From positions 186,001 through 250,000 of the forward strand of contig JAHBVX010000003.1 in assembly GCA_019637295.1 (NCBI GenBank): a DNA stretch of 64,000 nucleotides, given 5' to 3'. Position numbers and translations under genes: made by a program. The notes under the pieces are model-generated. The model saw only the letters and a list, made by a program, of their open reading frames with translations, made no database searches and was not told where the DNA came from. This DNA is from Polyangiaceae bacterium (GTDB lineage Bacteria; Myxococcota_A; Polyangia; Polyangiales; Polyangiaceae). Within the stretch, counting starts at the first letter, position 1, and each line of letters opens with the position of its first letter. Positions 1-64,000 of this stretch are shown here, in pieces.

Positions 1-70
1 CTCTAGCCGAACGCCGAATCGAGGGGCGGCGAACGGCAGCCACGATCAGCACGAGGTAGACGACGAGACA

Positions 71-1936
71 ATGGCCAACCCCGAGCCCCAGTCGACCCCA
101 CTCCCACACGCTGCCAAAGAAGTCTCCGGCGCCGTCGTACGCTTCGTCGGCGACTCCGGTGACGGCATGCAAGTCACCGGCTCCCAGTTCACCGTGGCCG
201 CGGCCCTCGCGGGCAACGACCTGGCGACCTTCCCGGACTTTCCCGCGGAGATACGCGCGCCCGCCGGCACCACCTACGGCGTCAGCGGCTTCCAGATCAA
301 CTTCGCATCCCGGGACGTCTTCACCCCGGGTGACAGCCCGGACGTGTTGGTCGCGATGAACCCCGCGGCGCTCACCACCAACATTCGGGATCTCAAGCGC
401 GGTGGGCTCGTGATCGTCAACAGCGGCGCGTTCACCGCGACCAACTTGAAGAAGGCCGGCTACGAGAAGAACCCGCTCGAGGACGGCTCTCTGGACGGCT
501 TCAACGTGTTCGCCATCGACATCTCGAAGAGCACGCTGGCGGCGGTGGAGCACACCGGGCTCAGCAAGAAGGACGCCGAGCGCTGCAAGAACTTCTGGAC
601 CCTCGGCCTGATGTTCTGGATCTACGACCGAGATCTCGCCTCCACCATCAAGTGGGTCGAGGCGAAGTTCGGCAAGCGCCAGGAGCTCGTGGACGCCAAC
701 GTCGCGGCGCTCAAGGCCGGCCACGCCTACGGCGAGACCGCGGAGATTTCGCATTTCCACTACAAGGTCCCGCCCGCCGCGGTGGCGCCGGGCACGTACC
801 GAAACATCGGTGGGAACACGGCGCTGGCCTGGGGCTTCGTGGCGGCGGCACAGCTCGCCGAGCGTCCCCTGGTGCTCGGCGCCTACCCGATCACACCCGC
901 GAGCGACGTGCTCCACGAGCTCAGCCGCTTCAAGCACTTCGGCGTCACCACGATCCAGGCGGAGGACGAGATCGCGGCCATTTGCCTGGCGCTGGGCGCC
1001 AGCTACGCCGGCTCCATCGGGCTGACCACCTCGAGCGGTCCCGGCATCGCGCTCAAGGGCGAGGCGATTGGCCTCGCGGTGTCGACCGAGCTGCCGCTCG
1101 TGATCGTCAACATCCAGCGCGGCGGTCCGAGCACCGGGCTGCCCACCAAGACCGAGCAGGCGGATCTGTTCCAGGCGGTCTACGGCAGAAACGGCGAGGC
1201 TCCCGTGTGCGTCCTGGCGGCCTCCACCCCCGGCGACTGCTTCTACATGGCCATCGAGGCCGTGCGCCTGGCGGTCAAGTACATGACCCCGGTGATGCTG
1301 CTGACGGACGGCTACCTGGCCAACGGCGCGGAGCCCTGGCGCATCCCCGACATCGCGGACCTACCGAAGATCGACGTGACGTTCCGCACGGACCCCGAAG
1401 GCTTCCACCCCTACCTCCGAGACGAGACGACGCTGGCGCGTAACTGGGCCATCCCGGGTACACCGGAGCTCATGCATCGCATCGGCGGCATCGAGAAGAG
1501 CTTCAAGTCCGGCCACATCTCGTACGATCCCGAGAACCACGAGCTGATGTGCCAGACTCGCGCCGAGAAGGTCGCACGCATCGCCGACGACATCCCGGAG
1601 CTTCAGATCGAAGTGGGTGAAGACAGCGGCAAGCTGCTCGTCCTCGGCTGGGGCTCCACCTACGGTGCGATCCGGGAAGCGGTCCAGCGCGCGCGAGAGC
1701 GCGGACTGTCCGTGTCCCACGCCCACCTGAAGTACATCAACCCGTTCCCCAAGAACCTGGGCGAGGTGCTGGCTCGATTCGAGCGCGTGCTGATCCCGGA
1801 GATGAACCTGGGGCAGCTGGTCAAGATCATCCGCTCCCAGTACCTGGTGCCCGCGGAGAGCTACCCCAAGATTCAAGGTCAGCCGTTCAAGATCGACGAG
1901 GTCGAGGAACGCATTCGCCTAGTGATGGAGAGCTGA
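71..1936 (+). CDS. korA: 2-oxoacid:acceptor oxidoreductase, fused gamma-alpha subunit (KorA-like)
   Basis: The 621-residue protein is a large subunit of a 2-oxoacid:ferredoxin oxidoreductase, most likely acting on 2-oxoglutarate (CoA-dependent oxidative decarboxylation with reduction of ferredoxin). The first ~210 residues form the gamma domain (RFVGDSGDGMQVTGSQF near the N-terminus). The alpha/pyrimidine-binding domain begins near residue 270 with GAYPITPASDVLHELS and continues through ITTSSGPGIALKGEAIG-like and PSTGLPTKTEQADL motifs. The length suits the fused gamma-alpha class. The stop codon is 3 bp before korB, so the two are co-transcribed and form a heteromeric enzyme. There is no obvious Shine-Dalgarno sequence in the 70 bases available upstream, and the promoter may lie outside the window. 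The substrate (2-oxoglutarate rather than another 2-oxoacid) is inferred from the subunit layout. Confidence 0.93.
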   Translation: MANPEPQSTPLPHAAKEVSGAVVRFVGDSGDGMQVTGSQFTVAAALAGNDLATFPDFPAEIRAPAGTTYGVSGFQINFASRDVFTPGDSPDVLVAMNPAALTTNIRDLKRGGLVIVNSGAFTATNLKKAGYEKNPLEDGSLDGFNVFAIDISKSTLAAVEHTGLSKKDAERCKNFWTLGLMFWIYDRDLASTIKWVEAKFGKRQELVDANVAALKAGHAYGETAEISHFHYKVPPAAVAPGTYRNIGGNTALAWGFVAAAQLAERPLVLGAYPITPASDVLHELSRFKHFGVTTIQAEDEIAAICLALGASYAGSIGLTTSSGPGIALKGEAIGLAVSTELPLVIVNIQRGGPSTGLPTKTEQADLFQAVYGRNGEAPVCVLAASTPGDCFYMAIEAVRLAVKYMTPVMLLTDGYLANGAEPWRIPDIADLPKIDVTFRTDPEGFHPYLRDETTLARNWAIPGTPELMHRIGGIEKSFKSGHISYDPENHELMCQTRAEKVARIADDIPELQIEVGEDSGKLLVLGWGSTYGAIREAVQRARERGLSVSHAHLKYINPFPKNLGEVLARFERVLIPEMNLGQLVKIIRSQYLVPAESYPKIQGQPFKIDEVEERIRLVMES

Positions 1937-1939
1937 ACC

Positions 1940-2965
1940 ATGTCCAACGTCGTACCCGCCCCCAAGCTCACGAGGAAAGACTTCGAGTCCGATCAGGACG
2001 TGCGCTGGTGCCCAGGCTGTGGGGACTACTCCATCCTCGCCAACGTCCAGCGCGTGATGCCAGAGCTCGGCGTCCCTCGCGAGAAGCTCGTGTTCGTCAG
2101 CGGCATCGGCTGCTCCAGCCGTTTTCCCTACTACATGAACACCTACGGGTTTCACACCATCCATGGCCGGGCGCCGGCGGTCGCCATGGGCATCAAGGCG
2201 GCAAATCCGGACCTCACCGTGTGGCTCGTCACCGGTGACGGCGACGGCCTGAGCATCGGCGGCAACCACCTGATGCACTGCTTGCGCCGCAACGTCGACC
2301 TGAACATCCTGCTGTTCAACAACCGAATCTACGGCCTTACCAAGGGCCAGTACTCGCCGACCAGCGAGTTCGGCAAGATAACCAAGAGCTCCCCGACGGG
2401 TTCGGTCGACTTCCCGGTGGACCCCAGCACGTTCGCCATCGGCTGCTCGGCGAGCTTCGTAGCGCGCTCGATTGACGTCGACGCGACCCACCTGACCGAG
2501 ATGCTCAGGCGTACCGCAGCGCACAAGGGCGCGAGCTTTCTCGAGATCTACCAGAACTGCAACGTGTTCAACGACGGCGCGTTCGACGCCTTCCGCGAGA
2601 AGGTCCACCGCGACGACCGCACGATCCGCGTCCAGCACGGCAAGCCGCTGCTGTTCGGCAAGGACAACACGAGAGGTCTGCGCATCGACTCTCGCACGCT
2701 CTCGCTGGAGGCCGTCACCCTCGGCGAGAACGGCGTCACCGAGCAAGAGATCTTGCTGCACGACGAGACCAACCCGACGCTGGCCTACATGCTCGCCCGC
2801 ATGCCGTTCCCGGATTTCCCGGTGGCCCTTGGCGTGCTGTACGCAGTAGACAAGCCGACCTACGACGGCACCCTCACGGCTCAGCGCGACGCGAGCCTGA
2901 AGAAGAACGGCCAGGGCGACCTGCACGCGCTGCTCCACTCCGGCAACACCTGGCAGGTGTCCTGA
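1940..2965 (+). CDS. korB: 2-oxoacid:ferredoxin oxidoreductase beta subunit (KorB-like)
   Basis: The 341-residue beta subunit carries the thiamine diphosphate site. The N-terminal WCPGCGDYSIL motif is typical of KorB. The TPP/Mg motif is GDGDGLSIGGNH followed by the conserved asparagines in LLFNNRIYGLTKGQYSPTS. It starts 3 bp after the korA stop with only AACC between, so the two form an operon. It partners KorA to oxidise a 2-oxoacid to acyl-CoA with reduction of ferredoxin. Beside acyl-CoA genes it could supply reduced ferredoxin or run the 2-oxoglutarate step of the TCA cycle. Downstream lies the first copy of the structured repeat, whose terminal hairpin sits about 50 bp after the stop and may end this transcript. 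Confidence 0.93.
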   Translation: MSNVVPAPKLTRKDFESDQDVRWCPGCGDYSILANVQRVMPELGVPREKLVFVSGIGCSSRFPYYMNTYGFHTIHGRAPAVAMGIKAANPDLTVWLVTGDGDGLSIGGNHLMHCLRRNVDLNILLFNNRIYGLTKGQYSPTSEFGKITKSSPTGSVDFPVDPSTFAIGCSASFVARSIDVDATHLTEMLRRTAAHKGASFLEIYQNCNVFNDGAFDAFREKVHRDDRTIRVQHGKPLLFGKDNTRGLRIDSRTLSLEAVTLGENGVTEQEILLHDETNPTLAYMLARMPFPDFPVALGVLYAVDKPTYDGTLTAQRDASLKKNGQGDLHALLHSGNTWQVS

Positions 2966-3012
2966 GTTCGATCGCCGTCGGCTGACCGACAGCGCTCGGC
3001 TGCCGGGGCCTC

Positions 3013-3159
3013 GAGAGCTGTCGAAGTTTCGACAGCTCTTTCATTCTGTCGCCGGGGAGGCACGCGCCTCCCCGCGCCAACGAAGTGAATTCGTTGGGGC
3101 CCCACCCCACCCGGGCCGGCTTCGCGGCATGACCTGGGTCAATTCTTGACAGACCTTCA
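3013..3159 (-). repeat. Structured intergenic repeat, copy 1 (reverse orientation)
   Basis: About 146 bp, reading on the minus strand from the TGA stop of the downstream-lying regulator gene (3157-3159). It matches copies at 28382-28530 and 61016-61163 over nearly its full length with a few small changes. On the minus strand the order is TGAAGGTCTGTCAAGAATTG, a short GTCAA/TTGAC hairpin, a weakened GCCG hairpin, a perfect CCAACGAA/TTCGTTGG hairpin, the invariant GGGGAGGC/GCCTCCCC hairpin, and a long terminal AGAGCTGTCGA/TCGACAGCTCT hairpin (3014-3039). Read on the plus strand, the terminal hairpin is followed by TTTCATTCTG, so it could act as a terminator for korB. No coding potential is apparent. 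Confidence 0.9.
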
Positions 3160-4689
3160 GTGCCGGCCTCGCCGCCCCTCGCTCTCGAGCAAGGGCGAGA
3201 AGAAGTTGTCCTTCTTGACGTATTCGTCCGGGTTGAACGCGAACTTGTAGGACGGCGCGGCCCGCTGGTTGCAGTCGGTCCGCTCGCAAAAGCGACAGGT
3301 GACCCCGACCGGGACGCCGATCCGCTCTGCGCGATCCTTGTCCCACGCGGGCTGGTCCTCGGCGTACGCCAAGTGGTGAGCGTCCTCCGCTCGGGTCCCG
3401 AGCCCGATGGAGTACACCGTGCCCTTGACCAACGAGCCGCGAACCGGATGGCTCGATATGCGCGCGAAGCAGAAGAACGCCGTGGAGTCGGGCATCACGC
3501 TGAACTGCTTCGTGATCTGGCTTGGCGTGAGGAACGTGGTGTGCACGACCCACTTCGGACACGACCCGAGCGCGCTCGGGACGACCAACCCGGTGGCAGC
3601 GTAGCGCTTGGAGATGTTGCCAGCGACGTCGACGCGTAGAAAGTGCATGGGCACACCTCTGCGCTTCGGATCCGAGAGGTTGGTGAGGCGATGAGCCGCC
3701 GCTTCGTAGCTCATCTCATACACCCTCGAGAGCCGCTCGACGTCGTAGCGGGAGGTCTGTGCATCGCGGAAGAAGCTCTCGTAAGGCATCAGCAGCGCGC
3801 CCGCGAAATAGTTGGCGAGGTGGACCTTGATCAGGCGGGGGGCCTCCACGTGACGACCGCGATACTGCCCCAGGATGTCGGACAGCAGCCCGCGCTCCTC
3901 CAGCAGACGCAGGCCCACGATGTGCGCCAGATCGAACTTGCGACGCCCCTCCGAGAGCGTGTCGGCCAGGCCCAAGACACCGGCTGCCGGATCGTAGCGA
4001 CGGATCACACTGCCCGTGCGCGCGACCGCTAGTGGCTCGATGCGCACGCCGAGCGCTGCCAGCGCGCGCTCGAGCTCGACGCTGGTGACCCGCGAGCCGA
4101 GTCCGTTATCGACGCGTACCGACAGGGCGGCGTCCTCGAGCACCGCAAAGTAGTTCTGGCGGCTCTGAACGAAGTCGGCCACCTCGTCCAGGGGCGAGTA
4201 GTCGAAGCGCAGCGTCGCGTCGCCGAGCTCCTCGGGCGCGCCGGCCCGCGCCTTGCGGCCCGCTTCCTCGCGAGACAGGTGCTGAAGCAGGGTGTCGAGC
4301 TGACCACGGGCGTTCTTGTACAGATTGAACAGCGCCGCGATGGTGCTCGCCGCCTGAGGCTCCGCCGAGAGAGCGGACAACGCGTCCCGATCGAGATCCA
4401 GGGAGCGCAATAGCGGTTCGTCGAGCAGCTGAGCGAGACTGTGCTCCACCGGCTCGTCACCGAGCCGACGCATGAACGGCTCAGGCTCCTCGTCCAGCAA
4501 CTCCAGCGCCTTCCACAGCAGCGGGAGCTGGACCGTGCGCCGCCCCTTCTCAATCAAGCTGAGATACGCCGGGGAGATGGCGAGACGCCGGGCGAAGTCG
4601 GACTGGGTGAGCCCACGCTCGAGGCGGAGCTCGCGCAGCCGGGCTCCGACGCGGCTGTTCAAATCCGGGGCTGGGCTCGACTCTGGCAT
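3157..4689 (-). CDS. XRE-family acyl-metabolism regulator, RamB/PrpR/ScfR type
   Basis: The 510-residue protein has an N-terminal XRE helix-turn-helix (residues ~12-66, LTQSDFARRLAISPAYLSLIE). The middle resembles the ImmA/IrrE-like region of this family, including the PYESFFRDAQTSRYDVERLS stretch, and the C-terminal half is the short-chain fatty acyl regulator domain (MHFLRVDVAGNISKRYAATG onward). Cysteines C377, C465, C468 and C473 (TCRFCERTDCNQRAAP) match in kind the cluster-ligating cysteines reported for mycobacterial PrpR, so an Fe-S site is plausible. Known relatives (RamB, PrpR) control acetate, glyoxylate and propionate metabolism and can respond to acyl-CoA. It is divergent from a 3-hydroxyacyl-CoA dehydrogenase and close to ethylmalonyl-CoA pathway genes, which suggests it regulates them. 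Its TGA stop is the first codon of repeat copy 1. Confidence 0.9.
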   Translation of the reverse strand: MPESSPAPDLNSRVGARLRELRLERGLTQSDFARRLAISPAYLSLIEKGRRTVQLPLLWKALELLDEEPEPFMRRLGDEPVEHSLAQLLDEPLLRSLDLDRDALSALSAEPQAASTIAALFNLYKNARGQLDTLLQHLSREEAGRKARAGAPEELGDATLRFDYSPLDEVADFVQSRQNYFAVLEDAALSVRVDNGLGSRVTSVELERALAALGVRIEPLAVARTGSVIRRYDPAAGVLGLADTLSEGRRKFDLAHIVGLRLLEERGLLSDILGQYRGRHVEAPRLIKVHLANYFAGALLMPYESFFRDAQTSRYDVERLSRVYEMSYEAAAHRLTNLSDPKRRGVPMHFLRVDVAGNISKRYAATGLVVPSALGSCPKWVVHTTFLTPSQITKQFSVMPDSTAFFCFARISSHPVRGSLVKGTVYSIGLGTRAEDAHHLAYAEDQPAWDKDRAERIGVPVGVTCRFCERTDCNQRAAPSYKFAFNPDEYVKKDNFFSPLLESEGRRGRH

Positions 4690-4850
4690 CGCTGTTGACA
4701 GAACATTTACTAGTCAATTAGCCGTCACGGTTTGTAAATTCTGACATTGTCATATTATGGGCAATTGTGGCTACTTTGCGTTGACTCTGTTCACAATGGA
4801 CCCTAGGTTTTGGGCACAGGTCAGCTTCTGTAAACAAGGAGAGCGCCGAC
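4690..4850. promoter_or_regulatory. AT-rich divergent control region with candidate operators
   Basis: This 161-bp region between the divergent regulator and the 3-hydroxyacyl-CoA dehydrogenase is markedly more AT-rich than its surroundings. It holds a palindrome TGACATTGTCA (4742-4752), a TTTGTAAA element (4731-4738) resembling the TTTGCAAA half-sites known for RamB-type regulators, and a TTGAC/GTCAA inverted pair (4695-4699 and 4713-4717). A plus-strand promoter candidate is TTGACT (4781-4786), 17-bp spacer, TAGGTT (4804-4809). AAGGAGAG (4836-4843) is a strong Shine-Dalgarno for the ATG at 4851. The operator assignment is inference. Confidence 0.55.
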
Positions 4851-5783
4851 ATGTCGACAGCCATCGAGAGGGTCGCAGTGGTGGGCACGGGACTGATGGG
4901 CACCGGCATCGCGCTGTGTTGCGCCGCCGCCGGCGTGCCTGTCACCTTGATCAAGGCCACCGGCGGTGACACCGGACCGGTCGTCGCGCGCCTGCGGCGC
5001 TCCCTGGAGCGACAGGTCGAGCGTGGCAAGCTCACGGCCGAGGCACGAGACAGGACTCTCGACGCGATCGAGGTGACCAACGCGCTCGACGCCTTGCGAG
5101 GTGCCCCCTTCGTCATCGAGAGCGGGGCGGAGAACATCGCTGCAAAGCAGGCGCTCCTCGCTGCCATCGAGTCGAGCGCCTCGCCGGGCGCCGTGATCGG
5201 GAGCAACACCTCTTCGCTGCGCCTGTCCACCCTCGGCGAAGTGCTGAAGCAGCCTGAACGCTTCCTCGGCATGCACTTCTTCAGCCCCGCCGAAGTGATG
5301 AAGCTGGTGGAGCTCGGCCCTACGGCGCGAACCAGCCCGGCCGCCGTTGGGCTCGCCGAGGCACTCTGTCAGCGCATCGGCAAGACCGCCGTGACCGTGG
5401 GCGATCACCCGGGCTACCTCGTCAATCGCCTGCTGGTCCCGTACATCCTGCACGCCATCGAGACCCTCGAGCAGAGCGTCGCCGGGCCGGAGGCCATCGA
5501 CACGGCCATGCGCCTGGGTGCAGGGCACCCGCTCGGGCCCCTGGCTCTGGCCGATCTGATCGGGCTCGACGTCGTCTTCGCGATGAGCCGCAGCCTGCAC
5601 CAGGAGCTGCGCGACGGGCGCTACCGCTGCCCCTCACTCCTGCGCCGCTTGGTCCTCGGCGGGCACCTCGGCAAGAAGACCGGCAAGGGCCTGTATGTGT
5701 ACGGTCCCGACGGAGCGAAGCCGAACCCCGCGCTGTTCGCCTTCGCCGAGCCGAGCGCGCCCGCAGCCCACTCGGCCGCCTGA
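4851..5783 (+). CDS. 3-hydroxyacyl-CoA (3-hydroxybutyryl-CoA) dehydrogenase
   Basis: The 310-residue NAD(P)-dependent enzyme interconverts 3-hydroxyacyl-CoA and 3-oxoacyl-CoA. The Rossmann motif is VVGTGLMGTGI (G12, G14, G17). The catalytic-domain signature is seen in SNTSSLRLSTLGEV and GMHFFSPAEVMKLVEL, which contains the active-site His, followed by GDHPGYLVNRLL at the domain junction and LGAGHPLGPLALADLIGLD in the C-terminal helical domain. The length is standard for the short monofunctional 3-hydroxybutyryl-CoA dehydrogenase class. The start is set by AAGGAGAG 7 bp upstream. Divergence from a RamB/PrpR-like regulator suggests acyl-CoA-responsive expression. In this context it may feed crotonyl-CoA formation for the ethylmalonyl-CoA pathway, though a beta-oxidation role cannot be excluded. 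Confidence 0.9.
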   Translation: MSTAIERVAVVGTGLMGTGIALCCAAAGVPVTLIKATGGDTGPVVARLRRSLERQVERGKLTAEARDRTLDAIEVTNALDALRGAPFVIESGAENIAAKQALLAAIESSASPGAVIGSNTSSLRLSTLGEVLKQPERFLGMHFFSPAEVMKLVELGPTARTSPAAVGLAEALCQRIGKTAVTVGDHPGYLVNRLLVPYILHAIETLEQSVAGPEAIDTAMRLGAGHPLGPLALADLIGLDVVFAMSRSLHQELRDGRYRCPSLLRRLVLGGHLGKKTGKGLYVYGPDGAKPNPALFAFAEPSAPAAHSAA

Positions 5784-5877
5784 GCCTGCTCCCTCCCCGG
5801 GGAACCGCGGAAACGTGGCGCCCCGCGCGATTCACTCCTGGCGTACGGCTCGGCCCTGAGGTAGACACGCGCCCGTC

Positions 5878-6018
5878 ATGGGTACACCGCAAGATCCGCG
5901 CGCACGGCGCCGGGAGAAGAAGCGCCGCGCCAAGAAGAACCTCGAGTGGGCGCTGAAGCGCGCGGCGGAGAACGCCGAAGACGCCAAGCCCAAGGCGCCC
6001 GCGAAGACCGCGACCTGA
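5878..6018 (+). CDS. Small very basic hypothetical protein (46 aa)
   Basis: A 46-codon frame starts at ATG 5878 and ends at TGA 6016-6018. The product begins MGTPQDPRARRREKKRRAKK, followed by an amphipathic NLEWALKRAAENAEDAK helix and a Lys/Ala/Pro tail. Lys and Arg make up about a third of the residues, suggesting a nucleic-acid-binding or ribosome-associated small protein. It fills the gap between the dehydrogenase and the converging meaB, whose stop is 2 bp away. There is no strong Shine-Dalgarno. I do not recognise the family; it could be a chance frame. Confidence 0.4.
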   Translation: MGTPQDPRARRREKKRRAKKNLEWALKRAAENAEDAKPKAPAKTAT

Positions 6019-6020
6019 AG

Positions 6021-6995
6021 TCAGCCGAGGCCCGCCGCGCGCGCCAGCTGGTCCACCGCCTCCGCGGGCACCGCCCCCTGCTGCAGCAGCAGCTCGAGGC
6101 GACGACGCGCCTCGTCAGCGCCTCCGCTGCGTTCGAGCAGGAACTCGCCGTAGCGAAGCGTGAGCAGGCGCTCGGCCCAGCGAACGGCCTTGCGCCGGCG
6201 CTCTGCGATCAGGCTGCCGGACTCCTCGAGCCGCGCGCGATGCCGCTGTAGCGCCAGCACCAGCTCGTCGAGGCCCACATCGGTCTCCGCGCTGACCCTC
6301 AGCACTGGGGTCACCGCTGCCTCGCCGCCGGCGAGCAGCGCAGTGCGCAGCTCACGCTCGGCGACCTCGGCGACCTGACCGAGATCCGCCTTGTTGACCA
6401 GGAAGAGGTCCGGAACCTCCATGATCCCCGCCTTGATGAACTGCAAGACGTCCCCGGACGCGGGCTGCACGACGAGCACGACCGTATCCGCGACGTGCTC
6501 GACATCAGTCTCGCTCTGACCGACCCCGGTGGTCTCGATCAGCACGGCGTCGAACGCCGCTGCGAGCACGATCACCGCCGCGCCCGCCGCTCGGGCCAGC
6601 CCCCCGAGCTGTCCGCCGCTCGCCATGCTGCGCACGAACACTCCCGGATCCCCCGGATCCAGCGTCAGCCGTGCGCGGTCACCGAGCAGCGCGCCGCCGC
6701 TGCGCGGACTCGAGGGGTCGACCGCCAGCAGGGCGACGCTCTGCCCCGAGCGCCGCAGGCGCCCGACCAACGCCCGGCACAGGCTGCTCTTGCCGACCCC
6801 AGGCGGCCCCGTGATGCCGATGCGGTGGCCGCGATCCGCCGGCGTCTGCGCGAGGAGCCGCCGCTGCAGCTCGACCGCCCGCGCCGCGAACGCCGCGCGC
6901 GAGTCCTCCACCAGCGACAAGGCGCGCGCCACGTCTCGCTCGCTCCCGGCGCAGACTCCGCGCACGAGGGGCTCGAGCTCCGGCGGAGCGTTCAC
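6021..6995 (-). CDS. meaB: Methylmalonyl-CoA mutase-associated G3E GTPase MeaB
   Basis: The 324-residue protein is a MeaB/ArgK-type G3E GTPase, the chaperone that protects and reloads B12-dependent acyl-CoA mutases. The P-loop is GPPGVGKSS at residues 63-71. Further on are VDPSSPRSGGALLGDRARL, the switch region VLIETTGVGQSETDVEHVAD and the guanine-specificity motif FLVNKADLG. The length matches the family. Its start overlaps the 3' end of the mutase gene by 4 bp (6992-6995), so the two are translationally coupled and the GTPase probably serves that mutase. Confidence 0.95.
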   Translation of the reverse strand: MNAPPELEPLVRGVCAGSERDVARALSLVEDSRAAFAARAVELQRRLLAQTPADRGHRIGITGPPGVGKSSLCRALVGRLRRSGQSVALLAVDPSSPRSGGALLGDRARLTLDPGDPGVFVRSMASGGQLGGLARAAGAAVIVLAAAFDAVLIETTGVGQSETDVEHVADTVVLVVQPASGDVLQFIKAGIMEVPDLFLVNKADLGQVAEVAERELRTALLAGGEAAVTPVLRVSAETDVGLDELVLALQRHRARLEESGSLIAERRRKAVRWAERLLTLRYGEFLLERSGGADEARRRLELLLQQGAVPAEAVDQLARAAGLG

Positions 6996-8959
6996 GCGTG
7001 TGCCTGGCGGACGACCTCGACGAGCCCCGAGAGGATGCTGTCGACCTGATAGTGCTTGGGCGTGTACACGCGCGCCACTCCGCTGGACAGCAGCACGGCC
7101 GCGTCGGCGTCTGGGATGATGCCACCGACGACGACGGGAATCGACTCGCCTCCCCGCTGCCGCAGCGCGCCGAGGGTCTCGGCGACCAGCTCGAGGTGCG
7201 CCCCGCTGAGGATGCTCAGCCCCACGACATGAGCCCCCTCCTGCACGGCGGCCGCCGCGATCTCCTCCGGCGTGCTGCGGATGCCCTCGTAGACCACCTC
7301 GAACCCCGCATCGCGGGCGCGCAGCGCGATCTGTTCAGCTCCGTTGGAGTGCCCGTCCAGCCCCGGCTTGCCCACGAGCAGCTTGGGCCGCCGGCCGATC
7401 TCGCGCGCGAGGGTCGCCACTTCGCGCCGCAGCGGCGACACCTCGTCGCCCACCGGCGTCGGCGCTTGCGCGCCCACCCCGGTGGGCGCCCGGTACTCAC
7501 CGAACACGTCACGCAGCGCCGCAGCCCACTCCCCGGTGGTGACCCCCGCGCGAGCGGCCGCGATGGAGGCAGGCATGAGGTTGGCGGCGGACCGGGCCGC
7601 TTCCCTCACCGCGTCGAGCGCGCGAGCCGCGGCGTCCGCATCCCGCTGTCGCCGCCAGGCGACGAGGGACTCGCGCTGCTCCTCCTCCGCCCGCGGGTCG
7701 ATGCGCAGGATTGCGCCGGCGCCGCCGTCCGCGAGCAGCGGGCTGGGCTCGCTCTCGGTGAAGTGGTTGACGCCAACGACGATCTGCTCCCCGCTCTCGA
7801 TGCGAGCCAGGCGCGCGGCATTGGAGGCCACGAGGCGCTCTTTGACGTCCCCGCTCTCGACGGCTGCGACCATGCCGCCCGAAGCGAGCACGCGCTCGAC
7901 CTCGGCCCACGCCGCTTCGCGGATCTGCCGCGTGCGCTCGGCGACGACCGGTGAGCCATCGAGCAGATCCGGGTATTCGAGCAAGTCCGTCTCATGAGCG
8001 AGGATCTGCTGGGCGCGCAGCGAGAGTTGCTGATCGAAGGGCCGGGGCAGACCGAGCGCTTCGTTCCAGGCGGGCAGCTGAATCGCGCGAGCGCGGACGT
8101 TTCGGCTCAGCGTGACGCCCAACATCTGCAACACGATGCGCGAGATGTTGTTCTCGGGCTGAGCCTCGGTGAGACCGAGCGAGTTGACCTGCACGCCGTA
8201 GCGAAACCGACGAAGCTTCGGGTCCGCGACTCCGTAGCGCTCGAGGCCAAGGCGATCCCACAGCTCGGCAAAGGCTCGCAGCTTGCAGACCTCCTCCACG
8301 AAGCGGATGCCCGCGTTGACGAAGAAGGACAAGCGCCCGAAGACGCTCGAGAGTCGCGCTGGGCCGATGCCCCGCTCGCGCACGGTATCGAGCACGGTGA
8401 TCGCCGTGCAAAGCGCGTAGGCGAGCTCCTGTTCGGGGGTAGCTCCGGCCTCCTGCAGATGATAGCTGCACACGTTGATCGGGTTGAAGTCGGGGACGTG
8501 CTCCACCGCGTACAGCACGAGATCGGCCGTCAAGCGAAGGCTAGGGCCGGGGGGCAGCATGTAGGTCCCCCGGGACAGATACTCCTTGATGATGTCGTTC
8601 TGAGTGGTGCCGCGCAGCGTCGTCGGCGGCGCGCCCTGGCGCTCGGCGCAGGCCACGTACAGCGCCATGAGCCAGGGCGCGGTGGCGTTGATGGTCATCG
8701 ACGTGTTCATCGTCGCCAGATCGAGGCCATCGAACAGCACCTCCATGTCCCCAAGGTGCCCGACGGGGACCCCGGTGCGGCCGACCTCACCGCGCGCCAG
8801 CGGATGATCGGCGTCATATCCGGTCTGCGTCGGCAGATCGAAGGCGACGCTGAGGCCGGTCTGCCCGCGCGCCAGGTTGGCCCGGTACAGAGCGTTCGAT
8901 GCGCTGGGCGTCGAGTGCCCCGAGTAAGTGCGAAGGATCCACGGTCGGTCTCGCTGCAT
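6992..8959 (-). CDS. ecm: B12-dependent acyl-CoA mutase, ethylmalonyl-CoA mutase type
   Basis: The 655-residue single-chain mutase has a TIM-barrel catalytic part (residues ~1-500) and a C-terminal cobalamin domain (~520-655). The cobalamin domain contains GKPGLDGHSNG with the lower axial ligand His537 and later GLSILSGAH and VVVGGIIPD. The text RPWILRTYSGHST, FDLPTQTGYDADHPL, MNTSMTINATAPWL and GTTQNDIIKEYLSRGTY is what I remember of ethylmalonyl-CoA mutases, not of classic methylmalonyl-CoA mutase (FDLATHRGYDSD...). The ATG at 8959 is chosen because the reading frame further upstream is low-complexity, overlaps the divergent gene, and AGGA lies 9 bp before 8959. Linkage to meaB, ccr, mcd and mch supports the (2R)-ethylmalonyl-CoA to methylsuccinyl-CoA assignment. 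Isobutyryl-CoA mutase activity is a less likely alternative. Confidence 0.88.
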   Translation of the reverse strand: MQRDRPWILRTYSGHSTPSASNALYRANLARGQTGLSVAFDLPTQTGYDADHPLARGEVGRTGVPVGHLGDMEVLFDGLDLATMNTSMTINATAPWLMALYVACAERQGAPPTTLRGTTQNDIIKEYLSRGTYMLPPGPSLRLTADLVLYAVEHVPDFNPINVCSYHLQEAGATPEQELAYALCTAITVLDTVRERGIGPARLSSVFGRLSFFVNAGIRFVEEVCKLRAFAELWDRLGLERYGVADPKLRRFRYGVQVNSLGLTEAQPENNISRIVLQMLGVTLSRNVRARAIQLPAWNEALGLPRPFDQQLSLRAQQILAHETDLLEYPDLLDGSPVVAERTRQIREAAWAEVERVLASGGMVAAVESGDVKERLVASNAARLARIESGEQIVVGVNHFTESEPSPLLADGGAGAILRIDPRAEEEQRESLVAWRRQRDADAAARALDAVREAARSAANLMPASIAAARAGVTTGEWAAALRDVFGEYRAPTGVGAQAPTPVGDEVSPLRREVATLAREIGRRPKLLVGKPGLDGHSNGAEQIALRARDAGFEVVYEGIRSTPEEIAAAAVQEGAHVVGLSILSGAHLELVAETLGALRQRGGESIPVVVGGIIPDADAAVLLSSGVARVYTPKHYQVDSILSGLVEVVRQAHA

Positions 8960-9044
8960 GGCGGGGCAATCCTCGCGCCGGGGGACGACGGAGGCAACTC
9001 GAGCCGCACCCCGCGCGGACGAGTGACGGGCCGGTCCGAGCGGG

Positions 9045-9050
9045 TATACT
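9045..9050 (+). promoter_or_regulatory. Candidate -10 element (TATACT) of the MopE-like lipoprotein gene
   Basis: TATACT lies 12 bp before the ATG at 9063 in an otherwise very GC-rich 103-bp divergent gap. No good -35 is seen. If used, the transcript would start within a few bases of the ATG, which would make it leaderless or nearly so. Confidence 0.3.
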
Positions 9051-9062
9051 GGCAGGCAGCGC

Positions 9063-10316
9063 ATGAAGCACCTCCGCCGCGGCTCGCCGTTCCTCGCCGG
9101 CTCGACCCTGCTCGTCGGCTCGACCCTGCTCGTCGCCGTCGCCTGCGCCGACGACGCCGGCGTCGCCGAGAAGCCGATTGGCCACGTCGACGCCAGCACC
9201 GGGGGCGGGGGCGGCACCGGGGGCACGACCACCGATGGCTCGACGCCGTGGTGTTCCCCCGGGGAGACGCGCAGCTGCTACTCGGGGCCCGCACAAAGCC
9301 AGGGCGTCGGTCGTTGCCAGGATGGGGTTCAGAGCTGTCAGACGGGCACGTTCGGCCCCTGCGAAGGCGAGGTGCTGCCGGCCAGCAGCGAGCAGTGCGA
9401 CGGCAGCGTCGATGACAACTGCGACGGCCTCGTGGACGAAGGCTGCGCCTGCCAGAGCGGCGAGACCCGGCCCTGCTACACGGGTCCGACAGCGACGCAG
9501 GGCACAGGCCCCTGCGCCGCCGGTCTCCAGCAGTGCCAGGGCGGCCAGTGGGCTTCCGCGTGCACCGGTCAGACGCTCCCAGTCGCGGAGAGCTGCAACG
9601 GCGTGGACGACGACTGCAACGGCGCCGTGGACGACAGCACCGGCCTGCGGCTTTACCACTACTCGTTCGTGTCCAACGCTTGGTCGAACGGCGGTTACCT
9701 CTCGAACGTCTGGACCGGGCCGAACGCCCCGGGCTGCGCTGGCATCGCCGCCGCGGTGAAGCTCACGGACATCGATCGCACCCTCGTGTTCGGCGCCAAT
9801 GGCACGCTGTATTGGCGAAAGGGCAGCGTGTGGCAGCCGCCGCAGCCGATCACGACCCGGTTCCCGGCCCTGACCGGCGTGATCGACTCGGTCTATCACA
9901 TCGCTTACAGCTGGTCGCTGGCCTGGAATCCGAGCGCACCCATGCAAGAGGGCCTGACGTTCACGTCGGTGCCCAACTTCTACATCTACCAGTACCTGCC
10001 GAACGACACGGTCACCTTCTCGCAGAGCGGGACGCTGAGCAACGACCCGCCGCCCGCGCCGAACCAGTCCGCAGTCCGCGTGCGCTGGGTGTTCGAGAAG
10101 CTGGATCTGGCCCTGCGCGGCAGCGGCGCCGCCTACGAGTTCTTCACCGAGTACGAGGACGGCTTCTTCTATCGCTACAACGCCGCTGGCGAGTGGACGA
10201 AGTGGAGCGCGCAGCAGAGCCCGCTGTTCAGCAAGGCCGGCGCGCCCGCAGTGCAGAGCTGCACTGCGGCGCTGTTCGATCACGGGACGCGCGTCGCGAC
10301 CCTCCTCTGCCCCTGA
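9063..10316 (+). CDS. Putative lipoprotein with MopE-like Cys/Asp repeats
   Basis: The 417-residue protein starts with a positively charged signal peptide and a plausible lipobox ending at Cys28 (LLVAVAC). A Gly/Thr-rich linker (~45-60) follows. Two C-x-PGE-T-R-x-CY-x-GP modules are each followed by a MopE-like metal-binding motif (QCDGSVDDNCDGLVDEGC and SCNGVDDDCNGAVDD), ending near residue 197. The C-terminal ~220 residues are rich in Tyr/Trp/Ser (LYHYSFVSNAWSNGG...), probably a beta-rich extracellular domain. Such Cys/Asp repeat lipoproteins are common in myxobacteria; substrate and role are unknown. An 18-bp tandem duplication (9099-9134) lengthens the signal-peptide core. It is divergent from ecm by 103 bp. 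Confidence 0.8.
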   Translation: MKHLRRGSPFLAGSTLLVGSTLLVAVACADDAGVAEKPIGHVDASTGGGGGTGGTTTDGSTPWCSPGETRSCYSGPAQSQGVGRCQDGVQSCQTGTFGPCEGEVLPASSEQCDGSVDDNCDGLVDEGCACQSGETRPCYTGPTATQGTGPCAAGLQQCQGGQWASACTGQTLPVAESCNGVDDDCNGAVDDSTGLRLYHYSFVSNAWSNGGYLSNVWTGPNAPGCAGIAAAVKLTDIDRTLVFGANGTLYWRKGSVWQPPQPITTRFPALTGVIDSVYHIAYSWSLAWNPSAPMQEGLTFTSVPNFYIYQYLPNDTVTFSQSGTLSNDPPPAPNQSAVRVRWVFEKLDLALRGSGAAYEFFTEYEDGFFYRYNAAGEWTKWSAQQSPLFSKAGAPAVQSCTAALFDHGTRVATLLCP

Positions 10317-10332
10317 GCCCACGCCGCGAGGT

Positions 10333-11322
10333 TCACTCCCGCGCGCTGTCGGGCCGCGGAGCGTGGAGTGAGGCAGGCACGGCCCAGGGCGGCGCCACCT
10401 CCTCGGGGAACAGGCGCCACTCCACGCCGAGTTGCTGTACGAAGTACAGCACATACGCGCGACGGAAGACGACCAGCGGCAGGAGCGCGACGGTGCCGAT
10501 GTAGGGCAGCGCGGCGATGCAGCAGGTCAGACAGGTCGCGACCAGCGCCACGACCGTCGACCCGACCCCGACGAGCAGCTTGACCAAGTAGAACAGCACC
10601 ACGCTACCGACGCGACCTCGCAGCGCCTCCTTCGTACGCTGCCAAGCGGCCGACACGTCGGGCCCATGCAGCATCATGGCCACGAGCACGAAGTCTTCCA
10701 GCAGCGCCCCGAGGATCGCCAGCGGGACGGTGAGCAGCAAGACCACGAAACCGATCATCAGTCCGGTGACCGCAGCGGGGCCGAAGCGCGCGACGAGCAG
10801 GTCTTCCCAGGCGAGCCACAGGCCCAGTCCAAGCGCGAGCAGCGTGATGAGCAGCGAGACGAGCATCAGCGCCAGGCGCACGCGAAACAGTCGGGCGGAG
10901 TGCTCGGCGTACCGGCGCCAGGGCTCCTCCACCAGAGCTCGGTCGTGGACGATGTCATCCACGAACACGAAGCGCGCGCGAGTGTTGACCCACAGCAGCA
11001 CGGCGCCGACTACCGTCGCGAGCACCACCACGACGGCTGCCACCAGCAACACCACCCCCAGGTGCCGATCGAGCAACTGCATCATCTGGCGCAGGCCCGA
11101 GCTGCCACGCCCAGCGCTGGGGTCGGAGAGCCAGCTGCCCCCCGCCTCCCCAAAGCTCGCGAGCCAGGCCACCAGGCCGAGGGTCAGCCAGCGGCTGGCG
11201 TCGACGGGGAAGAGCATGCGGCGGGTGTGCTGCGCAGCCCGACTCAGCGCCTCGAGCGCGTTCGGCGCGTCACTCGGCCCGTGACCCAGATCCGGCACAA
11301 AGGGGGACTGCACTCGGGCCAT
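10333..11322 (-). CDS. Polytopic membrane protein of unknown function
   Basis: The 329-residue protein from ATG 11322 has about five to six hydrophobic segments: WLTLGLVAWLASF, LGVVLLVAAVVVVLATVVGAVLLW, LALMLVSLLITLLALGLGLWLAW, VTGLMIGFVVLLLTVPLAILGALL, VVLFYLVKLLVGVGSTVVALVA and a Cys-containing TCLTCCIAALPYIGTVALLP. RRMLFPVDASRWLTLGLVAWL resembles the start of the membrane-domain family annotated DUF7544/GDPD-like; that match is from memory. The proline-rich C-terminus is soluble. An upstream in-frame extension to 11430 is rejected because it would overlap clpS. No enzymatic motif is visible. Confidence 0.72.
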   Translation of the reverse strand: MARVQSPFVPDLGHGPSDAPNALEALSRAAQHTRRMLFPVDASRWLTLGLVAWLASFGEAGGSWLSDPSAGRGSSGLRQMMQLLDRHLGVVLLVAAVVVVLATVVGAVLLWVNTRARFVFVDDIVHDRALVEEPWRRYAEHSARLFRVRLALMLVSLLITLLALGLGLWLAWEDLLVARFGPAAVTGLMIGFVVLLLTVPLAILGALLEDFVLVAMMLHGPDVSAAWQRTKEALRGRVGSVVLFYLVKLLVGVGSTVVALVATCLTCCIAALPYIGTVALLPLVVFRRAYVLYFVQQLGVEWRLFPEEVAPPWAVPASLHAPRPDSARE

Positions 11323-11410
11323 CCTGGCACGAGCGGGCCACGAGTCCGAGAGCCTCACACTTCGGGGCTCGACACCCGCGCGTAGTGTGGCCACATTTGC
11401 GCACGCCCGT

Positions 11411-11761
11411 ATGTCGACCGATCGCCCCAAGCCCCCGCCGGACTTCGAGCAGGACGGCGACCTGGCCGTCTCCGAGCGGACCCGCGCTCGTCGTCCCCGG
11501 CGCTACCACGTGATCTTCCACAACGACGACTACACCACCATGGAGTTCGTGGTGTTCGTGCTGGAGCAGTTCTTCCACAAGACCGAGACCGAGGCGACCC
11601 AGATCATGCTCGAGGTCCACCACAAGGGGTACGGCATCGTCGGCCTCTTCACGCGAGACGTGGCCGAGTCCAAGGTCACTCAAGTCATGGACTGCGCCAA
11701 GGAGCACGGTCACCCCCTACAGGTCACTGCGGAGCCCGCAGACGACGGAGAAGAAGAGTGA
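11411..11761 (+). CDS. clpS: ATP-dependent Clp protease adaptor ClpS
   Basis: The 116-residue adaptor delivers N-degron substrates to ClpAP. It shows the ClpS core: RYHVIFHNDDYTTMEFVVFV, with the Asn-Asp-Asp N-end-rule pocket, then LEQFFHKTETEATQIMLEVH and KGYGIVGLFTRDVAESKV. The start is taken at ATG 11411 (MSTDRPKPPP); an in-frame ATG 24 bp earlier would only add MATFAHAR. Its stop overlaps the clpA GTG start (GTGA), so the two are translationally coupled. Confidence 0.96.
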   Translation: MSTDRPKPPPDFEQDGDLAVSERTRARRPRRYHVIFHNDDYTTMEFVVFVLEQFFHKTETEATQIMLEVHHKGYGIVGLFTRDVAESKVTQVMDCAKEHGHPLQVTAEPADDGEEE

Positions 11762-14034
11762 AGGTCAGCGCCGAAGTCGAGATCGCATGCACGCTAGCTC
11801 TGCGGGAGGCGGAACGCCGGCGTCACGACCTGATGACCGTCGAGCATCTGCTGTACGCGCTCCTGCACGACGACGCGACCGCCCTGGTGGTCCGCAAGAG
11901 CGGCGGGGATGTGGCCCGCATCAAGGCTGCACTCGACAAAGCGCTCGACGACGAGCTCGAGGCCGTTCCCGGCGACGATCCCGTGCGACCCGCCCCCAGC
12001 CGTGGCTTTCAGCGCGTGCTGCAGCGAGCGGCCATCCACGTCGAGTCGAGCGGCAAAGAGGAGCTCCGCGGGCACAACCTCTTGATCGCCATCTTCTCGG
12101 AGTCGGAGTCACTCGCCGTTCAGGTCCTGAGCGAGCACGAGGTGACGCGCTTCGACGTCGTCCGCTACATCTCACACGGTGTGGCGAAGCACGAGGCCGA
12201 CGACGTGGACGCGGAGGCACCCGCGGGCTTGGCCGCCGAGTCCGAGAGCGAGGCCGAGGCCAAGGGCCAGAGCCCGCTCGAGAAGTTCACGGTGAACCTG
12301 AACGAGCGCGCGAAGGCGGGCGACTTCGAGCCCCTCGTCGGCCGCGAACGCGAGCTGCGGCGCGCGATTCAGGTGTTGGCACGCAAGAAGAAGAACAACC
12401 CCCTGTTCGTCGGGGACGCCGGCGTCGGCAAGACCGCCATCGTGGAGGGCCTCGCGTCACGCATCAACGACGGCAGCGTGCCCGGTCCCTTGCTGGGCGC
12501 TCAGATCTTCTCGCTCGACATGGGCGCGCTGGTCGCGGGCACCAAGTTCCGCGGCGACTTCGAGAACCGGGTCAAGGCCGTGCTCAAGGCCCTCGAGCGC
12601 ATCGAGGGGGCGGTCCTGTTCGTCGATGAGCTGCACACCATCGTGGGTGCCGGCGCCGCCAGCGGCGGCAGCCTCGACGCGGCGAACTTGCTCAAGCCAG
12701 CCCTGGCCAGCGGCAAGCTGCGCTGCATCGGCGCCACCACCTTCGAGGAGTATCGCAGCCACATGGAGCGGGATAGGGCCCTGGCGCGGCGCTTCCAGAA
12801 GATCGAGGTGCTCGAGCCATCCCTCGACGAGACGCTCCTCATCCTCCAGGGGCTGCGACCACACTACGAGGCCTTTCACGGCGTCACCTACGCGGACGCG
12901 GCCATCACCGCCGCGGGCAAGCTCGCCCTCAAGTACCTGCACGACCGAAAGATGCCCGACAAAGCCATCGACCTGCTGGATGAGGGCGGCGCGGACACGA
13001 AACTCGAGCTCGGGCCCGGTGCGGTCGTCACGGTGGAGCGCATAGAAGAGGTCGTCGCGCGCATGGCGCAGGTTCCGCCGAAGCAGGTCTCCTCGGATGA
13101 TCGCAGCCAGCTGAAGAACCTACAAGCGGACCTCGAGCGCGCCGTCTTCGGGCAGGAGCGAGCCATGAAGGAACTCGCCAGCGCGGTGAAGCTCGCGCGG
13201 GCGGGCCTGCGGGCGCCAGACAAGCCCATCGGCAGCTACTTGTTCACCGGCCCCACCGGCGTGGGCAAGACCGAGGCAGCCCGCCAGCTGGCCAAGACCT
13301 TGGGCATCGAGTTGCTCCGCTTCGACATGAGCGAGTACCAGGAACGGCACACGGTCAGCCGACTCATCGGCGCGCCCCCAGGATATGTGGGCTTCGACCG
13401 GGGCGGACTGCTGACCGAGGCGGTCGCCAAGACGCCCCATTGCATCCTGCTCTTGGACGAGATCGAGAAGGCTCACCCCGACGTGTTCAACGTCTTGCTC
13501 CAGATCATGGATCACGGCACCCTCACCGACAACAACGGCAAGAAGAGTGATTTCCGGCACGCAGTGTTGATCATGACCAGCAACGTGGGCGCCGCGGATC
13601 TGGCGCGCAAGCCGGTGGGCTTCGGAGAGCGCACCAGCGCAGGACGAGACGACGTCGCGTTCAAGAACACCTTCAGCCCCGAGTTTCGCAATCGACTCGA
13701 CGCTCGGATCGCGTTCTCGCCGCTCACACCCGAGGTGATGGTCCGGGTGGTGGACAAGTTCATGCGCGAGCTCGAGGGGTTGCTCGCGGACCGGGCGGTG
13801 ACCTTCGCCCTCACGGACGCTGCCCGCGACTACCTCGCCAGCAAGGGCTACGACAAGGACATGGGCGCCCGGCCGCTCGCGCGCTTGATCCAGGACGAGG
13901 TCAAGACCCCGCTCGGTGATCAGCTGCTGTTCGGGGCTCTGGCCGACGGCGGTCACGTGCGGGTGGACCTGCGCGGCGGCGAGCTGACCTTCGAGGTCGT
14001 GGAGCCGCCACCCGCCGAGACCCGGGCGAGCTAG
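11758..14034 (+). CDS. clpA: ATP-dependent Clp protease ATPase subunit ClpA
   Basis: The 758-residue AAA+ unfoldase pairs with ClpP and the ClpS adaptor. The Clp N domain spans ~1-145. The first Walker A, GDAGVGKT, lies near residues 219-226 with Walker [10 protein letters not shown]. The second, GPTGVGKT, is near 498-505 and is followed by [20 protein letters not shown] and [15 protein letters not shown]. There is no ClpB-type middle coiled coil, and the length is that of ClpA. The loop expected to bind ClpP reads VGFGER after LARKP. GTG at 11758 overlaps the clpS stop. No clpP gene is in the window. Confidence 0.95.
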
Positions 14035-14073
14035 CGGCCGGGCCCGTGCGCCACAGGCTCGCTGAGTCAGCGT

Positions 14074-14089
14074 TGGCACACCCCTGGCA
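14074..14089 (+). promoter_or_regulatory. Candidate sigma-54 promoter (TGGCAC-N5-TGGCA)
   Basis: TGGCAC (14074-14079) and TGGCA (14085-14089) place the invariant GG (-24) and GC (-12) exactly 10 bp apart, as sigma-54 requires. The one deviation from TGGCAC-N5-TTGCA is G for T in the -12 box. It points at the small membrane-protein frame starting at 14136. No enhancer-binding site was identified. Confidence 0.35.
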
Positions 14090-14135
14090 CACGCCACGCG
14101 AGGATCTGCGCTGATTATTGGGGCTGACACGCGGC

Positions 14136-14300
14136 ATGCCATTTGCTTACTCGGCGCGCATGCTGTCGGTGACCCCCAAGACGCTGCTGCGTGACCTGGC
14201 CGTGGGATTCGGAGTTGGCCTGATTTTGATGCTGGGACTGAGCTACGGCGCCTCGCTGACGGCGCACCCGTCGCCCGCAGCGAAGACGTCAGCCCGCTAA
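14136..14300 (+). CDS. Small single-pass membrane protein (hypothetical)
   Basis: This 54-codon frame lies between clpA and the converging ccr. The product has one strong transmembrane segment (DLAVGFGVGLILMLGLSYGA) preceded by a short basic stretch (TPKTLLRD) and followed by a Pro/Ala/Ser tail. ATG 14136 and ATG 14160 are both possible starts, and neither has a clear Shine-Dalgarno; a TTG at 14118 is also in frame. A sigma-54-like promoter just upstream supports it being expressed. Family unknown. Confidence 0.4.
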   Translation: MPFAYSARMLSVTPKTLLRDLAVGFGVGLILMLGLSYGASLTAHPSPAAKTSAR

Positions 14301-14313
14301 CGGCGAGCAGCCC

Positions 14314-15567
14314 TCAGCGGGACTCGACCAAGGTTCGCAGCCCGGCTCGCTGGGCGTTGACCAGGATCGACATGTTGCCGTTGGGGTGACGGTTCTCGCG
14401 CATGAGCTGGTGGGCCGCTCCGGTCTCCGCGAACTGGAACACCCGAGACAAGCAGGGGTCTACCTTGCCCGCAGCGACGAGCTCGTTGAGCCCCCGCGCT
14501 TGCTCGTCGTTGGCGAAGTGGGACCCTTGCAGGCGCTTCTGGCGCATCCAGTGGTAGCGCAGATCCAGCGTCGCGTTGTACCCGGTCGTGCCGGCGCAAA
14601 TGACCACCATACCGCCGGTGTCGCACAAGAATACCGAGGTGGGCAGGGTCGCCTCCCCCGGGTGCTCGAACACGATCGCGGGGTTCTGCTTCTCGCCCAG
14701 CGCTTCCCAGAAGGCGCGGCCGAAAGCCTTCGCCTGGCCGAGCCACTCCCCGTAAGCCACGTCGTCCTTCCAGTGCGGCAGCATTCCCCAATGGTGGAAG
14801 TTCTTGCGATTGAGGACTCCGACCGCACCCAGCTCCCTGCAGTAGTCGCTCTTGTCGTCGCTGCTGACCACCGCGACGGCCTTGGCGCCGTGCGCCCTGA
14901 CGATCTGAATCGCCATCGAGCCGAGTCCCCCACCGCCGCCCCAAATCAACACGGCGTCGCCGGGCTGCAGGGTGTTGCCCGAGAAACCGTGGAGCATCCG
15001 GTAGGCGGTCGCTCCCACCAGCATGTACGCGGCGGCGGCTTCCCAGCTCAGGTGCGCAGGCTTCGGCAGGCACTGATGCGCCTGAACCTTGGTGAACTGG
15101 GCAAAGCTGCCCCAGTTCGTCTCGTAGCCCCAGATGCGCTGCGAGGGCGCCAGCATCGGGTCCTTGCCGGCGACCACGTGCGGGTCGGCGAGATCCCAGC
15201 TGCCGCAGTGCAGGACGACCTCGTCCCCGACCTTCAGATCCTTGACCGCCGCGCCCACCTTCCAGACCACACCGCTCGCGTCCGAGCCTCCGATGTGGAA
15301 GTCCTCGCGCTCGCCCTGCTTCTGTCGGGAAGCGATGACGTTGAGCGGCACGCCCATCGCGGCCCACACGTTGTTGTAGTTGACCCCCGCCGCCATGACG
15401 TACACGAGCGCGTCGTGAGGACCGACGTCGGGCACCGGGACCTCCTCGATACGGAACGCGTCCTTCGGTTCTCCAAAGCGCTCGGCGCGAATGAGCTGCG
15501 CCAACATTCGCTCGGGCACCACCCCGAGGGGAGGCACCTCACCAAGCCCATACACGGCCTCGTTCAT
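14314..15567 (-). CDS. ccr: Crotonyl-CoA carboxylase/reductase
   Basis: The 417-residue medium-chain dehydrogenase/reductase converts crotonyl-CoA, CO2 and NADPH to (2S)-ethylmalonyl-CoA, the key step of the ethylmalonyl-CoA pathway. Characteristic Ccr text includes [49 protein letters not shown], the nucleotide motif [29 protein letters not shown] and [16 protein letters not shown]. The ATG at 15567 is preferred because the frame further upstream overlaps mcd. The minus strand has an extended -10 (TGCTATAGG) about 10 bp before the ATG and AGGA 9 bp before it. It is divergent from mcd by 55 bp, so one small region controls both. Confidence 0.95.
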
Positions 15568-15577
15568 GGCGGGGCAT

Positions 15578-15586
15578 CCTATAGCA
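15578..15586 (-). promoter_or_regulatory. Candidate extended -10 element of ccr
   Basis: On the minus strand TGCTATAGG is a TGn-extended -10 with TATAGG ending 10 bp before the ccr ATG (15567). No convincing -35 is present. The gap to the divergent mcd ATG is only 55 bp, so the element would be shared regulatory space. Confidence 0.3.
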
Positions 15587-15622
15587 TTGTTCGCGCATTG
15601 ACGGGCCGAGACCGCGCGTCCT

Positions 15623-17374
15623 ATGACCATCCCGCCGAGGCTCCCGGGCGGCCAGCGCCCCACGGAGCCGGCCGAGGTGACCGTGAGCGACGCCAAGACC
15701 CGAACCGAGCCCGTCGAGGGAGCTCTCGCCCTCAACCCCCTGATCAGCGCGCTCGAGCAGGTGGTGACCCACGCCACACGCAGCGTGGCCGGGCGGGTCG
15801 TCGCGGGCGGCCGGGTCGCGTCCCCCGCGCTCGACGCACACCAGCTGCCAGCTCACGCCCTGGCCTACCTCGCCACCGAGCTCGAGGCCGCACGTCAGCT
15901 CGTCCGTTGGCTCGAGCGGGTGGAGCGCAGACACGGAGCGGAGCTAGAGCGCCGGATCGCCGGCGCCTACGTGGGCGAGCTGTGTCGCACGCTCCTCGGC
16001 GGGGTGGATCTAGGCGCCTGTGAGACGATCGCGCTCGAGGAGCTGGGGGTGGACGACGCGCTGCTCGCTCGCACCCTGCGCTCGCCCCAGGTCGTGGAGC
16101 TGTCGCGCCGCATCGCATCCGGGGACGCCATTTGCGACGTCGCCATAGCGGCCAAGGCGAGCAACAGCTTCGGTGATCTCGCGCTCGACGACGAGATGCT
16201 CGACGCGATCCGCGCCGAGTTTCGCCGCTTCGCAGATGCGGAAGTGGTTCCCATCGCGCAAGACGTCCATCGCCGGGACGTGCTCATCCCGCTCTCGCTG
16301 CTGCGCAAGATGAGCGACTTGGGCGTGTTCGGCCTCACCATCCCCGAGAGCCACGGCGGCCAAGGGTTGGGCAAGGTCGCGATGTGCGTGGTGACCGAGG
16401 AGCTGAGTCGAGGCTACATCGGCGTCGGCTCCCTCGGCACCCGCGCCGAGATCGCCGCGGAGCTGATCTGGATCGGTGGAACCGAGGCGCAGAAATCCCA
16501 CTGGCTTCCACGCATCGCCAGCGGCGAGGTGCTGCCCACCGCCGTGTTCACCGAGCCGAACCACGGCTCGGATCTCGCGCACATTCGCACGCGGGCGGAG
16601 CGCACGCCGGACGGCAGCTGGCGCATCTCGGGGCAGAAGACCTGGATCACCCACGCCACGCGGGCGGACCTCATGACGCTGCTCGCGCGCACCAACCCGG
16701 AAGACCCCGGCTACGCCGGCCTGTCCATGTTCTTGTGTTCCAAGCAACGCGGCAGCGAGGAGCACCCAGAGAGCGCGGGGTTCGTCGACGCCGGCATCAC
16801 CGGCACGGAGATCAAGGTGCTGGGCTACCGTGGCATGAAGGAGTTCGAGATGGGCTTCGATGGCTTCACGGTGGACGGCGACGCGCTGCTCGGCGCAGCC
16901 GAGGGCAAGGGCTTCAAGCAGCTGATGGCGACCTTCGAGAGCGCGCGCATTCAGACGGCGGCCCGCGGAGTGGGCATCGCGCAAGCAGCCCTCGAAGAGG
17001 CTCTGCGCTACGCTCAGGAGCGCGTCCAGTTCGGCGCTCCCATCTTCTCGTTCCCGCGGGTGCAGCGCAAGCTCGGGCGCATGATCAGCCGTGTGATGGC
17101 GACGCGTCAGCTGACGTTCTTCGCGGCGCGCGAGAAGGACAAGGGCACGCGTTGTGATCTCGAGGCCGGCATGGCCAAGCTGCACGGCACCCGAGCGGCC
17201 TGGGAGGCGGCGGACGCTGGCGTGCAGATCCACGGAGGCAACGGCTACGCCGAAGAGTACCTGGCGAGCCGGCTCTTGGTCGACGCGCGCGTGCTCAGCA
17301 TCTTCGAAGGCGCTAATGAGATCCAGGCCCACGTGATCGCCCGCAGACTATTGGAGCGAGACGCAGGAGCCTGA
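15623..17374 (+). CDS. mcd: Acyl-CoA dehydrogenase, methylsuccinyl-CoA dehydrogenase type
   Basis: The 583-residue FAD enzyme probably oxidises (2S)-methylsuccinyl-CoA to mesaconyl-CoA. It has the ~190-residue helical N-terminal extension typical of this class ([11 protein letters not shown]... to [15 protein letters not shown]) before a full acyl-CoA dehydrogenase fold. That fold includes [21 protein letters not shown], the FAD/substrate segment [24 protein letters not shown], and the C-terminal [11 protein letters not shown] and IFEGANEIQ, which contains the catalytic-type Glu. It is divergent from ccr and 23 bp upstream of mch, forming the pathway operon. ATG 15623 is used; GTG 15683, preceded closely by GAGGTGA, is a possible shorter start. 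Confidence 0.9.
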
Positions 17375-17397
17375 CAACCGCTTGGGAGTGACGCATC

Positions 17398-18489
17398 ATG
17401 AGTGGCGTAAAGAGACCCAGCTATGGCCGCAAACTCGACGACTTCTCGGCGGGAGACCTGTATGAGCATCCCTGGGAGGTCACGGTGGACCACGGCATGG
17501 TGGCGCTGTTCGCCGCAGCCTTCCAGGACGCCACACCCACCTACGCGAGCGCGGCCCACGCGCGGGGGCTCGGCTTCGCCGACCGCCCAGTGCATCCGTT
17601 GCTCTTGCTCAACCTGGGCCTGTCGTTCAGTGTACACGACGTCAGCGAGCAGGCCATCGCCCACCTGGCCTACATCGACGTGCGCTTCCCCCAGGCGTGC
17701 CTGGTTGGCGACACGCTCACCGCGTCGAGCCGGGTGCTCGCCGTCAAGCCGACCTCGAAGGGGGACCGCGGCGTCGTCGAGGTGCGCACCGCGCTCACCA
17801 CGCAGCAGGGAGCTTTGGTCTGTCGCTTCGATCGCAAGGCCCTCGTCCGTGCGGGCAGCGTCCAGGGCCGTCCGAACGGCGCCTGGCCGGCGCCCGCCGA
17901 GCAGACCGACGACCCCGCCGTCCTCCCGCCACCCTTGCGTGGGCGCATTGCTCCGTCAGGGCGCCGTGCGGGCTTCGCCGGCTTCTTCGAGGACTTCGAA
18001 GTCGGCGACGTGATCTTCCACCCGCTCGGCAAGACCGTCGGCCAATCCGAGCACATGATGCTGACGCAGCTGGTACGCAACAGTCACCCGCTGCACTTCG
18101 ACGAGATGTACTGCCAGGCCAACTCCTTCGCCAAGACGCGGGTCGTGTACGGGGGCTTGGTGCTGGCTTGGGTGCTCGCGCTGACGAGTCGCGACGTGAC
18201 GGGCAACGCGCTCTGGGACGTCGGGCTCGACCAGGGCGCGCACCCGAACGGGGTGGTCGCCGGGGACACCCTGTACGCCTCGAGCCAGGTGCTCGAGGTC
18301 GAGGACGCGGGACCGGACGCTGGCATCGTCACGTTCCGCGTCGTGGGGACCAAGAATGCGACCGGCGAAGCGCTGTTCCTCGGCGCGGGAGGCCTGTTCA
18401 CCCCGGAGCTCGCCAAAGAGCAGAAGATCCCCGAGAAGGTGGTCGAGATCAGCCGGAAGGTGCTGCTCCGCAAGAAACCCAGTTACTAG
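17398..18489 (+). CDS. mch: MaoC-type dehydratase, mesaconyl-CoA hydratase-like
   Basis: The 363-residue protein contains two hotdog (MaoC) repeats. The first lies in residues ~10-160 (YEHPWEVTVDHGMVALFAAA, FADRPVHPLLLLNLGLS, GDTLTASSRV). The second lies in ~190-350 (FFEDFEVGDVIFHPLGKTVG, LHFDEMYCQANSFAKTRVVYGGLVLA, AGDTLYASSQVLEVED). Double-hotdog MaoC proteins of this length include mesaconyl-CoA hydratase, which makes beta-methylmalyl-CoA. Its place 23 bp after mcd makes that activity likely. Fumarate-hydratase-like or generic enoyl-CoA hydratase activity cannot be excluded by sequence alone. Confidence 0.85.
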   Translation: MSGVKRPSYGRKLDDFSAGDLYEHPWEVTVDHGMVALFAAAFQDATPTYASAAHARGLGFADRPVHPLLLLNLGLSFSVHDVSEQAIAHLAYIDVRFPQACLVGDTLTASSRVLAVKPTSKGDRGVVEVRTALTTQQGALVCRFDRKALVRAGSVQGRPNGAWPAPAEQTDDPAVLPPPLRGRIAPSGRRAGFAGFFEDFEVGDVIFHPLGKTVGQSEHMMLTQLVRNSHPLHFDEMYCQANSFAKTRVVYGGLVLAWVLALTSRDVTGNALWDVGLDQGAHPNGVVAGDTLYASSQVLEVEDAGPDAGIVTFRVVGTKNATGEALFLGAGGLFTPELAKEQKIPEKVVEISRKVLLRKKPSY

Positions 18490-18520
18490 GAGCACACCGC
18501 TCCGAGGTATGCTGTGAGCG

Positions 18521-19384
18521 ATGTCCGAGTGGATGGTCCGCACCCTGGGGAGCGAGGGCTCCGGGCCCTACACGACCGAGCAGATCGTCGAGGCGGTGGA
18601 CAACGGCGAACTCGGCGTGGAGATCGAGGTCTGCCACCTCGGCCAGGATCGCTGGCTTCCGATTGAAATGGTGCCCGAGTTCGCCGAACTCGCCTTCTTC
18701 GACGGCGAGACCAACGTGCTCGACTCGCCCTACCTCGCCAGCCAGCAAGGGACTTCTCCCATGGGGGCGTGGTCGCAGCCGCGCCCGGCCGCGGGGACCG
18801 CGACGGACTCGGCGCCCTTCGACTTCCCGACCCTCGATGAAGACCTCGACCTGGCTACCGAAGTACGCGCCCCCCCCAGCGAGCTCTTGGAGCAGACGAT
18901 CGAGCGACCTCCTCCGTCCATCACGAACGTCTCCCCGCTGCCGTCAGTCCCCCGCACGGCGCCTTACCCCGCAGCGCTCGAGGCTGCCCATCCGAGCCCG
19001 CTGCCCGGCGCTGGTACGCTCGACGATCTGGACCAGACCATGACCCGGGTCGCGCCGCAGGCACAGCAGCAGCACGCCCCGGGTCCCCTGCGCACCGGGG
19101 GCGTGCTCCCCACCCTCACCATGGAGCGCGACCTGCTCCCCATCCCTCCGGAGCCGCCAGCGCCCGCCTACGCGCCGCAGTCGCCCCCGTTCGCCGCGCA
19201 GCCCAATCCGTACTCGCCACCTCCGGCGCAACCCGGGCCGCCTCACTTCATCCCTGGACCAATGCCTTACGATCCGAACGCGTCTGCGCCACAGAGCGAT
19301 GTCGGTGTCAAGGCACTGATCGCGCTAATCATCGTGCTCGCGGTCGCGTTGACGGTGGTGCTCGCTTTGCTCGCGACCCAGTGA
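18521..19384 (+). CDS. GYF_2-domain membrane-anchored protein
   Basis: The 287-residue protein begins with a GYF_2-like module (residues ~1-60, MVRTLGSEGSGPYTTEQIVE, then DRWLPIEMVPEF). This fold usually binds proline-rich peptides. The middle (~80-255) is a long disordered Pro/Ala/Gln stretch that could be a self or partner ligand. The C-terminus is one transmembrane helix (ALIALIIVLAVALTVVLALLA), so the GYF module faces the cytoplasm on a flexible tether. It starts 31 bp after mch but is functionally unlinked in appearance. The stop TGA overlaps the next ATG (TGATG at 19382-19386). Confidence 0.75.
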   Translation: MSEWMVRTLGSEGSGPYTTEQIVEAVDNGELGVEIEVCHLGQDRWLPIEMVPEFAELAFFDGETNVLDSPYLASQQGTSPMGAWSQPRPAAGTATDSAPFDFPTLDEDLDLATEVRAPPSELLEQTIERPPPSITNVSPLPSVPRTAPYPAALEAAHPSPLPGAGTLDDLDQTMTRVAPQAQQQHAPGPLRTGGVLPTLTMERDLLPIPPEPPAPAYAPQSPPFAAQPNPYSPPPAQPGPPHFIPGPMPYDPNASAPQSDVGVKALIALIIVLAVALTVVLALLATQ

Positions 19385-22300
19385 TGGCTGCCGTGCACCC
19401 TGCGCCCGATCGCTGGCGGTTCTGGATAGACCGGGGCGGAACCTTCACGGACTGCATCGGCATCGACCCGGCGTCCGGCGAGGCCCGGTTGCTGAAGATA
19501 CGCTCCTCCGACGTGGCCCCGCTGCTTGGCATTCGCCGGCTGCTCGGTCTCGCCGACGACGCGCGCATCGAGCCCTGCGACGTCGTACTCGGCACGACGG
19601 TAGCGACCAACGCGCTACTTGAGCGCCAAGGCAGCGAGCCCGCCCTGCTCGTGACCGCCGGTTTCGCCGACCTGCTCGAGATTGGCACCCAAGCGCGCCC
19701 CGACCTGTTCGCGCTCGCCACCGAGCCTCGCCCGCGCCTGCACCGCGCCGTTGGCGAGCTCGCCGCGCGGGTCGGCGCGGGCGGCGAGGAGCTGGTGCCC
19801 TTCGACGACGACGACGCCAGGGCGGTCATCGCCCGACTGCGCCAGAGCGGCGCCACCAACCTGGCGATCTCGCTGCTCCACGCGTCCAAGTACCCTGAGC
19901 ACGAGCGCCGCGCCGCGGCCATCGGGCGCGAGCTTGGATTCGAGCACGTCCTGGCCTCACACCAGATCGACCGCGCCGTGGGCTACCTCGCCCGCACGTC
20001 GACGACGGTGCTCGACGCCTACCTGACTCCGACGCTCGCTCCGCACCTGGCGCGACTCCGCCGCGAGCTGCCGGGCAGCCGGGTGAGATTGATGCAGTCG
20101 AGTGGAGGCCTGTGCGACGCGGACCAGCTGCGGGGTGCCGGCGCGCTGCTCTCGGGTCCGGCGGGCGGGGCCGTCGCGCTCGGACACCTCGCTCGGAAGC
20201 ACGCGCTCGGTCCGGTGATCGGGCTCGACATGGGAGGCACGTCCACGGACGTCTCACGCTACGGCGTCGCGCTCGAGCACAGCTACGAGAGCGAGATCGC
20301 GGGCGTCGTGGTGCGCGCGCCGATGGTCTCGATCCACACCATCGCCGCCGGGGGAGGCTCGGTGTGTCGCCTCGACGGTGCACGCTTGACCGTCGGCCCG
20401 GACAGCGTCGGGGCCGATCCCGGACCGCTCTGCTACGGACACCCCGAGGCGGAGCGGCTCTCGCTGACGGACGTCAACCTCACGCTCGGCCGGCTGGCTC
20501 CGGATCGCTTTCCACTTCAGCTCAGTGTCGAGCGCGCTCGACAGGGCCTGGTCGCGATCCAGCGAGCGCTCCGCGCTCGTGGCACGGAGCGCTCCGTCGA
20601 GTCTCTCGCGGAAGGCTTCTTCCAGATCGCGACAGCGAGCATGGCGGACGCCATCGCCCGGGTCAGTGTGGCTCGTGGCCACGACCCGCGCACCCACGCC
20701 CTCGTCGTGTTCGGCGGTGCGGGCGGACAACATGCGCTCAGCGTGGCCGAACGGCTCGGCATCGAGCGGGTCGTCTTTCATCCCTGGGCGGGAGTGCTCT
20801 CGGCGTGGGGGATGGGCCTCGCCGAGGAGCGCTGGGACGGCGCTCGGGACGCGTGCGGCAGGGTGCTCTCGTCGCGGGCCTTGCAGGAGCTCGAGCCGAC
20901 GTTCCGCGAGCTCGAGGCCGAAGCGCGAGCGCGGTTGGGCGATGATTCGCCGGGCTCGACCCGGCTTCGACTCACCCGGCAGCTCGCGGTGGGTCACCCC
21001 GCGACGGAGCACGTCATCACGTTGGACTTCGCCCCCAGCGACGAGCTCCGGGCTCTGTTCCACCGCGAGCACCGCCGTGTGTTTGGCTACGAGAGACCGA
21101 GGGAAGCAATCGTGATCCACCAGGCGCGTGTGACGGCGACTGTCCCCGCCGCGCGCGCCCAGGGTCCGACCCCTCCATCCGCCGCGCTCCCCCCTCCGCG
21201 CCCTCTGCGCCACACGACACTGTTTGCGGCGGGGCGGACTCACACGAACGTCCCGGTGCTGCTGCGCGAAGATCTCCCAGCGGGATACGAGCTGACCGGG
21301 CCCGCTATCGTGGTGGAGCCGACCAGCACCCTGGTGATCGAGCCGGCATGTCGGCTCGAGGTGCAGCGCGACGGGCTGCTGGTGGCCACTCGGCTCGGGC
21401 TCCGCACAGCACCCGAGCCGAACGCAGAGGCCGACCTCGACCATCCGGACCCGGTCTTGCTGGAGATCTTCGGCAATGCGTTCATGAGCGTCGCAGAGCA
21501 GATGGGGGAAGCCCTGCGCCGCACCGCCCAGAGCACGAACATCCGCGAGCGCCTCGACTTCTCTTGCGCTGTGTTCGATCAGCACGGCACCTTGGTGGCC
21601 AACGCACCCCACATCCCCGTACACCTCGGAGCCATGAGCGAGTCGGTACGCGGCGTACTCGCAAACGCGACGGATATTCGCCCGGGCGACGCCTTCGTCA
21701 CCAACGACCCGCGCGCCGGCGGGAGTCACCTGCCGGACGTCACCGTCGTCAGCCCGGTCTTCGATCCCGGCGGCGTGCTCAGCTTCTTCGCCGCCAGTCG
21801 GGGACACCACGCCGACATCGGCGGTATCACGCCGGGCTCCATGCCCGCGTTCTCGACCACGCTCGCGGAGGAAGGTGTCGTGCTGCGTGCAGAGCGCCTG
21901 ATGCGAGAGGGCGTGCTCGACGAGGCCGAGCTTCGTCGCCTGCTCGCTCGAGGTCCCTATCCTGCCCGGCAGCCGGAGCAGAACCTGGCGGATCTACGGG
22001 CGCAGCTCGCCGCCAATCGGCTAGGCGCCGAGCTCCTCGGGCAACTCGGCGCGCGGCACGGCGTCAGCACCGTCAAGCGCTACATGCAGTTCGTGCATGA
22101 CGACGCCGCGCACCGCCTGCGTCGCGCCTTCGCACACCTGGCCGGACGACGCCACGCCTTCCAGGATGTTCTCGACGACGGAACGCCCATTTCGGTCTCG
22201 CTGTCGGTGCGAGCGGAGACGTTGGTAGTCGACTTCGCGGGAACCGGCCCCGAGTCGGCGGGCAACCTCAACGCGCCCCGGGCGGTGACGCTCGCGGCGG

Positions 22301-22956
22301 TCCTGTACTTCTTGCGCGTGCTCGTAGCGGCGCCCATTCCGCTCAACGGCGGACTGCTGTCTTGTATCGAACTCTTGATCCCCGAGCGTTCGATCCTCGC
22401 ACCGGGACCGACTCGCGCCGTCGCCGGAGGCAATGTGGAGACCTCCCAGCGAGTCGTGGACGTCCTCCTGGCGGCCGCCGGACTGTGCGCCGCCAGCCAG
22501 GGCACCATGAACAACCTCTCCTTCGGCAACGAGCGGGGCTCCTACTACGAGACCCTCGCGGGTGGCTGCGGAGCGGGAGCGAGCTTCTCGGGCGCGAGCG
22601 CGACCCACAGCCACATGACCAACACACGCATCACCGACGTCGAGGTGCTCGAGCTTTCGCTGCCCGTGCGCGTCGAGCGCTTCGAGATCCGGCGTGGCAG
22701 CGGCGGCAGGGGCTCGCAGTCGGGAGGCGACGGCCTACGACGGGTGCTGCGCTTCCTGGAGCCGGTCCGCGGCGCGATCCTATCTGAGCGTCGAGACACC
22801 TCGCCGTTTGGAATGCAGGGCGGACACCCGGGGGAGCGAGGTCTCAACACGCTCAACGGGCGGTCCCTGGGCGGCAAGGCCAACTTCGAAGCCGCGCCGG
22901 GGGACGTGCTGTGCATCGAGACCCCGGGAGGCGGCGGCTGGGGTGCGCCGGACTGA
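19384..22956 (+). CDS. Fused HyuA-HyuB type 5-oxoprolinase/hydantoinase
   Basis: The ~1190-residue protein joins both subunits of the ATP-dependent hydantoinase/5-oxoprolinase family. The HyuA half (residues ~1-690) has the actin-like ATPase motifs [30 protein letters not shown] and [17 protein letters not shown]. The HyuB half (~700-1190) has [55 protein letters not shown] and the C-terminal ETPGGGGWG. Family members cleave 5-oxo-L-proline to glutamate or open hydantoin-like rings using ATP. The fusion and length match eukaryote-like/bacterial 5-oxoprolinases. The start is ATG 19384, in a TGATG overlap with the upstream gene; GTG 19381 is one codon earlier. Confidence 0.93.
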
Positions 22957-22970
22957 GACGCGTCGAGCTG

Positions 22971-24086
22971 TCAGGGCGCGACCGCCGCGTCCGTTGCCAG
23001 GCCCGCGTCGACGCCGGCGTCGACGGCAGGCGCCACGGGGGTCGGGGGTGCGATCGCCTGCCGCACGTCGAGCGCGAGCGCGCAGCTGACCACCTGACGG
23101 CTCTGCGCGTGGATCGACTCGACCCGCTTGACCACGCTCTGCCCGACGGGAATGGCTCGCCCCTCCGCGCGTCTCCGTAGCCGGACGAGCTGCTCGCCGC
23201 TCTGCAGGTTCCAGACTCCAACCCGCGCGTGATGCGACACGCGCTGCACGCGCTCCTCCTCCGTCTCGGCCTCGGCCACGCCCGCGTCCGCCGCCGCCGG
23301 CAGCCCGTCCGGCGGATCCTCGTCGAGCACCAAGACGAAGTGCTTGGCGCGACTGAGAATTCGCGCGGCGATGGGCACATCCTCCCGCGTGACCCGGTCG
23401 AGATCCCGCTCGTAGGCCTTGATGGCGAGCGTGCTCGTGGCCTCGTGAAGCTCGTCCGTCCAGGCGCTGCTGAGCACGCGCAACGAGCGGTAGGCCAGCC
23501 GCATGTTGAAGGGCTCGGGCGGCGGCAGACAGTGGTTGTATTCGTTGCAGAGCAGCCCCGGATCGCAGTCCGCCACGGAGGCGCAGGGTGGCCCGCTGGT
23601 CGGATCCGGCGCACCACGCCGCTCGAAGAAGCAGGAGGTGAACCCATCGTGGAGCGAGCGAGCCGCCGCCGCCCGCAGCCGCTCCACGTCGGTAGCGTTC
23701 TGAAGGCGTAGTCGAAGGTAGACCGCTGGCTCGCTGGCGAGGTTCTCGAACGTGCTGCCCGGCGCGACTCGGTCGCTGGTGTCACTGCCTGCAAGCTCCG
23801 CCGCCCAGCGCTCGATCTTGTCTCGAAACGGCAGGATCTGCGGCCCCAGGGACTGAGCCATGGCGCGCTGCTTGGCCATGACCGCGCTCTTCTCGCTCTC
23901 CACCTCGGACAAGCTGAGGCGCCACTGGACCACGAAGAAGGCGCCTATCGCGAGCGTCAGCCACAGCCAGATCTGCGGCGGCAGTGAGCGCAGCCCCGCA
24001 CTGGCCTGCGCCAACGTCCGACGGCGCTCCGCCCGTGCCTCGGCCAGTGAGGGTAGGCCCCGGGGCTTGTCTTCGCGGCGCGCCAC
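22971..24086 (-). CDS. Single-pass membrane protein with periplasmic domain, unknown function
   Basis: The 371-residue protein has a basic cytoplasmic N-terminus (~40 residues), one transmembrane helix (IWLWLTLAIGAFFVVQWRL, ~39-58), a short predicted coiled-coil stretch (SEVESEKSAVMAKQRAMA) and a large periplasmic domain. That domain contains a four-Cys loop (CASVADCDPGLLCNEYNHC, ~191-209) like small EGF-like inserts of myxobacterial proteins. The tail is Ala/Asp/Val rich (DAGVDAGLATDAAVAP). It is the last gene of the minus-strand ExbB-ExbD-ExbD set (68 bp after it), so it may be an accessory partner of that motor. No known family recognised. Confidence 0.65.
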   Translation of the reverse strand: MARREDKPRGLPSLAEARAERRRTLAQASAGLRSLPPQIWLWLTLAIGAFFVVQWRLSLSEVESEKSAVMAKQRAMAQSLGPQILPFRDKIERWAAELAGSDTSDRVAPGSTFENLASEPAVYLRLRLQNATDVERLRAAAARSLHDGFTSCFFERRGAPDPTSGPPCASVADCDPGLLCNEYNHCLPPPEPFNMRLAYRSLRVLSSAWTDELHEATSTLAIKAYERDLDRVTREDVPIAARILSRAKHFVLVLDEDPPDGLPAAADAGVAEAETEEERVQRVSHHARVGVWNLQSGEQLVRLRRRAEGRAIPVGQSVVKRVESIHAQSRQVVSCALALDVRQAIAPPTPVAPAVDAGVDAGLATDAAVAP

Positions 24087-24154
24087 CGGGACGCCTCAAC
24101 GCCCTCTTGCGAACGCAGGAGCGCGGCTCACGCGCCGGGCTCCCGCGCGCTCGC

Positions 24155-24724
24155 TCACCCCTCCCCACCCATGCGGCCAACCATGAAGCTGATGTTCGGG
24201 TAGCCCGCGAACGCGGCCGTCTGGAACACGCTCTTGACCACCAGCGCAGGCACCCGGCGGTCCACCTGCAGGACCGCAACGCCCGGGAACTCCTTGCCGG
24301 GATTGATCTGGCGCCACAGCTCGCGCTTGTTCTTCAAGATGTTGAACAGCTCATCGATGCGCTGGAGGCGGTTGGCCTCCTCGATGGCGCGGGTGCTGCC
24401 TGCGGGGACACCGTCGACCAGGATCTGGGTGCCTGTGATGGCGACCATCGGGGCTTCGACCATGTCGAGCACGTTCTCGGCGTTGGGCAGCTTCACGTTC
24501 TGGTCGATGGGCATCTCGCCCGTCGCGGAGAAGCTCGCCAGCAAGAACAGCACGATGCAGAGCAAGAAGTCGATGAACGGGATCAGCGGCAGCTCCTGAT
24601 TCAAGGAGCGGCCTCCCCCGCCGGCAGCCTTCTTGCGCACGAAGCCCAGCGGAATACCGTGTAGCAGCCGGCGGCCAGGAACGCTGATCGGCTGTTCGAA
24701 TCGGTGAAGCGGCTTTTCTGACAT
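24155..24724 (-). CDS. ExbD/TolR-family biopolymer transport protein
   Basis: The 189-residue protein has a short cytoplasmic N-terminus, one transmembrane helix with the essential Asp (LPLIPFIDFLLCIVLFLLAS, ~50-69) and a periplasmic domain. This is the ExbD/TolR design, in which the Asp carries protons through a channel shared with an ExbB/TolQ pentamer. ATG 24724 is chosen because the frame before it is coding in another frame for the upstream gene. It follows another exbD by 11 bp and shares its operon with an exbB, so two different ExbD proteins may form a heterodimer. Confidence 0.88.
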   Translation of the reverse strand: MSEKPLHRFEQPISVPGRRLLHGIPLGFVRKKAAGGGGRSLNQELPLIPFIDFLLCIVLFLLASFSATGEMPIDQNVKLPNAENVLDMVEAPMVAITGTQILVDGVPAGSTRAIEEANRLQRIDELFNILKNKRELWRQINPGKEFPGVAVLQVDRRVPALVVKSVFQTAAFAGYPNISFMVGRMGGEG

Positions 24725-24735
24725 GGGCTGATCTC

Positions 24736-25305
24736 TCAGTTCACCGCGAACGTGACGTTGAAGGCGGGCACCATCTCGGTCTTCCCCGAGCCGGGCACGG
24801 TGTACTCGCGCTGTGGCGTGTAGATGGCGTCGATGACGGCGATGACGTCCGCGAAGGGCGTGGTGTTGTCCGTATGCAACACGGCCTGATCGAACTTCTT
24901 CGCGGTAGCTGCGCGATGGCTGCCGTTGGCCTTCCACTCCTCAGCGATCTTCTTCCCCAGATCCGGATAGGTGACGTCCTCGTTCACCTTGACCGGCTTG
25001 CGCTCGACGTCGATCGTGTTGACGACGGTGCTTCCCTCTTTCCAGACGAGCTGGAACTTGCGCTCGCCACGCATCTCGACGTGGAGCTGCTTGTCTTTCT
25101 CTTTCTGCTCGATCTCTTCTTCCGGACGGGGCGGGCCGGGCACCCGGGCATCCGCGTTGATGCGAGCCATCTGCGACCACACCGCGGTGATTAACAGGAA
25201 CGCCACCAGACACAGCAAGAAGTCGATGAACGGAATGAGCGGCAGCTCCATGTTCACCGAGCGCTTGCCGCCGTGACCACCACCGCCTACGTCGATACCA
25301 GCCAT
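24736..25305 (-). CDS. ExbD/TolR-family biopolymer transport protein
   Basis: The 189-residue protein has the same layout as its downstream neighbour: LPLIPFIDFLLCLVAFLLIT (~21-40), with the channel Asp, followed by a charged linker (PEEEIEQKEKDKQ) and a periplasmic domain. The Gly/His-rich N-terminus (MAGIDVGGGGHGGKRS) is unusual. The IPFIDFLLC stretch shared with the next gene suggests the pair arose by duplication. It lies 77 bp after the exbB gene on the minus strand. Confidence 0.88.
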   Translation of the reverse strand: MAGIDVGGGGHGGKRSVNMELPLIPFIDFLLCLVAFLLITAVWSQMARINADARVPGPPRPEEEIEQKEKDKQLHVEMRGERKFQLVWKEGSTVVNTIDVERKPVKVNEDVTYPDLGKKIAEEWKANGSHRAATAKKFDQAVLHTDNTTPFADVIAVIDAIYTPQREYTVPGSGKTEMVPAFNVTFAVN

Positions 25306-25382
25306 CTACGTCGTCTCCCGTTCGAACATCCAGGGAAGGTGGGGCTCCGACCGAAACCTGCCGGTCGGAACCCCGAGCTCAA

Positions 25383-26042
25383 TCACGCGGCCTGCTCGAG
25401 GCCCTGCAGGCTGACCTTCTGGCGGTTGGCCACGACCAGGTTCAACACCTGGACGCTCGCCTCGTTGATGTCGTCCTCGAGCTGTTGGGTCTTGCCGTTC
25501 AAGAAGGCGAAGCCCATCAGCGCGGTGATGGCCGCCAGCAGCCCGAACGCGGTGCACACCATCGCCGCGGAGATACCTTCCGCGAGGATGCGCGCCTTCT
25601 GGCTCGGGTCGATGCTCTCGCCACCGACCGCTCCGAATGCCTTGATCAGACCCAGAATGGTGCCGAGCAGGCCCGAGAGCATCGCGAGGTTGGAGAACAA
25701 CGCCAAGTAGCCGGTGCGCTTGTTGATCTTCGGCATCTCCCGCAGCGCGGCCTCGTCCATGGCAGCTTGCACTTCCTCGTCCGGTCGGTTGACCTTCACG
25801 AGGCCAGCCTGGACGATGCGCGCGAGCGGAGCGTTGGCCGCCGACGCCATCTTCACCGCCTTGGCGACGTCACCCGCCAGAATGCACTTCTGCATCGTGG
25901 CCAGGAACACCTCTTTGTTGATGGAGGCGCCAAACAGGTAGACCGAGCGCTCGGCAATGACGGCGATCGCGCAGACGAGCCAGAACAAGATGAACCACAT
26001 CGTGGCTCCGCCCTGCTGGTAATGATGCCAAAGTTTCGACAT
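25383..26042 (-). CDS. MotA/TolQ/ExbB-family proton channel protein
   Basis: The 219-residue inner-membrane protein has three transmembrane segments: MWFILFWLVCAIAVIAERSVYLF near the N-terminus, and LFSNLAMLSGLLGTILGLIKAF and AMVCTAFGLLAAITALMGFAFL in the C-terminal half, with a cytoplasmic loop between. GLLGTILGLIKAFGAV is the ExbB/TolQ signature. It heads the minus-strand set with two exbD genes and the 371-aa protein. One TolQ-like plus two TolR-like subunits is the layout of the AglR-AglQ-AglS gliding motor of Myxococcus; that functional link is inference. Confidence 0.9.
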   Translation of the reverse strand: MSKLWHHYQQGGATMWFILFWLVCAIAVIAERSVYLFGASINKEVFLATMQKCILAGDVAKAVKMASAANAPLARIVQAGLVKVNRPDEEVQAAMDEAALREMPKINKRTGYLALFSNLAMLSGLLGTILGLIKAFGAVGGESIDPSQKARILAEGISAAMVCTAFGLLAAITALMGFAFLNGKTQQLEDDINEASVQVLNLVVANRQKVSLQGLEQAA

Positions 26043-26512
26043 TTTCCGTTACCTTCCCGTGATGCTGTTGCTCGGGTTTGGTCGGTTCCTCCGGGTGCAG
26101 ACAGAGCCGCCCGCTGCTCGAAGTCCCCGACTGGTCATCGATGCTCCACCGATTCCATGGGTTACTGTGGAGAACTTGGGCTGCATCTTGCTCAGGCAGA
26201 CCCAGCACAGTCAAGAGAGATTGGGTCGCGGGCAGAAGTTTGGATGGCGTCGCAAAAATCCAGTCGTACTGACTTCCGGAGGAGCTTATTGAACTGGCGG
26301 CCCCAGCTGCGAGCGCGGCGAGACCCGCGCCTGGCTCGGCGAACCGAGTCTCCCGCCCTCCCCAACCGCGGTAGTCGAAATTGCCGAGCTTGGATTTTTT
26401 CTGTGCGTCGCCCCATCCGTCGGCTTGCGCGCGCTCTCGGCGCACGGCTATAGTCGCCGGGCTTCAGCGCCAAGGTAGCGCGCTCGGAAGAACCCAGAAG
26501 AGGGAAAAAAGC
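26043..26512. other. Divergent intergenic region between two ExbB cassettes
   Basis: This 470-bp gap separates two divergent ExbB genes. No convincing gene was found; short open frames here lack start signals and family likeness. It should hold both promoters. The plus-strand promoter candidate lies at 26425-26454. GGGAAGG just left of 26042 on the minus strand serves as Shine-Dalgarno for the left cassette. An A/T-richer patch near 26385-26400 (GGATTTTTTC) has no assigned role. Confidence 0.55.
26425..26454 (+). promoter_or_regulatory. Candidate sigma-70 promoter of the right ExbB cassette
   Basis: TTGCGC (26425-26430), an 18-bp spacer and TATAGT (26449-26454) form a reasonable -35/-10 pair. 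The start site would fall near 26461, leaving a ~50-nt leader to the ATG at 26513. AGAGGG lies just before that start codon. Confidence 0.45.
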
Positions 26513-27187
26513 ATGCAGATCATGCTCGTAGCGGCTCAAGCATCCGGATCCAGCCAGTTGGTCGAGGCTTTCAAGCACAACCCGACCTTCATGGTGATGA
26601 ACCTGATCTGCTCGGCGGTCGTGCTGACCATCGTCGTCGAGCGGTTCGTGTTCCAGATGACCCGGTACCGCGTCAACTCGAAGGAGTTCTTCGCCCAGGT
26701 GAAGAAGCTGGTCACCGCGGGGAACATCGACCGCGCCATCAAATTGTGCGAGGCGAGCGACTACCCCATCCTCCAGCTGGTCAAGGCGGGGCTCACCCAC
26801 GCCAACAAGGGGCCGGACGAGATCGACGCGGCGCTGAGCGAGAAGCTCTCCGAGCTGAAGCCCCAGGCGGAGAAGCGGGTGGGTGCCCTGTGGTCTCTCG
26901 CCAACATCGCGACCCTGATCGGGCTGCTAGGCACGGTGAGCGGTCTGATCGCCACCTTCGCCGCCATCGCGGCCCCTGGCCTCTCTCAGGCGGACAAGCA
27001 GCGCATGCTGTCGAACGGTATCGCCGAGGCCATGTACAACACCTCGCTCGGGCTGGGCATCGCGGTGTTCTGCATGATCACCCACATCATCCTGCACACG
27101 CGGGCCAAGGCCATCCAGCACGACCTGGAGTCGACGGTCGAGCGCACCTTCAACCTGCTCACGATTCAAGCGCGCCCCGGACACTGA
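26513..27187 (+). CDS. MotA/TolQ/ExbB-family proton channel protein
   Basis: The 224-residue protein has an N-terminal hydrophobic segment (FMVMNLICSAVVLTIVVERFVF) and a C-terminal pair (LWSLANIATLIGLLGTVSGLIATFAAI and MYNTSLGLGIAVFCMITHIIL). IGLLGTVSGLIATFAAIA is the TolQ/ExbB signature. ATG 26513 follows a purine-rich AGAGGGAAAAAAG. It heads the plus-strand cassette and is followed by two exbD genes at 23 bp and by a 4-bp overlap. It is only modestly similar to the divergent ExbB, so the two cassettes look like separate motors and not a recent duplication. Confidence 0.92.
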   Translation: MQIMLVAAQASGSSQLVEAFKHNPTFMVMNLICSAVVLTIVVERFVFQMTRYRVNSKEFFAQVKKLVTAGNIDRAIKLCEASDYPILQLVKAGLTHANKGPDEIDAALSEKLSELKPQAEKRVGALWSLANIATLIGLLGTVSGLIATFAAIAAPGLSQADKQRMLSNGIAEAMYNTSLGLGIAVFCMITHIILHTRAKAIQHDLESTVERTFNLLTIQARPGH

Positions 27188-27209
27188 GGCAGCGAGCGGA
27201 CGCCCCACC

Positions 27210-27761
27210 ATGGCCGAGCAGCTCAGCGCAGCTCAGCGCAGCAAAATCCGCCGGCTGAGTCAGCCAGTGGAGCTGGCGCCGGATGAAGAGGGCGGCGAGC
27301 TCAACATCATCCCGTTCCTCGACATCATCGTGAACATCCTGATCTTCGTGCTGGCGACGGTCGCGGTGACGTTCACGACCTCCATCGAGACCACGCCTCC
27401 CGCCAGTCGCTCCGGCGGCGTTCGCCAAGTCGAGACCTCGTCGCTCAACCTGACGGTGTTCGTCGTCAACGAGGGCTTCTCCCTAAAGGCGACGGCGGGC
27501 AACATCGCTCCCGGCTGCGATTCACCGGGAGCGGGCATCACCATCCCAAAGACCGGCGGCAAGTACGACTACACGTCTCTGACGACGTGTGCGGCGAAGC
27601 TCAAGAAGGCAAACCCCGACTTCGCCGACGAGACGCAGGTCTACATCAACGCAAACCCGGGGACGGACTACCAGACGATCATCTCCACGATCGACGCCCT
27701 GCGCTCCACTCCCCAGGGTGATGCACTGTTCACGGACGTGAACTTCAGGGTGTCCCTATGA
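27210..27761 (+). CDS. ExbD/TolR-family biopolymer transport protein
   Basis: The 183-residue protein has the ExbD helix ELNIIPFLDIIVNILIFVLATVAV (~30-53) with the channel Asp, then a periplasmic domain containing a Cys pair (GCDSPG and TTCAAKLKK) that could form a disulfide. The first codons contain a 10-bp tandem repeat (CAGCTCAGCG twice, about 27218-27238). Its stop overlaps the next gene's ATG by 4 bp. Confidence 0.9.
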   Translation: MAEQLSAAQRSKIRRLSQPVELAPDEEGGELNIIPFLDIIVNILIFVLATVAVTFTTSIETTPPASRSGGVRQVETSSLNLTVFVVNEGFSLKATAGNIAPGCDSPGAGITIPKTGGKYDYTSLTTCAAKLKKANPDFADETQVYINANPGTDYQTIISTIDALRSTPQGDALFTDVNFRVSL

Positions 27762-28384
27762 GTCAAGCCGTACCCCCCGGTGGAGGCGGCCCCGGCCAGC
27801 CCGGCGCCCGTCACGGCGCACCCGTCGTCAAGTACAAGGCTGAGCTGCGTCGCTCCATCCGTCGCAATCGCGTGGAGCCCGAGATCAACTTCCTGAACAT
27901 CGTCGCGATGCTCGACATCATGACGATCATCTTGGTGTTCCTGCTCAAGAGCCTGGGGGAGTCGAGCACGAGCATCCCGCAGAGCGACGACCTGCAATTG
28001 CCGCTGTCAGTACTGCGCACCGCACCCTCCGACGAGGGCGTCGTGGTCACCGTGTCGAAGTCCCAAATCCTGGTGGGCGAGGACAAAGTGCTCACCCTCC
28101 CCAATCGCGAGAGCATGACTCAGACTGGCGTCGGCGCGCGCAACAAGCGCAGCGGGCCCAACGACCTCTACATCGTTCCGCTCGGTAACTCTCTGCAGGC
28201 GGCGCGCAAGACGGACAAGCTCGTGCGGCAGGCCAAGGGCATGGATGCTGGCAGCTCCGAGGCCATCATCATCGCGGACCAGACCACGCCTTACCGGCTC
28301 CTGATCGAGGTCTTGTTCACCCTTGGTCAGAACGAGTTCGGCAAGTATCACCTCATGGTGATGCAGGGCAGCGGCTCGGGCTGA
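27758..28384 (+). CDS. ExbD/TolR-family biopolymer transport protein
   Basis: The 208-residue protein starts in an ATGA overlap with the preceding exbD. A Pro/Gly-rich N-terminus leads to EINFLNIVAMLDIMTIILVF (~43-62); the Asp in AMLDIM aligns with the ExbD channel Asp. The periplasmic part ends in LIEVLFTLGQNEFGKYHLMVM, the fold end common to ExbD/TolR. The TGA stop (28382-28384) is the first codon of repeat copy 2, whose terminal hairpin may end the cassette's transcript. Confidence 0.88.
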   Translation: MSQAVPPGGGGPGQPGARHGAPVVKYKAELRRSIRRNRVEPEINFLNIVAMLDIMTIILVFLLKSLGESSTSIPQSDDLQLPLSVLRTAPSDEGVVVTVSKSQILVGEDKVLTLPNRESMTQTGVGARNKRSGPNDLYIVPLGNSLQAARKTDKLVRQAKGMDAGSSEAIIIADQTTPYRLLIEVLFTLGQNEFGKYHLMVMQGSGSG

Positions 28385-28530
28385 AGGGCTGTTCAAGAAT
28401 TGACCCAGTTCGCGCCGGCGGAGCCGGCCCGCGTGGGGTGGGGCCCCGACGAATTCACTTCGGCGGGGCGGGGAGGCGCGTGCCTCCCCGGTGAAAGAAG
28501 GAAAGAGCCGTCGAGTATTCGACAGCTCTT
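28382..28530 (+). repeat. Structured intergenic repeat, copy 2
   Basis: A 149-bp copy of the repeat also seen at 61016-61163 and, reversed, at 3013-3159. It starts at the TGA of the exbD gene. Hairpins in order: TCAA/TTGA, GCCGGC-GGA-GCCGGC, a GGGG/CCCC stem, CCGACGAA/TTCGGCGG with one mismatch, GGGGAGGC-GCGT-GCCTCCCC, and a terminal AAGAGCCGTCGA/TCGACAGCTCTT (28503-28530) with loop GTAT. The one change in the terminal stem is a C-A mismatch on this strand but a G-U pair on the other. Confidence 0.9.
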
Positions 28531-28765
28531 GAAGCGCCCCCCCACGGGGTAAGTCTGATTTTTCCGTTGGCGAGCCGAGCGGGTCCGTGGTAGCTGTCGC
28601 TCGCTCGCGCTCCTGACGGGGGAGCGTCCCGGCAGCAGCGGACCGCCTCAGGCGTCCCCGGCAGTCTCGGAGGCGAACCCACCGGCAGAGGAGCCGACGT
28701 CCTCGACGGAGAAGAGCGTTTTTTCGAACCGCGCGACAAATTTCGCCGCGCAAGCTGAGTCGGTA
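28531..28765. other. Intergenic region before the pyrophosphatase-like gene
   Basis: No gene or recognisable element was found in these 235 bp, apart from a small CCCC/GGGG hairpin followed by TAAGTCTGATTTTT (28536-28562) that could be a weak terminator for the exbD operon and a T6 run near 28720. A promoter for the next gene was not identified. Confidence 0.4.
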
Positions 28766-30913
28766 GTGACCCAATTCGGGCTAATATTGGCCATCGAGAC
28801 GAGCGGGCTCGTGTTCGCGGTGCTCCTGGCTCGGTGGCTGCTGCGCCACGACTCCGGCGGCGGAGAGGTTCGCCGCTTGGGGGGCGCCATCGGGCGCGCA
28901 ATCGATGCGTTCCTGCGCGAAGAGGGTCGCGCCATCGCGCTGCTCGCCGGAGGGCTCGCGGCCGTCTCTTTCGGAGCTCACGCTGCCCTGACACCGAGCG
29001 AGGGCGTCCTCAGCCGGATCGAGGTCGCCTTCTGGGCGGCCCTAGCCCTCGGGCTCGGCGCCGCCAGCACCGCCCTCGTGGCGCGCATCGCGACCAAGAC
29101 AGCCCTGGCCTCCGCGCTCCGGGTACTCCATGCCGCGCGTGACAACACGGATCGCGCCCTGGCTATCGCCATCCGCTCCGGGGGCGTGCTGGGCTTGCTC
29201 ACCGAAGCCGCAAGTGTGATCGCTCTGGGGCTGCCCATGACGCTGCTGTTGGCGATGAAGGGCGGCTTCGGCTCGCCCTCCCCCGAGCTGACAGCAGCCG
29301 TGATGTCGCTGGCGCCCGGCTTCGCGCTCGGCAGCGTAGTGGCGGCGCTCGTCGTGCAGCGGGCCGGCGCCATCTTTCACAGCGGCAGCGACGTAGCGGC
29401 GGACTTGGGCGGGGAGCGCGGCGCGGGGCTGCCTCATGACGACGCACAGAACCCGGTGGTGGTAGCGGACCTCGTCGGCGACCACGTCGGTCACGCAGCA
29501 GCTCGCGCGGTCAGCGCCTTCGTGTCAGCGTGCCTGGGCAACGTCGCCGCCGCACTGATCGCCGTTGCGCTGGTGGAGGCCTCGGCGACGGATCCTCGGC
29601 TGGCGCCGCTGGCGTTTCTACCCCTCGTCGTGCGAGCCCTCGGCCTGCTGGCCTGCGGAGTCGGGATCATGGTCGTGCGCACGGAGGAAGCGCGCGACGT
29701 CAGCGCCGCACTGTGGCGCGGGCAGGCGACGGCCTCCGCCATCCTCCTCGGTGGACTCGTCGGGGCGGCGTCGTGGCTGCTCGGCGAGAGCGCAGCGAAT
29801 TTCGTATGGGCGGGCGTCGCCGGATTGCTAGCGGTGTCGGTGGTCGCCCACGCGACCCGTGCTCGCCTGGACAAGCGGCTGCTGCCTCTGCGAGAAGTGG
29901 TCGAGGCGCTCAAGTTCGGTGACGCTACGACGTTGGTCCACGGACTTGGCGCGGGCCTGGGCGCTAGCTGGTTGCCCATGCTAGTCCTCGGAACGGCGCT
30001 CGTCGCCGCTCACCAGCTCGGACTGTCCTCGGGTCTCGCTCACGGAAGCGTGGTCGCCCCCATCGTGGCGCTGACGACCGCCCTCGCCGTGACGCCGTTC
30101 ATGGTCGCGCTCGGCAGCTTCGGTCCCATGGCTGACGCTGCCCGGGGGATCGCGTCGATGACTCCCGGCGCAGGCACCGCGGATGGGCAGCGGCGCACGG
30201 CGCGGCTGGACGACGCCGGATTTTTCGCCCGCGCGGTCTCTCAGTCTCACCTGTCCTGCGTCGCGGCGTGGAGCGCCATGCTCGCGGCAGCGGCAGCCGT
30301 TCAGGTGCGAGCCGGTGCTACGGTCGACCTGATGCACCCCGCGGTGCTGTGGTGCGGCGGGCTGGGGCTCGGGCTCGGCTTGGCGTACGCCGCGAGCGGC
30401 GCGCACGGGGGTGCGCGCAGCGCGCAGAGCCTGCTCGCCGAGGTGAAGCTGCAGCTCAGGGCTTTCCCGCGGGAGCGAGGCAAGCTGCGGCTCCCTGCCG
30501 AGTTCACGCCCAGCTACAAGGCCTGTATCGAGTTGGCCTCTCGGGCCGGCTTTCGTCACCTCATCGCCGCCGTGCTGGTCGTGTTGGCTGCGCCCGTGGG
30601 CCTGACGATCGCGCTGTGGCTCACCTACCGACACGACGCGCCGGCGCTCGTGTCCCAGGCGCTCACCGCGTTCGTACTCATCGCCGCCATCACGGGCCTG
30701 GGCATGGCGCTGGCGCTGGACGCCGCACGCATGACGTTGTCAGCCGCTCGCCGCGTGCACCGGCAGACCCCGGATGGCGCCGAGCTCGAGGCCGCCCTCA
30801 CGGGTGATGCCGTGGCCGACATCATCGGCACCGCCAGCGCGCCCGCTCTGCTGCTGTCGATTCAGGCAGCTACCGCTGCCATCCTCGTGACCACCTCGTT
30901 TCTCCTCTCCTGA
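28766..30913 (+). CDS. Degenerate membrane pyrophosphatase (H+-PPase) homologue
   Basis: The 715-residue polytopic protein (about 14-16 hydrophobic helices) aligns in order with H+-translocating pyrophosphatases, but key motifs are changed. The enzyme motif DVGADLVGKVE reads DVAADLGGERG (D209), losing the catalytic Lys. The run NPAVIADNVGDNVGD reads NPVVVADLVGDHVGH (D235, D239), losing the last Asp. GPIADNAGG reads GPMADAARG. The C-terminal GDTVGDPFKDTSGP reads GDAVADIIGTASAP (D681), losing the Lys and an Asp. Some pyrophosphate-binding Asp residues remain, so this is a probable pseudo-enzyme or a pump of altered chemistry. GTG at 28766 is the first start codon of the conserved frame. It is 37 bp upstream of the SNF2 gene. 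Confidence 0.78.
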   Translation: MTQFGLILAIETSGLVFAVLLARWLLRHDSGGGEVRRLGGAIGRAIDAFLREEGRAIALLAGGLAAVSFGAHAALTPSEGVLSRIEVAFWAALALGLGAASTALVARIATKTALASALRVLHAARDNTDRALAIAIRSGGVLGLLTEAASVIALGLPMTLLLAMKGGFGSPSPELTAAVMSLAPGFALGSVVAALVVQRAGAIFHSGSDVAADLGGERGAGLPHDDAQNPVVVADLVGDHVGHAAARAVSAFVSACLGNVAAALIAVALVEASATDPRLAPLAFLPLVVRALGLLACGVGIMVVRTEEARDVSAALWRGQATASAILLGGLVGAASWLLGESAANFVWAGVAGLLAVSVVAHATRARLDKRLLPLREVVEALKFGDATTLVHGLGAGLGASWLPMLVLGTALVAAHQLGLSSGLAHGSVVAPIVALTTALAVTPFMVALGSFGPMADAARGIASMTPGAGTADGQRRTARLDDAGFFARAVSQSHLSCVAAWSAMLAAAAAVQVRAGATVDLMHPAVLWCGGLGLGLGLAYAASGAHGGARSAQSLLAEVKLQLRAFPRERGKLRLPAEFTPSYKACIELASRAGFRHLIAAVLVVLAAPVGLTIALWLTYRHDAPALVSQALTAFVLIAAITGLGMALALDAARMTLSAARRVHRQTPDGAELEAALTGDAVADIIGTASAPALLLSIQAATAAILVTTSFLLS

Positions 30914-30950
30914 CATCCTTCAGTCACCTCACCTCTCGGAGTCAACCACC

Positions 30951-33900
30951 GTGTCGTCCCTGGCAGACGCTCTCTCCACGCTCTCGGATCGCGGCCTCCG
31001 CCGCCTACTTGGCGCCCGAACCTTTCTGCGCGGGCTCGACTACGAGAAGCGCAAGGTCGTCGAGGGGGTCAGCGTGAACGAAGCCGCCGCGACCGGCAGC
31101 GTCAAGGGCTCGGATCCCGATCCCTACGAAGTGACCATCCGTCTCGGAGGTGAGGGCATCACGTCCCACTGCACTTGCCCGGCGTTTCAGAAGACCGGAC
31201 AACATTGCAAGCACGTCGCCGCGCTGCTGATCACCGTCCGCAACCAGGCGCGCTCCGCGCTTCCCAAGCGCGACGTGTCGGCTGCCCCGCCTTCGCTGCC
31301 CGTCCCGCCACAAGCCGCCGCCGTCGACAACTCCAAGAGCAGCCGGCGCAGGGACCGACGACGGCGCTCGCAGACCCAGCAACAGCACGTCGTTCCGCCG
31401 GGGGTGCAGCCCCCACCGCCACCGGATGCCAGCGCCCGCCCGACGGGCATCGGGGCTTGGCTGCCGCCCGACGGAGCACTCCGGCAACAGAACCTCGAGT
31501 TCCGCGTCCACGTGCGCCAAGGCGGGCTCACGGTGACCGTGCTCGACACGGACGCCCGCGTGCCCCTGCTGCCGAGCGTTGCGCTGTCCTGGCAGGCGGT
31601 CTCGCCCACCCCTGATCGCGCGGCCCTGCGGGTGCTCGCGCGCTTCGAAAGCGGCAACCCTCGACACCCAGCCGTGGACATCCGGGGGGAGGACGCGGCC
31701 GAGCTCATGCCGCTGCTCAAGCACCGGCGTGTGCTGCTCGAGCCTGCGTTGATGCAGCTGCGCTTCCACGAGGATCCGATCAAGCCTCGCTTCGATCTGG
31801 AAATGGTCGGCGCCGACACCATCGTCGCCAAGGTCACCTTCGAGCGCCCGGGGGATGGTCGCCGCTTCCAGCTGACCAGCGGCGGCTGGTTCGAAGGCGC
31901 ACCCGGTTGGCACATCGACACCAGCGAGGGGATCGCTCGCGTGATCGACCCCCGGGTCAGCCCGGCTGCGCTGCGGCGCTTGCTCCGCAGCCCAACCATC
32001 GCCGAACCGGCGAGTGAGCTCATCAGCCTGATCACGGATGGGTTGCCCCGCGTCGCGGGCGACGTCGGCGCCAACCTGCCGGAGCTCAGCCAAGTGGCGG
32101 ACGTCATCGACCTCGAGCCCAAGTTCCGTCTACGAGCTGCCGGTGGCCTCACCGAAGCGCAGGTGGCGCTGCGCGCCGCCTACGGCGACCTCGACGTGGA
32201 GGTCCGCGCGGACGGGATTTCCCCACCTGTCATCATCTTGCCGCCGCCGGAGGGTCACAAGCGCGCGACCTGCATTCGCACGGACATCGTGGCCCAACAG
32301 AACGCCGTCAGTCAGCTGCTCGAGGCAGGCCTGTCCGCCGACGAGAGCGGCGAGACCTTCGTCGCCGAAGGACAAGACGCGATCGATTTCTGGTCCCATG
32401 GCGTGGCCACGCTGCCCAAGACCTGGGACCTGTATGTGCCGGAGCACTTGGTGGGCGCGACCGTGCGCAACAAGCCACTGCTCATGAACGCGCGCGTCTC
32501 GAGCGGCGTGGACTGGCTCAGCGTCAAGATCAGCTATGAGAGCGGCGGCGTGGGCGTGGACCGCGAGGAGCTCATCAAGTGCCTGCGCGAGGGCAAGAAG
32601 TTCGTGCGCCTGTCCGACGACACCTACGCCGAGATCGACGCGGACAAGGTCCAGGCGCTGATCGACCGTGAGGTCGAGCTCCTCGCCGGGGCCGGCAAGA
32701 ACGGCAAGCTCCCGCTGTCACAAGCCGGCCGCGTTCAAGAGCTCCTGGCGCACGCCACCGATGCAGAGGTCACGGCCTCTGCGCGCCAGTTGTTTCAGCG
32801 TCTCGCCAACATCGACGAGATCAAGCCGGCCAAGAAGCCGCGTGGGCTGAAGGCCACGCTGCGCCCCTACCAGGACCAGGGGCTGTCTTGGCTGCGCTTC
32901 ATCCACGAGATCGGCTCGGGCGGCGTGCTGGCAGACGACATGGGTCTGGGCAAGACAGTTCAGACGATCGCGCTCTTGCTGTCGCTCAAGCAGGAGAAGA
33001 AGGAGCGCCCGCTGCGCACGTTGATCGTCGCTCCCACGAGCGTCGTGTCCAACTGGATGCGAGAGATCGAGCGCTTCGCGCCATCACTGACGACGGCGCT
33101 CTGGCACGGCGCCGGGCGAAAGGAACAGAAGGTCGAGCTCGATAGCGTCAACGTGATCATCACGAGCTATGCCCTGCTGCGCCGGGACATCGAGATGCTC
33201 AAGAAGCTCCCCCTCGACTACGCCATCTTGGACGAGGCTCAAGCCATCAAGAACCCGATGAGCGCCACCGCAGCCGCCGCCAAGGAGCTGAACGCCTCCC
33301 GGCGCCTCGCGCTCACCGGAACTCCGATCGAAAATCGCCTCAGCGAGATCTGGAGCATCTTCGAGTTCGTCAGCCCCGGGCTGCTCGGCCCGCTGCAGAA
33401 GTTCGAAGAGCGCTTCGCACGACCCATCGATCAAGGGGACTCCAAGACGGCGGCGCGCCTGCGCGCTACCATCCATCCCTTCATCTTGCGGCGCACGAAG
33501 ACCGAAGTAGCCAAGGATCTGCCGCCCAAGATCGAGATCGACAAGGTCGTGGACCTGACGCCGGACCAGAAGGCCATCTACACCCAGGTGCTGCGCGAGG
33601 TGCGCGCTCAGGTGCTCGGCGAGGTCGAACGCGTGGGTGTGGCGAAGAGCCAGCTCCACATTCTTGCCGGTCTGACGAAGCTCAGACAGGCGGCGTGCGA
33701 CGCGCGACTGCTCGGGTTGCCGCGCGAGTTCGCGCACGAAGACAGCGGCAAGCTCAGCGCGCTGCGAGAGTTGGTCGAGGAGGTCGAGGCGGGCGGGCAC
33801 AAGGTGCTCGTGTTCAGCCAGTTCGTCTCGATGTTGAAGCTCGTCGCCCAGGCCCTCGACGAAGACAAGATCCGCTACGAGTACCTGGATGGCAGCACCG

Positions 33901-34256
33901 TGGATCGTCCGGCACACATCGATCGCTTCCAGGAGGACCCGACCATCCCGGTGTTCCTGATCAGCCTGAAAGCTGGCGGGTCGGGGCTGAACCTGACCGC
34001 CGCTGACACGGTCGTGCACTTCGACCCCTGGTGGAACCCGGCCGTCGAGGATCAGGCGTCGGACCGGGCACACCGCATCGGGCAGAAGAAGGTGGTCACC
34101 GTCTACCGATTGGTCGCGGCGGGCACGATCGAAGAGAAGATCTTGCAGCTCAAGCAGAAGAAGAAGGATCTCGTGTCTGCGGTGCTCAGCGAGGACTCGG
34201 GCGGCGCGAAGAAGCTCACCAAGGACGATCTCGACGAGCTATTCCGCATCGACTGA
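30951..34256 (+). CDS. SWIM-domain SNF2-family ATP-dependent helicase
   Basis: The 1101-residue protein starts at GTG 30951. An N-terminal SWIM zinc finger (HCTCPAFQKTGQHCKH, ~73-88) follows a conserved RLLGARTFLRGLDYEKRKVV stretch. Next come an Arg/Pro/Gln-rich linker (~105-165) and a helicase-associated middle region. The SNF2 ATPase has GGVLADDMGLGKTVQT (~657-672), LDEAQAIKNP (~759) and ALTGTPIENRLSEIWS. The C-terminal helicase lobe has VFSQFVSMLKL, GGSGLNLTAADTVVHFDPWW and DRAHRIGQ (~1037). Such proteins are swi/snf-like DNA translocases that act in transcription or repair. No other chromatin-type gene lies nearby. Confidence 0.93.
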   Translation: MSSLADALSTLSDRGLRRLLGARTFLRGLDYEKRKVVEGVSVNEAAATGSVKGSDPDPYEVTIRLGGEGITSHCTCPAFQKTGQHCKHVAALLITVRNQARSALPKRDVSAAPPSLPVPPQAAAVDNSKSSRRRDRRRRSQTQQQHVVPPGVQPPPPPDASARPTGIGAWLPPDGALRQQNLEFRVHVRQGGLTVTVLDTDARVPLLPSVALSWQAVSPTPDRAALRVLARFESGNPRHPAVDIRGEDAAELMPLLKHRRVLLEPALMQLRFHEDPIKPRFDLEMVGADTIVAKVTFERPGDGRRFQLTSGGWFEGAPGWHIDTSEGIARVIDPRVSPAALRRLLRSPTIAEPASELISLITDGLPRVAGDVGANLPELSQVADVIDLEPKFRLRAAGGLTEAQVALRAAYGDLDVEVRADGISPPVIILPPPEGHKRATCIRTDIVAQQNAVSQLLEAGLSADESGETFVAEGQDAIDFWSHGVATLPKTWDLYVPEHLVGATVRNKPLLMNARVSSGVDWLSVKISYESGGVGVDREELIKCLREGKKFVRLSDDTYAEIDADKVQALIDREVELLAGAGKNGKLPLSQAGRVQELLAHATDAEVTASARQLFQRLANIDEIKPAKKPRGLKATLRPYQDQGLSWLRFIHEIGSGGVLADDMGLGKTVQTIALLLSLKQEKKERPLRTLIVAPTSVVSNWMREIERFAPSLTTALWHGAGRKEQKVELDSVNVIITSYALLRRDIEMLKKLPLDYAILDEAQAIKNPMSATAAAAKELNASRRLALTGTPIENRLSEIWSIFEFVSPGLLGPLQKFEERFARPIDQGDSKTAARLRATIHPFILRRTKTEVAKDLPPKIEIDKVVDLTPDQKAIYTQVLREVRAQVLGEVERVGVAKSQLHILAGLTKLRQAACDARLLGLPREFAHEDSGKLSALRELVEEVEAGGHKVLVFSQFVSMLKLVAQALDEDKIRYEYLDGSTVDRPAHIDRFQEDPTIPVFLISLKAGGSGLNLTAADTVVHFDPWWNPAVEDQASDRAHRIGQKKVVTVYRLVAAGTIEEKILQLKQKKKDLVSAVLSEDSGGAKKLTKDDLDELFRID

Positions 34257-34304
34257 CACGCGAGAGAGCCAGCCGCACGGCGGCGAGAATCGCGAGCGCT
34301 GAAG

Positions 34305-34724
<420 letters not shown>

Positions 34725-34767
34725 GGCACTGCCTCCTTGAGTCTCGGCCCCGAACCATGGTGGCCCG

Positions 34768-36789
34768 ATGCCGCTGACGGACTGTAGCGCGAATTCGGAC
34801 GTCCGACGAAAAGAATTTCGGCTGGCAGGCCGACAGGGGCGTCGGTCGCCAGACGCCCCCCGGGTCGGAGCGGGTCCGAGTCCGGGTTGTCTCCGGATCG
34901 TGGAGGGTGATTTAGTTGCCGCTCCCTTGAGCTCCGAGCGCCCGAACGACCCCGCGGATCCGAGCCCGCTCCGAACCGCTGCAGGCGTGGCCAGTCTGTC
35001 GCTGGCCTTCGCGCTCTACGCGGTCGCGGCGGTTCCGCGGTTGACCAACAACCTGGTCGGCGACAGCGAGTTCACCGGCTGGACGGGACCCGTGGCCGAG
35101 CGGTTCTTCACTGGCGAGACGCCCTACCGCGATTTCGTGCTGCCCATCCCGCCGGGCGCGTTCGTGGTGCTCTGGCTTGCCCAGCGGCTGATGGGTGAGC
35201 GGCTGCTCACCGAGCTGGTGGTGGGCGCGGTGTGTCACCTCGGGATGGCGTGGCTCGCCTACGCCATTTGCCGCCCCTGGGCGTCGCGTGCCACGTCGTT
35301 GGCGGTCGCTGCCGCCTCGCTGGCGACGGTAGTTCAGCTCTACAAGGAGTGTGCCTACGACCACACCGCGCAGCTGCTGGTCTGGGGCGCCGCGTGTGCA
35401 GGCAGCTGGGGGCTCACGAGCGCGGCTGGACCACGCCGCACCCGCTGCTGGGTGGTGGCGGGGGCGCTGGCCATGCTGACGTTGGGCTTCAAGCAGAGCA
35501 CCGGCGTGGGTGCGGTGGCGGGTTGGGTGGGTGGCCTCGCGCTGGCCTGGGTGCTTGCGGCGGTCGCGCGACGCCCGAGCGCGCAGCGCCTCGTGCTGGC
35601 CGACGCTCGGCATTTCGGCGCGGGACTGGTCCTGGGCGCGCTGGGCGTGGGCCTGTTGCTGTTGATCACCGGGAGCTCCTTCCCTGGCTTTCTGCAGTCC
35701 GCCTTCGGCGATGGCGCCGAGCTCAAGGGCGGCACAGGCCGGCTACTGCAGAATTTGGTCGGCTACCTGTTCCAGTTCGAGACCTGGCCTGCGTCCCTGG
35801 GCTTCACGGCCATCGCGGCCTGGGTGCTGCATCGCATCATCAGGCGCGACCCGCGCCTTCGCCTCGGCGCCACGCGACCCGCAGCGCGCGGCCCCCTGGT
35901 GCTGGTCGGTGCGCTCGGCTGTGCGTTCTTCGTCGCCGCGGCGCTGGCGCTCGGCTCGAACGTCGAGCTGAGGCCCGCGTGGCTGACCTGGGCTGAGCGG
36001 ATGAAGTACGTCCCGAGCTTCGGCCTGCTCGTGCTCGGGCTGCTACTGGCTTGGCGCCTCGTACGCAGCGAGAGCGGCGAGGACGAAGGCGACGTTGACG
36101 CGCGCCCACGCGCGCTCGTGGTCCTGGGCGTGGCGACGCTCGCCTGCTCGCTGCTGCACAACCTCTCCTCCCCCAACTACCGGCCCTTCTACGACAACAA
36201 CCCCATCATTCCCGTCTCCTTCCTGCTGCTGCTGCTGGCGCTCGAGCACGCCGCGCTCCCGCGACTGGTGCCGGCGGTGCTCGTGCTGGCCCTCGGCGTG
36301 CTGTTTGGGAACAAACTGAGCTACCACCTCGAGGCCACGGACCCGGTGACCGAAGGGCACTGGGCCGGGCTGAGGGTCGGCGAGCGGGGACGCGCGGTGG
36401 TCGAGGCTGCGCGGCGCGCGCGGGAGCTGGCCGGCGACGACACCGTGCTGGTGCTGCCCGAGGACGTCGCGCTCGCGCGCCTGGTGGGCAGCCCCCGACC
36501 ACCGATCCGGGGCGCGATCGTGTTCGTGGACCAGTACCCGCGTCGCCTGCTGCGAGCGGACCTCGAGGCCCTCGAGCGCCAGCCGCCCAAGGTGGTGATC
36601 GTCCATCCTGCCAAGCCGGAGCTGTGGCGCAGCATGTTCGCCATCTGGAGCACCCAGAGCGCCGCAGCGGAACTGAACCTGCGCTTCATCGAGCACTGGC
36701 TACCGGCGCGCTACCGCCTCGACTCAGTGCACCCGACGCGCTTCGCTCGCACTCGCGCCGAGCTGCAGATCTGGGTTCGAAACGATTGA
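34768..36789 (+). CDS. Polytopic membrane protein, glycosyltransferase-39-like
   Basis: Up to 673 residues with about 11-12 transmembrane helices from residue ~70 onward. RLTNNLVGDSEFTGWTGPVAERFFTGETPYRDFVLPIPPG resembles the first periplasmic loop of GT-C/PMT (GT39) glycosyltransferases, with an acidic pair near the start of the loop. The C-terminal ~120 residues are a soluble periplasmic domain (LPEDVALARLVGSPRPPI...). The N-terminal ~65 residues are Arg/Pro-rich and unlikely to be translated; GTG or TTG codons at about 34902-34926 with a GGAGGG nearby are alternative starts. Likely role: transfer of sugar from a polyprenyl carrier to an envelope target; acceptor unknown. It ends 13 bp from converging rodA. 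Confidence 0.7.
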   Translation: MPLTDCSANSDVRRKEFRLAGRQGRRSPDAPRVGAGPSPGCLRIVEGDLVAAPLSSERPNDPADPSPLRTAAGVASLSLAFALYAVAAVPRLTNNLVGDSEFTGWTGPVAERFFTGETPYRDFVLPIPPGAFVVLWLAQRLMGERLLTELVVGAVCHLGMAWLAYAICRPWASRATSLAVAAASLATVVQLYKECAYDHTAQLLVWGAACAGSWGLTSAAGPRRTRCWVVAGALAMLTLGFKQSTGVGAVAGWVGGLALAWVLAAVARRPSAQRLVLADARHFGAGLVLGALGVGLLLLITGSSFPGFLQSAFGDGAELKGGTGRLLQNLVGYLFQFETWPASLGFTAIAAWVLHRIIRRDPRLRLGATRPAARGPLVLVGALGCAFFVAAALALGSNVELRPAWLTWAERMKYVPSFGLLVLGLLLAWRLVRSESGEDEGDVDARPRALVVLGVATLACSLLHNLSSPNYRPFYDNNPIIPVSFLLLLLALEHAALPRLVPAVLVLALGVLFGNKLSYHLEATDPVTEGHWAGLRVGERGRAVVEAARRARELAGDDTVLVLPEDVALARLVGSPRPPIRGAIVFVDQYPRRLLRADLEALERQPPKVVIVHPAKPELWRSMFAIWSTQSAAAELNLRFIEHWLPARYRLDSVHPTRFARTRAELQIWVRND

Positions 36790-36802
36790 CGGCGAGTCCG
36801 GC

Positions 36803-37921
36803 TCAACGCCGCATGGACACATTCATCAAGAGACCGAGGCCGACCAGCATCGCGACCGCGCTCGACCCCCCGTAGGAGAACAACGGCAGGGTGATGCCCA
36901 CCACGGGCAGGATGTTCATCGCCATGCCGACGTTGAACACCGTGTGCCAGAAGATCATGGCGCCGATGCCCACGGCCACGGCGGCGCCGAAGCGATCCTT
37001 GGACTGGGAGGCCACGTGCACCGCCCAAATGCACAAGAAGCAGTACAGAGCGAGCAGCACCACCCCGCCCACGAACCCCCAGTCTTCGAGGAACACGGCG
37101 AACGGGAAGTCCGAGTGCTGATCCGGCAGGAACCCGAACTGGTTCTGGGTGCCCTGCATGAATCCTTCGCCGCTCAGGCCGCCATTGCCGATGGCCGTCT
37201 TGGACTGGAAGGCATGCCACCCGGCTCCCGTCTTGTCGTCGTCGGGCTCGAGGAAGCTCGTGATGCGGGCCTTCTGGTAGTCCTTCATCAGGTACTTCCA
37301 GAACAGGGGCGGCACCGTGACGGCGAACCCGCCCAGCCAGAGCAGACTCTGTCGGCGGACCTTCGTCATGCCCAGCACGCTGCCCACGGTCAGCATGATG
37401 ACCAGGCTGGTGCCCAGATCGGGTTGCGCCATCACCAGCGCCACCGGCAGCGCCGTCAACGCGAAGATCGGCGCCAGATCCAGCAGCGTCCTCGGCTCCG
37501 TCTTCGGATCGTCGTGCAGGACCTTGGCCACCACCAGCACGGTCAGCACCTTCATGAACTCGCTCGGTTGGAAGGTGAAGCTGCCCAGCTGGATCCAGCG
37601 CGACGACCCGCGGATGTCGGCGCCCAGCACGAACACCAGCCCGAGCGACGCGATGCCCCCGACGTACAGGACGTACGCCAGTCGCTCGAAGTGCCGATAG
37701 TCGATCACGGCCGCCGCGATCGCCAACAACGAGCCGACGACGATCCAGTAGACCTGAGAGACGTAGATGTCCGCCAGACCCGAGCGCTTACCCGCGTCGA
37801 TGTACACGCTGGTGGCGCTGTACAGGTTGACCACCCCCAGGGTGGCGATCGCCACGATACCGAGCAGCAGGGGCATGTCGACCTGCAAGCTGCTCCGGGC
37901 GCCGATGGCTCGTCCTCTCAT
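36803..37921 (-). CDS. rodA: Rod shape-determining SEDS glycosyltransferase RodA
   Basis: The 372-residue SEDS-family peptidoglycan polymerase has about ten transmembrane helices. Signature segments are FQPSEFMKVLTVLVVAKVLHD, MVMAQPDLGTSLVIMLTVG-like text, and WHAFQSKTAIGNGGLSGEGFMQGTQNQFGFLPDQHSDFPFAV, followed by GITLPLFSYGGSSAVAMLVGLG at the C-terminus. It is the last gene of the mreB-mreC-mreD-mrdA-rodA operon, 6 bp after mrdA, and works with PBP2 to elongate the cell wall. Confidence 0.95.
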   Translation of the reverse strand: MRGRAIGARSSLQVDMPLLLGIVAIATLGVVNLYSATSVYIDAGKRSGLADIYVSQVYWIVVGSLLAIAAAVIDYRHFERLAYVLYVGGIASLGLVFVLGADIRGSSRWIQLGSFTFQPSEFMKVLTVLVVAKVLHDDPKTEPRTLLDLAPIFALTALPVALVMAQPDLGTSLVIMLTVGSVLGMTKVRRQSLLWLGGFAVTVPPLFWKYLMKDYQKARITSFLEPDDDKTGAGWHAFQSKTAIGNGGLSGEGFMQGTQNQFGFLPDQHSDFPFAVFLEDWGFVGGVVLLALYCFLCIWAVHVASQSKDRFGAAVAVGIGAMIFWHTVFNVGMAMNILPVVGITLPLFSYGGSSAVAMLVGLGLLMNVSMRR

Positions 37922-37927
37922 CGCCGC

Positions 37928-39856
37928 TCACAAGTTCGTGCGCCGGACCGTGCGACGGGTCGACCCCACCCGCGCGGTCTGCCGCTTCTCTTTCAACTTC
38001 TGCCAGTCGCCGACCACCCGCGAGGCCACCGGCACTGCGTTCTTGCCACCACCACCGCCATGCTCCACCAAGACCACGATGGCGATCTCGGGCGAGTGCG
38101 CCGGTGCGTAGCCCGCGAACCACGCGTGATCCCGGTTGAAGTACCAGACCTTGTCCGGATCGACCCCGCGCGGCGTCACGTGGCTGACCTGCGCCGTGCC
38201 GGTCTTACCCGCCATGTCCACCCCCGCCAGGTTCTCGTTGTGGGCGGTGCCGGTTCGATCCACCACCACGCCGGTCAGCCCGCGCTGGATCATCGACAGC
38301 TGCTCCGGATCCAACTCCACCAGGCGCCGTACGCGCGGCGGAAACTCCTGCACGATGGTGCCGTCGCTGGTCTCGATCGAACGCACGACCTGGGGCTGAT
38401 ACAGGGTACCGCCGTTAGCGAGTGCGGCGTAGGACAGCGCGAGCTGGAGCACCGTCACCGTGCTGGCTCCCTGTCCGATGGCGGCGAGCAGGGTGAAGCC
38501 GCCGCGGAACGCGCCCTTGTAACGACGGGTATACCAGCTGCGGGTGGGCATGCGCCCTCGCGACTCGGGGTTGACGCCCACACCGGTCTTCGTCCCGAAC
38601 CCGAAATCCATCCCGACGCGCGCGAGCTGATCGATGTGGATGCGCTCACCGATCGAGTAGAAGTAAGTGTTGCACGACTGCACGATGGCCTCGTGCAAGT
38701 TCACGTGCCGATGAATGCCGGTGCAACGGAAGTAGCGACGGCCATACTCGTACCCGCCCCGGCAATCGACCTGCATTCGGGGCGAGATCAGCTTGTCCCC
38801 GAGCGCCGCGAGCGCGGAGAAGGGTTTGTAGGTGGACCCCGGCGGATAGGCCGCAGAGATGGTCTTGTCCAGCGTGGGCTTCAGAGGATCGGCGTAGAGC
38901 CGCCGGAAGGTGTCCCGCACCGCCTTCTTGCCGGTGCCTCCGGAGACCACGTTGGGATCGAAGCTGGGCTTGCTCAAGGCCGCGAGCACCCGGCCGGTAC
39001 GGACGTCGATGATCATGACCGCGCCGGCGAGCTGCCCGCGCATGGCGCGCTCGATGCTGCGGAGCAGCTCCACGTCCACCGTGAGGGAGACGTCCCTGCC
39101 CGGGACCGGCTCGAGCCTGCGAGGTTCCTCGAGATACTTGGCCTCGAGATCCTCGCTGGTCACCCGCCGGTTGTGGCCACGCAGCACCTTGCGCCAACCG
39201 CGCTGACCTCTGAGGTAGCTCTCCCAGCGCCGTTCGACGCCCACTGCGCCCAGCCGATCTCCGGCGCGATACCCCCGCCCGTCGACCCGGGCCAAGGTCT
39301 CGGGGTCGATCTCGCGCATGTAGCCGAGCATGTGCGCGCCGAGCTCACCGTAGGGGTAGTAGCGCACGGGTGCCGGCGCGACCTCCACCCCACGTAGCTG
39401 CGCGGCGTGGGTCTCGAGCCGACCCACCACGTCCCGATCCACGTCCACCTTGAGCAAGGTCTGCTGCATGGCACGCTTCTCGTCCCCGGTCCGACGCTCG
39501 AGGATTCGCGCCTCGAGCTCCTTGGCCTCCGCGTCCTCGAGCCCCATCAGCTGGGCGACGCGCGGCCATGTCTTCTCCATGTCCACGATTCCAGGGACGA
39601 CGTACACGTTGTACGAAGGTCGGTTGGCAGCCAACACCTTGCCATGCGCGTCGCGGATCACACCGCGAGTAGTCGCCAACGCGAGGTCTCCCACGATGTT
39701 CCGTCGGGCCTGCGCGCGATGCACCTCGCCCTCCAGCAGCTGAAGCTGGAACATTCGCCCGACCAGCGTCAAGAACGCCGCCAGCACGACGAGCACCATC
39801 CAGCGGTACCGCTTGCGAAACTCCCCCACATCCGAGCGCTGGACGAGCACGGCCAT
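37928..39856 (-). CDS. mrdA: Penicillin-binding protein 2 (elongasome transpeptidase)
   Basis: The 642-residue class B PBP has a cytoplasmic tail and one transmembrane helix (WMVLVVLAAFLTLVGRMF, ~19-36), a pedestal domain including the RNIVGDLALATTRGVIRD segment, and the transpeptidase domain. Catalytic motifs are PPGSTYKP with Ser341, SCN in QSCNTYFYSIGE, and KTGTAQ with Lys551. The Gly-rich run EHGGGGGKNA near the C-terminus is typical of the family. It forms a pair with RodA encoded 6 bp downstream and is preceded 3 bp by mreD. Beta-lactams of the mecillinam class target this protein in other bacteria. Confidence 0.95.
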   Translation of the reverse strand: MAVLVQRSDVGEFRKRYRWMVLVVLAAFLTLVGRMFQLQLLEGEVHRAQARRNIVGDLALATTRGVIRDAHGKVLAANRPSYNVYVVPGIVDMEKTWPRVAQLMGLEDAEAKELEARILERRTGDEKRAMQQTLLKVDVDRDVVGRLETHAAQLRGVEVAPAPVRYYPYGELGAHMLGYMREIDPETLARVDGRGYRAGDRLGAVGVERRWESYLRGQRGWRKVLRGHNRRVTSEDLEAKYLEEPRRLEPVPGRDVSLTVDVELLRSIERAMRGQLAGAVMIIDVRTGRVLAALSKPSFDPNVVSGGTGKKAVRDTFRRLYADPLKPTLDKTISAAYPPGSTYKPFSALAALGDKLISPRMQVDCRGGYEYGRRYFRCTGIHRHVNLHEAIVQSCNTYFYSIGERIHIDQLARVGMDFGFGTKTGVGVNPESRGRMPTRSWYTRRYKGAFRGGFTLLAAIGQGASTVTVLQLALSYAALANGGTLYQPQVVRSIETSDGTIVQEFPPRVRRLVELDPEQLSMIQRGLTGVVVDRTGTAHNENLAGVDMAGKTGTAQVSHVTPRGVDPDKVWYFNRDHAWFAGYAPAHSPEIAIVVLVEHGGGGGKNAVPVASRVVGDWQKLKEKRQTARVGSTRRTVRRTNL

Positions 39857-39859
39857 GGT

Positions 39860-40387
39860 CTAGCGAGCCGCCTCCCCACCGCTGGCGTGTGCGACCGCGG
39901 TGCTCTGATGAAGTTTGTGCGCGATGGAGAAGATGACTGGAGCGCAAATCGCCGTGGCCAGCGCGCGCGGCAGCACGATGCTCACCATCTCGAGCGGACG
40001 GCGCGTGTCCGTGCCGAAGATGGCGAGCAGCGTCAGCACGACGAAGCTCTCCACCAGCGCGAAGCCGAAAGCGAGCGAGATCCGCGTCAGCACCGTCTGG
40101 GCCGTGAGCCGAACTCCCGCAGCGCGCGACAATAGCCACACGAGCACCATCACGAAGGTGAACAGTCCAATGGGCGCGCTGGCCAATATGTCCAGCAGGT
40201 AGCCGATGACGAACGAAAGCGCAGCTCCTCGCACGGTGCTGGTCTCGTGCACGCCCAAGAAGATGACCAGCGGTAGCACCAGGCTCGGGGTTGCCCCGTG
40301 CAGCTCGAAGCGCCCGATGAGCCGATACAGGTTGGCCTGGATCAGAATCAGCAGCAGCCCGACACCGATGAACGCCGCGTTGCGCAT
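39860..40387 (-). CDS. mreD: Rod shape-determining protein MreD
   Basis: The 175-residue protein has about five transmembrane helices (AAFIGVGLLLILIQANLYRLI, PSLVLPLVIFLGVHET, ALSFVIGYLLDILASAPIGLFTFVMVLVWLLS, ISLAFGFALVESFVVLTLLAIFG, ATAICAPVIFSIAHKL). The sequence is weakly conserved, as is usual for MreD, but size, topology and location between mreC and mrdA identify it. Short gaps on both sides (3-4 bp) make it part of the operon. Confidence 0.9.
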   Translation of the reverse strand: MRNAAFIGVGLLLILIQANLYRLIGRFELHGATPSLVLPLVIFLGVHETSTVRGAALSFVIGYLLDILASAPIGLFTFVMVLVWLLSRAAGVRLTAQTVLTRISLAFGFALVESFVVLTLLAIFGTDTRRPLEMVSIVLPRALATAICAPVIFSIAHKLHQSTAVAHASGGEAAR

Positions 40388-40391
40388 GCCG

Positions 40392-41267
40392 TCACCGCTT
40401 GGCGCGAGCGCCGCGTTGCGTCCCCGATCGCTCGCAGTCCTTGGGGTCCGACAGGACGATCAGCGCCTCCTCCAGGCGCGAGAAGTCCACCGTGGGCTCG
40501 GCCTCCACCGTCTGGTACATGCCGAAATCTCGCTTCAGCACCTTGGTGACCCGCGCAACCGGCTGACCCTTGGGGAAGCGACAGCCCACCCCACTGGTGG
40601 ACAGCACGTCCCCCACGCTGATCTCGTCCGTGCGCTGGACGTACTCGACCCGGAGCGCATAGCGGGAACGGTCCCCCACGCCTCGCACGAAGCCTCGAGC
40701 GCCCGTGCTCTCGACGATCACGTCCACCCCGAAGCCGCTGTCTACGGTGAGCTGCACGGCGATCTTGTCTCCGGCGACGCGCAGCACGCTACCCACGGTC
40801 CCATCGATGGAGAGCACCGGCATTCCGGGCCGAACCGCCGCTCCCGGGTTGTCGAGGGTGAGGTGAGCGACGCGAAAGAACTCGGTCGTGTCCTTGGCGA
40901 CCACCACCGCGCTCACGGTCTCCTCTGGCATCGTCTCGCGCAGGTTGAGCAGCCGCTTGAGTCGTTGGTTCTCGATCTCCTGCGCCTTGAGCCGGCGGAC
41001 CTCCGCGCGAAGCCGCGCGTTCTCGTACGCCAACTTGTCGTTGTCCCGCTTGACGTCGACCAGATAGACGTAGTCACCGATCAGCGACGAGACCCCCCGC
41101 GCCAGGGCGGCGGCTGCGTACTCCAGGGGCGCGGCGACGCGCATGATGGCGCGATCGATCACGCTCATGTCCTCCGGTCGACGGATGCTCGCCCGGAGGA
41201 AGAAGAACGGCACCGCCAACAGCAGCACGACAATGGCGATGTCTCGGTAGCGTTTGAACGAGCCCAC
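40392..41267 (-). CDS. mreC: Rod shape-determining protein MreC
   Basis: The 291-residue protein has a short cytoplasmic N-terminus, one transmembrane helix (DIAIVVLLLAVPFFFL, ~9-24), a predicted periplasmic coiled coil (~75-115, KRDNDKLAYENARLRAEVRRLKAQEIENQRLK) and the beta-rich MreC core (VVVAKDTTEFFRVAHLTLD, GAAVRPGMPVLSIDGTVGSV, VIVESTGARGFVRGVG, GDVLSTSGVGCRFPKG). It couples MreB filaments to PBP2 and RodA. It is 54 bp after mreB and 4 bp before mreD. Confidence 0.95.
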   Translation of the reverse strand: MGSFKRYRDIAIVVLLLAVPFFFLRASIRRPEDMSVIDRAIMRVAAPLEYAAAALARGVSSLIGDYVYLVDVKRDNDKLAYENARLRAEVRRLKAQEIENQRLKRLLNLRETMPEETVSAVVVAKDTTEFFRVAHLTLDNPGAAVRPGMPVLSIDGTVGSVLRVAGDKIAVQLTVDSGFGVDVIVESTGARGFVRGVGDRSRYALRVEYVQRTDEISVGDVLSTSGVGCRFPKGQPVARVTKVLKRDFGMYQTVEAEPTVDFSRLEEALIVLSDPKDCERSGTQRGARAKR

Positions 41268-41321
41268 GGAGCTTTCCTCCGGCGTACCTTTCAGTCGGCG
41301 TTGGGCGCGGGCGGGCGCCCA

Positions 41322-42362
<1,041 letters not shown>

Positions 42363-42386
42363 CTACTCTGACCGAGCCGGGAGAAA

Positions 42387-42404
42387 CCGCCGTCTGAACG
42401 GCGG
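42387..42404 (-). other. Hairpin in the mreB leader
   Basis: A perfect 7-bp stem CCGCCGT/ACGGCGG with a 4-nt loop lies 31-48 bp upstream of the mreB ATG. It is close to the start and could affect translation of the elongasome operon. It is not followed by a T tract, so a terminator role is unlikely. Confidence 0.4.
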
Positions 42405-42489
42405 ACCTCGGCCCCAGGTTTTCCGCTTCGGGAAGGGCGCCCTTGTTAGCATGCGTCCCGAGGGGAGCGCAATCCGGCCCGTGTCGCTA

Positions 42490-42507
42490 TCCGGCCGGTC
42501 GGCCGGA
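42490..42507 (-). terminator. Candidate hairpin after the RRM gene
   Basis: TCCGGCC-GGTC-GGCCGGA (7-bp stem) lies 25 bp past the stop of the RRM-protein gene on the minus strand, before the mreB leader. No T run follows on either strand, so Rho-independent termination is doubtful. Confidence 0.3.
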
Positions 42508-42531
42508 AGTCGATAAACCCCGGAAAGGGGC

Positions 42532-43407
42532 TCAGTCGTCGTCCCACTCTTCCCAGGCGCCCTTCGCAAAGCGCTTCTCGCGGCCGGCGTCCGGCGCCGC
42601 ATCTTGCCGGCCTCGGCGCTTCTTCTTCTTCTCCTTCTTCTCGGGCTTCTCTACCCAGCGTTGTTCCCGGCGCACCCCGTCTGGCGGCGCACGCCCGGGA
42701 TCGGCGGGCGGAGGCGGCCCGAAGGGCGCGAACCCCGCGCGCGGCGGAGGCCGGTCGTCCCGTCGAGCAGCGAACGGCTCTCGGTCCCCGGCGCCCGGCG
42801 GCGGTCCGCCCCCCGCGGGTCGCTCGCCTCGGGGGTGAGCGATGTTGGCCATGATCCGGCGGCCCTTGAGCTCCTTCCCGCTCAGCGCCGCCACGGCAGC
42901 CAAAGCCGACTCGGCGCTGCCCATGGTGACGAAGCCGAAGCCGCGCGGACGACCGTCGGGCCCCATGGGGAGGTGCACGCGCACCACGCCGCCCGCCACG
43001 TCACCAATGAGCGCCTCGATCTCCGACGCGGTCGCGTCGAACGGAATATTGCCAACGTAGAGCGTGCGATCCGCCCCCGCGGAGCTTCCGCCACCGCCAG
43101 CGCCGCTGCCGCCGCCCCCGGGTGCGTGGGAGTCGCGCTTGGGCGCCTCCGACTTGAACGGTCGAACCGAAATCGAGCGTCCCGACTGCAGCGAGCCGTC
43201 GAGCGCGTCGCGCGCGGTGTTCGCCTCATCGGAGGTAGCGAGCGTGACGAAGCCGAAGCCGCGCGGACGCCCGGTGTCGCGATGCCGTGGCAGAGACACG
43301 TCGACGACGGTAGTGCCGACCTGCTCGAACAGCTGCCGCAACGAGTCTTCGGACATGGATTCGGGCAAGCCTGCGACAAACAGCTTGCGCTCCTCCTCGG
43401 TGGACAT
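42532..43407 (-). CDS. Tandem-RRM RNA-binding protein with basic Pro/Gly tail
   Basis: The 291-residue protein has two RNA-recognition motifs. RRM1 (~8-86) has RNP2 LFVAGLP and RNP1 RGFGFVTL. RRM2 (~112-190) has LYVGNIP and RGFGFVTM. A Gly/Ser linker (GGGGSGAGGGGSSAG) joins them. The last ~100 residues are disordered, rich in Pro, Gly, Arg, then a Lys-rich run (KPEKKEKKKKRRGRQ) and an acidic end (EEWDDD). Most bacterial RRM proteins carry one RRM, so two plus a eukaryote-like tail is unusual. ATG 43407 is the start, as the frame upstream is Arg-rich and overlaps the divergent dgk leader. It probably binds mRNA or acts in cold or stress response; targets unknown. Confidence 0.9.
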   Translation of the reverse strand: MSTEEERKLFVAGLPESMSEDSLRQLFEQVGTTVVDVSLPRHRDTGRPRGFGFVTLATSDEANTARDALDGSLQSGRSISVRPFKSEAPKRDSHAPGGGGSGAGGGGSSAGADRTLYVGNIPFDATASEIEALIGDVAGGVVRVHLPMGPDGRPRGFGFVTMGSAESALAAVAALSGKELKGRRIMANIAHPRGERPAGGGPPPGAGDREPFAARRDDRPPPRAGFAPFGPPPPADPGRAPPDGVRREQRWVEKPEKKEKKKKRRGRQDAAPDAGREKRFAKGAWEEWDDD

Positions 43408-43584
43408 GGGTGCCTTGTCAATCCTTGGTGTAACGCGGGGACTTCGCGCGGTCCGTACACCGAACCGCAAAGAAAACCGTACCTCTCGGCCGCAGCCGGT
43501 TCAAGCCCGGGCCGTGGGCCCCGGCGCCGGGGCCGGCGAGGGGGACTCCCCAACCGCGCGGTGGCGTGTCATGGTCGGGCTCCA

Positions 43585-44508
43585 ATGAAGCTTTGCGTCG
43601 TGGTCAACCCCAAGGCGGGAAGCGGGCGGGCGGGGCGTCGGCTCGGCGACATTTCCCGCGCACTATCACGGCACGGCCTCGAGCACGAGGTCGTCCACAC
43701 CCGCGGACCCGGGGACGCCGCCCGCTGCGTCGACGACGCGCGCAACGCAGGCATGGACTGTGTGGCCATCGTGGGCGGCGACGGCACGCTCAACGAGGCC
43801 TGCCAAGCCTACCTCGACGAGCACGGCAACCCACGGCCAGGCCCAGACCTGGCCCTGATCCCAGCGGGGACCGGCGGAGACTTCCGCAAGACCTTCGGCA
43901 TCCCCGACGACGTGGACGAAGCGGTCCGGCATCTGGCGAAAGCCCGCCGGCGCCCACTCGACCTGGGCATTCTGCAGGTGACCCGCGACGACGGCGGCTC
44001 GGCCATACGCGCGTTCCTGAACATCACGAGCTTCGGCATCGGCGGGTTGACTGACCGCATCGTGAACGAAAGTCCGAAGTGGATGGGCGGACGCGTCGCG
44101 TTCTTCCTAGGCACGCTGCGCGCCATGGTGGTGTACCGCGACGCTCGGGTAATCGTCCGCGTGGACGGCGAGGACTTCCTACAAGCTCCCATCTTCAACG
44201 TCGCAATCGCGAACGGTCGCTACTTCGGCGGCGGAATGATGATTGCGCCCGATGCGGACCCAGCAGATGGTCAGTTCGACATCGTGGCTCTGGCGGACCT
44301 GCCCCGCGCGAGGGTGCTCGCGCTCTCTCGCCACATCTACGATGGGAGTCACATCGGAGCGCGCGGGGTGACGGTGAGGCGGGGCAGTCGGGTGGAAGCT
44401 CGCCCAGTCCGCGACGAGGTCGTGCTCATCGACATGGATGGCGAAACCCCGGGTCGGCTACCCGCGGTGGCGACGATCGCGCCCGCGGCGCTTCACATCC
44501 GGGCCTGA
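43585..44508 (+). CDS. Diacylglycerol/sphingosine-kinase family lipid kinase
   Basis: The 307-residue protein begins MKLCVVVNPKAGSGRAGRRLG and carries the nucleotide-binding GGDGTLNEACQAYLDE and IPAGTGGDFRKTFGI motifs of DAGK catalytic domains. The C-terminal beta-sandwich has GRYFGGGMMIAPDADPADGQFDIV and LIDMDGETPG. It phosphorylates a lipid (diacylglycerol or related) at the inner membrane. The last 51 bp overlap the convergent lgt gene 3' end, so both reading frames use the same DNA on opposite strands. Confidence 0.9.
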   Translation: MKLCVVVNPKAGSGRAGRRLGDISRALSRHGLEHEVVHTRGPGDAARCVDDARNAGMDCVAIVGGDGTLNEACQAYLDEHGNPRPGPDLALIPAGTGGDFRKTFGIPDDVDEAVRHLAKARRRPLDLGILQVTRDDGGSAIRAFLNITSFGIGGLTDRIVNESPKWMGGRVAFFLGTLRAMVVYRDARVIVRVDGEDFLQAPIFNVAIANGRYFGGGMMIAPDADPADGQFDIVALADLPRARVLALSRHIYDGSHIGARGVTVRRGSRVEARPVRDEVVLIDMDGETPGRLPAVATIAPAALHIRA

Positions 44509-45360
44509 CCGACGCTTCTCGACCTCGAGTGCTGGGGCCGGTGGCGGCGGAAGCGGGGCCTCCGGCTGACCGAGGGCGCGGGTCAAGAGCACCACGCCGA
44601 CGATGAACAGCGGTACCGACGCCCACTGCGCCGGAGTCAACCCGAGGTGGCGCGCGTCGCTGATCACGAGGTCCGTGGAGCGCAAGAAGTCGAGCGCGAA
44701 GCGCGATGGGGCGTAGCTCACGCCAAACAGGCCCAAGTAGAAGCCTGGCGCGCGCGGGCGTCGGCGGAGCACGAGGAACGCGACGGCGATGGGCACGGTG
44801 AGCCACAGCTCGTACAGGCCCAGGTCGAAGCGGCCACCGTCGGGGTACTGCACGGCGATCCACGCATCGCTCAGGCGCCCTGGATGATCGTGGGCCAGCG
44901 AGCAGCCCATGCGACCGAACATCCATCCAACCGGGAAGGCGCTGGCCACGACGTCCGAGTAGCCGAGGATCGGTGTCCGGTGGTGTGCCTTCCAGGCGAG
45001 GGCCCCGATCAGCGCCCCAGCGAACCCGCCGAAACTCGACAGCCCCTCCCACACGCGAACGAGCGAGAGCGGGTCCGACAGGACCCGCTCGGGGAAATAG
45101 AAGAGCGTGTCGAGCACGTGCCCGAACAGAAAACCCGAGACCCCTACCCAGAGCATGAACGACGTGAGGGAGCGCTCGTGTACGCCCAAACGACGACCAT
45201 GGCGGATGGCCAGGAACGCGCCAACATAGACGCCGATCGCGACCAGCGTGCCAAACGGCTTGAACGCGATGGGCATGGGCGGCACTCCGGCGCCGAACGC
45301 CCCTGGCTCGACCAAGGTCAGATCGGGCAGCTCGAAGTACGGGATGCGGGGCGCCGTCAT
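44458..45360 (-). CDS. lgt: Prolipoprotein diacylglyceryl transferase, divergent (Lgt)
   Basis: The 300-residue polytopic protein has the Lgt order of segments: PIAFKPFGTLVAIGVYVGAFLAI, a GLSSFGGFAGALIGAL helix, then FPVGWMFGRMGCSLAHDHPG, and YELWLTVPIAVAFLVL, FLRSTD near the C-terminus. In typical Lgt the loop reads GRxGNFxNxExWG; here the Arg and Gly remain, but the Asn and Glu positions read Cys and Asp/His, and the HGG motif is FGG. It may be a variant Lgt of myxobacteria or a paralogue with a changed substrate. Its ATG overlaps the stop of the upstream hydrolase gene (45357-45360), so it is translated from that operon. Confidence 0.8.
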   Translation of the reverse strand: MTAPRIPYFELPDLTLVEPGAFGAGVPPMPIAFKPFGTLVAIGVYVGAFLAIRHGRRLGVHERSLTSFMLWVGVSGFLFGHVLDTLFYFPERVLSDPLSLVRVWEGLSSFGGFAGALIGALAWKAHHRTPILGYSDVVASAFPVGWMFGRMGCSLAHDHPGRLSDAWIAVQYPDGGRFDLGLYELWLTVPIAVAFLVLRRRPRAPGFYLGLFGVSYAPSRFALDFLRSTDLVISDARHLGLTPAQWASVPLFIVGVVLLTRALGQPEAPLPPPPAPALEVEKRRSGPDVKRRGRDRRHRG

Positions 45361-48032
45361 GGAGTGCTCATCGCGTCAGGCGCCTCGGGTCGATCCCGCG
45401 GGTCTGCTGGCCAGCGCCAGCGCGAGTCGAAGAACCCCGACAGCACGACCTTCTCGTCGCCGAGGACCTGCTCCCCGGCGGCTCCGCGAAAGCTCCGGTC
45501 CCAGATCAAGAAGTCGGGGAGCAGAGCAGGCAAAGCCAGCGCTCGCAGCAGCGCGCCGGCGTCGACGCCCGTGATCACCACCCAGGTCCGGGAGCTGCCG
45601 ATGCGACTCGGTGTCGCGTAGATCGCGCCGCCGTGCGCCACACGGCGACCCGCGGCGGTCAGCGCCTCCCCCTCGACCCGCACTGGCAGGTCTGGGTCGA
45701 ATCGTCGCAGCCAGGCGTGACCGCTCGGGGTACCCACCACGACGACGTGATGCGTCTCGGCGACCTCGTCCGCGAGCGCGGTGTCGGCGACGACCGAGTA
45801 GGCGACCTCCGGACCGTAACGACGCGCCCAGGCGGACGCGACCTCACGACTCGCGACCAGGGCGCCAGGGTCCCCAGTGCCGAAGCTGAAGATCACCGGG
45901 TCGTCGAACACCGCGCGAACGGGGCCTTCGACTCCCGCGCGCTTCTCGCCGACCGAGGGGCGGTCCTCGCCCGAGGTCCAGCCCGTCTCGGTCTTCCGAA
46001 ACGCGAGCGCCGACGCCGGGGCGCTCAGGCTGTTGCCGTCCACCTCGAGCTGAATGTCTCCTACCCCGACTCCCGGCGGCGCGTGCAGCGCGAACCCGGA
46101 GATGTCCCGGGTCCGGACCTCGATACGCCCCGGCGCCGTGACGCGCGCATCGAGCCGTCCTGCGTGCCCCGGCGAGGCGAGCCGAGTGATCTCGGCCCAG
46201 CCGCGGCGCCCACGCGCGTAGGAGTCCGACTCCACTACGATTCGCGCGGGTGACGCCGCTCGGCGCTTGCCCGCGAGCCAGCCGAACAGGCGCGCGCCAG
46301 CGTAGGTCTTCTCCCACACCGCGTGGCCGGTGTCTGGCCACTCCTCGGTGACGTCGTAGCCTTCGCTGCGGTACGCCTGGATCAAGACACGCGAGTTCTC
46401 CAGCGGGAAGTCCTTGGTGCCGTGCGCCACGTACAGCGGCAGATCATTGCCGCCAGCCGCGAGGCTCGCAGGAGACCAATGGTGCATCCTTGCCTTCTCC
46501 CAGGCGCGCAGCGGACGCTTCGAGGTGTCTCGTCGCACGAAGAAGCTGTGATAGCCGCACAGCGGAGCGGCGGCGCTGAAGCGCTCGGCGTGGCGCAGGC
46601 CGATGAACGCGCTGCCCGTCCCACCCATGGACACGCCCGTGATCGAGACCCGCTCCGGATCGATGGGCAGGAACTGCAGCGCCTCATCGATGGCCCCAAG
46701 CACCTCGCGTTCGCCCGGCCCGCGAAAGAAGGTGTCTCCATGCGCATGGGGAGCGAGCACATAGCCAGCCACTCGCGGCCCGCGCGCGGTGGAGTCCAGG
46801 AACACCCGCATCACGCTGGCCGGCGTGCCTCCGAGCCCGTGCAGCAGCACGACCAACGGCCGCTTCTCGGTCCCCGCGGCGACCGGAACGTGGAGCGAGA
46901 CCCCGTCAGGCTCGCCGTCCACCACGCTCGGGCGATACAGGTCATGCACCCCCGGCTGCGCCAGCGGGTCTCGCCCCTGGGCAAGGTCCGCGAGCAGCGT
47001 GCGTAAGCGCTCCCCAGCAGCGTTCGAGGCCGCCTGATTGCGCGCGGTGGCGAGTTCGCGAGCGCGTCCCCGCAGCGTCGCGCCCAGCCAGCTCGGCGCG
47101 AGCAGACCGGGCCCCGCGGACCGTGCGGAGAGCGCCGCCGCGACGCGCTCCGCCTCCTGCACCAGTCCGGGCGTCGACGGCTCGACGTGGAGCGCATGCC
47201 TCGAGGAGACGTCCCCCACCGTAGCCGCGAACTGCAGCCTCGGGGGCGCGCCGTCGCGCAGCGAAACGGGGGGCAACAGCGCCTCGAAGCGGTGAGCGCC
47301 GGTCGCTCCCAGGGCCAGCCCTCCGAGCGCGACCGGTGCGCCCGTGGCCTCCGCCACCCGGACTGCGCGCGCGACCCCGACGGGAGCGCCCCCACGCAGC
47401 GGCACCGCGAGACGGGGCAACACCGCTCCCGGTCGCACCACGGCGTCGAACTCGACCTTCAGCAGCTCGCGCAGGACCGCTGCCCCGGGCGGCACGCCGG
47501 CGAGCAGCGCGCGCGCGTCGCGCGGCGGCCCCGGCGCGCCGGCGTCCACCCAGCGCACCGCGAGAGAAGGTGGCTTCGACCCGATCCGCAGCCGAAGGAG
47601 CAGCGGGTGGCTGCCCGCGACGAGCTGCAGCGGGATGGGCTGCCACACATGCGCGGCTCCGCGGGGCCACAGCTCCGCTATCCGCTCACCGCCCAGCCAC
47701 ACCTCCCCACTGGCCTCGGTGGACACGAGCAGCCACGACCGTCCCGCCGTCGGGCTGAGCAGCGTGACCGCGGCGATCACCTCACTACCTCGACCCGCGA
47801 GCCGGACCAACGACAGTCGGCCGCTCGCGTCCGCGACGGGTGCGAACGCGGCGCCGCCCACTTCGGCCCCTGCTCGCGCCTGCAGGCCCGACAGTGAGCC
47901 TGCCCGAACCGGCGCGGCTACCAGCCAGGCGCCGATCCCGCCTTCGTCCGAGAGCACTAGCTGCGTGTCAGCGCGCGCCGCGCTGACCGAACAGCCGACG
48001 GCGAGCGCGAGAGCCGCCGCGCAGAACCTCAC
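45357..48032 (-). CDS. Secreted prolyl-oligopeptidase-like alpha/beta hydrolase
   Basis: The 891-residue protein has a signal peptide (cleavage near AARA-DTQ, ~22). A beta-sandwich N-terminal half with Trp/Leu-rich strands leads to an alpha/beta hydrolase domain. PLVVLLHGLGGTPASVM is the oxyanion segment, GVSMGG holds the nucleophile Ser468, AHGTKDFPLENS gives Asp near 540, and PDTGHAVW gives His570. The C-terminal ~270 residues form a second beta-rich domain. The layout suits a secreted esterase or peptidase of the S9/PHB-depolymerase-like group; substrate unknown. Its start overlaps the next upstream gene and its stop overlaps lgt. Confidence 0.8.
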   Translation of the reverse strand: MRFCAAALALAVGCSVSAARADTQLVLSDEGGIGAWLVAAPVRAGSLSGLQARAGAEVGGAAFAPVADASGRLSLVRLAGRGSEVIAAVTLLSPTAGRSWLLVSTEASGEVWLGGERIAELWPRGAAHVWQPIPLQLVAGSHPLLLRLRIGSKPPSLAVRWVDAGAPGPPRDARALLAGVPPGAAVLRELLKVEFDAVVRPGAVLPRLAVPLRGGAPVGVARAVRVAEATGAPVALGGLALGATGAHRFEALLPPVSLRDGAPPRLQFAATVGDVSSRHALHVEPSTPGLVQEAERVAAALSARSAGPGLLAPSWLGATLRGRARELATARNQAASNAAGERLRTLLADLAQGRDPLAQPGVHDLYRPSVVDGEPDGVSLHVPVAAGTEKRPLVVLLHGLGGTPASVMRVFLDSTARGPRVAGYVLAPHAHGDTFFRGPGEREVLGAIDEALQFLPIDPERVSITGVSMGGTGSAFIGLRHAERFSAAAPLCGYHSFFVRRDTSKRPLRAWEKARMHHWSPASLAAGGNDLPLYVAHGTKDFPLENSRVLIQAYRSEGYDVTEEWPDTGHAVWEKTYAGARLFGWLAGKRRAASPARIVVESDSYARGRRGWAEITRLASPGHAGRLDARVTAPGRIEVRTRDISGFALHAPPGVGVGDIQLEVDGNSLSAPASALAFRKTETGWTSGEDRPSVGEKRAGVEGPVRAVFDDPVIFSFGTGDPGALVASREVASAWARRYGPEVAYSVVADTALADEVAETHHVVVVGTPSGHAWLRRFDPDLPVRVEGEALTAAGRRVAHGGAIYATPSRIGSSRTWVVITGVDAGALLRALALPALLPDFLIWDRSFRGAAGEQVLGDEKVVLSGFFDSRWRWPADPRDRPEAPDAMSTP

Positions 48033-48472
48033 ACCTGCCCGTGCGCGAGCGTCTTCATGCCGTCTCGAAACATGATCTCGATCTTGCAGTCCTCGAGCAC
48101 GGTCACGACATAGCCCTCGCCGAACTTCTTGTGGTTGATGAGCTGCCCCGGAGCGAAGGTCTTGTCCATCGAGTAGCGAACGAACGCGTCGTTGGCCTGT
48201 CCAGCGATGCGCGACTCCCAGGAGTTGACCCGATCCGCCTCGGCGCGCGCCTTGACGGTCGCGCGCTCGGCAGCTCCACCCGGAGTGCGAGGGGCTCGCT
48301 TGACCTTGTCACGCGCTGACGCCGGAGCGCGGTAGTTGTGCTCCGAACCGCACGTGAGGCAGATCACTCGCTTTGGCCTGCTCGAGACCATCGCCACGAT
48401 TCGATGCCCCAAGTCCATGCGGCACTTGGTACACCACGAGTCGATTTCGCTACCTGCTGACAAGGGCTTCAC
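48029..48472 (-). CDS. Zinc-ribbon protein with C-terminal CarD-like SH3 fold
   Basis: The 147-residue protein has an N-terminal zinc ribbon (CTKCRMDLGHRIVA...CLTCGSEHNY, two CxxC, residues 14-47), a basic linker (~50-85) and a C-terminal barrel-like stretch FAPGQLINHKKFGEGYVVTVLEDCKIEIMF. The last part resembles the CarD/CdnL RNA-polymerase-interaction fold and Tudor/SH3 barrels. It may act with RNA or RNA polymerase. It overlaps the genes on both sides by 4 bp. No named family recognised. Confidence 0.75.
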   Translation of the reverse strand: MKPLSAGSEIDSWCTKCRMDLGHRIVAMVSSRPKRVICLTCGSEHNYRAPASARDKVKRAPRTPGGAAERATVKARAEADRVNSWESRIAGQANDAFVRYSMDKTFAPGQLINHKKFGEGYVVTVLEDCKIEIMFRDGMKTLAHGQV

Positions 48473-48936
48473 GGATGCTCATCCTCTGCTGACGGTGGGT
48501 CTCCCTCCTCGACATCTTCTTCGTCGCCGCTCTTCTCGCGGCGCACGCGCACCTTGGACCGCACGTCCGGCCGCGGCGGCGCGCTGGGGCGCGCGTCGTT
48601 CGGAATGAACCGAACCTCGGTCTTGATCTCGAACGACAGCGTCGTCAGCACCTTCGCCATTTCTTCGGCGAAGTTGGTGTGCTCCAGAAAGTCTCGAATT
48701 TCTTTGGCGACGACGCGATACAGGCCGTTCTTGGTCTCGTCCACCTGCGCCAGGAGCAGCGCGATGGCCTCCTTCGGCAGCTTCATCTCGCGCACGAACT
48801 CTCGGACGTTCTCCGGACCCTCGCTGATGTTCCTGTACCCCGTCTCCACCATCCGCTTGATGATCTCGGGCAGGAGCCGCTCGAGGCGCTTGCGCTCGCG
48901 CTCTTCGGGCTCGGACGGGGGACGTTCGCTGTCCAT
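48469..48936 (-). CDS. Hypothetical helical protein with acidic tail
   Basis: The 155-residue protein is highly charged. Residues ~10-40 (EERERKRLERLLPEIIKRMVETGYRN) and ~50-95 (LPKEAIALLLAQVDETKNGLYRVVAKEIRDFLEHTN) are predicted amphipathic helices. Residues ~96-115 (VLTTLSFEIKTEVRFIPNDA) look beta-like, and the tail is Pro/Arg then Glu/Asp rich. It is the first gene of the minus-strand operon ending in lgt, overlapping the next by 4 bp. The helices recall phasin-like or granule-associated proteins, but this is not assignable. Confidence 0.7.
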   Translation of the reverse strand: MDSERPPSEPEERERKRLERLLPEIIKRMVETGYRNISEGPENVREFVREMKLPKEAIALLLAQVDETKNGLYRVVAKEIRDFLEHTNFAEEMAKVLTTLSFEIKTEVRFIPNDARPSAPPRPDVRSKVRVRREKSGDEEDVEEGDPPSAEDEHP

Positions 48937-49044
48937 TGGACGGAGCGCTCCGTACCCTGGCGCAGTGCGTCAGTCAAACCCGGTCTTGCGCGTCCAGGCG
49001 AATGGTGTCGCCGGCTGGGGAGTGCTCGGGTAAACCCATGGCTC

Positions 49045-49689
49045 ATGCGCCGTACCGCCATGGCCGCCGCGCTCGGGTTCTGGGCAGCCGCCTGCAATCG
49101 ACCCGCGGACGGGCCACGAGCTACCGAGGGGTCCGCCGCCGCCTCCGCGTCTCAGCCCGTCCCTGCACCGGTCGTCAGCGCCAGCGCCCCGACCGCGACG
49201 CCAGCGCCGCCGACGGCTGCCCCGGCGGAGCCGAGCGACCCTGCCGACGCGAGCGGTGCCAGCGGCCCGGCGCCCGTTGGAGGCACGTGGCTGCGTTGTT
49301 ACGGTGGGTTTCGACCCCGCGCGGATCCGAAGCTCGACGTGACGCGACTCGGCCTGCTCTGCGGACCGATCAACGGCATGAAGAAGGTCAGCGACGTTCA
49401 GGAGTCCGAACTCGAGGACGGAGGCACCGGGCGCGAGCACCGTTTCGCAGCCGAGGCCGGTGACTGCTACCGGATCTTCGCCGTGGGGGAGCCGAGCGTG
49501 GAGGATTTGGACGTCGAAGTCTTCGACCCGAGCCGGCGCCGCGTCGCCTTCGACACCAGCGACGACCGCTGGCCCATCGTCCAGCCGGACCGCCCCTTCT
49601 GCGTGACCGAGACTGGTGAGTACCGCGCGCGCGTGCGGGCGCAGCGCGGTGCGGGCCGCTACGCCATCGAGATCTGGCGGCTGCGCTGA
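49045..49689 (+). CDS. Putative lipoprotein, Pro/Ala-rich linker and beta domain
   Basis: The 214-residue protein starts at ATG 49045 and has a signal peptide ending in lipobox FWAAAC (Cys17). A Pro/Ala/Ser linker (~20-80) leads to a globular C-terminal domain beginning WLRCYGGFRPRADPKLDVTRLGLLCGPINGMKKV. It ends with strands typical of PPC-like or C2-like beta-sandwiches (VEDLDVEVFDPSRRRVAFDTSDD, YRARVRAQRGAGRYAIEIW). Two Cys may form a disulfide. Function unknown; 44 bp before pepP. Confidence 0.75.
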   Translation: MRRTAMAAALGFWAAACNRPADGPRATEGSAAASASQPVPAPVVSASAPTATPAPPTAAPAEPSDPADASGASGPAPVGGTWLRCYGGFRPRADPKLDVTRLGLLCGPINGMKKVSDVQESELEDGGTGREHRFAAEAGDCYRIFAVGEPSVEDLDVEVFDPSRRRVAFDTSDDRWPIVQPDRPFCVTETGEYRARVRAQRGAGRYAIEIWRLR

Positions 49690-49733
49690 CCTTGCGGCTG
49701 GTTCTGGCGCGTGGGCCGCGCTAGGACCTGCAC

Positions 49734-51026
49734 ATGACCGACCCCTACCGCGAGCGTCGTGAGCGCGTGCTCGCCTCCCTCGGCGATGCCTGTCTGGTGC
49801 TGCCCTCCGCTCCGGTCCACATTCGAAACAACGACGTCGAACACGAGTACCGTCAGGACTCGGACTTCTACTATCTCACCGGCTTCGACGAGCCGAGCAG
49901 CGTGCTCGTGCTCCGCGCAGAGGCTCCGCGCGTCGTGCTCTTCGTCAGACCGCGGGATCCCGAGCGAGAGACTTGGGACGGGCTGCGTGCCGGCGTCGAC
50001 GGCGCCAAGGCGCTCGGCGCCGACGAGGCGTTCCCAATCAGCGAGCTGGCCGCCGAGTTGCCCAAGCTGCTCGAGAACAGCTCGCGCCTGTACTATCGGC
50101 TAGGCCACGACCGCGGCTTCGACGACCGCGTGCTCGCCGCCCTCGACGTCGTTCGCGGTCGAGCCAAGCTGGGCAAGTGGTGGCCAGTCCAAATCGTCGA
50201 GCCCGCTACCCTCGTGCACGAGATGAGATCCATCAAGAGCGAGCACGAGCTCGGCCTGCTCCGGCGCGCGATGGAGATCTCCGCCGAGGCTCACCTGGCC
50301 GCCATGGCCAAGACCCGCCCGGGCTGTTACGAGTACGAAATCGAAGCGCTCCTGCGGTCCATCTTTCGCAAGCACGGCGCGGAGCGACCCGCCTACGAGC
50401 CCATCGTGGGCTCCGGTCCGAACGCGACCATCCTGCACCACCGCAAGAACGACCGGCGAATGAATGAGGGCGAGGTCCTGCTCATCGATGCGGGCTGCGA
50501 ATACGGCTACTACGCCGCCGACATCACGCGCACCTTCCCGGTCAGCGGACGGTTCAGCCCAGCTCAGCGCGAACTGTACGAGGTCGTGCTCGAAGCGCAG
50601 CGCGCGAGCATCGCGGCGACGTGCCCGGGGGCTACCCTGGACGACGTGCACGCGGCGAGCGTGCGCGTGCTCACCGACGGCATGGTTCGTCTCGGCTTGC
50701 TGGCGGAGCCCGCCAGCGAGGCGATCGAGAAGCAGACGTACAAGCGCTACTACATGCACCGCACCAGCCACTGGCTAGGCATGGACGTCCACGACGTCGG
50801 TCCGTACTTCGACCGCGGCAAGGCCCGGCCACTCTGCGCCGGCCAGGTGCTCACCATCGAACCAGGCTTGTACGTACGTGCGGACGACGGCGACGCGCCA
50901 GCGCAGTTTCGCGGCATCGGCATCCGAATCGAGGATGACGTGCTGGTCACCGCGGACGGCTGCGAGGTACTCTCCGAGGCCGTGCCCAAGACCGTGGCCG
51001 ACATCGAACGTGCGACCGCTTCGTGA
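49734..51026 (+). CDS. pepP: Xaa-Pro aminopeptidase (M24B, PepP-type)
   Basis: The 430-residue metallopeptidase removes N-terminal residues next to proline. An aminopeptidase-P N-domain (~1-130, EYRQDSDFYYLTGFDEPSSVLVL) precedes the pita-bread catalytic domain. Metal ligands are visible in LLIDAGCEYGYYAADITRTF (two Asp), HRTSHWLGMDVHDVG (His), LTIEPGLYV (Glu) and GIRIEDDVLVT (Glu). The length is standard. It heads a plus-strand run of five overlapping genes, the next starting inside its last codons. Confidence 0.95.
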   Translation: MTDPYRERRERVLASLGDACLVLPSAPVHIRNNDVEHEYRQDSDFYYLTGFDEPSSVLVLRAEAPRVVLFVRPRDPERETWDGLRAGVDGAKALGADEAFPISELAAELPKLLENSSRLYYRLGHDRGFDDRVLAALDVVRGRAKLGKWWPVQIVEPATLVHEMRSIKSEHELGLLRRAMEISAEAHLAAMAKTRPGCYEYEIEALLRSIFRKHGAERPAYEPIVGSGPNATILHHRKNDRRMNEGEVLLIDAGCEYGYYAADITRTFPVSGRFSPAQRELYEVVLEAQRASIAATCPGATLDDVHAASVRVLTDGMVRLGLLAEPASEAIEKQTYKRYYMHRTSHWLGMDVHDVGPYFDRGKARPLCAGQVLTIEPGLYVRADDGDAPAQFRGIGIRIEDDVLVTADGCEVLSEAVPKTVADIERATAS

Positions 51027-51639
51027 CCTCCCGTTCACGGTGGCGCTGCTCGCGATCGTCGGGCCCGCGTTGGCCGACGGCGCCCAGATCGCTCTGCCCT
51101 CGCCGCCCCCGGAGGAGCCCGAGCTGCGCTTACCCCGCGCCGGTCCACATCTGCAGCTGCTCGGCGCCGTCAGCCTCGGCCGTGGGCTGCGGCTGAACAA
51201 CCCGTATCGCCTGGCGACCCCCCTCGGGGACGACGCCGAGTCGCTCTCACTCACGGCCACCTATCTCGACCTTTCGGCCAGCGTGTCGACGGGCTCGCCC
51301 TCGGGGCTGGCTTACGGCGGCGCGATGCACCTCTCCGTCGCGATGGACGGCATCCCCCAGTCGGTCGCCTCACCCAGCTTCTTGTGTAGCCTGCGCTTGC
51401 CGCCTTATTTTCTGGTGATGGGACGACTGGGCCTACCCATCGTGCTCGAGCCAGACGCGAATCTCGGCTACGAGCTCGGCGTCGGAGCCATCTACTGGCT
51501 GCGGGCGGGCGTCGGCCTCACCACCGAGGTCATTGGCAGTCTGTTCTACGGCGCGGCCACCCAGGAGCGAGCCGCCACTACCATCCCCATCGTGTCGGTC
51601 CAGGCGGGACTCGCGATCGGATACGAGGTGCTGCCGTGA
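51010..51639 (+). CDS. Secreted beta-rich (outer-membrane-like) hypothetical protein
   Basis: The 209-residue product starts at GTG 51010, 17 bp before the end of pepP. A signal peptide (FTVALLAIVGPALADG) is followed by a Pro-rich stretch (PSPPPEEPELRLP) and then alternating hydrophobic/polar strands (LQLLGAVSLGRGLRLNN, SLSLTATYLDLSASVS, AYGGAMHLSVAM, YFLVMGRLGLPIVLE, YELGVGAIYWLRAGVGL) suggesting a small outer-membrane beta-barrel. It ends in a GTGA overlap with the next gene. No family recognised. Confidence 0.7.
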   Translation: MRPLRDLPFTVALLAIVGPALADGAQIALPSPPPEEPELRLPRAGPHLQLLGAVSLGRGLRLNNPYRLATPLGDDAESLSLTATYLDLSASVSTGSPSGLAYGGAMHLSVAMDGIPQSVASPSFLCSLRLPPYFLVMGRLGLPIVLEPDANLGYELGVGAIYWLRAGVGLTTEVIGSLFYGAATQERAATTIPIVSVQAGLAIGYEVLP

Positions 51640-52022
51640 CGCGCCGCGCGCACGTCGTGCTCGCCGCCCTCTTGGCGGTGGGAAGCCTCGCGCCGACGCC
51701 CGGGGACATCGGCGGCTGCGGGCAACCACCCGACTTGCTCGACGCGCCGACGTTCTTCGTCAACAAGAAGGTCACGGATTGCCGGCGCTGCGAGGAGTGC
51801 GGACTCGCCAGCGACGCCTGCACCGAGGCGTGCGACGCGAGCAGCGGCTACGCCACGGAATTTCCCCCGGGTTGCCTGCCATTGGTCCACGACGGCGAGG
51901 TCTGCCTGCGCAAGCTGCAGCACGCGAACTGCAGCGACTACAGCGGCTATGTCGCGGACGTCGGGCCCACCGTCCCGTCCGAGTGCAACTTCTGTCCACC
52001 CCGGGTCGGAGGTGGGCAGTGA
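51636..52022 (+). CDS. Small secreted cysteine-rich hypothetical protein
   Basis: The 128-residue product starts at GTG 51636 (GTGA overlap). A signal peptide (VVLAALLAVGSLAPTPG) precedes a mature part with a dozen Cys (GGCGQP, DCRRCEECGLASDACTEACDA, GCLPLV, VCLRKLQ, NCSDY, ECNFCPP). The pattern suggests several disulfides and an extracellular or periplasmic location. It could be a lipoprotein-free secreted factor or a stabilising partner of the neighbouring barrel-like protein. Family unknown. It overlaps the next gene by 4 bp. Confidence 0.65.
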   Translation: MTRRAHVVLAALLAVGSLAPTPGDIGGCGQPPDLLDAPTFFVNKKVTDCRRCEECGLASDACTEACDASSGYATEFPPGCLPLVHDGEVCLRKLQHANCSDYSGYVADVGPTVPSECNFCPPRVGGGQ

Positions 52023-52972
52023 GGCTCGCAGCGCTCGCGCTCTTGTGCTGCGGCTGTGCCACCCTGGGCGCGGCCCCGCAGGAGTACGAGCTATACCGTC
52101 GGGTACGGGTTGCCCCGACCGTGGAGGCGCGGCTCAGCGCCAGCCACGGCTACCTCCAGCGCCATCCAGCGGGGCGCTTCGAGCGCGAGGTCCGCGCCTG
52201 GTTCGAGCGCACCGAGCCGGAGTACTTCGCTCGCCAACGTCGCACCCGAGCCGGGCTCACGCGGTACCTCGACACGCTGCCGGCCGGACCCAACGCCGCT
52301 CGGGCCAGCGAACGCCTCGCGGAGCTCGACCTCGCCGATTCGTACAAACGCCGTCGGGACGCGGCGCTGACGGAAGAAGCTCGCCAGCTCGAGGACAAGC
52401 TGCAGAGCGCCGAGGACTTGCGCCGCGCCGCAGTACAGTCGATCACGGGGTATGTCGCGTTGCTTGCGTCGATCGAGCGCTGGGGGGTTCGGACCCACGA
52501 GCTACCCGACGCCGTGATCGTCCGCTACCGAATGCAGGAGCCGGTGGCCCGCTGCGGCACGCGCCGCTGCCTCAAGACGCTGACCCTGCCCTACGCCATA
52601 CCAGACGGCGGACGACTTCGCGCCCGCGCCGCGATCGCCGACGTCGTGCTCGAGCTCACGGACGGAGGTGTCACGGGCGCCGAGATCTCGGGCCCGGAGC
52701 TGCTGCTGCGTATGGGCGAAGCGCTCAGCGTACGCCCCGTGCGAAGCGATGACCCTCTGGGTCGCGCCGAGGCCGTGTCCCTCGCGGTTGGTGCTCTCGC
52801 CACCGCGCTCGAGCCCCGCTTGCCCGCCGCACGTTGCGCGCAGGAGGCCGTTGGCCTGCGCATGTTGATTCGCCAGTGCGACGCGGTGCGGGTCGAGGTC
52901 ATCGCCTCGGATGGTCCGGAGGCGGACGACCGCATCCTCATCGGCCCGAGCGCGAAGGAGGTCCGCCCGTGA
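52019..52972 (+). CDS. Putative lipoprotein with tetratrico-like helices
   Basis: The 317-residue product starts at GTG 52019 and has a short lipobox LLCCGC (Cys13; LALLCCGCATL). The body is mostly helical and charged, e.g. EYELYRRVRVAPTVEARLSASHGYLQRHPAGRFEREVRAWF, NAARASERLAELDLADSYKRRRDAALTEEARQLEDKLQSAEDLRR. This is similar in feel to coiled or TPR-like envelope lipoproteins. The C-terminal half has mixed strands. Function unknown. The following gene starts in its stop codon overlap (GTGA). Confidence 0.7.
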   Translation: MRLAALALLCCGCATLGAAPQEYELYRRVRVAPTVEARLSASHGYLQRHPAGRFEREVRAWFERTEPEYFARQRRTRAGLTRYLDTLPAGPNAARASERLAELDLADSYKRRRDAALTEEARQLEDKLQSAEDLRRAAVQSITGYVALLASIERWGVRTHELPDAVIVRYRMQEPVARCGTRRCLKTLTLPYAIPDGGRLRARAAIADVVLELTDGGVTGAEISGPELLLRMGEALSVRPVRSDDPLGRAEAVSLAVGALATALEPRLPAARCAQEAVGLRMLIRQCDAVRVEVIASDGPEADDRILIGPSAKEVRP

Positions 52973-53592
52973 CCGATCGGGACCGTCTGCCCGCGGCGCT
53001 GCTCGCGGCCACCCTGCTCGCGTGCGCCGCCACGGTGGCCGCCCCGCCGGCCGGTCGATTGAGCTGGGCGCTGGAGGTGGGACCGGGGCTCGCCGGCGTC
53101 GGGATACTGGTCGCCACCTACCGCCGCTTTCGCCTGTCGAACCTGGTCTACGTGTGCGTCTTCTTGCACATGCTGATCCTGATCTACGGCGGCTACTACA
53201 CCTACGCTCTCACGCCGCTCGGCAACTGGGCCAAAGACGCCTTCGACCTGTCGCGCAACCACTACGACCGCGTGGGTCACCTGGCGCTCGGCTTCTTCCC
53301 GGCCTTCTACGCGCGCGAGATCCTGCTGCGGACTTCACCGCTGGCGCGTGGAAAGTGGCTGTTCTTCATCGTTTGCAGCATCTGCCTCGCCATCGGCGCT
53401 TTCTGGGAGCTGCTCGAGTGGTGGACGACGCTGCTCGTCGCGTCCGACGTCGGAGTTGCGTTTCTCGGTAGTCAGGGGGACGTGTGGGATGCCCAGTGGG
53501 ACATGTTCCTGGCGCTCGTGGGCGCCGTGATCGCCCTCGCGACGCTGAGCGGGGTGCACGATCGCTCGATGCGTGCCGTTAGCCCCGTTTGA
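52969..53592 (+). CDS. DUF2238/YjdF-type inner-membrane protein
   Basis: The 207-residue product starts at GTG 52969. Its core matches the YjdF/DUF2238 family: YGGYYTYALTPLGNWAKDAF, SRNHYDRVGHLALGFFPAFYAREILLRT, CLAIGAFWELLEWWTTL and FLGSQGDVWDAQWDMFLALVGA, with about five transmembrane helices. Biochemical role unknown; the conserved Asp, His and Glu residues in the helices could bind metal. It closes the pepP operon and converges with, and overlaps by 14 bp, the rluB-type gene. Confidence 0.85.
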   Translation: MTDRDRLPAALLAATLLACAATVAAPPAGRLSWALEVGPGLAGVGILVATYRRFRLSNLVYVCVFLHMLILIYGGYYTYALTPLGNWAKDAFDLSRNHYDRVGHLALGFFPAFYAREILLRTSPLARGKWLFFIVCSICLAIGAFWELLEWWTTLLVASDVGVAFLGSQGDVWDAQWDMFLALVGAVIALATLSGVHDRSMRAVSPV

Positions 53593-54436
53593 CCCGACGC
53601 CCGCGCACCGGTGCGGCGACGGCACCGCGCGCCGCCTGTCCCACGCTGCGTGGCACGCCGAACTGCTTCTTGATGGCGACGAGCTCCTCGCGACTGAGCG
53701 CTCGCCATTGGCCCGGGCGAAGTCCTTCCACCTCGATGCCAGCGTAGCTCACGCGCGCGAGCCTGAGCACCGGATGACCCGCCGCGTCCGCCAGGCGCCG
53801 GACTTGTCGGTTCCTGCCCTCGGTCAGCGTGACCTCGAGCCATGTCTTGTCGCCTTCGACGCGCAAACGGCGCACCGTGGCGGGCCGAGTCTCACGACCG
53901 TCGATGGTCAGTCGTGCGCGAAAGCGCTCGAGCCCAGCGTCGTCGACGACCCCCCGGACCTTCGCGACGTACACCTTCGTCGCGCCTTTGGCGGGGTGGG
54001 CCAGAGCGCTCGCGAAATCTCCGTCGTTGGTGAGCAGCAAGACCCCGCTCGTCTGATAGTCCAGCCGCCCTATGGGAACGACCCGAGCGCCGACGCCGCG
54101 CACCAGATCGATCACCGTGCGCCGGCCCTCGGGATCCCGCAGCGTACACATCACCGCGCGGGGCTTGTGCAGCACGACGTAGACCCGGGCCTCGGGCGCC
54201 AACCGCCGACCCGCCACCTCGACCCGCTGATGTCGCGGGTCCACCTTGACGCCAAGCTCGGTCACCACCCGACCGTCCACCTTGACGCGACCTTCGACGA
54301 TCAGCTCTTCGGCGCGCCGACGTGACGCCACACCCGCCTGCGCGAGCACCCGCTGCAGTCGGATCCCACCTTTGCGTTCTGCCGTCACTCCACCACCGAT
54401 GACTCGATCAGCGGTTTCGGGGGCTGACGTAGGCAT
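53579..54436 (-). CDS. rluB: rRNA pseudouridine synthase (RluB/RsuA family)
   Basis: The ~285-residue protein has an S4 RNA-binding domain (RLQRVLAQAGVASRRRAEELIVEGRVKVDG) and the RsuA-type catalytic domain. Motif II is GRLDYQTSGVLLLTNDG with the catalytic Asp, followed by VEGDKTWLEVTLTEGRNRQVRRL. It probably makes a pseudouridine in 23S rRNA (RluB-like). The tail is Arg/Lys rich. The start is uncertain: ATG 54436, overlapping the upstream lipoprotein gene by 28 bp with an AGGGGAC nearby, or GTG 54388 just after the GGTGGTGGA stretch. Confidence 0.9.
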   Translation of the reverse strand: MPTSAPETADRVIGGGVTAERKGGIRLQRVLAQAGVASRRRAEELIVEGRVKVDGRVVTELGVKVDPRHQRVEVAGRRLAPEARVYVVLHKPRAVMCTLRDPEGRRTVIDLVRGVGARVVPIGRLDYQTSGVLLLTNDGDFASALAHPAKGATKVYVAKVRGVVDDAGLERFRARLTIDGRETRPATVRRLRVEGDKTWLEVTLTEGRNRQVRRLADAAGHPVLRLARVSYAGIEVEGLRPGQWRALSREELVAIKKQFGVPRSVGQAARGAVAAPVRGRRVKRG

Positions 54437-55148
54437 CCGTCGCGGCGTCCCCTGCCCCCGCGTCCGCCGCCTCGGCCTCTTCTCTCTCGAGGTCTTCGCG
54501 CTCCTTGAGCGCTTCGGCACGCGCCAACTCTTCGTCCCGATCCCATCGATCCACGATGCCGTCGTGGTCGAGGTCGACGCCCATGCGTTGCAGCCGCCCC
54601 CCCTCGTAGATCTCCCACACGTCCATCTTGCCGTTGAAGTTCGTGTCGCGCTGCAGCCGGCTCAGCTTGCCATCCACATAGAATCGCGCCTGGTCGGGCT
54701 TGCCGTCACCGTTGGTGTCGACCTGGACCTTCGACACTCGACCCCGGGAGAAGCTGATCCAGGTGTCGATTCGTCCATTGTAGTTGGTGTCGGCCTGCTC
54801 ACCGGTGGCCTCACCCCGGTCGTTGTACAACCGGACGACGTCCTTGACTCCGTCGAGGTTGGTGTCCACCTCGCGGCACAGCAACACCCGGCGGGTCTCC
54901 TCGCCCTCCCCGACGATCGCGAAGACGCGTCGGATGTTGGGTTGGAAGGCGCCCGGCCCGGTGGTCTCGATGACCTCCCGGTCGTTGCGCCCGCGGAAGT
55001 CGCAGCTGGAGCGGTCGTCCGCCCCGTGCTGATCGACGGCGCGGTCGATCGCCGGGTTCTTCGCGGGCGGCGCCTCTTTGCCTCCGCAGGCCGAGAACGC
55101 CAGGGCCACGCCCACCACGGCCGAACCTGCCAAGAGCCTCAACGTCAC
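54408..55148 (-). CDS. Lipoprotein with calcium-binding-like DxDxDG repeats
   Basis: The 246-residue product starts at GTG 55148 with GGAGGGAAG just upstream. A signal peptide ends in lipobox AFSAC (Cys21). Repeats of the type D-T-N-x-D-G-x-x-D recur (VDTNLDGVKD, ADTNYNGRID, VDTNGDGKPD, RDTNFNGKMD, VDLDHDGIVD), each about 20-24 residues apart with RLYNDRG- or KLSRLQ-like spacers. They resemble EF-hand/thrombospondin type 3 or FG-GAP calcium loops. The tail is Glu/Ala rich. Together with the next upstream gene it forms a paralogous pair translated in a GTGA overlap. Role probably extracellular; not further assignable. Confidence 0.8.
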   Translation of the reverse strand: MTLRLLAGSAVVGVALAFSACGGKEAPPAKNPAIDRAVDQHGADDRSSCDFRGRNDREVIETTGPGAFQPNIRRVFAIVGEGEETRRVLLCREVDTNLDGVKDVVRLYNDRGEATGEQADTNYNGRIDTWISFSRGRVSKVQVDTNGDGKPDQARFYVDGKLSRLQRDTNFNGKMDVWEIYEGGRLQRMGVDLDHDGIVDRWDRDEELARAEALKEREDLEREEAEAADAGAGDAATDAYVSPRNR

Positions 55149-55879
55149 TTCTTCCCTCCCTCCGGGGTCTCGCCCTGCTCCTTGTTCTCCAGCTCCGTGG
55201 GCAGCGAGCCCGGCGGCTCGAACGTGTGCGACGGAGTCTGCCGTGGACCGGAGCGATCCGGCGGCACGTAGCCAGTCACCTCGCAGTAGTCCACTGTCGC
55301 GCCCGGATCCGGTCGGCCGTCGCCGTTCACGTCCGAGTGGATCAGCGGGCAGGTCTCGCTCTTGTACTCCCACCACTGGTCGATGACGCCGTCACCGTCC
55401 GAGTCCCGTTCAGTCCGAGTGAGCTTGCCGTTCTGGAAGAAGTGCCAGGTGTCGAGCTTACCCGCGAGCGTCGTGGAGCGATGCTGCTCCGTGGGGACGC
55501 CAGCCGAGTAGATGGTGAGCTCCTCGATCTGCCCGTCGCGATCGTAGTCCCGCTCCTGTCGGCGGAGCTTGCCGCTGGCGTCGAAGAAGCTGAAGGAATC
55601 CCAGCGACCGTCGAAGTTGAGATCGGCGGCGCGACACACCTCGCGCCCTCCGGCGCTCACGATCACGAGATCGGGGCGGCCGTCGCCGTTGGCGTCGTAC
55701 TTGTCAGCGCCAGCCGAGTCGATGTCGCACTTCTCCGAGACGATGCGGGTATCGCGCCGCGTCACCCCGTCCGCGGAGGTAGCGGGTCCGACCGCGCCCG
55801 AGGCCGCGCAGCCCAGCGCGGCCGTCAGCGACAACAACGCGGAGATGCCAAGTCGGGGGTCGCTAAGCAATCGGATCAT
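55145..55879 (-). CDS. Lipoprotein with calcium-binding-like DxDxDG repeats (paralogue)
   Basis: The 244-residue product has a signal peptide with lipobox TAALGC (Cys24). The mature part contains the same loops as its neighbour (KYDANGDGRPDLVIV, ADLNFDGRWD, DYDRDGQIEE, RDSDGDGVID, SDVNGDGRPD), with Cys-rich insertions (EKCDIDSA, GGREVCRAAD, ETCPLIHSD, VDYCEVTGY) absent from the other copy. The C-terminus is Pro/Glu rich. A tandem duplication gave the pair. Confidence 0.8.
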   Translation of the reverse strand: MIRLLSDPRLGISALLSLTAALGCAASGAVGPATSADGVTRRDTRIVSEKCDIDSAGADKYDANGDGRPDLVIVSAGGREVCRAADLNFDGRWDSFSFFDASGKLRRQERDYDRDGQIEELTIYSAGVPTEQHRSTTLAGKLDTWHFFQNGKLTRTERDSDGDGVIDQWWEYKSETCPLIHSDVNGDGRPDPGATVDYCEVTGYVPPDRSGPRQTPSHTFEPPGSLPTELENKEQGETPEGGKK

Positions 55880-56145
55880 GCTGGCCGTCTAGTGGAAGCC
55901 CGGAGGTCCCTGCCGCCGGAGCGTCATCGTAGACACCCCACCGGCGGGGTGACAAGCGCCGTCCACCCGGGGCCACTGGGGATCGGGCCGCCCCGCAGAC
56001 CCTGCGATCGAGCGCCCAACTCGCGGATAAACACTGGAAATCAATCGATAAGCTTCCGGGCCCAGGGGCGGGCTTGGCATTGACAATAGACGTAGTGGCA
56101 TCTATTGTAACCTCTGTCCTCGAGCAGGCGATTGGGCGCGCTGAA
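55880..56145. other. Intergenic region, lipoprotein to RHH regulator
   Basis: No gene seen. A hairpin CACCCC-ACCGGC-GGGGTG (55934-55951) sits upstream of the lipoprotein gene on the minus strand. The right end carries the palindromic promoter of the RHH gene (56080-56108). Confidence 0.4.
56080..56108 (+). promoter_or_regulatory. Palindrome overlapping a consensus promoter (RHH operator)
   Basis: TTGACA (56080-56085), 17-bp spacer and TATTGT (56103-56108) form a near-consensus sigma-70 promoter. A perfect 8-bp inverted repeat, ACAATAGA (56083-56090) and TCTATTGT (56101-56108), with a 10-bp spacer, overlaps the -35 and covers the whole -10. A protein bound there would block polymerase, so autorepression by the RHH protein starting at 56146 is likely. 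Confidence 0.65.
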
Positions 56146-56346
56146 ATGAGCCGGAAGAAGATATCGACCACCGTGTACATCGAGCCGGAGCAAAACGAGC
56201 GCCTGCATCTGCTCCACGCGCGTACCAAGGTACCCGTCTCCGTGTACATCCGCGAGGGGATCGATCTGGTGCTCAAGAAGTACGAGCACGTGCTGCCCGG
56301 CCAGATGACGCTCACGGACGCTCCCGCCAAGGCCAGCAAGAAGTAG
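56146..56346 (+). CDS. Ribbon-helix-helix DNA-binding regulator
   Basis: The 66-residue protein starts at ATG 56146. KKISTTVYIEPEQNERLHLL is the beta-strand/helix-A of an RHH (Arc/MetJ/CopG) fold, and RTKVPVSVYIREGIDLVLKKY is helix B, with VYI in the strand as DNA contact. A short tail ends in KASKK. The promoter palindrome just upstream is a natural operator for its dimers. No toxin frame adjoins, so it is a solo RHH regulator and not clearly a toxin-antitoxin antitoxin; its other targets are unknown. Confidence 0.88.
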   Translation: MSRKKISTTVYIEPEQNERLHLLHARTKVPVSVYIREGIDLVLKKYEHVLPGQMTLTDAPAKASKK

Positions 56347-56433
56347 CTCCCGGGCCGCGTTCGCCTCGGCTGGCAGGGCGAGCCGCTCCGCGGTAAAGAC
56401 GGCGCCCTCTTTCGAGCGCTCCGGCGACGCCCG

Positions 56434-58239
56434 ATGCCCATCGACCCCACTCTGATCCGCAACTTCTCCATCATCGCCCACGTCGATCACGGCAAGAGCA
56501 CGCTCGCGGATCGGATCCTGGACGTGACGGGAGCCATCACTGCTCGCGAGAAGGTGGAGCAGTTCCTGGACAAGCTCGAGCTCGAACGCGAGCGCGGCAT
56601 CACCATCAAGGCGCAGAGCGTGCGCCTGAAGTACCGCGCCCACGACGGCAACGAGTATCAGCTGCAGCTGATCGATACTCCCGGCCACGTCGACTTCAGC
56701 TACGAGGTCAGCCGCAGCCTCAACGCCTGCGAGGGCGCGCTGCTGGTCGTGGATGCGACGCAGGGTGTGCAGGCGCAGACCGTGGCGAACGTCTACCTCG
56801 CCTTGGACAACAACCTGGAGATCATCCCGGTGCTCAACAAGGTCGACCTGCCATCGGCAGACGTGGACCGAGCAGCAGAGATGGTCGAGGAGGTGATCGG
56901 CCTCGACTGCAGCGGGGCGGTGCTCGCGAGCGGCAAGACGGGGCAGGGCGTGCCCGAGATCCTCGAGGCCGTGGTGCAGCGCATCTCGCCCCCGCGAGGC
57001 GATCCGGAGGCCCCGCTGCGCGCGCTGATATTCGACAGCTGGTACGACAGCTACCGAGGCGCGGTCGTGATGGTTCGAGTCATGGCCGGGACCCTCAACC
57101 GCGGCGACAAGGTGTTGTTCATGGCCACGGGCCGCAGCTACGAGATCACGGCCATCGGCTGCTTCACGCCGCACCCGATCGCCCTCGAGTCCCTCGGCCC
57201 GGGCGAGGTCGGCTTCCTCGCCGCCAACATCAAGAGCGTGGAAGACACCAAGATCGGCGACACGGTCACCTTGGCCTCTCGCCCGGCCACGCAGGCGCTA
57301 CCCGGCTTCAAAGAGGTCAAGCCCATGGTGTTCGCGGGCGTGTTCCCGACGGACTCGGCGCAGTACGAACAACTGCGCGACGCCCTCTCCAAGCTGCACT
57401 TGAACGACTCGTCCTTCCAGTTCGAGCCGGATACCTCGGACGCCCTCGGCTTCGGCTTTCGCTGTGGCTTCCTGGGGCTGCTCCACATGGAGATCATCCA
57501 AGAGCGCCTCGAGCGGGAGTACGGACTCGACCTCATCACCACCGCCCCGAGCGTCGTGTACCACGCCTTCACCAAGGTCGGCGAGAAGGTCGTGGTGGAC
57601 AACCCTTCCAAGATGCCACTCGTCGGCGACATCGATCACATCGACGAGCCGATCATGAAGGTCACCGTCCACACCCCGTCCGACTACGTCGGCGCCGTGG
57701 TCGCCCTGTGCGAGGAGCGTCGAGGCAAGCAGCTTGGTATCAACTTCGCGACCAAGACTCACGTGGTCGTCAGCTACGAGATGCCTCTGGCCGAGGTCAT
57801 CTTGGACTTTCACGATCGCCTCAAGAGTGCGTCGCGTGGCTACGCCAGTATGGACTACGAGCTCATCGGCTATCACACAGACGATCTGATCAAGCTCGAC
57901 ATGCTGATCAATGGGGACGCCCTCGACGCGCTGAGCGTGATCGTGCACCGCCAGACCGCGTACACCCGCGGGCGCGCCATCGCCGCCAAGCTGAAGGAGC
58001 TCGTGCCTCGCCAGCAGTACGAGATCGCCATTCAAGCCGCCATCGGCAGCAAGATCATCTCCCGCGAGACCGTGCGCGCCCTGCGCAAGGACGTCACCGC
58101 CAAGTGCTACGGCGGTGACATCTCCCGCAAGCGCAAGCTGCTCGAGAAGCAGAAAGAGGGCAAGAAGCGCATGAAGTCCGTAGGCAACGTCGAAGTTCCG
58201 CAGGAGGCCTTCCTGGCGATCCTGAAGCTCGACAGCTGA
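56434..58239 (+). CDS. lepA: Elongation factor 4 (LepA)
   Basis: The 601-residue translational GTPase has P-loop HVDHGKST near residue 14, switch II DTPGHVD, and G4 NKVDLPSAD. The domains that follow are domain 2 ([18 protein letters not shown]), the elongation-factor V-like domain and the C-terminal LepA-specific domain ([36 protein letters not shown]-like). It promotes back-translocation and ribosome quality control. The length is standard; start ATG 56434. Confidence 0.97.
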
Positions 58240-58307
58240 CGGGCCCCGCGGCTGGCCTTTCGCGTTGTCGCGCAGCGGCGGACGGTGATGTAGTGCGGGC
58301 CGAGACC

Positions 58308-59687
58308 ATGACCACCAAGCCCAGACAAGCGGCGCGCGCGCGCCTTTTGGCACGCCTGAACGAGAGCCCTCCGCCCTTCGGGCGCATCGAACACCGGGGC
58401 ACCAGCGCCTTCGGCCCGAGTCTCTCGCTCGAGCGCTTTCGTTTGGCCAACGGTCTCGAGCTCTTGTTGTGCGAGGACAAGAGCGCGCCCGTGGTCGCCT
58501 TTCACACCTGGTACCGCGTCGGGTCTCGCCACGAGCAGCGCGGGAAGACGGGCCTGGCCCACCTGTTCGAGCACCTGATGTTCAACGAGACAGAGAACTT
58601 GAAGTCGGGTGAGTTCGACCGTCGGCTCGAGGAGGCCGGCGCGGAGAGCAACGCTGGCACCTGGCTGGACTGGACCCACTATCACGTTGCCGTGCCGAAG
58701 AGCCAGCTGCCGCTCGTGGTGCGACTGGAGTCGGAGCGCATGGGTCGCCTCGTCGTGCGCGAGCCGCAGGTTCAGAGCGAGAAGGAGGTGGTGGCCAACG
58801 AGCGGCGGTATCGCGTGGATGATGACGTCGAGAGCTCGGTGAGCGAGCTGTTGTGGGCCACGGCGTTCCAGACGCACCCCTACCACTGGCCGACGATCGG
58901 CTGGATGGCAGACATCGAGGCCTTCGCCACCGAGGACTGCGTGAGCTTCTACCGCACCTTCTACGCACCCAACAACGCGCTGCTGGTCGTGGCCGGAGAC
59001 GTCTCCGAACGCACCTTGCTGCCCTTGGTGCAGCGCGGCTACGGCGGGCTCGAGCCGAGCGTCATTCCTCCGGAGGAGTTGCGGCCCGAGCCGCCGCAGG
59101 TCGACGAACGACGACGCGAGGTGCACAAGCCGACCTCCAGCCAGAAGGTAGCCATCGGCTACAAGAGCCCTGGTCTCGGTGACTTCGACTACGCCCCCTT
59201 GACGGTGCTGTCGGAGATTCTGTTCGGCGGACGCGCCAGCCGCCTGCACGAGAGGCTGGTGCGAGAGCTGGAGATCGCCAGCGAGGTGCGCGCCTTCGTG
59301 AGCCCGTTTCGGGACCCTGGCTTGTTCGAGATCTTCGCCGCAGCCGTCGGCTCACACACGGCCGAGACGCTGCTGAGCGCCATCGATCACGAGCTGGCGA
59401 TGGTTCGAGAGCAGCCCGTGAGCGAAGCCGAGTTGGCTCGCGCTTGCGCTCGCCTCGAGCTTGGCGGTGTGAGCGGCCTGGAGACCGCAGACGGCAAGGC
59501 CTCGACCATCGGGTTCTACGAGACGGTGCTCGGCCGGCCCAACGCGGCGTTCGAGCGACTCGACGCCTTGCACAGAGTGACCGCGAGCGACGTTCGCCGA
59601 GTCGCACGACGTTACCTGATCGAGTCGAGCCGCTCGGTGGTCCTCGTCAGACCCACCGTGGAGCGAGGGACGGAGGCAGCCCAGTGA
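58308..59687 (+). CDS. M16 zinc peptidase, catalytic subunit
   Basis: The ~459-residue M16 peptidase has the inverted zinc motif HLFEH (His85-x-x-Glu88-His89, within GLAHLFEHLMFNET). The second metal Glu lies ~75 residues on, in EKEVVANERR. ATG 58308 is used; GTG 58293 is an alternative. It lies about 50 bp after lepA and overlaps the next gene. It is one half of a two-gene heterodimer of the processing-peptidase type, in which the other half lacks the zinc site. Confidence 0.93.
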   Translation: MTTKPRQAARARLLARLNESPPPFGRIEHRGTSAFGPSLSLERFRLANGLELLLCEDKSAPVVAFHTWYRVGSRHEQRGKTGLAHLFEHLMFNETENLKSGEFDRRLEEAGAESNAGTWLDWTHYHVAVPKSQLPLVVRLESERMGRLVVREPQVQSEKEVVANERRYRVDDDVESSVSELLWATAFQTHPYHWPTIGWMADIEAFATEDCVSFYRTFYAPNNALLVVAGDVSERTLLPLVQRGYGGLEPSVIPPEELRPEPPQVDERRREVHKPTSSQKVAIGYKSPGLGDFDYAPLTVLSEILFGGRASRLHERLVRELEIASEVRAFVSPFRDPGLFEIFAAAVGSHTAETLLSAIDHELAMVREQPVSEAELARACARLELGGVSGLETADGKASTIGFYETVLGRPNAAFERLDALHRVTASDVRRVARRYLIESSRSVVLVRPTVERGTEAAQ

Positions 59688-61018
59688 CGGACACACCGCT
59701 CGCAGCCGAGTCGACCGCGGCGCCGCTCCCATCGGCCCCCACGGTGCTGGTCGAGTTCAGCGACGCCGTGCCGCTCGCGACCGTCAGCGTCGCGCTGCGC
59801 TCTGGCGCCACGGAGGATCCCGACGGTCTGGAGGGCCTCACGCGCCTCTCCGGCCGACTGGCCCGTCGCACCGCTGGCGGCAGGGCTCCACGCGAGATCG
59901 ACGCGGCCATCGACGCGCTCGGCGGCGCGCTCGGGGTGGACACCTCGCACAGCACCTCAGCGCTGCACGGCACGGTGATCTCACGAAACCTGGACTCCTT
60001 CATCGACACGGTCGTCGACGTTCTGGGGCGACCGAGTCTGGACGAGGCCGAGCTCGCTCGGCTGGTGCGCGAGACCGAGGCCGCGCGCGTCGAGGCCCTG
60101 GACAACGATCGAGGCGTGGCCCGTCACTGGTTTCGGCGGCGCATGTTCGCCGAGCATCCCTACGGGCGCTCGGTGGTCGGTACTTCCCGCTCCCTGGCCC
60201 AGATGACCCGCACCCACGTGCAGCACCATCTGGCTCGGACCTGGGTGCGGGGAAACCTGCTCTTGGCCTGCTCTGGGGACATCAGCGAAGACAAGGCTCG
60301 AGAGATCGGCGAGCGCATCGCCCAAGCGGTGCCGCTCGGGCCGGCCACGGAAGCCCGTGTCCCCGAGCCGGTGGGTCCAGTGGGTCGGACTCTGCTGTTC
60401 GTCGACAAGCCCGAGCGAACGCAGACCCAGATCCTCATCGGCTGCCTGGGCACTCACCCCCAGGACGACGACCACATGGCTCTGTACGTCGCCAACACGG
60501 TCTTCGGCGGGACCTTCACCGCGCGCCTGACTCGCGAGGTGCGGAGCAAGCGCGGCTGGTCCTACGGCGCGTACTCCAGCTTGCCCATCGACAAGCAACG
60601 ACGCGCTTTCTCGATGTGGACCTTCCCCAAGGCGAGCGACGCGGCTGCTTGCCTCAGCCTCGAGCTGAAGCTGCTGGAGGAGCTAGTGGAGCGTGGAGTC
60701 ACCGCCAAGGAGCTCGCCTGGGTGAAGCGCTTCTTGGTGCGTAGCCATGCCTTCGCCATAGACACCGCGAGCAAGCGGGTGGGGCTGGCGCTCGACTCGG
60801 TGCTGTACGACCTCCCGCCGCGGTACTACGACTCCTACATCGAGCGAGTGAACGCGGTGACGCTGGAGCAAGCGAACGGGGCCTTGCGCCGCCGCCTCAC
60901 TCCCGACCACCTGCTCATCACCGTGCTCGGCACGGAGCGAGACATCGGCGGCGCGGTTCGCGAGGCCATCCCGCACCTAGCGACGGCCGAGAGCGTCCCC
61001 TTCGATCGGGAGGACTGA
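59684..61018 (+). CDS. M16 peptidase-like, non-catalytic subunit
   Basis: The 444-residue product starts at GTG 59684 (GTGA overlap with the upstream stop). It has the M16 fold (LEGLTRLSGRLARRTAGG, LDSFIDTVVDVLGRPSLDEAELARL, RTQTQILIGCLGT, NTVFGGTFTARLTREVRSKRGWSYGAYSS), but HxxEH is replaced by LTRLSGRL, so no zinc site. The Arg/Tyr pair in KRGWSYGAYS is retained, as in the substrate-binding subunit of M16B heterodimers. Its stop TGA (61016-61018) is the first codon of repeat copy 3. Confidence 0.92.
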   Translation: MTDTPLAAESTAAPLPSAPTVLVEFSDAVPLATVSVALRSGATEDPDGLEGLTRLSGRLARRTAGGRAPREIDAAIDALGGALGVDTSHSTSALHGTVISRNLDSFIDTVVDVLGRPSLDEAELARLVRETEAARVEALDNDRGVARHWFRRRMFAEHPYGRSVVGTSRSLAQMTRTHVQHHLARTWVRGNLLLACSGDISEDKAREIGERIAQAVPLGPATEARVPEPVGPVGRTLLFVDKPERTQTQILIGCLGTHPQDDDHMALYVANTVFGGTFTARLTREVRSKRGWSYGAYSSLPIDKQRRAFSMWTFPKASDAAACLSLELKLLEELVERGVTAKELAWVKRFLVRSHAFAIDTASKRVGLALDSVLYDLPPRYYDSYIERVNAVTLEQANGALRRRLTPDHLLITVLGTERDIGGAVREAIPHLATAESVPFDRED

Positions 61019-61163
61019 AGGGCTGTCAGGAATTGACCCAGTTCGCGCCGGCGGAGCCGGCCCGCGTGGGGCTCCGCCCCGACGAACTCACTTCGGCGGG
61101 GCGGGGAGGCGCGTGCCTCCCCGGTGAAAGAATGAAAGAGCTGTCGATTATTCGACAGCTCTT
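61016..61163 (+). repeat. Structured intergenic repeat, copy 3
   Basis: A 148-bp copy matching 28382-28530 closely and 3013-3159 (reversed). It starts at the TGA of the M16 gene. The terminal hairpin is AAGAGCTGTCGA-TTAT-TCGACAGCTCTT (61136-61163), perfect 12 bp. The left end AAGGGCTGTC and right end GACAGCTCTT form imperfect terminal inverted repeats (9 of 10). In the minus direction, the hairpin precedes TTTCATTCTTTC, a plausible terminator for the outer-membrane protein gene to the right. Confidence 0.9.
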
Positions 61164-61175
61164 GCGGCGGCGGAC

Positions 61176-61826
61176 TCAGAACCAGCCACCGATACCGACG
61201 TTCACCAGCGCGATGGTCCGGTAGCGTCGGTCTCGGTCGTCTTGGTCGTCGCCCGTGAAATCGATGTCCAGGGTGGGGCCGAACAAGATGCCGAAGTGCG
61301 GCACCGGCGCGAGGATGAACATCGCCTCGGCGGTGAACGCCATGCCGGAGTCGTCGCCGCCGGGATCGTCGTCCGTGGAGTGATAGGTGAAGCCGCCGCG
61401 AGGCCAGAACCCGATCACGGGGGTGAACATGATCGCGTAGCCGACTCGCGGTGCGAAGATGAACGCCTCGTTGTCCTGGTCGTTGTTGCCACTCTCGACG
61501 TTCGAGGAGGCATAGCCCAGGGAGCCGCCGATGCTGAGCGAGTCGATGACGAAGTAGTCGAAGCCGACGCGCGGGACCTCGAACGGGCTGTAGAAGCCTC
61601 GGCCCCCGGTCCAGCCGAGCTGTATGCTCGTGTCGGACACGTTCACCGAGTTCCCGTTCGGCAGCTCCTGACGGACCCGAGAGAAGTGGATCCCGAACAG
61701 ACGCTCGCCGAACAGGGCGGCCACGCCTTGGGCGCCGAACTCGTCGGGCCCGGCGGCCGCCGCGGGAGCGGCGACGAACCCAGAGGTCAGCAGGGTGCAC
61801 AGAGTCAGTACCTTGATTTGCTGCAT
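61176..61826 (-). CDS. Secreted/outer-membrane beta-barrel-like protein
   Basis: The 216-residue product starts at ATG 61826 (MQQIKVLTLC), with AAGGAG 6 bp before it. A signal peptide (TLLTSGFVAAPAAAAG) leads to a mature beta-rich part: FGIHFSRVRQEL, TSIQLGWTGGRGFYSP, VGFDYFVIDSLSIGGSLGYASS, FAPRVGYAIMFTPVIGFWPRGGF, AEAMFILAPVPHFGILFGPTLDIDF, TIALVNVGIGGWF. It ends in the aromatic C-terminus of outer-membrane proteins. An acidic loop (DDDPGGDDSG, DFTGDDQDDRDRR) is notable. A minus-strand promoter candidate is TTGGCC, 16-bp spacer, TACAGT, about 20-40 bp upstream. Confidence 0.82.
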   Translation of the reverse strand: MQQIKVLTLCTLLTSGFVAAPAAAAGPDEFGAQGVAALFGERLFGIHFSRVRQELPNGNSVNVSDTSIQLGWTGGRGFYSPFEVPRVGFDYFVIDSLSIGGSLGYASSNVESGNNDQDNEAFIFAPRVGYAIMFTPVIGFWPRGGFTYHSTDDDPGGDDSGMAFTAEAMFILAPVPHFGILFGPTLDIDFTGDDQDDRDRRYRTIALVNVGIGGWF

Positions 61827-61919
61827 GACGATCTCCTTCGAATTCTCACTGTACATCGACTCGAGAGCTGGCCAACGCCGCCGTCGCTGGTGGGAACTGC
61901 GTCATTGCTCGACGACCCT

Positions 61920-63653
61920 TCAATCCGCGAGCCCAAGGGAATTGGCCACACCGCCAGCCAGCGACTGGGCGAGCTCGAGCGTTGCGCTCTCGAGCTCGCT
62001 GATACGCTCCGGCGCGTCCACCTCGGCGCGCAGGTCCACGTAGATCTTGAGCTTGGGCTCGGTGCCGCTCGGCCGCACCAGGACACGGCCCCTCGGGCCG
62101 AGCATCAACGCGATGAGCTCGGTGTTCGGCAGCCAACGCGGGCGCGCTTCGCCTCCCTCCCGAAAGTCGACGACCTCGCTGACAGCGAAGCCATCGACCT
62201 CGGATGGGGGCGCGGAGCCAAGTCGCTGCATGGCCGCGGCGATACGCGCCGCGCCTTGGGCGCCGGGCAGAGTCACGCTCTTCTGCACGCTGACCCACAA
62301 ACCGTGCCGCACGTAGAGCCGATGCAGGTGCTCGAGGATGGTGGTGCCCTCTGCGCGGCAGCGGGCCGCGAGGTCCGCGAACAAGAGCGCTGCGCTGATC
62401 CCGTCCTTGTCGCGGACGATACGGCCAACCGAGTAGCCCAGGGCCTCCTCGTAGCCGAAGCAGAAGCGCAGGTGCTCGTCCCGCTCGAGATCCAGGGCGG
62501 CGTTCCAAATCCACTTGAAGCCCGTCAGCGTCTGCTCGAAGCGAGCCCCATGGGCACGCGCGATGTCGCCCAACATGGGCGACGAAACGATGGACGACGC
62601 CACCAGCGGTCGCGGCGCCCTGAGCGCCTGGGACAGCATCAGATCCGCCAGCAAGACGCCGATCTGGTTACCCGACAGCTGGACCATGCGGCCGGTGGCG
62701 GTTGCGACGCAGACCGCGAGCCGGTCCGCGTCTGGATCGTTGGCCAAGATGAGCTCCGCGCCCTCTGCTTTCGCCAACGCGAGAGCGAGATCGAGGGCCC
62801 CCGGCTCCTCGGGGTTCGGAAAGCGGACCGTCGGGAAGGTGCCGTCGGGCTCGGACTGCTCCGCCACCAGCTGCAGCCTGGCGTAGCCCGCGCGCGCGAA
62901 CGCGCGCGTGAGCAACTTGGCGCCCACGCCGTGCATGGCCGTGTACACGATGGGGAAGTCTCGGTCGAACCGGCCGGTGGGTCGCACCGCGTCGATCTCG
63001 TCCAGGTAGCGCTCGATGAGCGACGCCGGAACGCGCTCCGCGCGGTCGAACGCGGCCTCCGCGAGCGGCACGCGGTCCGCCCGCTCCACCCGCTCGATGG
63101 CCTCGGCGATCTCACGATCCCACGGGGGCACGATCTGCGCCGCGTTCGGCGCGTACACCTTGTAGCCGTTGTACTCCGGCGGGTTGTGGCTCGCCGTGAT
63201 CACGATGGCCGCCTGCGCCGACAGCTCCTTGGCCGCGAACGCGACGATGGGCGTCGGCACCGGCTCATCGAAGACCCGCACTGGGATCCCTGCCGCGACC
63301 AACACCGCCACCGTGACCTCGGCGAACTCGCGACTGGACAGTCGTCCGTCATAGCCGACGACGACCGGGAGCGACCTGCTGTCGGGCACCTTCTTCAGCA
63401 ACGTGTCGGCGAGACCACGCGTCGCACGGATCACCACCGCGCGGTTCATGCGAGCGAGTCCCGCTCCGACCACACCACGTAAACCTGCCGTGCCGAACTC
63501 GAGCGGCGCGTGCATCCGCTCCGACAGCTCGGCCTCGTTGCCTGCTTCGACCAGCGCCAAGAGCTCCGCCCGAGTCTCGAGATCCGGATCCTGCTCTGCC
63601 CAGGCCCGCGCCAGGTCCGCAGGACTCGCGCGCAGCCGACCCTCGATCATCAT
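61920..63653 (-). CDS. Phosphoglucomutase/phosphomannomutase (alpha-D-phosphohexomutase)
   Basis: The 578-residue phosphohexomutase starts at ATG 63653 or 63650. It has LEFGTAGLRGVVGAG near residue 60, the phosphoserine loop ITASHNPPEYNGYKVY (Ser ~147) and the metal loop ANDPDADRLAVCV. The sugar-specificity segment is FGYEEALGYSVG and the C-terminal phosphate-binding RPSGTEPKLKIYVD. The long form resembles PGM2-like phosphoglucomutase/phosphopentomutase. It interconverts glucose-1-P and glucose-6-P or a related pair. It is 94 bp from the outer-membrane gene, same strand. Confidence 0.93.
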   Translation of the reverse strand: MMIEGRLRASPADLARAWAEQDPDLETRAELLALVEAGNEAELSERMHAPLEFGTAGLRGVVGAGLARMNRAVVIRATRGLADTLLKKVPDSRSLPVVVGYDGRLSSREFAEVTVAVLVAAGIPVRVFDEPVPTPIVAFAAKELSAQAAIVITASHNPPEYNGYKVYAPNAAQIVPPWDREIAEAIERVERADRVPLAEAAFDRAERVPASLIERYLDEIDAVRPTGRFDRDFPIVYTAMHGVGAKLLTRAFARAGYARLQLVAEQSEPDGTFPTVRFPNPEEPGALDLALALAKAEGAELILANDPDADRLAVCVATATGRMVQLSGNQIGVLLADLMLSQALRAPRPLVASSIVSSPMLGDIARAHGARFEQTLTGFKWIWNAALDLERDEHLRFCFGYEEALGYSVGRIVRDKDGISAALLFADLAARCRAEGTTILEHLHRLYVRHGLWVSVQKSVTLPGAQGAARIAAAMQRLGSAPPSEVDGFAVSEVVDFREGGEARPRWLPNTELIALMLGPRGRVLVRPSGTEPKLKIYVDLRAEVDAPERISELESATLELAQSLAGGVANSLGLAD

Positions 63654-63774
63654 CCGGACGAGCCTAGTCGTCCGGTGGTGCTTCACCAAGCCCCCAAACT
63701 GCGCGGAAGTTGGCACGCCCCATGCCACCGCCCAGCCGCGCGACCGGCGCAATTTGCCACGCCTACTGCGCCGC

Positions 63775-64000
63775 TCACGGTTCGCGCGAAGCGCGTCCCA
63801 CGCCCCGCAGCCGCGCCGGGTCCACGAGTGGACCCGAATAGGCCAGCTGGCCGCAGGCTGCGCTCACGTCGTCCCCGCGCCGCACCCGCACGAAGCAGCT
63901 CAGCCCGGCGCGCGCGACGCGCTCGCGAAACTCCGCGACGCGCTCCGGGGGCGAGCCCTCGAGCCCCGCGCCGGCGACGGCATTCATCGGGATCAGGTTG
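63775..64000 (-). CDS. rlmN: 23S rRNA (adenine2503-C2)-methyltransferase RlmN, C-terminal part
   Basis: This partial gene runs off the right edge; the visible 75 codons read NLIPMNAVAGAGLEGSPPER near the edge, then FRERVARAGLSCFVRVRRGDDVSAACGQLA. That is the C-terminal end of the radical-SAM rRNA/tRNA methyltransferase RlmN, including the conserved RRGDDVSAACGQL with its methyl-carrying Cys. The radical-SAM cluster is outside the window. Confidence 0.9.
   Translation of the reverse strand, partial: NLIPMNAVAGAGLEGSPPERVAEFRERVARAGLSCFVRVRRGDDVSAACGQLAYSGPLVDPARLRGVGRASREP

Follow-up and report, generated by a model that had tools for sequence, protein, structure and literature searches.

Three repeat copies and their anatomy

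The analysed DNA, a stretch of 64,000 nucleotides of a Polyangiaceae bacterium referred to here as the window (window coordinates are contig coordinates minus 186000), is about 91% coding. It carries three copies of a repeat that align with one another over about 150 bp, in agreement with the sequence-only reading, and according to our own gene calls the left edge coincides with the in-frame TGA stop of the upstream gene in all three. Copy 1 (3009-3160, minus strand, CTGA...CGAG) begins on the stop (TGA 3159-3157) of a RamB-like regulator gene (3157-4662, minus strand; PF09856, PF06114 and HTH, that is ScfRs/M78/HTH). Copy 2 (28381-28534, plus strand) begins on the stop of exbD (TGA 28382-28384; gene 27758-28384, plus strand) and copy 3 (61015-61167, plus strand) on that of a peptidase M16 gene (TGA 61016-61018; gene 59744-61018, plus strand). 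The copy extents are model-based, and the identities earlier assigned to the three upstream genes were borne out by Pfam. Beyond copy 1 lies a convergent gene encoding a TPP enzyme C-terminal domain (1940-2965, plus strand), with its stop about 43 nt off the element, and this gene is faced by the right-end hairpin of the copy (3013-3040, plus strand, the copy itself being on the minus strand). The right-end hairpin of copy 3 (61136-61163, minus strand) likewise faces a convergent gene lacking a Pfam match (61176-61856, minus strand), whose stop is about 12 nt off the hairpin edge. In copy 2, a pattern scan found the same right-end hairpin (28503-28530, minus strand; 1 match versus 0.3 expected from shuffles), followed by a T-rich tail on the minus strand in a terminator-like arrangement.

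In the host genome the element is a dispersed, non-coding repeat of about 150 bp (148-153 bp), a short multi-copy repeat as expected of a MITE. An alignment of copies gave the consensus left end CTGAAGG[G/T]CTGTCAAGAATTGACCCAG and right end AAGAGCTGTCGATTATTCGACAGCTCT[T/C]GAG, with a GC-rich conserved core carrying two strong hairpins between them. The left tip reads CTGA-AGGGCTGTC and the right tip, as reverse complement, CTCA/CTCG-AGAGCTGTC; the ends thus form imperfect terminal inverted repeats (CTGAAGGGCTGTC / CTCAAGAGCTGTC), again as in MITEs, and a hairpin folds at each inverted tip. A known RNA family was rejected for the repeat, since Rfam gave no match above the gathering score in the window. 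Integron attC sites of gene cassettes have the core RYYYAAC...GTTRRRY, and none was seen by eye in the element consensus. A lone, coreless terminal hairpin resembling a single REP unit lies on host contig C19 (L092, about 417689-417725, minus strand), where it is bordered by CTGAAGG and CTCTCGAG.

Stop-codon phase in the host and its relatives

A covariance model built from 32 copies gave 72 matches in the 7.65 Mb host genome, of which 62 were usable copies; nine were dropped because they were shadows of the terminal palindrome on the opposite strand, and a tenth (C19:476502) because it was weak. From 9426 first-look candidates 150 were scored in this search, so weak copies may be missed. Frames were counted in 56 of the 62 copies, excluding six lacking TGA at the left tip, and tips in 49, excluding 13 with one unreadable tip each. 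A coding upstream gene ended in frame on the left-tip TGA in 47/56 copies at the strict codon-score cut (0.1) and in 49/56 at the relaxed one (0.05 with a margin), and in no copy (0/56) was the upstream DNA coding in either other frame, on which ground a chance phase was rejected. The remaining 9/56 had no clear coding upstream at the strict cut; of the seven left at the relaxed rule, L003 begins 5 nt past a TAG stop, and L004, L067 and L080 each have a gene on the opposite strand that starts 31 to 52 nt away. Hence the suspicion, raised from three copies, that the phase exceeds chance holds across the host genome, and the consensus search did not find copies at random distances and orientations relative to stop codons.

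Model matches were found in 23 of the 98 genomes of the host's family, and the sole other member of the genus (G001) had none. A pattern scan of named genomes gave, among the 80 stretches listed out of at least 97, only the labels Myxococcales, Polyangiaceae and Labilithrix and one 'Proteobacteria' bin. In G055 and G075, divergent copies with TGA tips were in stop frame in 8/8 cases (seven scoring at least 0.2, one 0.07). In G022 the tips are mostly CTAG and all eight coding outer ends were in stop frame, after exclusion by eye of L191 and L199, which are not element ends, and of inner hairpin halves; the left end L198, with 17 codons, was too short and went uncounted. The family in G026 has YTAG-type tips (CTAG, TTAG) and has undergone a young burst, with at least 40 matches at 98-100% identity (192 first-look candidates). 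Of its 51 flanked ends, 14 adjoin a coding frame, with a terminal TAG or TAA in frame in 13 of them, and 37 lack a coding frame at the 0.15 cut used for this genome. The strict total thus comes to 75 of 76 coding ends in stop frame (47 in the host, 13/14 in G026, 8 in G022 and 7 in G055/G075), scored with a codon model trained on 37 window ORFs, from which the codon use of G022, G026, G055 and G075 may differ.

Two G026 copies (L166, L172) have extra hairpin units in tandem beside the right end, resembling a BIME array. Moreover, numerous contigs of the G026 assembly end exactly at an element copy, so that the assembly is broken up by the burst itself.

Probable insertion target and native stop position

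TGA stood at the left tip in 49/49 host copies with two readable tips, non-coding contexts included, so that the triplet could belong to the element. This constancy favours the view that the element brings its own stop, truncating or replacing the original 3' end of the gene, and that copies providing an in-frame stop survive. The orthologues that we compared, as the sequence-only reading had proposed, argue otherwise. For LPD, taking the best of the matches in 87 genomes, the last residue is the same in 30/30 loci including the host and no protein has an additional codon, and the 29 stops outside the host are CTGA (21), CTAG (4), CTAA (2), GTAA (1) and GTAG (1). For PreA, 30 loci were fetched and 19 partial matches left out; the 11 loci with full-length matches share the same terminal residue, with CTGA (5), CTAG (3) and CTAA (2) at the ten stops outside the host. 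The closest relative, G001, has CTGA at the LPD stop and CTAG at the PreA stop, the latter counting against a CTGA target at that gene. The unchanged C-termini of the element-free orthologues imply that the stop position was there before the element and was used by it. In LPD and PreA, the comparison shows the predicted protein to be unaltered by the insertion, with the left-tip TGA still read as the stop of the gene, and at LPD the TGA codon was likely present before the element arrived. Truncation was thus not seen in either orthologue set and the two genes lend no support to a brought stop, a view that would also leave unexplained the rarity of harmless insertions beyond the stop codon; we regard it as highly improbable.

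LPD also offers a filled and an empty locus: in G001, which has no detected copy, the homologous convergent gene ends at +55, compared with +157 in the host. The short gaps of the two genomes, and with them the exact empty site, are not alignable. Among stop-flush genes of different genomes, PreA is the only clear orthologue pair (host and G026), and the two copies belong to different element families in opposite orientation; the remaining matches are 27-58% identical. The PreA 3' ends of the host (L104), G026 (L110) and G001 (L105) are three different sequences at one stop, that of G001 being a piece of roughly 33 nt flanked by two CTAG tetramers.

The flanks of the host copies also show base preferences. 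C precedes TGA in 44/49 copies versus 73/159 ordinary TGA stops, and G is the fourth right-hand base in 46/49 copies, with G following 54/159 ordinary TGA stops; both preferences would be expected from a C-TGA-G target. The right-hand triplet, however, is TGA in only 32 of the 49 copies, with CGA in 15 and TGC in 2. In G055 and G075, C precedes TGA in only 3/8 copies, which is no preference and speaks against such a target.

In G026 the flanking triplets suggest a target-site duplication. The left and right YTA triplets are equal in 30/33 copies (CTA/CTA 23, TTA/TTA 7, TTA/CTA 3; Fisher p=2.8e-5), a count that includes copies at contig ends. The latter match in 25/25 cases, but one of their flanks is just 3-5 nt long, and they may derive from common assembly nodes. 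Copies with at least 20 nt on both sides match in 5/8 cases and hold all three mismatches. With looser criteria, 18 two-sided copies were obtained, the first three bases being equal in 11, and those with YTA on both sides match in 10/13 (8, 0, 3, 2; about p=0.13, not significant alone). The two-sided copies therefore weaken the claim of a duplication.

The preference for stop codons was then compared with the supply of sites, using gene calls from our own simple caller. In 337 kb of host DNA, CTGA occurs 72 times at stops, 183 times between genes and 1586 times within genes. Leaving out divergent gaps, the available CTGA sites number 65 at stops versus 56 in gaps, and the observed copies 49 versus 7 (p=8e-6); for CTGAG, 21 stops and 14 gaps are available against the same 49 to 7 (p=0.004). 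The available CTGA stops were counted as 64 or 65 to the 56, depending on a single co-directional stop (48 or 49). Since 49 to 7 exceeds the available ratio, a target combined with avoidance of genes explains much, not all, of the stop bias, and the residual excess may reflect a function at gene ends, selection against damage to promoters or operons, or a longer target.

This excess over a static target model, together with the absence of copies in coding DNA of another frame, would also follow if insertion were coupled to termination of translation or transcription, so that in-frame stops are chosen directly. To our knowledge no mechanism couples insertion to either process, and no coding frame adjoins many of the G026 ends; we give this coupling hardly any credence.

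Among the causes put forward in the sequence-only reading, the best fit is insertion at a TGA-containing target: the element-free orthologues keep the C-terminus and often have a CTGA stop, and the sister family adjoins TAG and TAA stops with tips resembling duplicated YTAR targets. We therefore consider it probable that the repeats are a MITE-like mobile family with a stop-containing insertion target, filtered by selection against gene disruption. The element would be non-autonomous, with no gene inside, and would insert at a short target containing a stop codon, most likely C-TGA-G in the host lineage, as the tip and flank preferences indicate, and, for the sister family in G026, YTAR-like with TAA or TAG, as suggested by the matching flanking triplets. 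Insertions that break genes would be lost. Ordinary convergent gaps in host DNA have a median of 13 bp (22 pairs), and in DNA that is about 91% coding stop codons account for many of the harmless sites close to gene ends. The left-tip TGA would go on terminating the gene once the element is in place, leaving the protein unaltered.

Mobilising enzyme and related elements

We infer that the mobilising enzyme is a DDE transposase, although none could be linked to the element directly. An autonomous partner with the same ends was not found with the profiles searched (PF01609 in five genomes, and PF01797). DDE_Tnp_1 gave 19 matches in the five genomes, and among these 19 loci, scanned for the tips and core of the three element families of the host, G026 and G022, element sequences occur only at G026:C54. 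There an IS701 insertion sequence (L258, G026:C54:1-1540; NF033540, E 4e-115) abuts an element copy and shares its CTAG. The inverted repeats of this IS701 are flanked by CTAG on both sides, and CTAG is the commonest flank of the element in G026. The CTAG flank alone matches, the tips of this one IS701 not being shared with the element; from these sequence features the G026 IS701 is a lead as a candidate mobiliser. In the host, all listed matches to the terminal hairpin (0-1 mismatch) fall at known copies except C20:462463 and C23:45922, and in C19:414.7-425.0 kb, where the left part is missing from two copies, none of the ORFs listed was recognised as a transposase by reading alone.

A different enzyme is implied if the repeats are REPIN-like and moved by a single-strand Y1 (RAYT) transposase, the constant left tip being its cleavage site. 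The inverted hairpins at both tips, the directional placement, the lone and tandem hairpin units and the unproved target duplication are consistent with this, as is the single Y1_Tnp (RAYT-like) gene of the host genome (L033, G000:C1:689416-689697). Inspection by eye showed no element up to about 1.5 kb from that gene, and Y1_Tnp had no match at E<=0.001 in G026, despite its many near-identical copies, nor in G022, G055, G075 and G037. RAYT mobilisation was disfavoured because several carrier genomes have no Y1_Tnp match, and we regard it as very unlikely.

The repeats resemble several known systems. Bacterial MITEs moved by IS5-group transposases are likewise short, non-coding and multi-copy with inverted tips, and the YTAR-like flanks in G026 recall the YTAR target duplication given for IS5 in an excerpt of PMC10359306; the host-lineage tips (C-TGA / YGAG) and the flush position on stop codons differ. 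For the IS701 family, 4 or 5 bp direct repeats are given in an excerpt of PMC8024623, citing Siguier 2015. The G026 IS701 shares the CTAG flank with the element, whereas its inverted repeat (CACTACTTTGACA) is unlike the element tips. REPIN, REP and BIME sequences with RAYT (PMC3116915, PMC8266576) also have inverted hairpins at both ends and are largely extragenic, whereas the present element is longer, has a conserved core and occurs in several genomes without a Y1 gene. A hairpin directly 3' of the stop is also a feature of the ribosome termination structure (PMC7518266); here, in contrast, the hairpin is part of a dispersed repeat and known from sequence alone. A MITE review (PMC10969869) reports an intergenic preference, and 'stop codon' does not occur in its main text; in an excerpt of PMC2229807 stop codons are mentioned only inside elements. 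A literature search of partial coverage, over titles and abstract openings, found no description of myxobacterial MITEs that lie flush with stop codons. Such a systematic alignment with stop codons appears to be new, and the element seems otherwise to be of an ordinary kind.

Gene surroundings and a possible role at gene ends

Stop-flush copies are enriched next to convergent genes. Within 300 nt on the right, 31/49 copies have a convergent gene versus 16/64 available CTGA stops (p=5e-5), a count that includes at least one doubtful call, copy 2 of the window, next to which the gene caller places a same-strand gene; within 60 nt the figures are 28/49 versus 16/64 (p=8e-4). Among the 34 listed copies with a convergent stop, 30 have it 1-24 nt off the right edge, and as ordinary convergent gaps are tiny, the element looks inserted into a normal gap. 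Furthermore, the right hairpin is followed by a T-rich tail on the minus strand in 36 of the 42 host copies with a readable hairpin and on the plus strand in none (0/42). Any intrinsic terminator would therefore act for the right-hand gene, although the tail is common to the copies by descent, so the 36 are not independent.

These observations bear on the proposal of the sequence-only reading that the repeat is selected as a 3'-end module, according to which copies are retained mainly for their benefit to the gene, by placing a hairpin immediately 3' of the stop codon and by acting as terminator of the convergent neighbour, and mobility supplies the raw material alone. The excess at stops over the target model, the convergent enrichment, the T-tailed hairpin facing the right-hand gene and a predicted folding energy of about -82 kcal/mol (one copy) all agree with it. 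The same convergent enrichment is, however, predicted by avoidance of polar damage in operons; no copy was detected in G001, most flanked G026 ends lack a coding frame, RNAalifold placed compensatory changes in just 3 of 50 predicted pairs, and Rfam gave no match. As the main cause we consider such a module unlikely. What stands of the proposal is a possible second force, suggested by the stop excess, the convergent enrichment and the hairpin, beside the better-fitting insertion target.

A broader reading, which we put forward tentatively and with more doubt than conviction, is that a class of mobile elements with stop-containing targets, spread through a family of Polyangiaceae type, colonises gene ends harmlessly and has partly been adopted there as a module, which places a hairpin by the stop codon of one gene and a terminator before its convergent neighbour. 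As a probable MITE-like family with stop-containing targets, the repeats offer a clear, countable example of a selfish element for which, in a GC-rich genome dense in genes, the stop codon can serve as a safe harbour. The tips of several lineages contain different stops (TGA, TAG, TAA), which allows a test of how the choice of target relates to the safety of the host. For annotation, the systematic coincidence of stop codons and repeat edges calls for caution in these genomes. Moreover, if the terminator-like hairpin works, the element would be a ready-made gene end.
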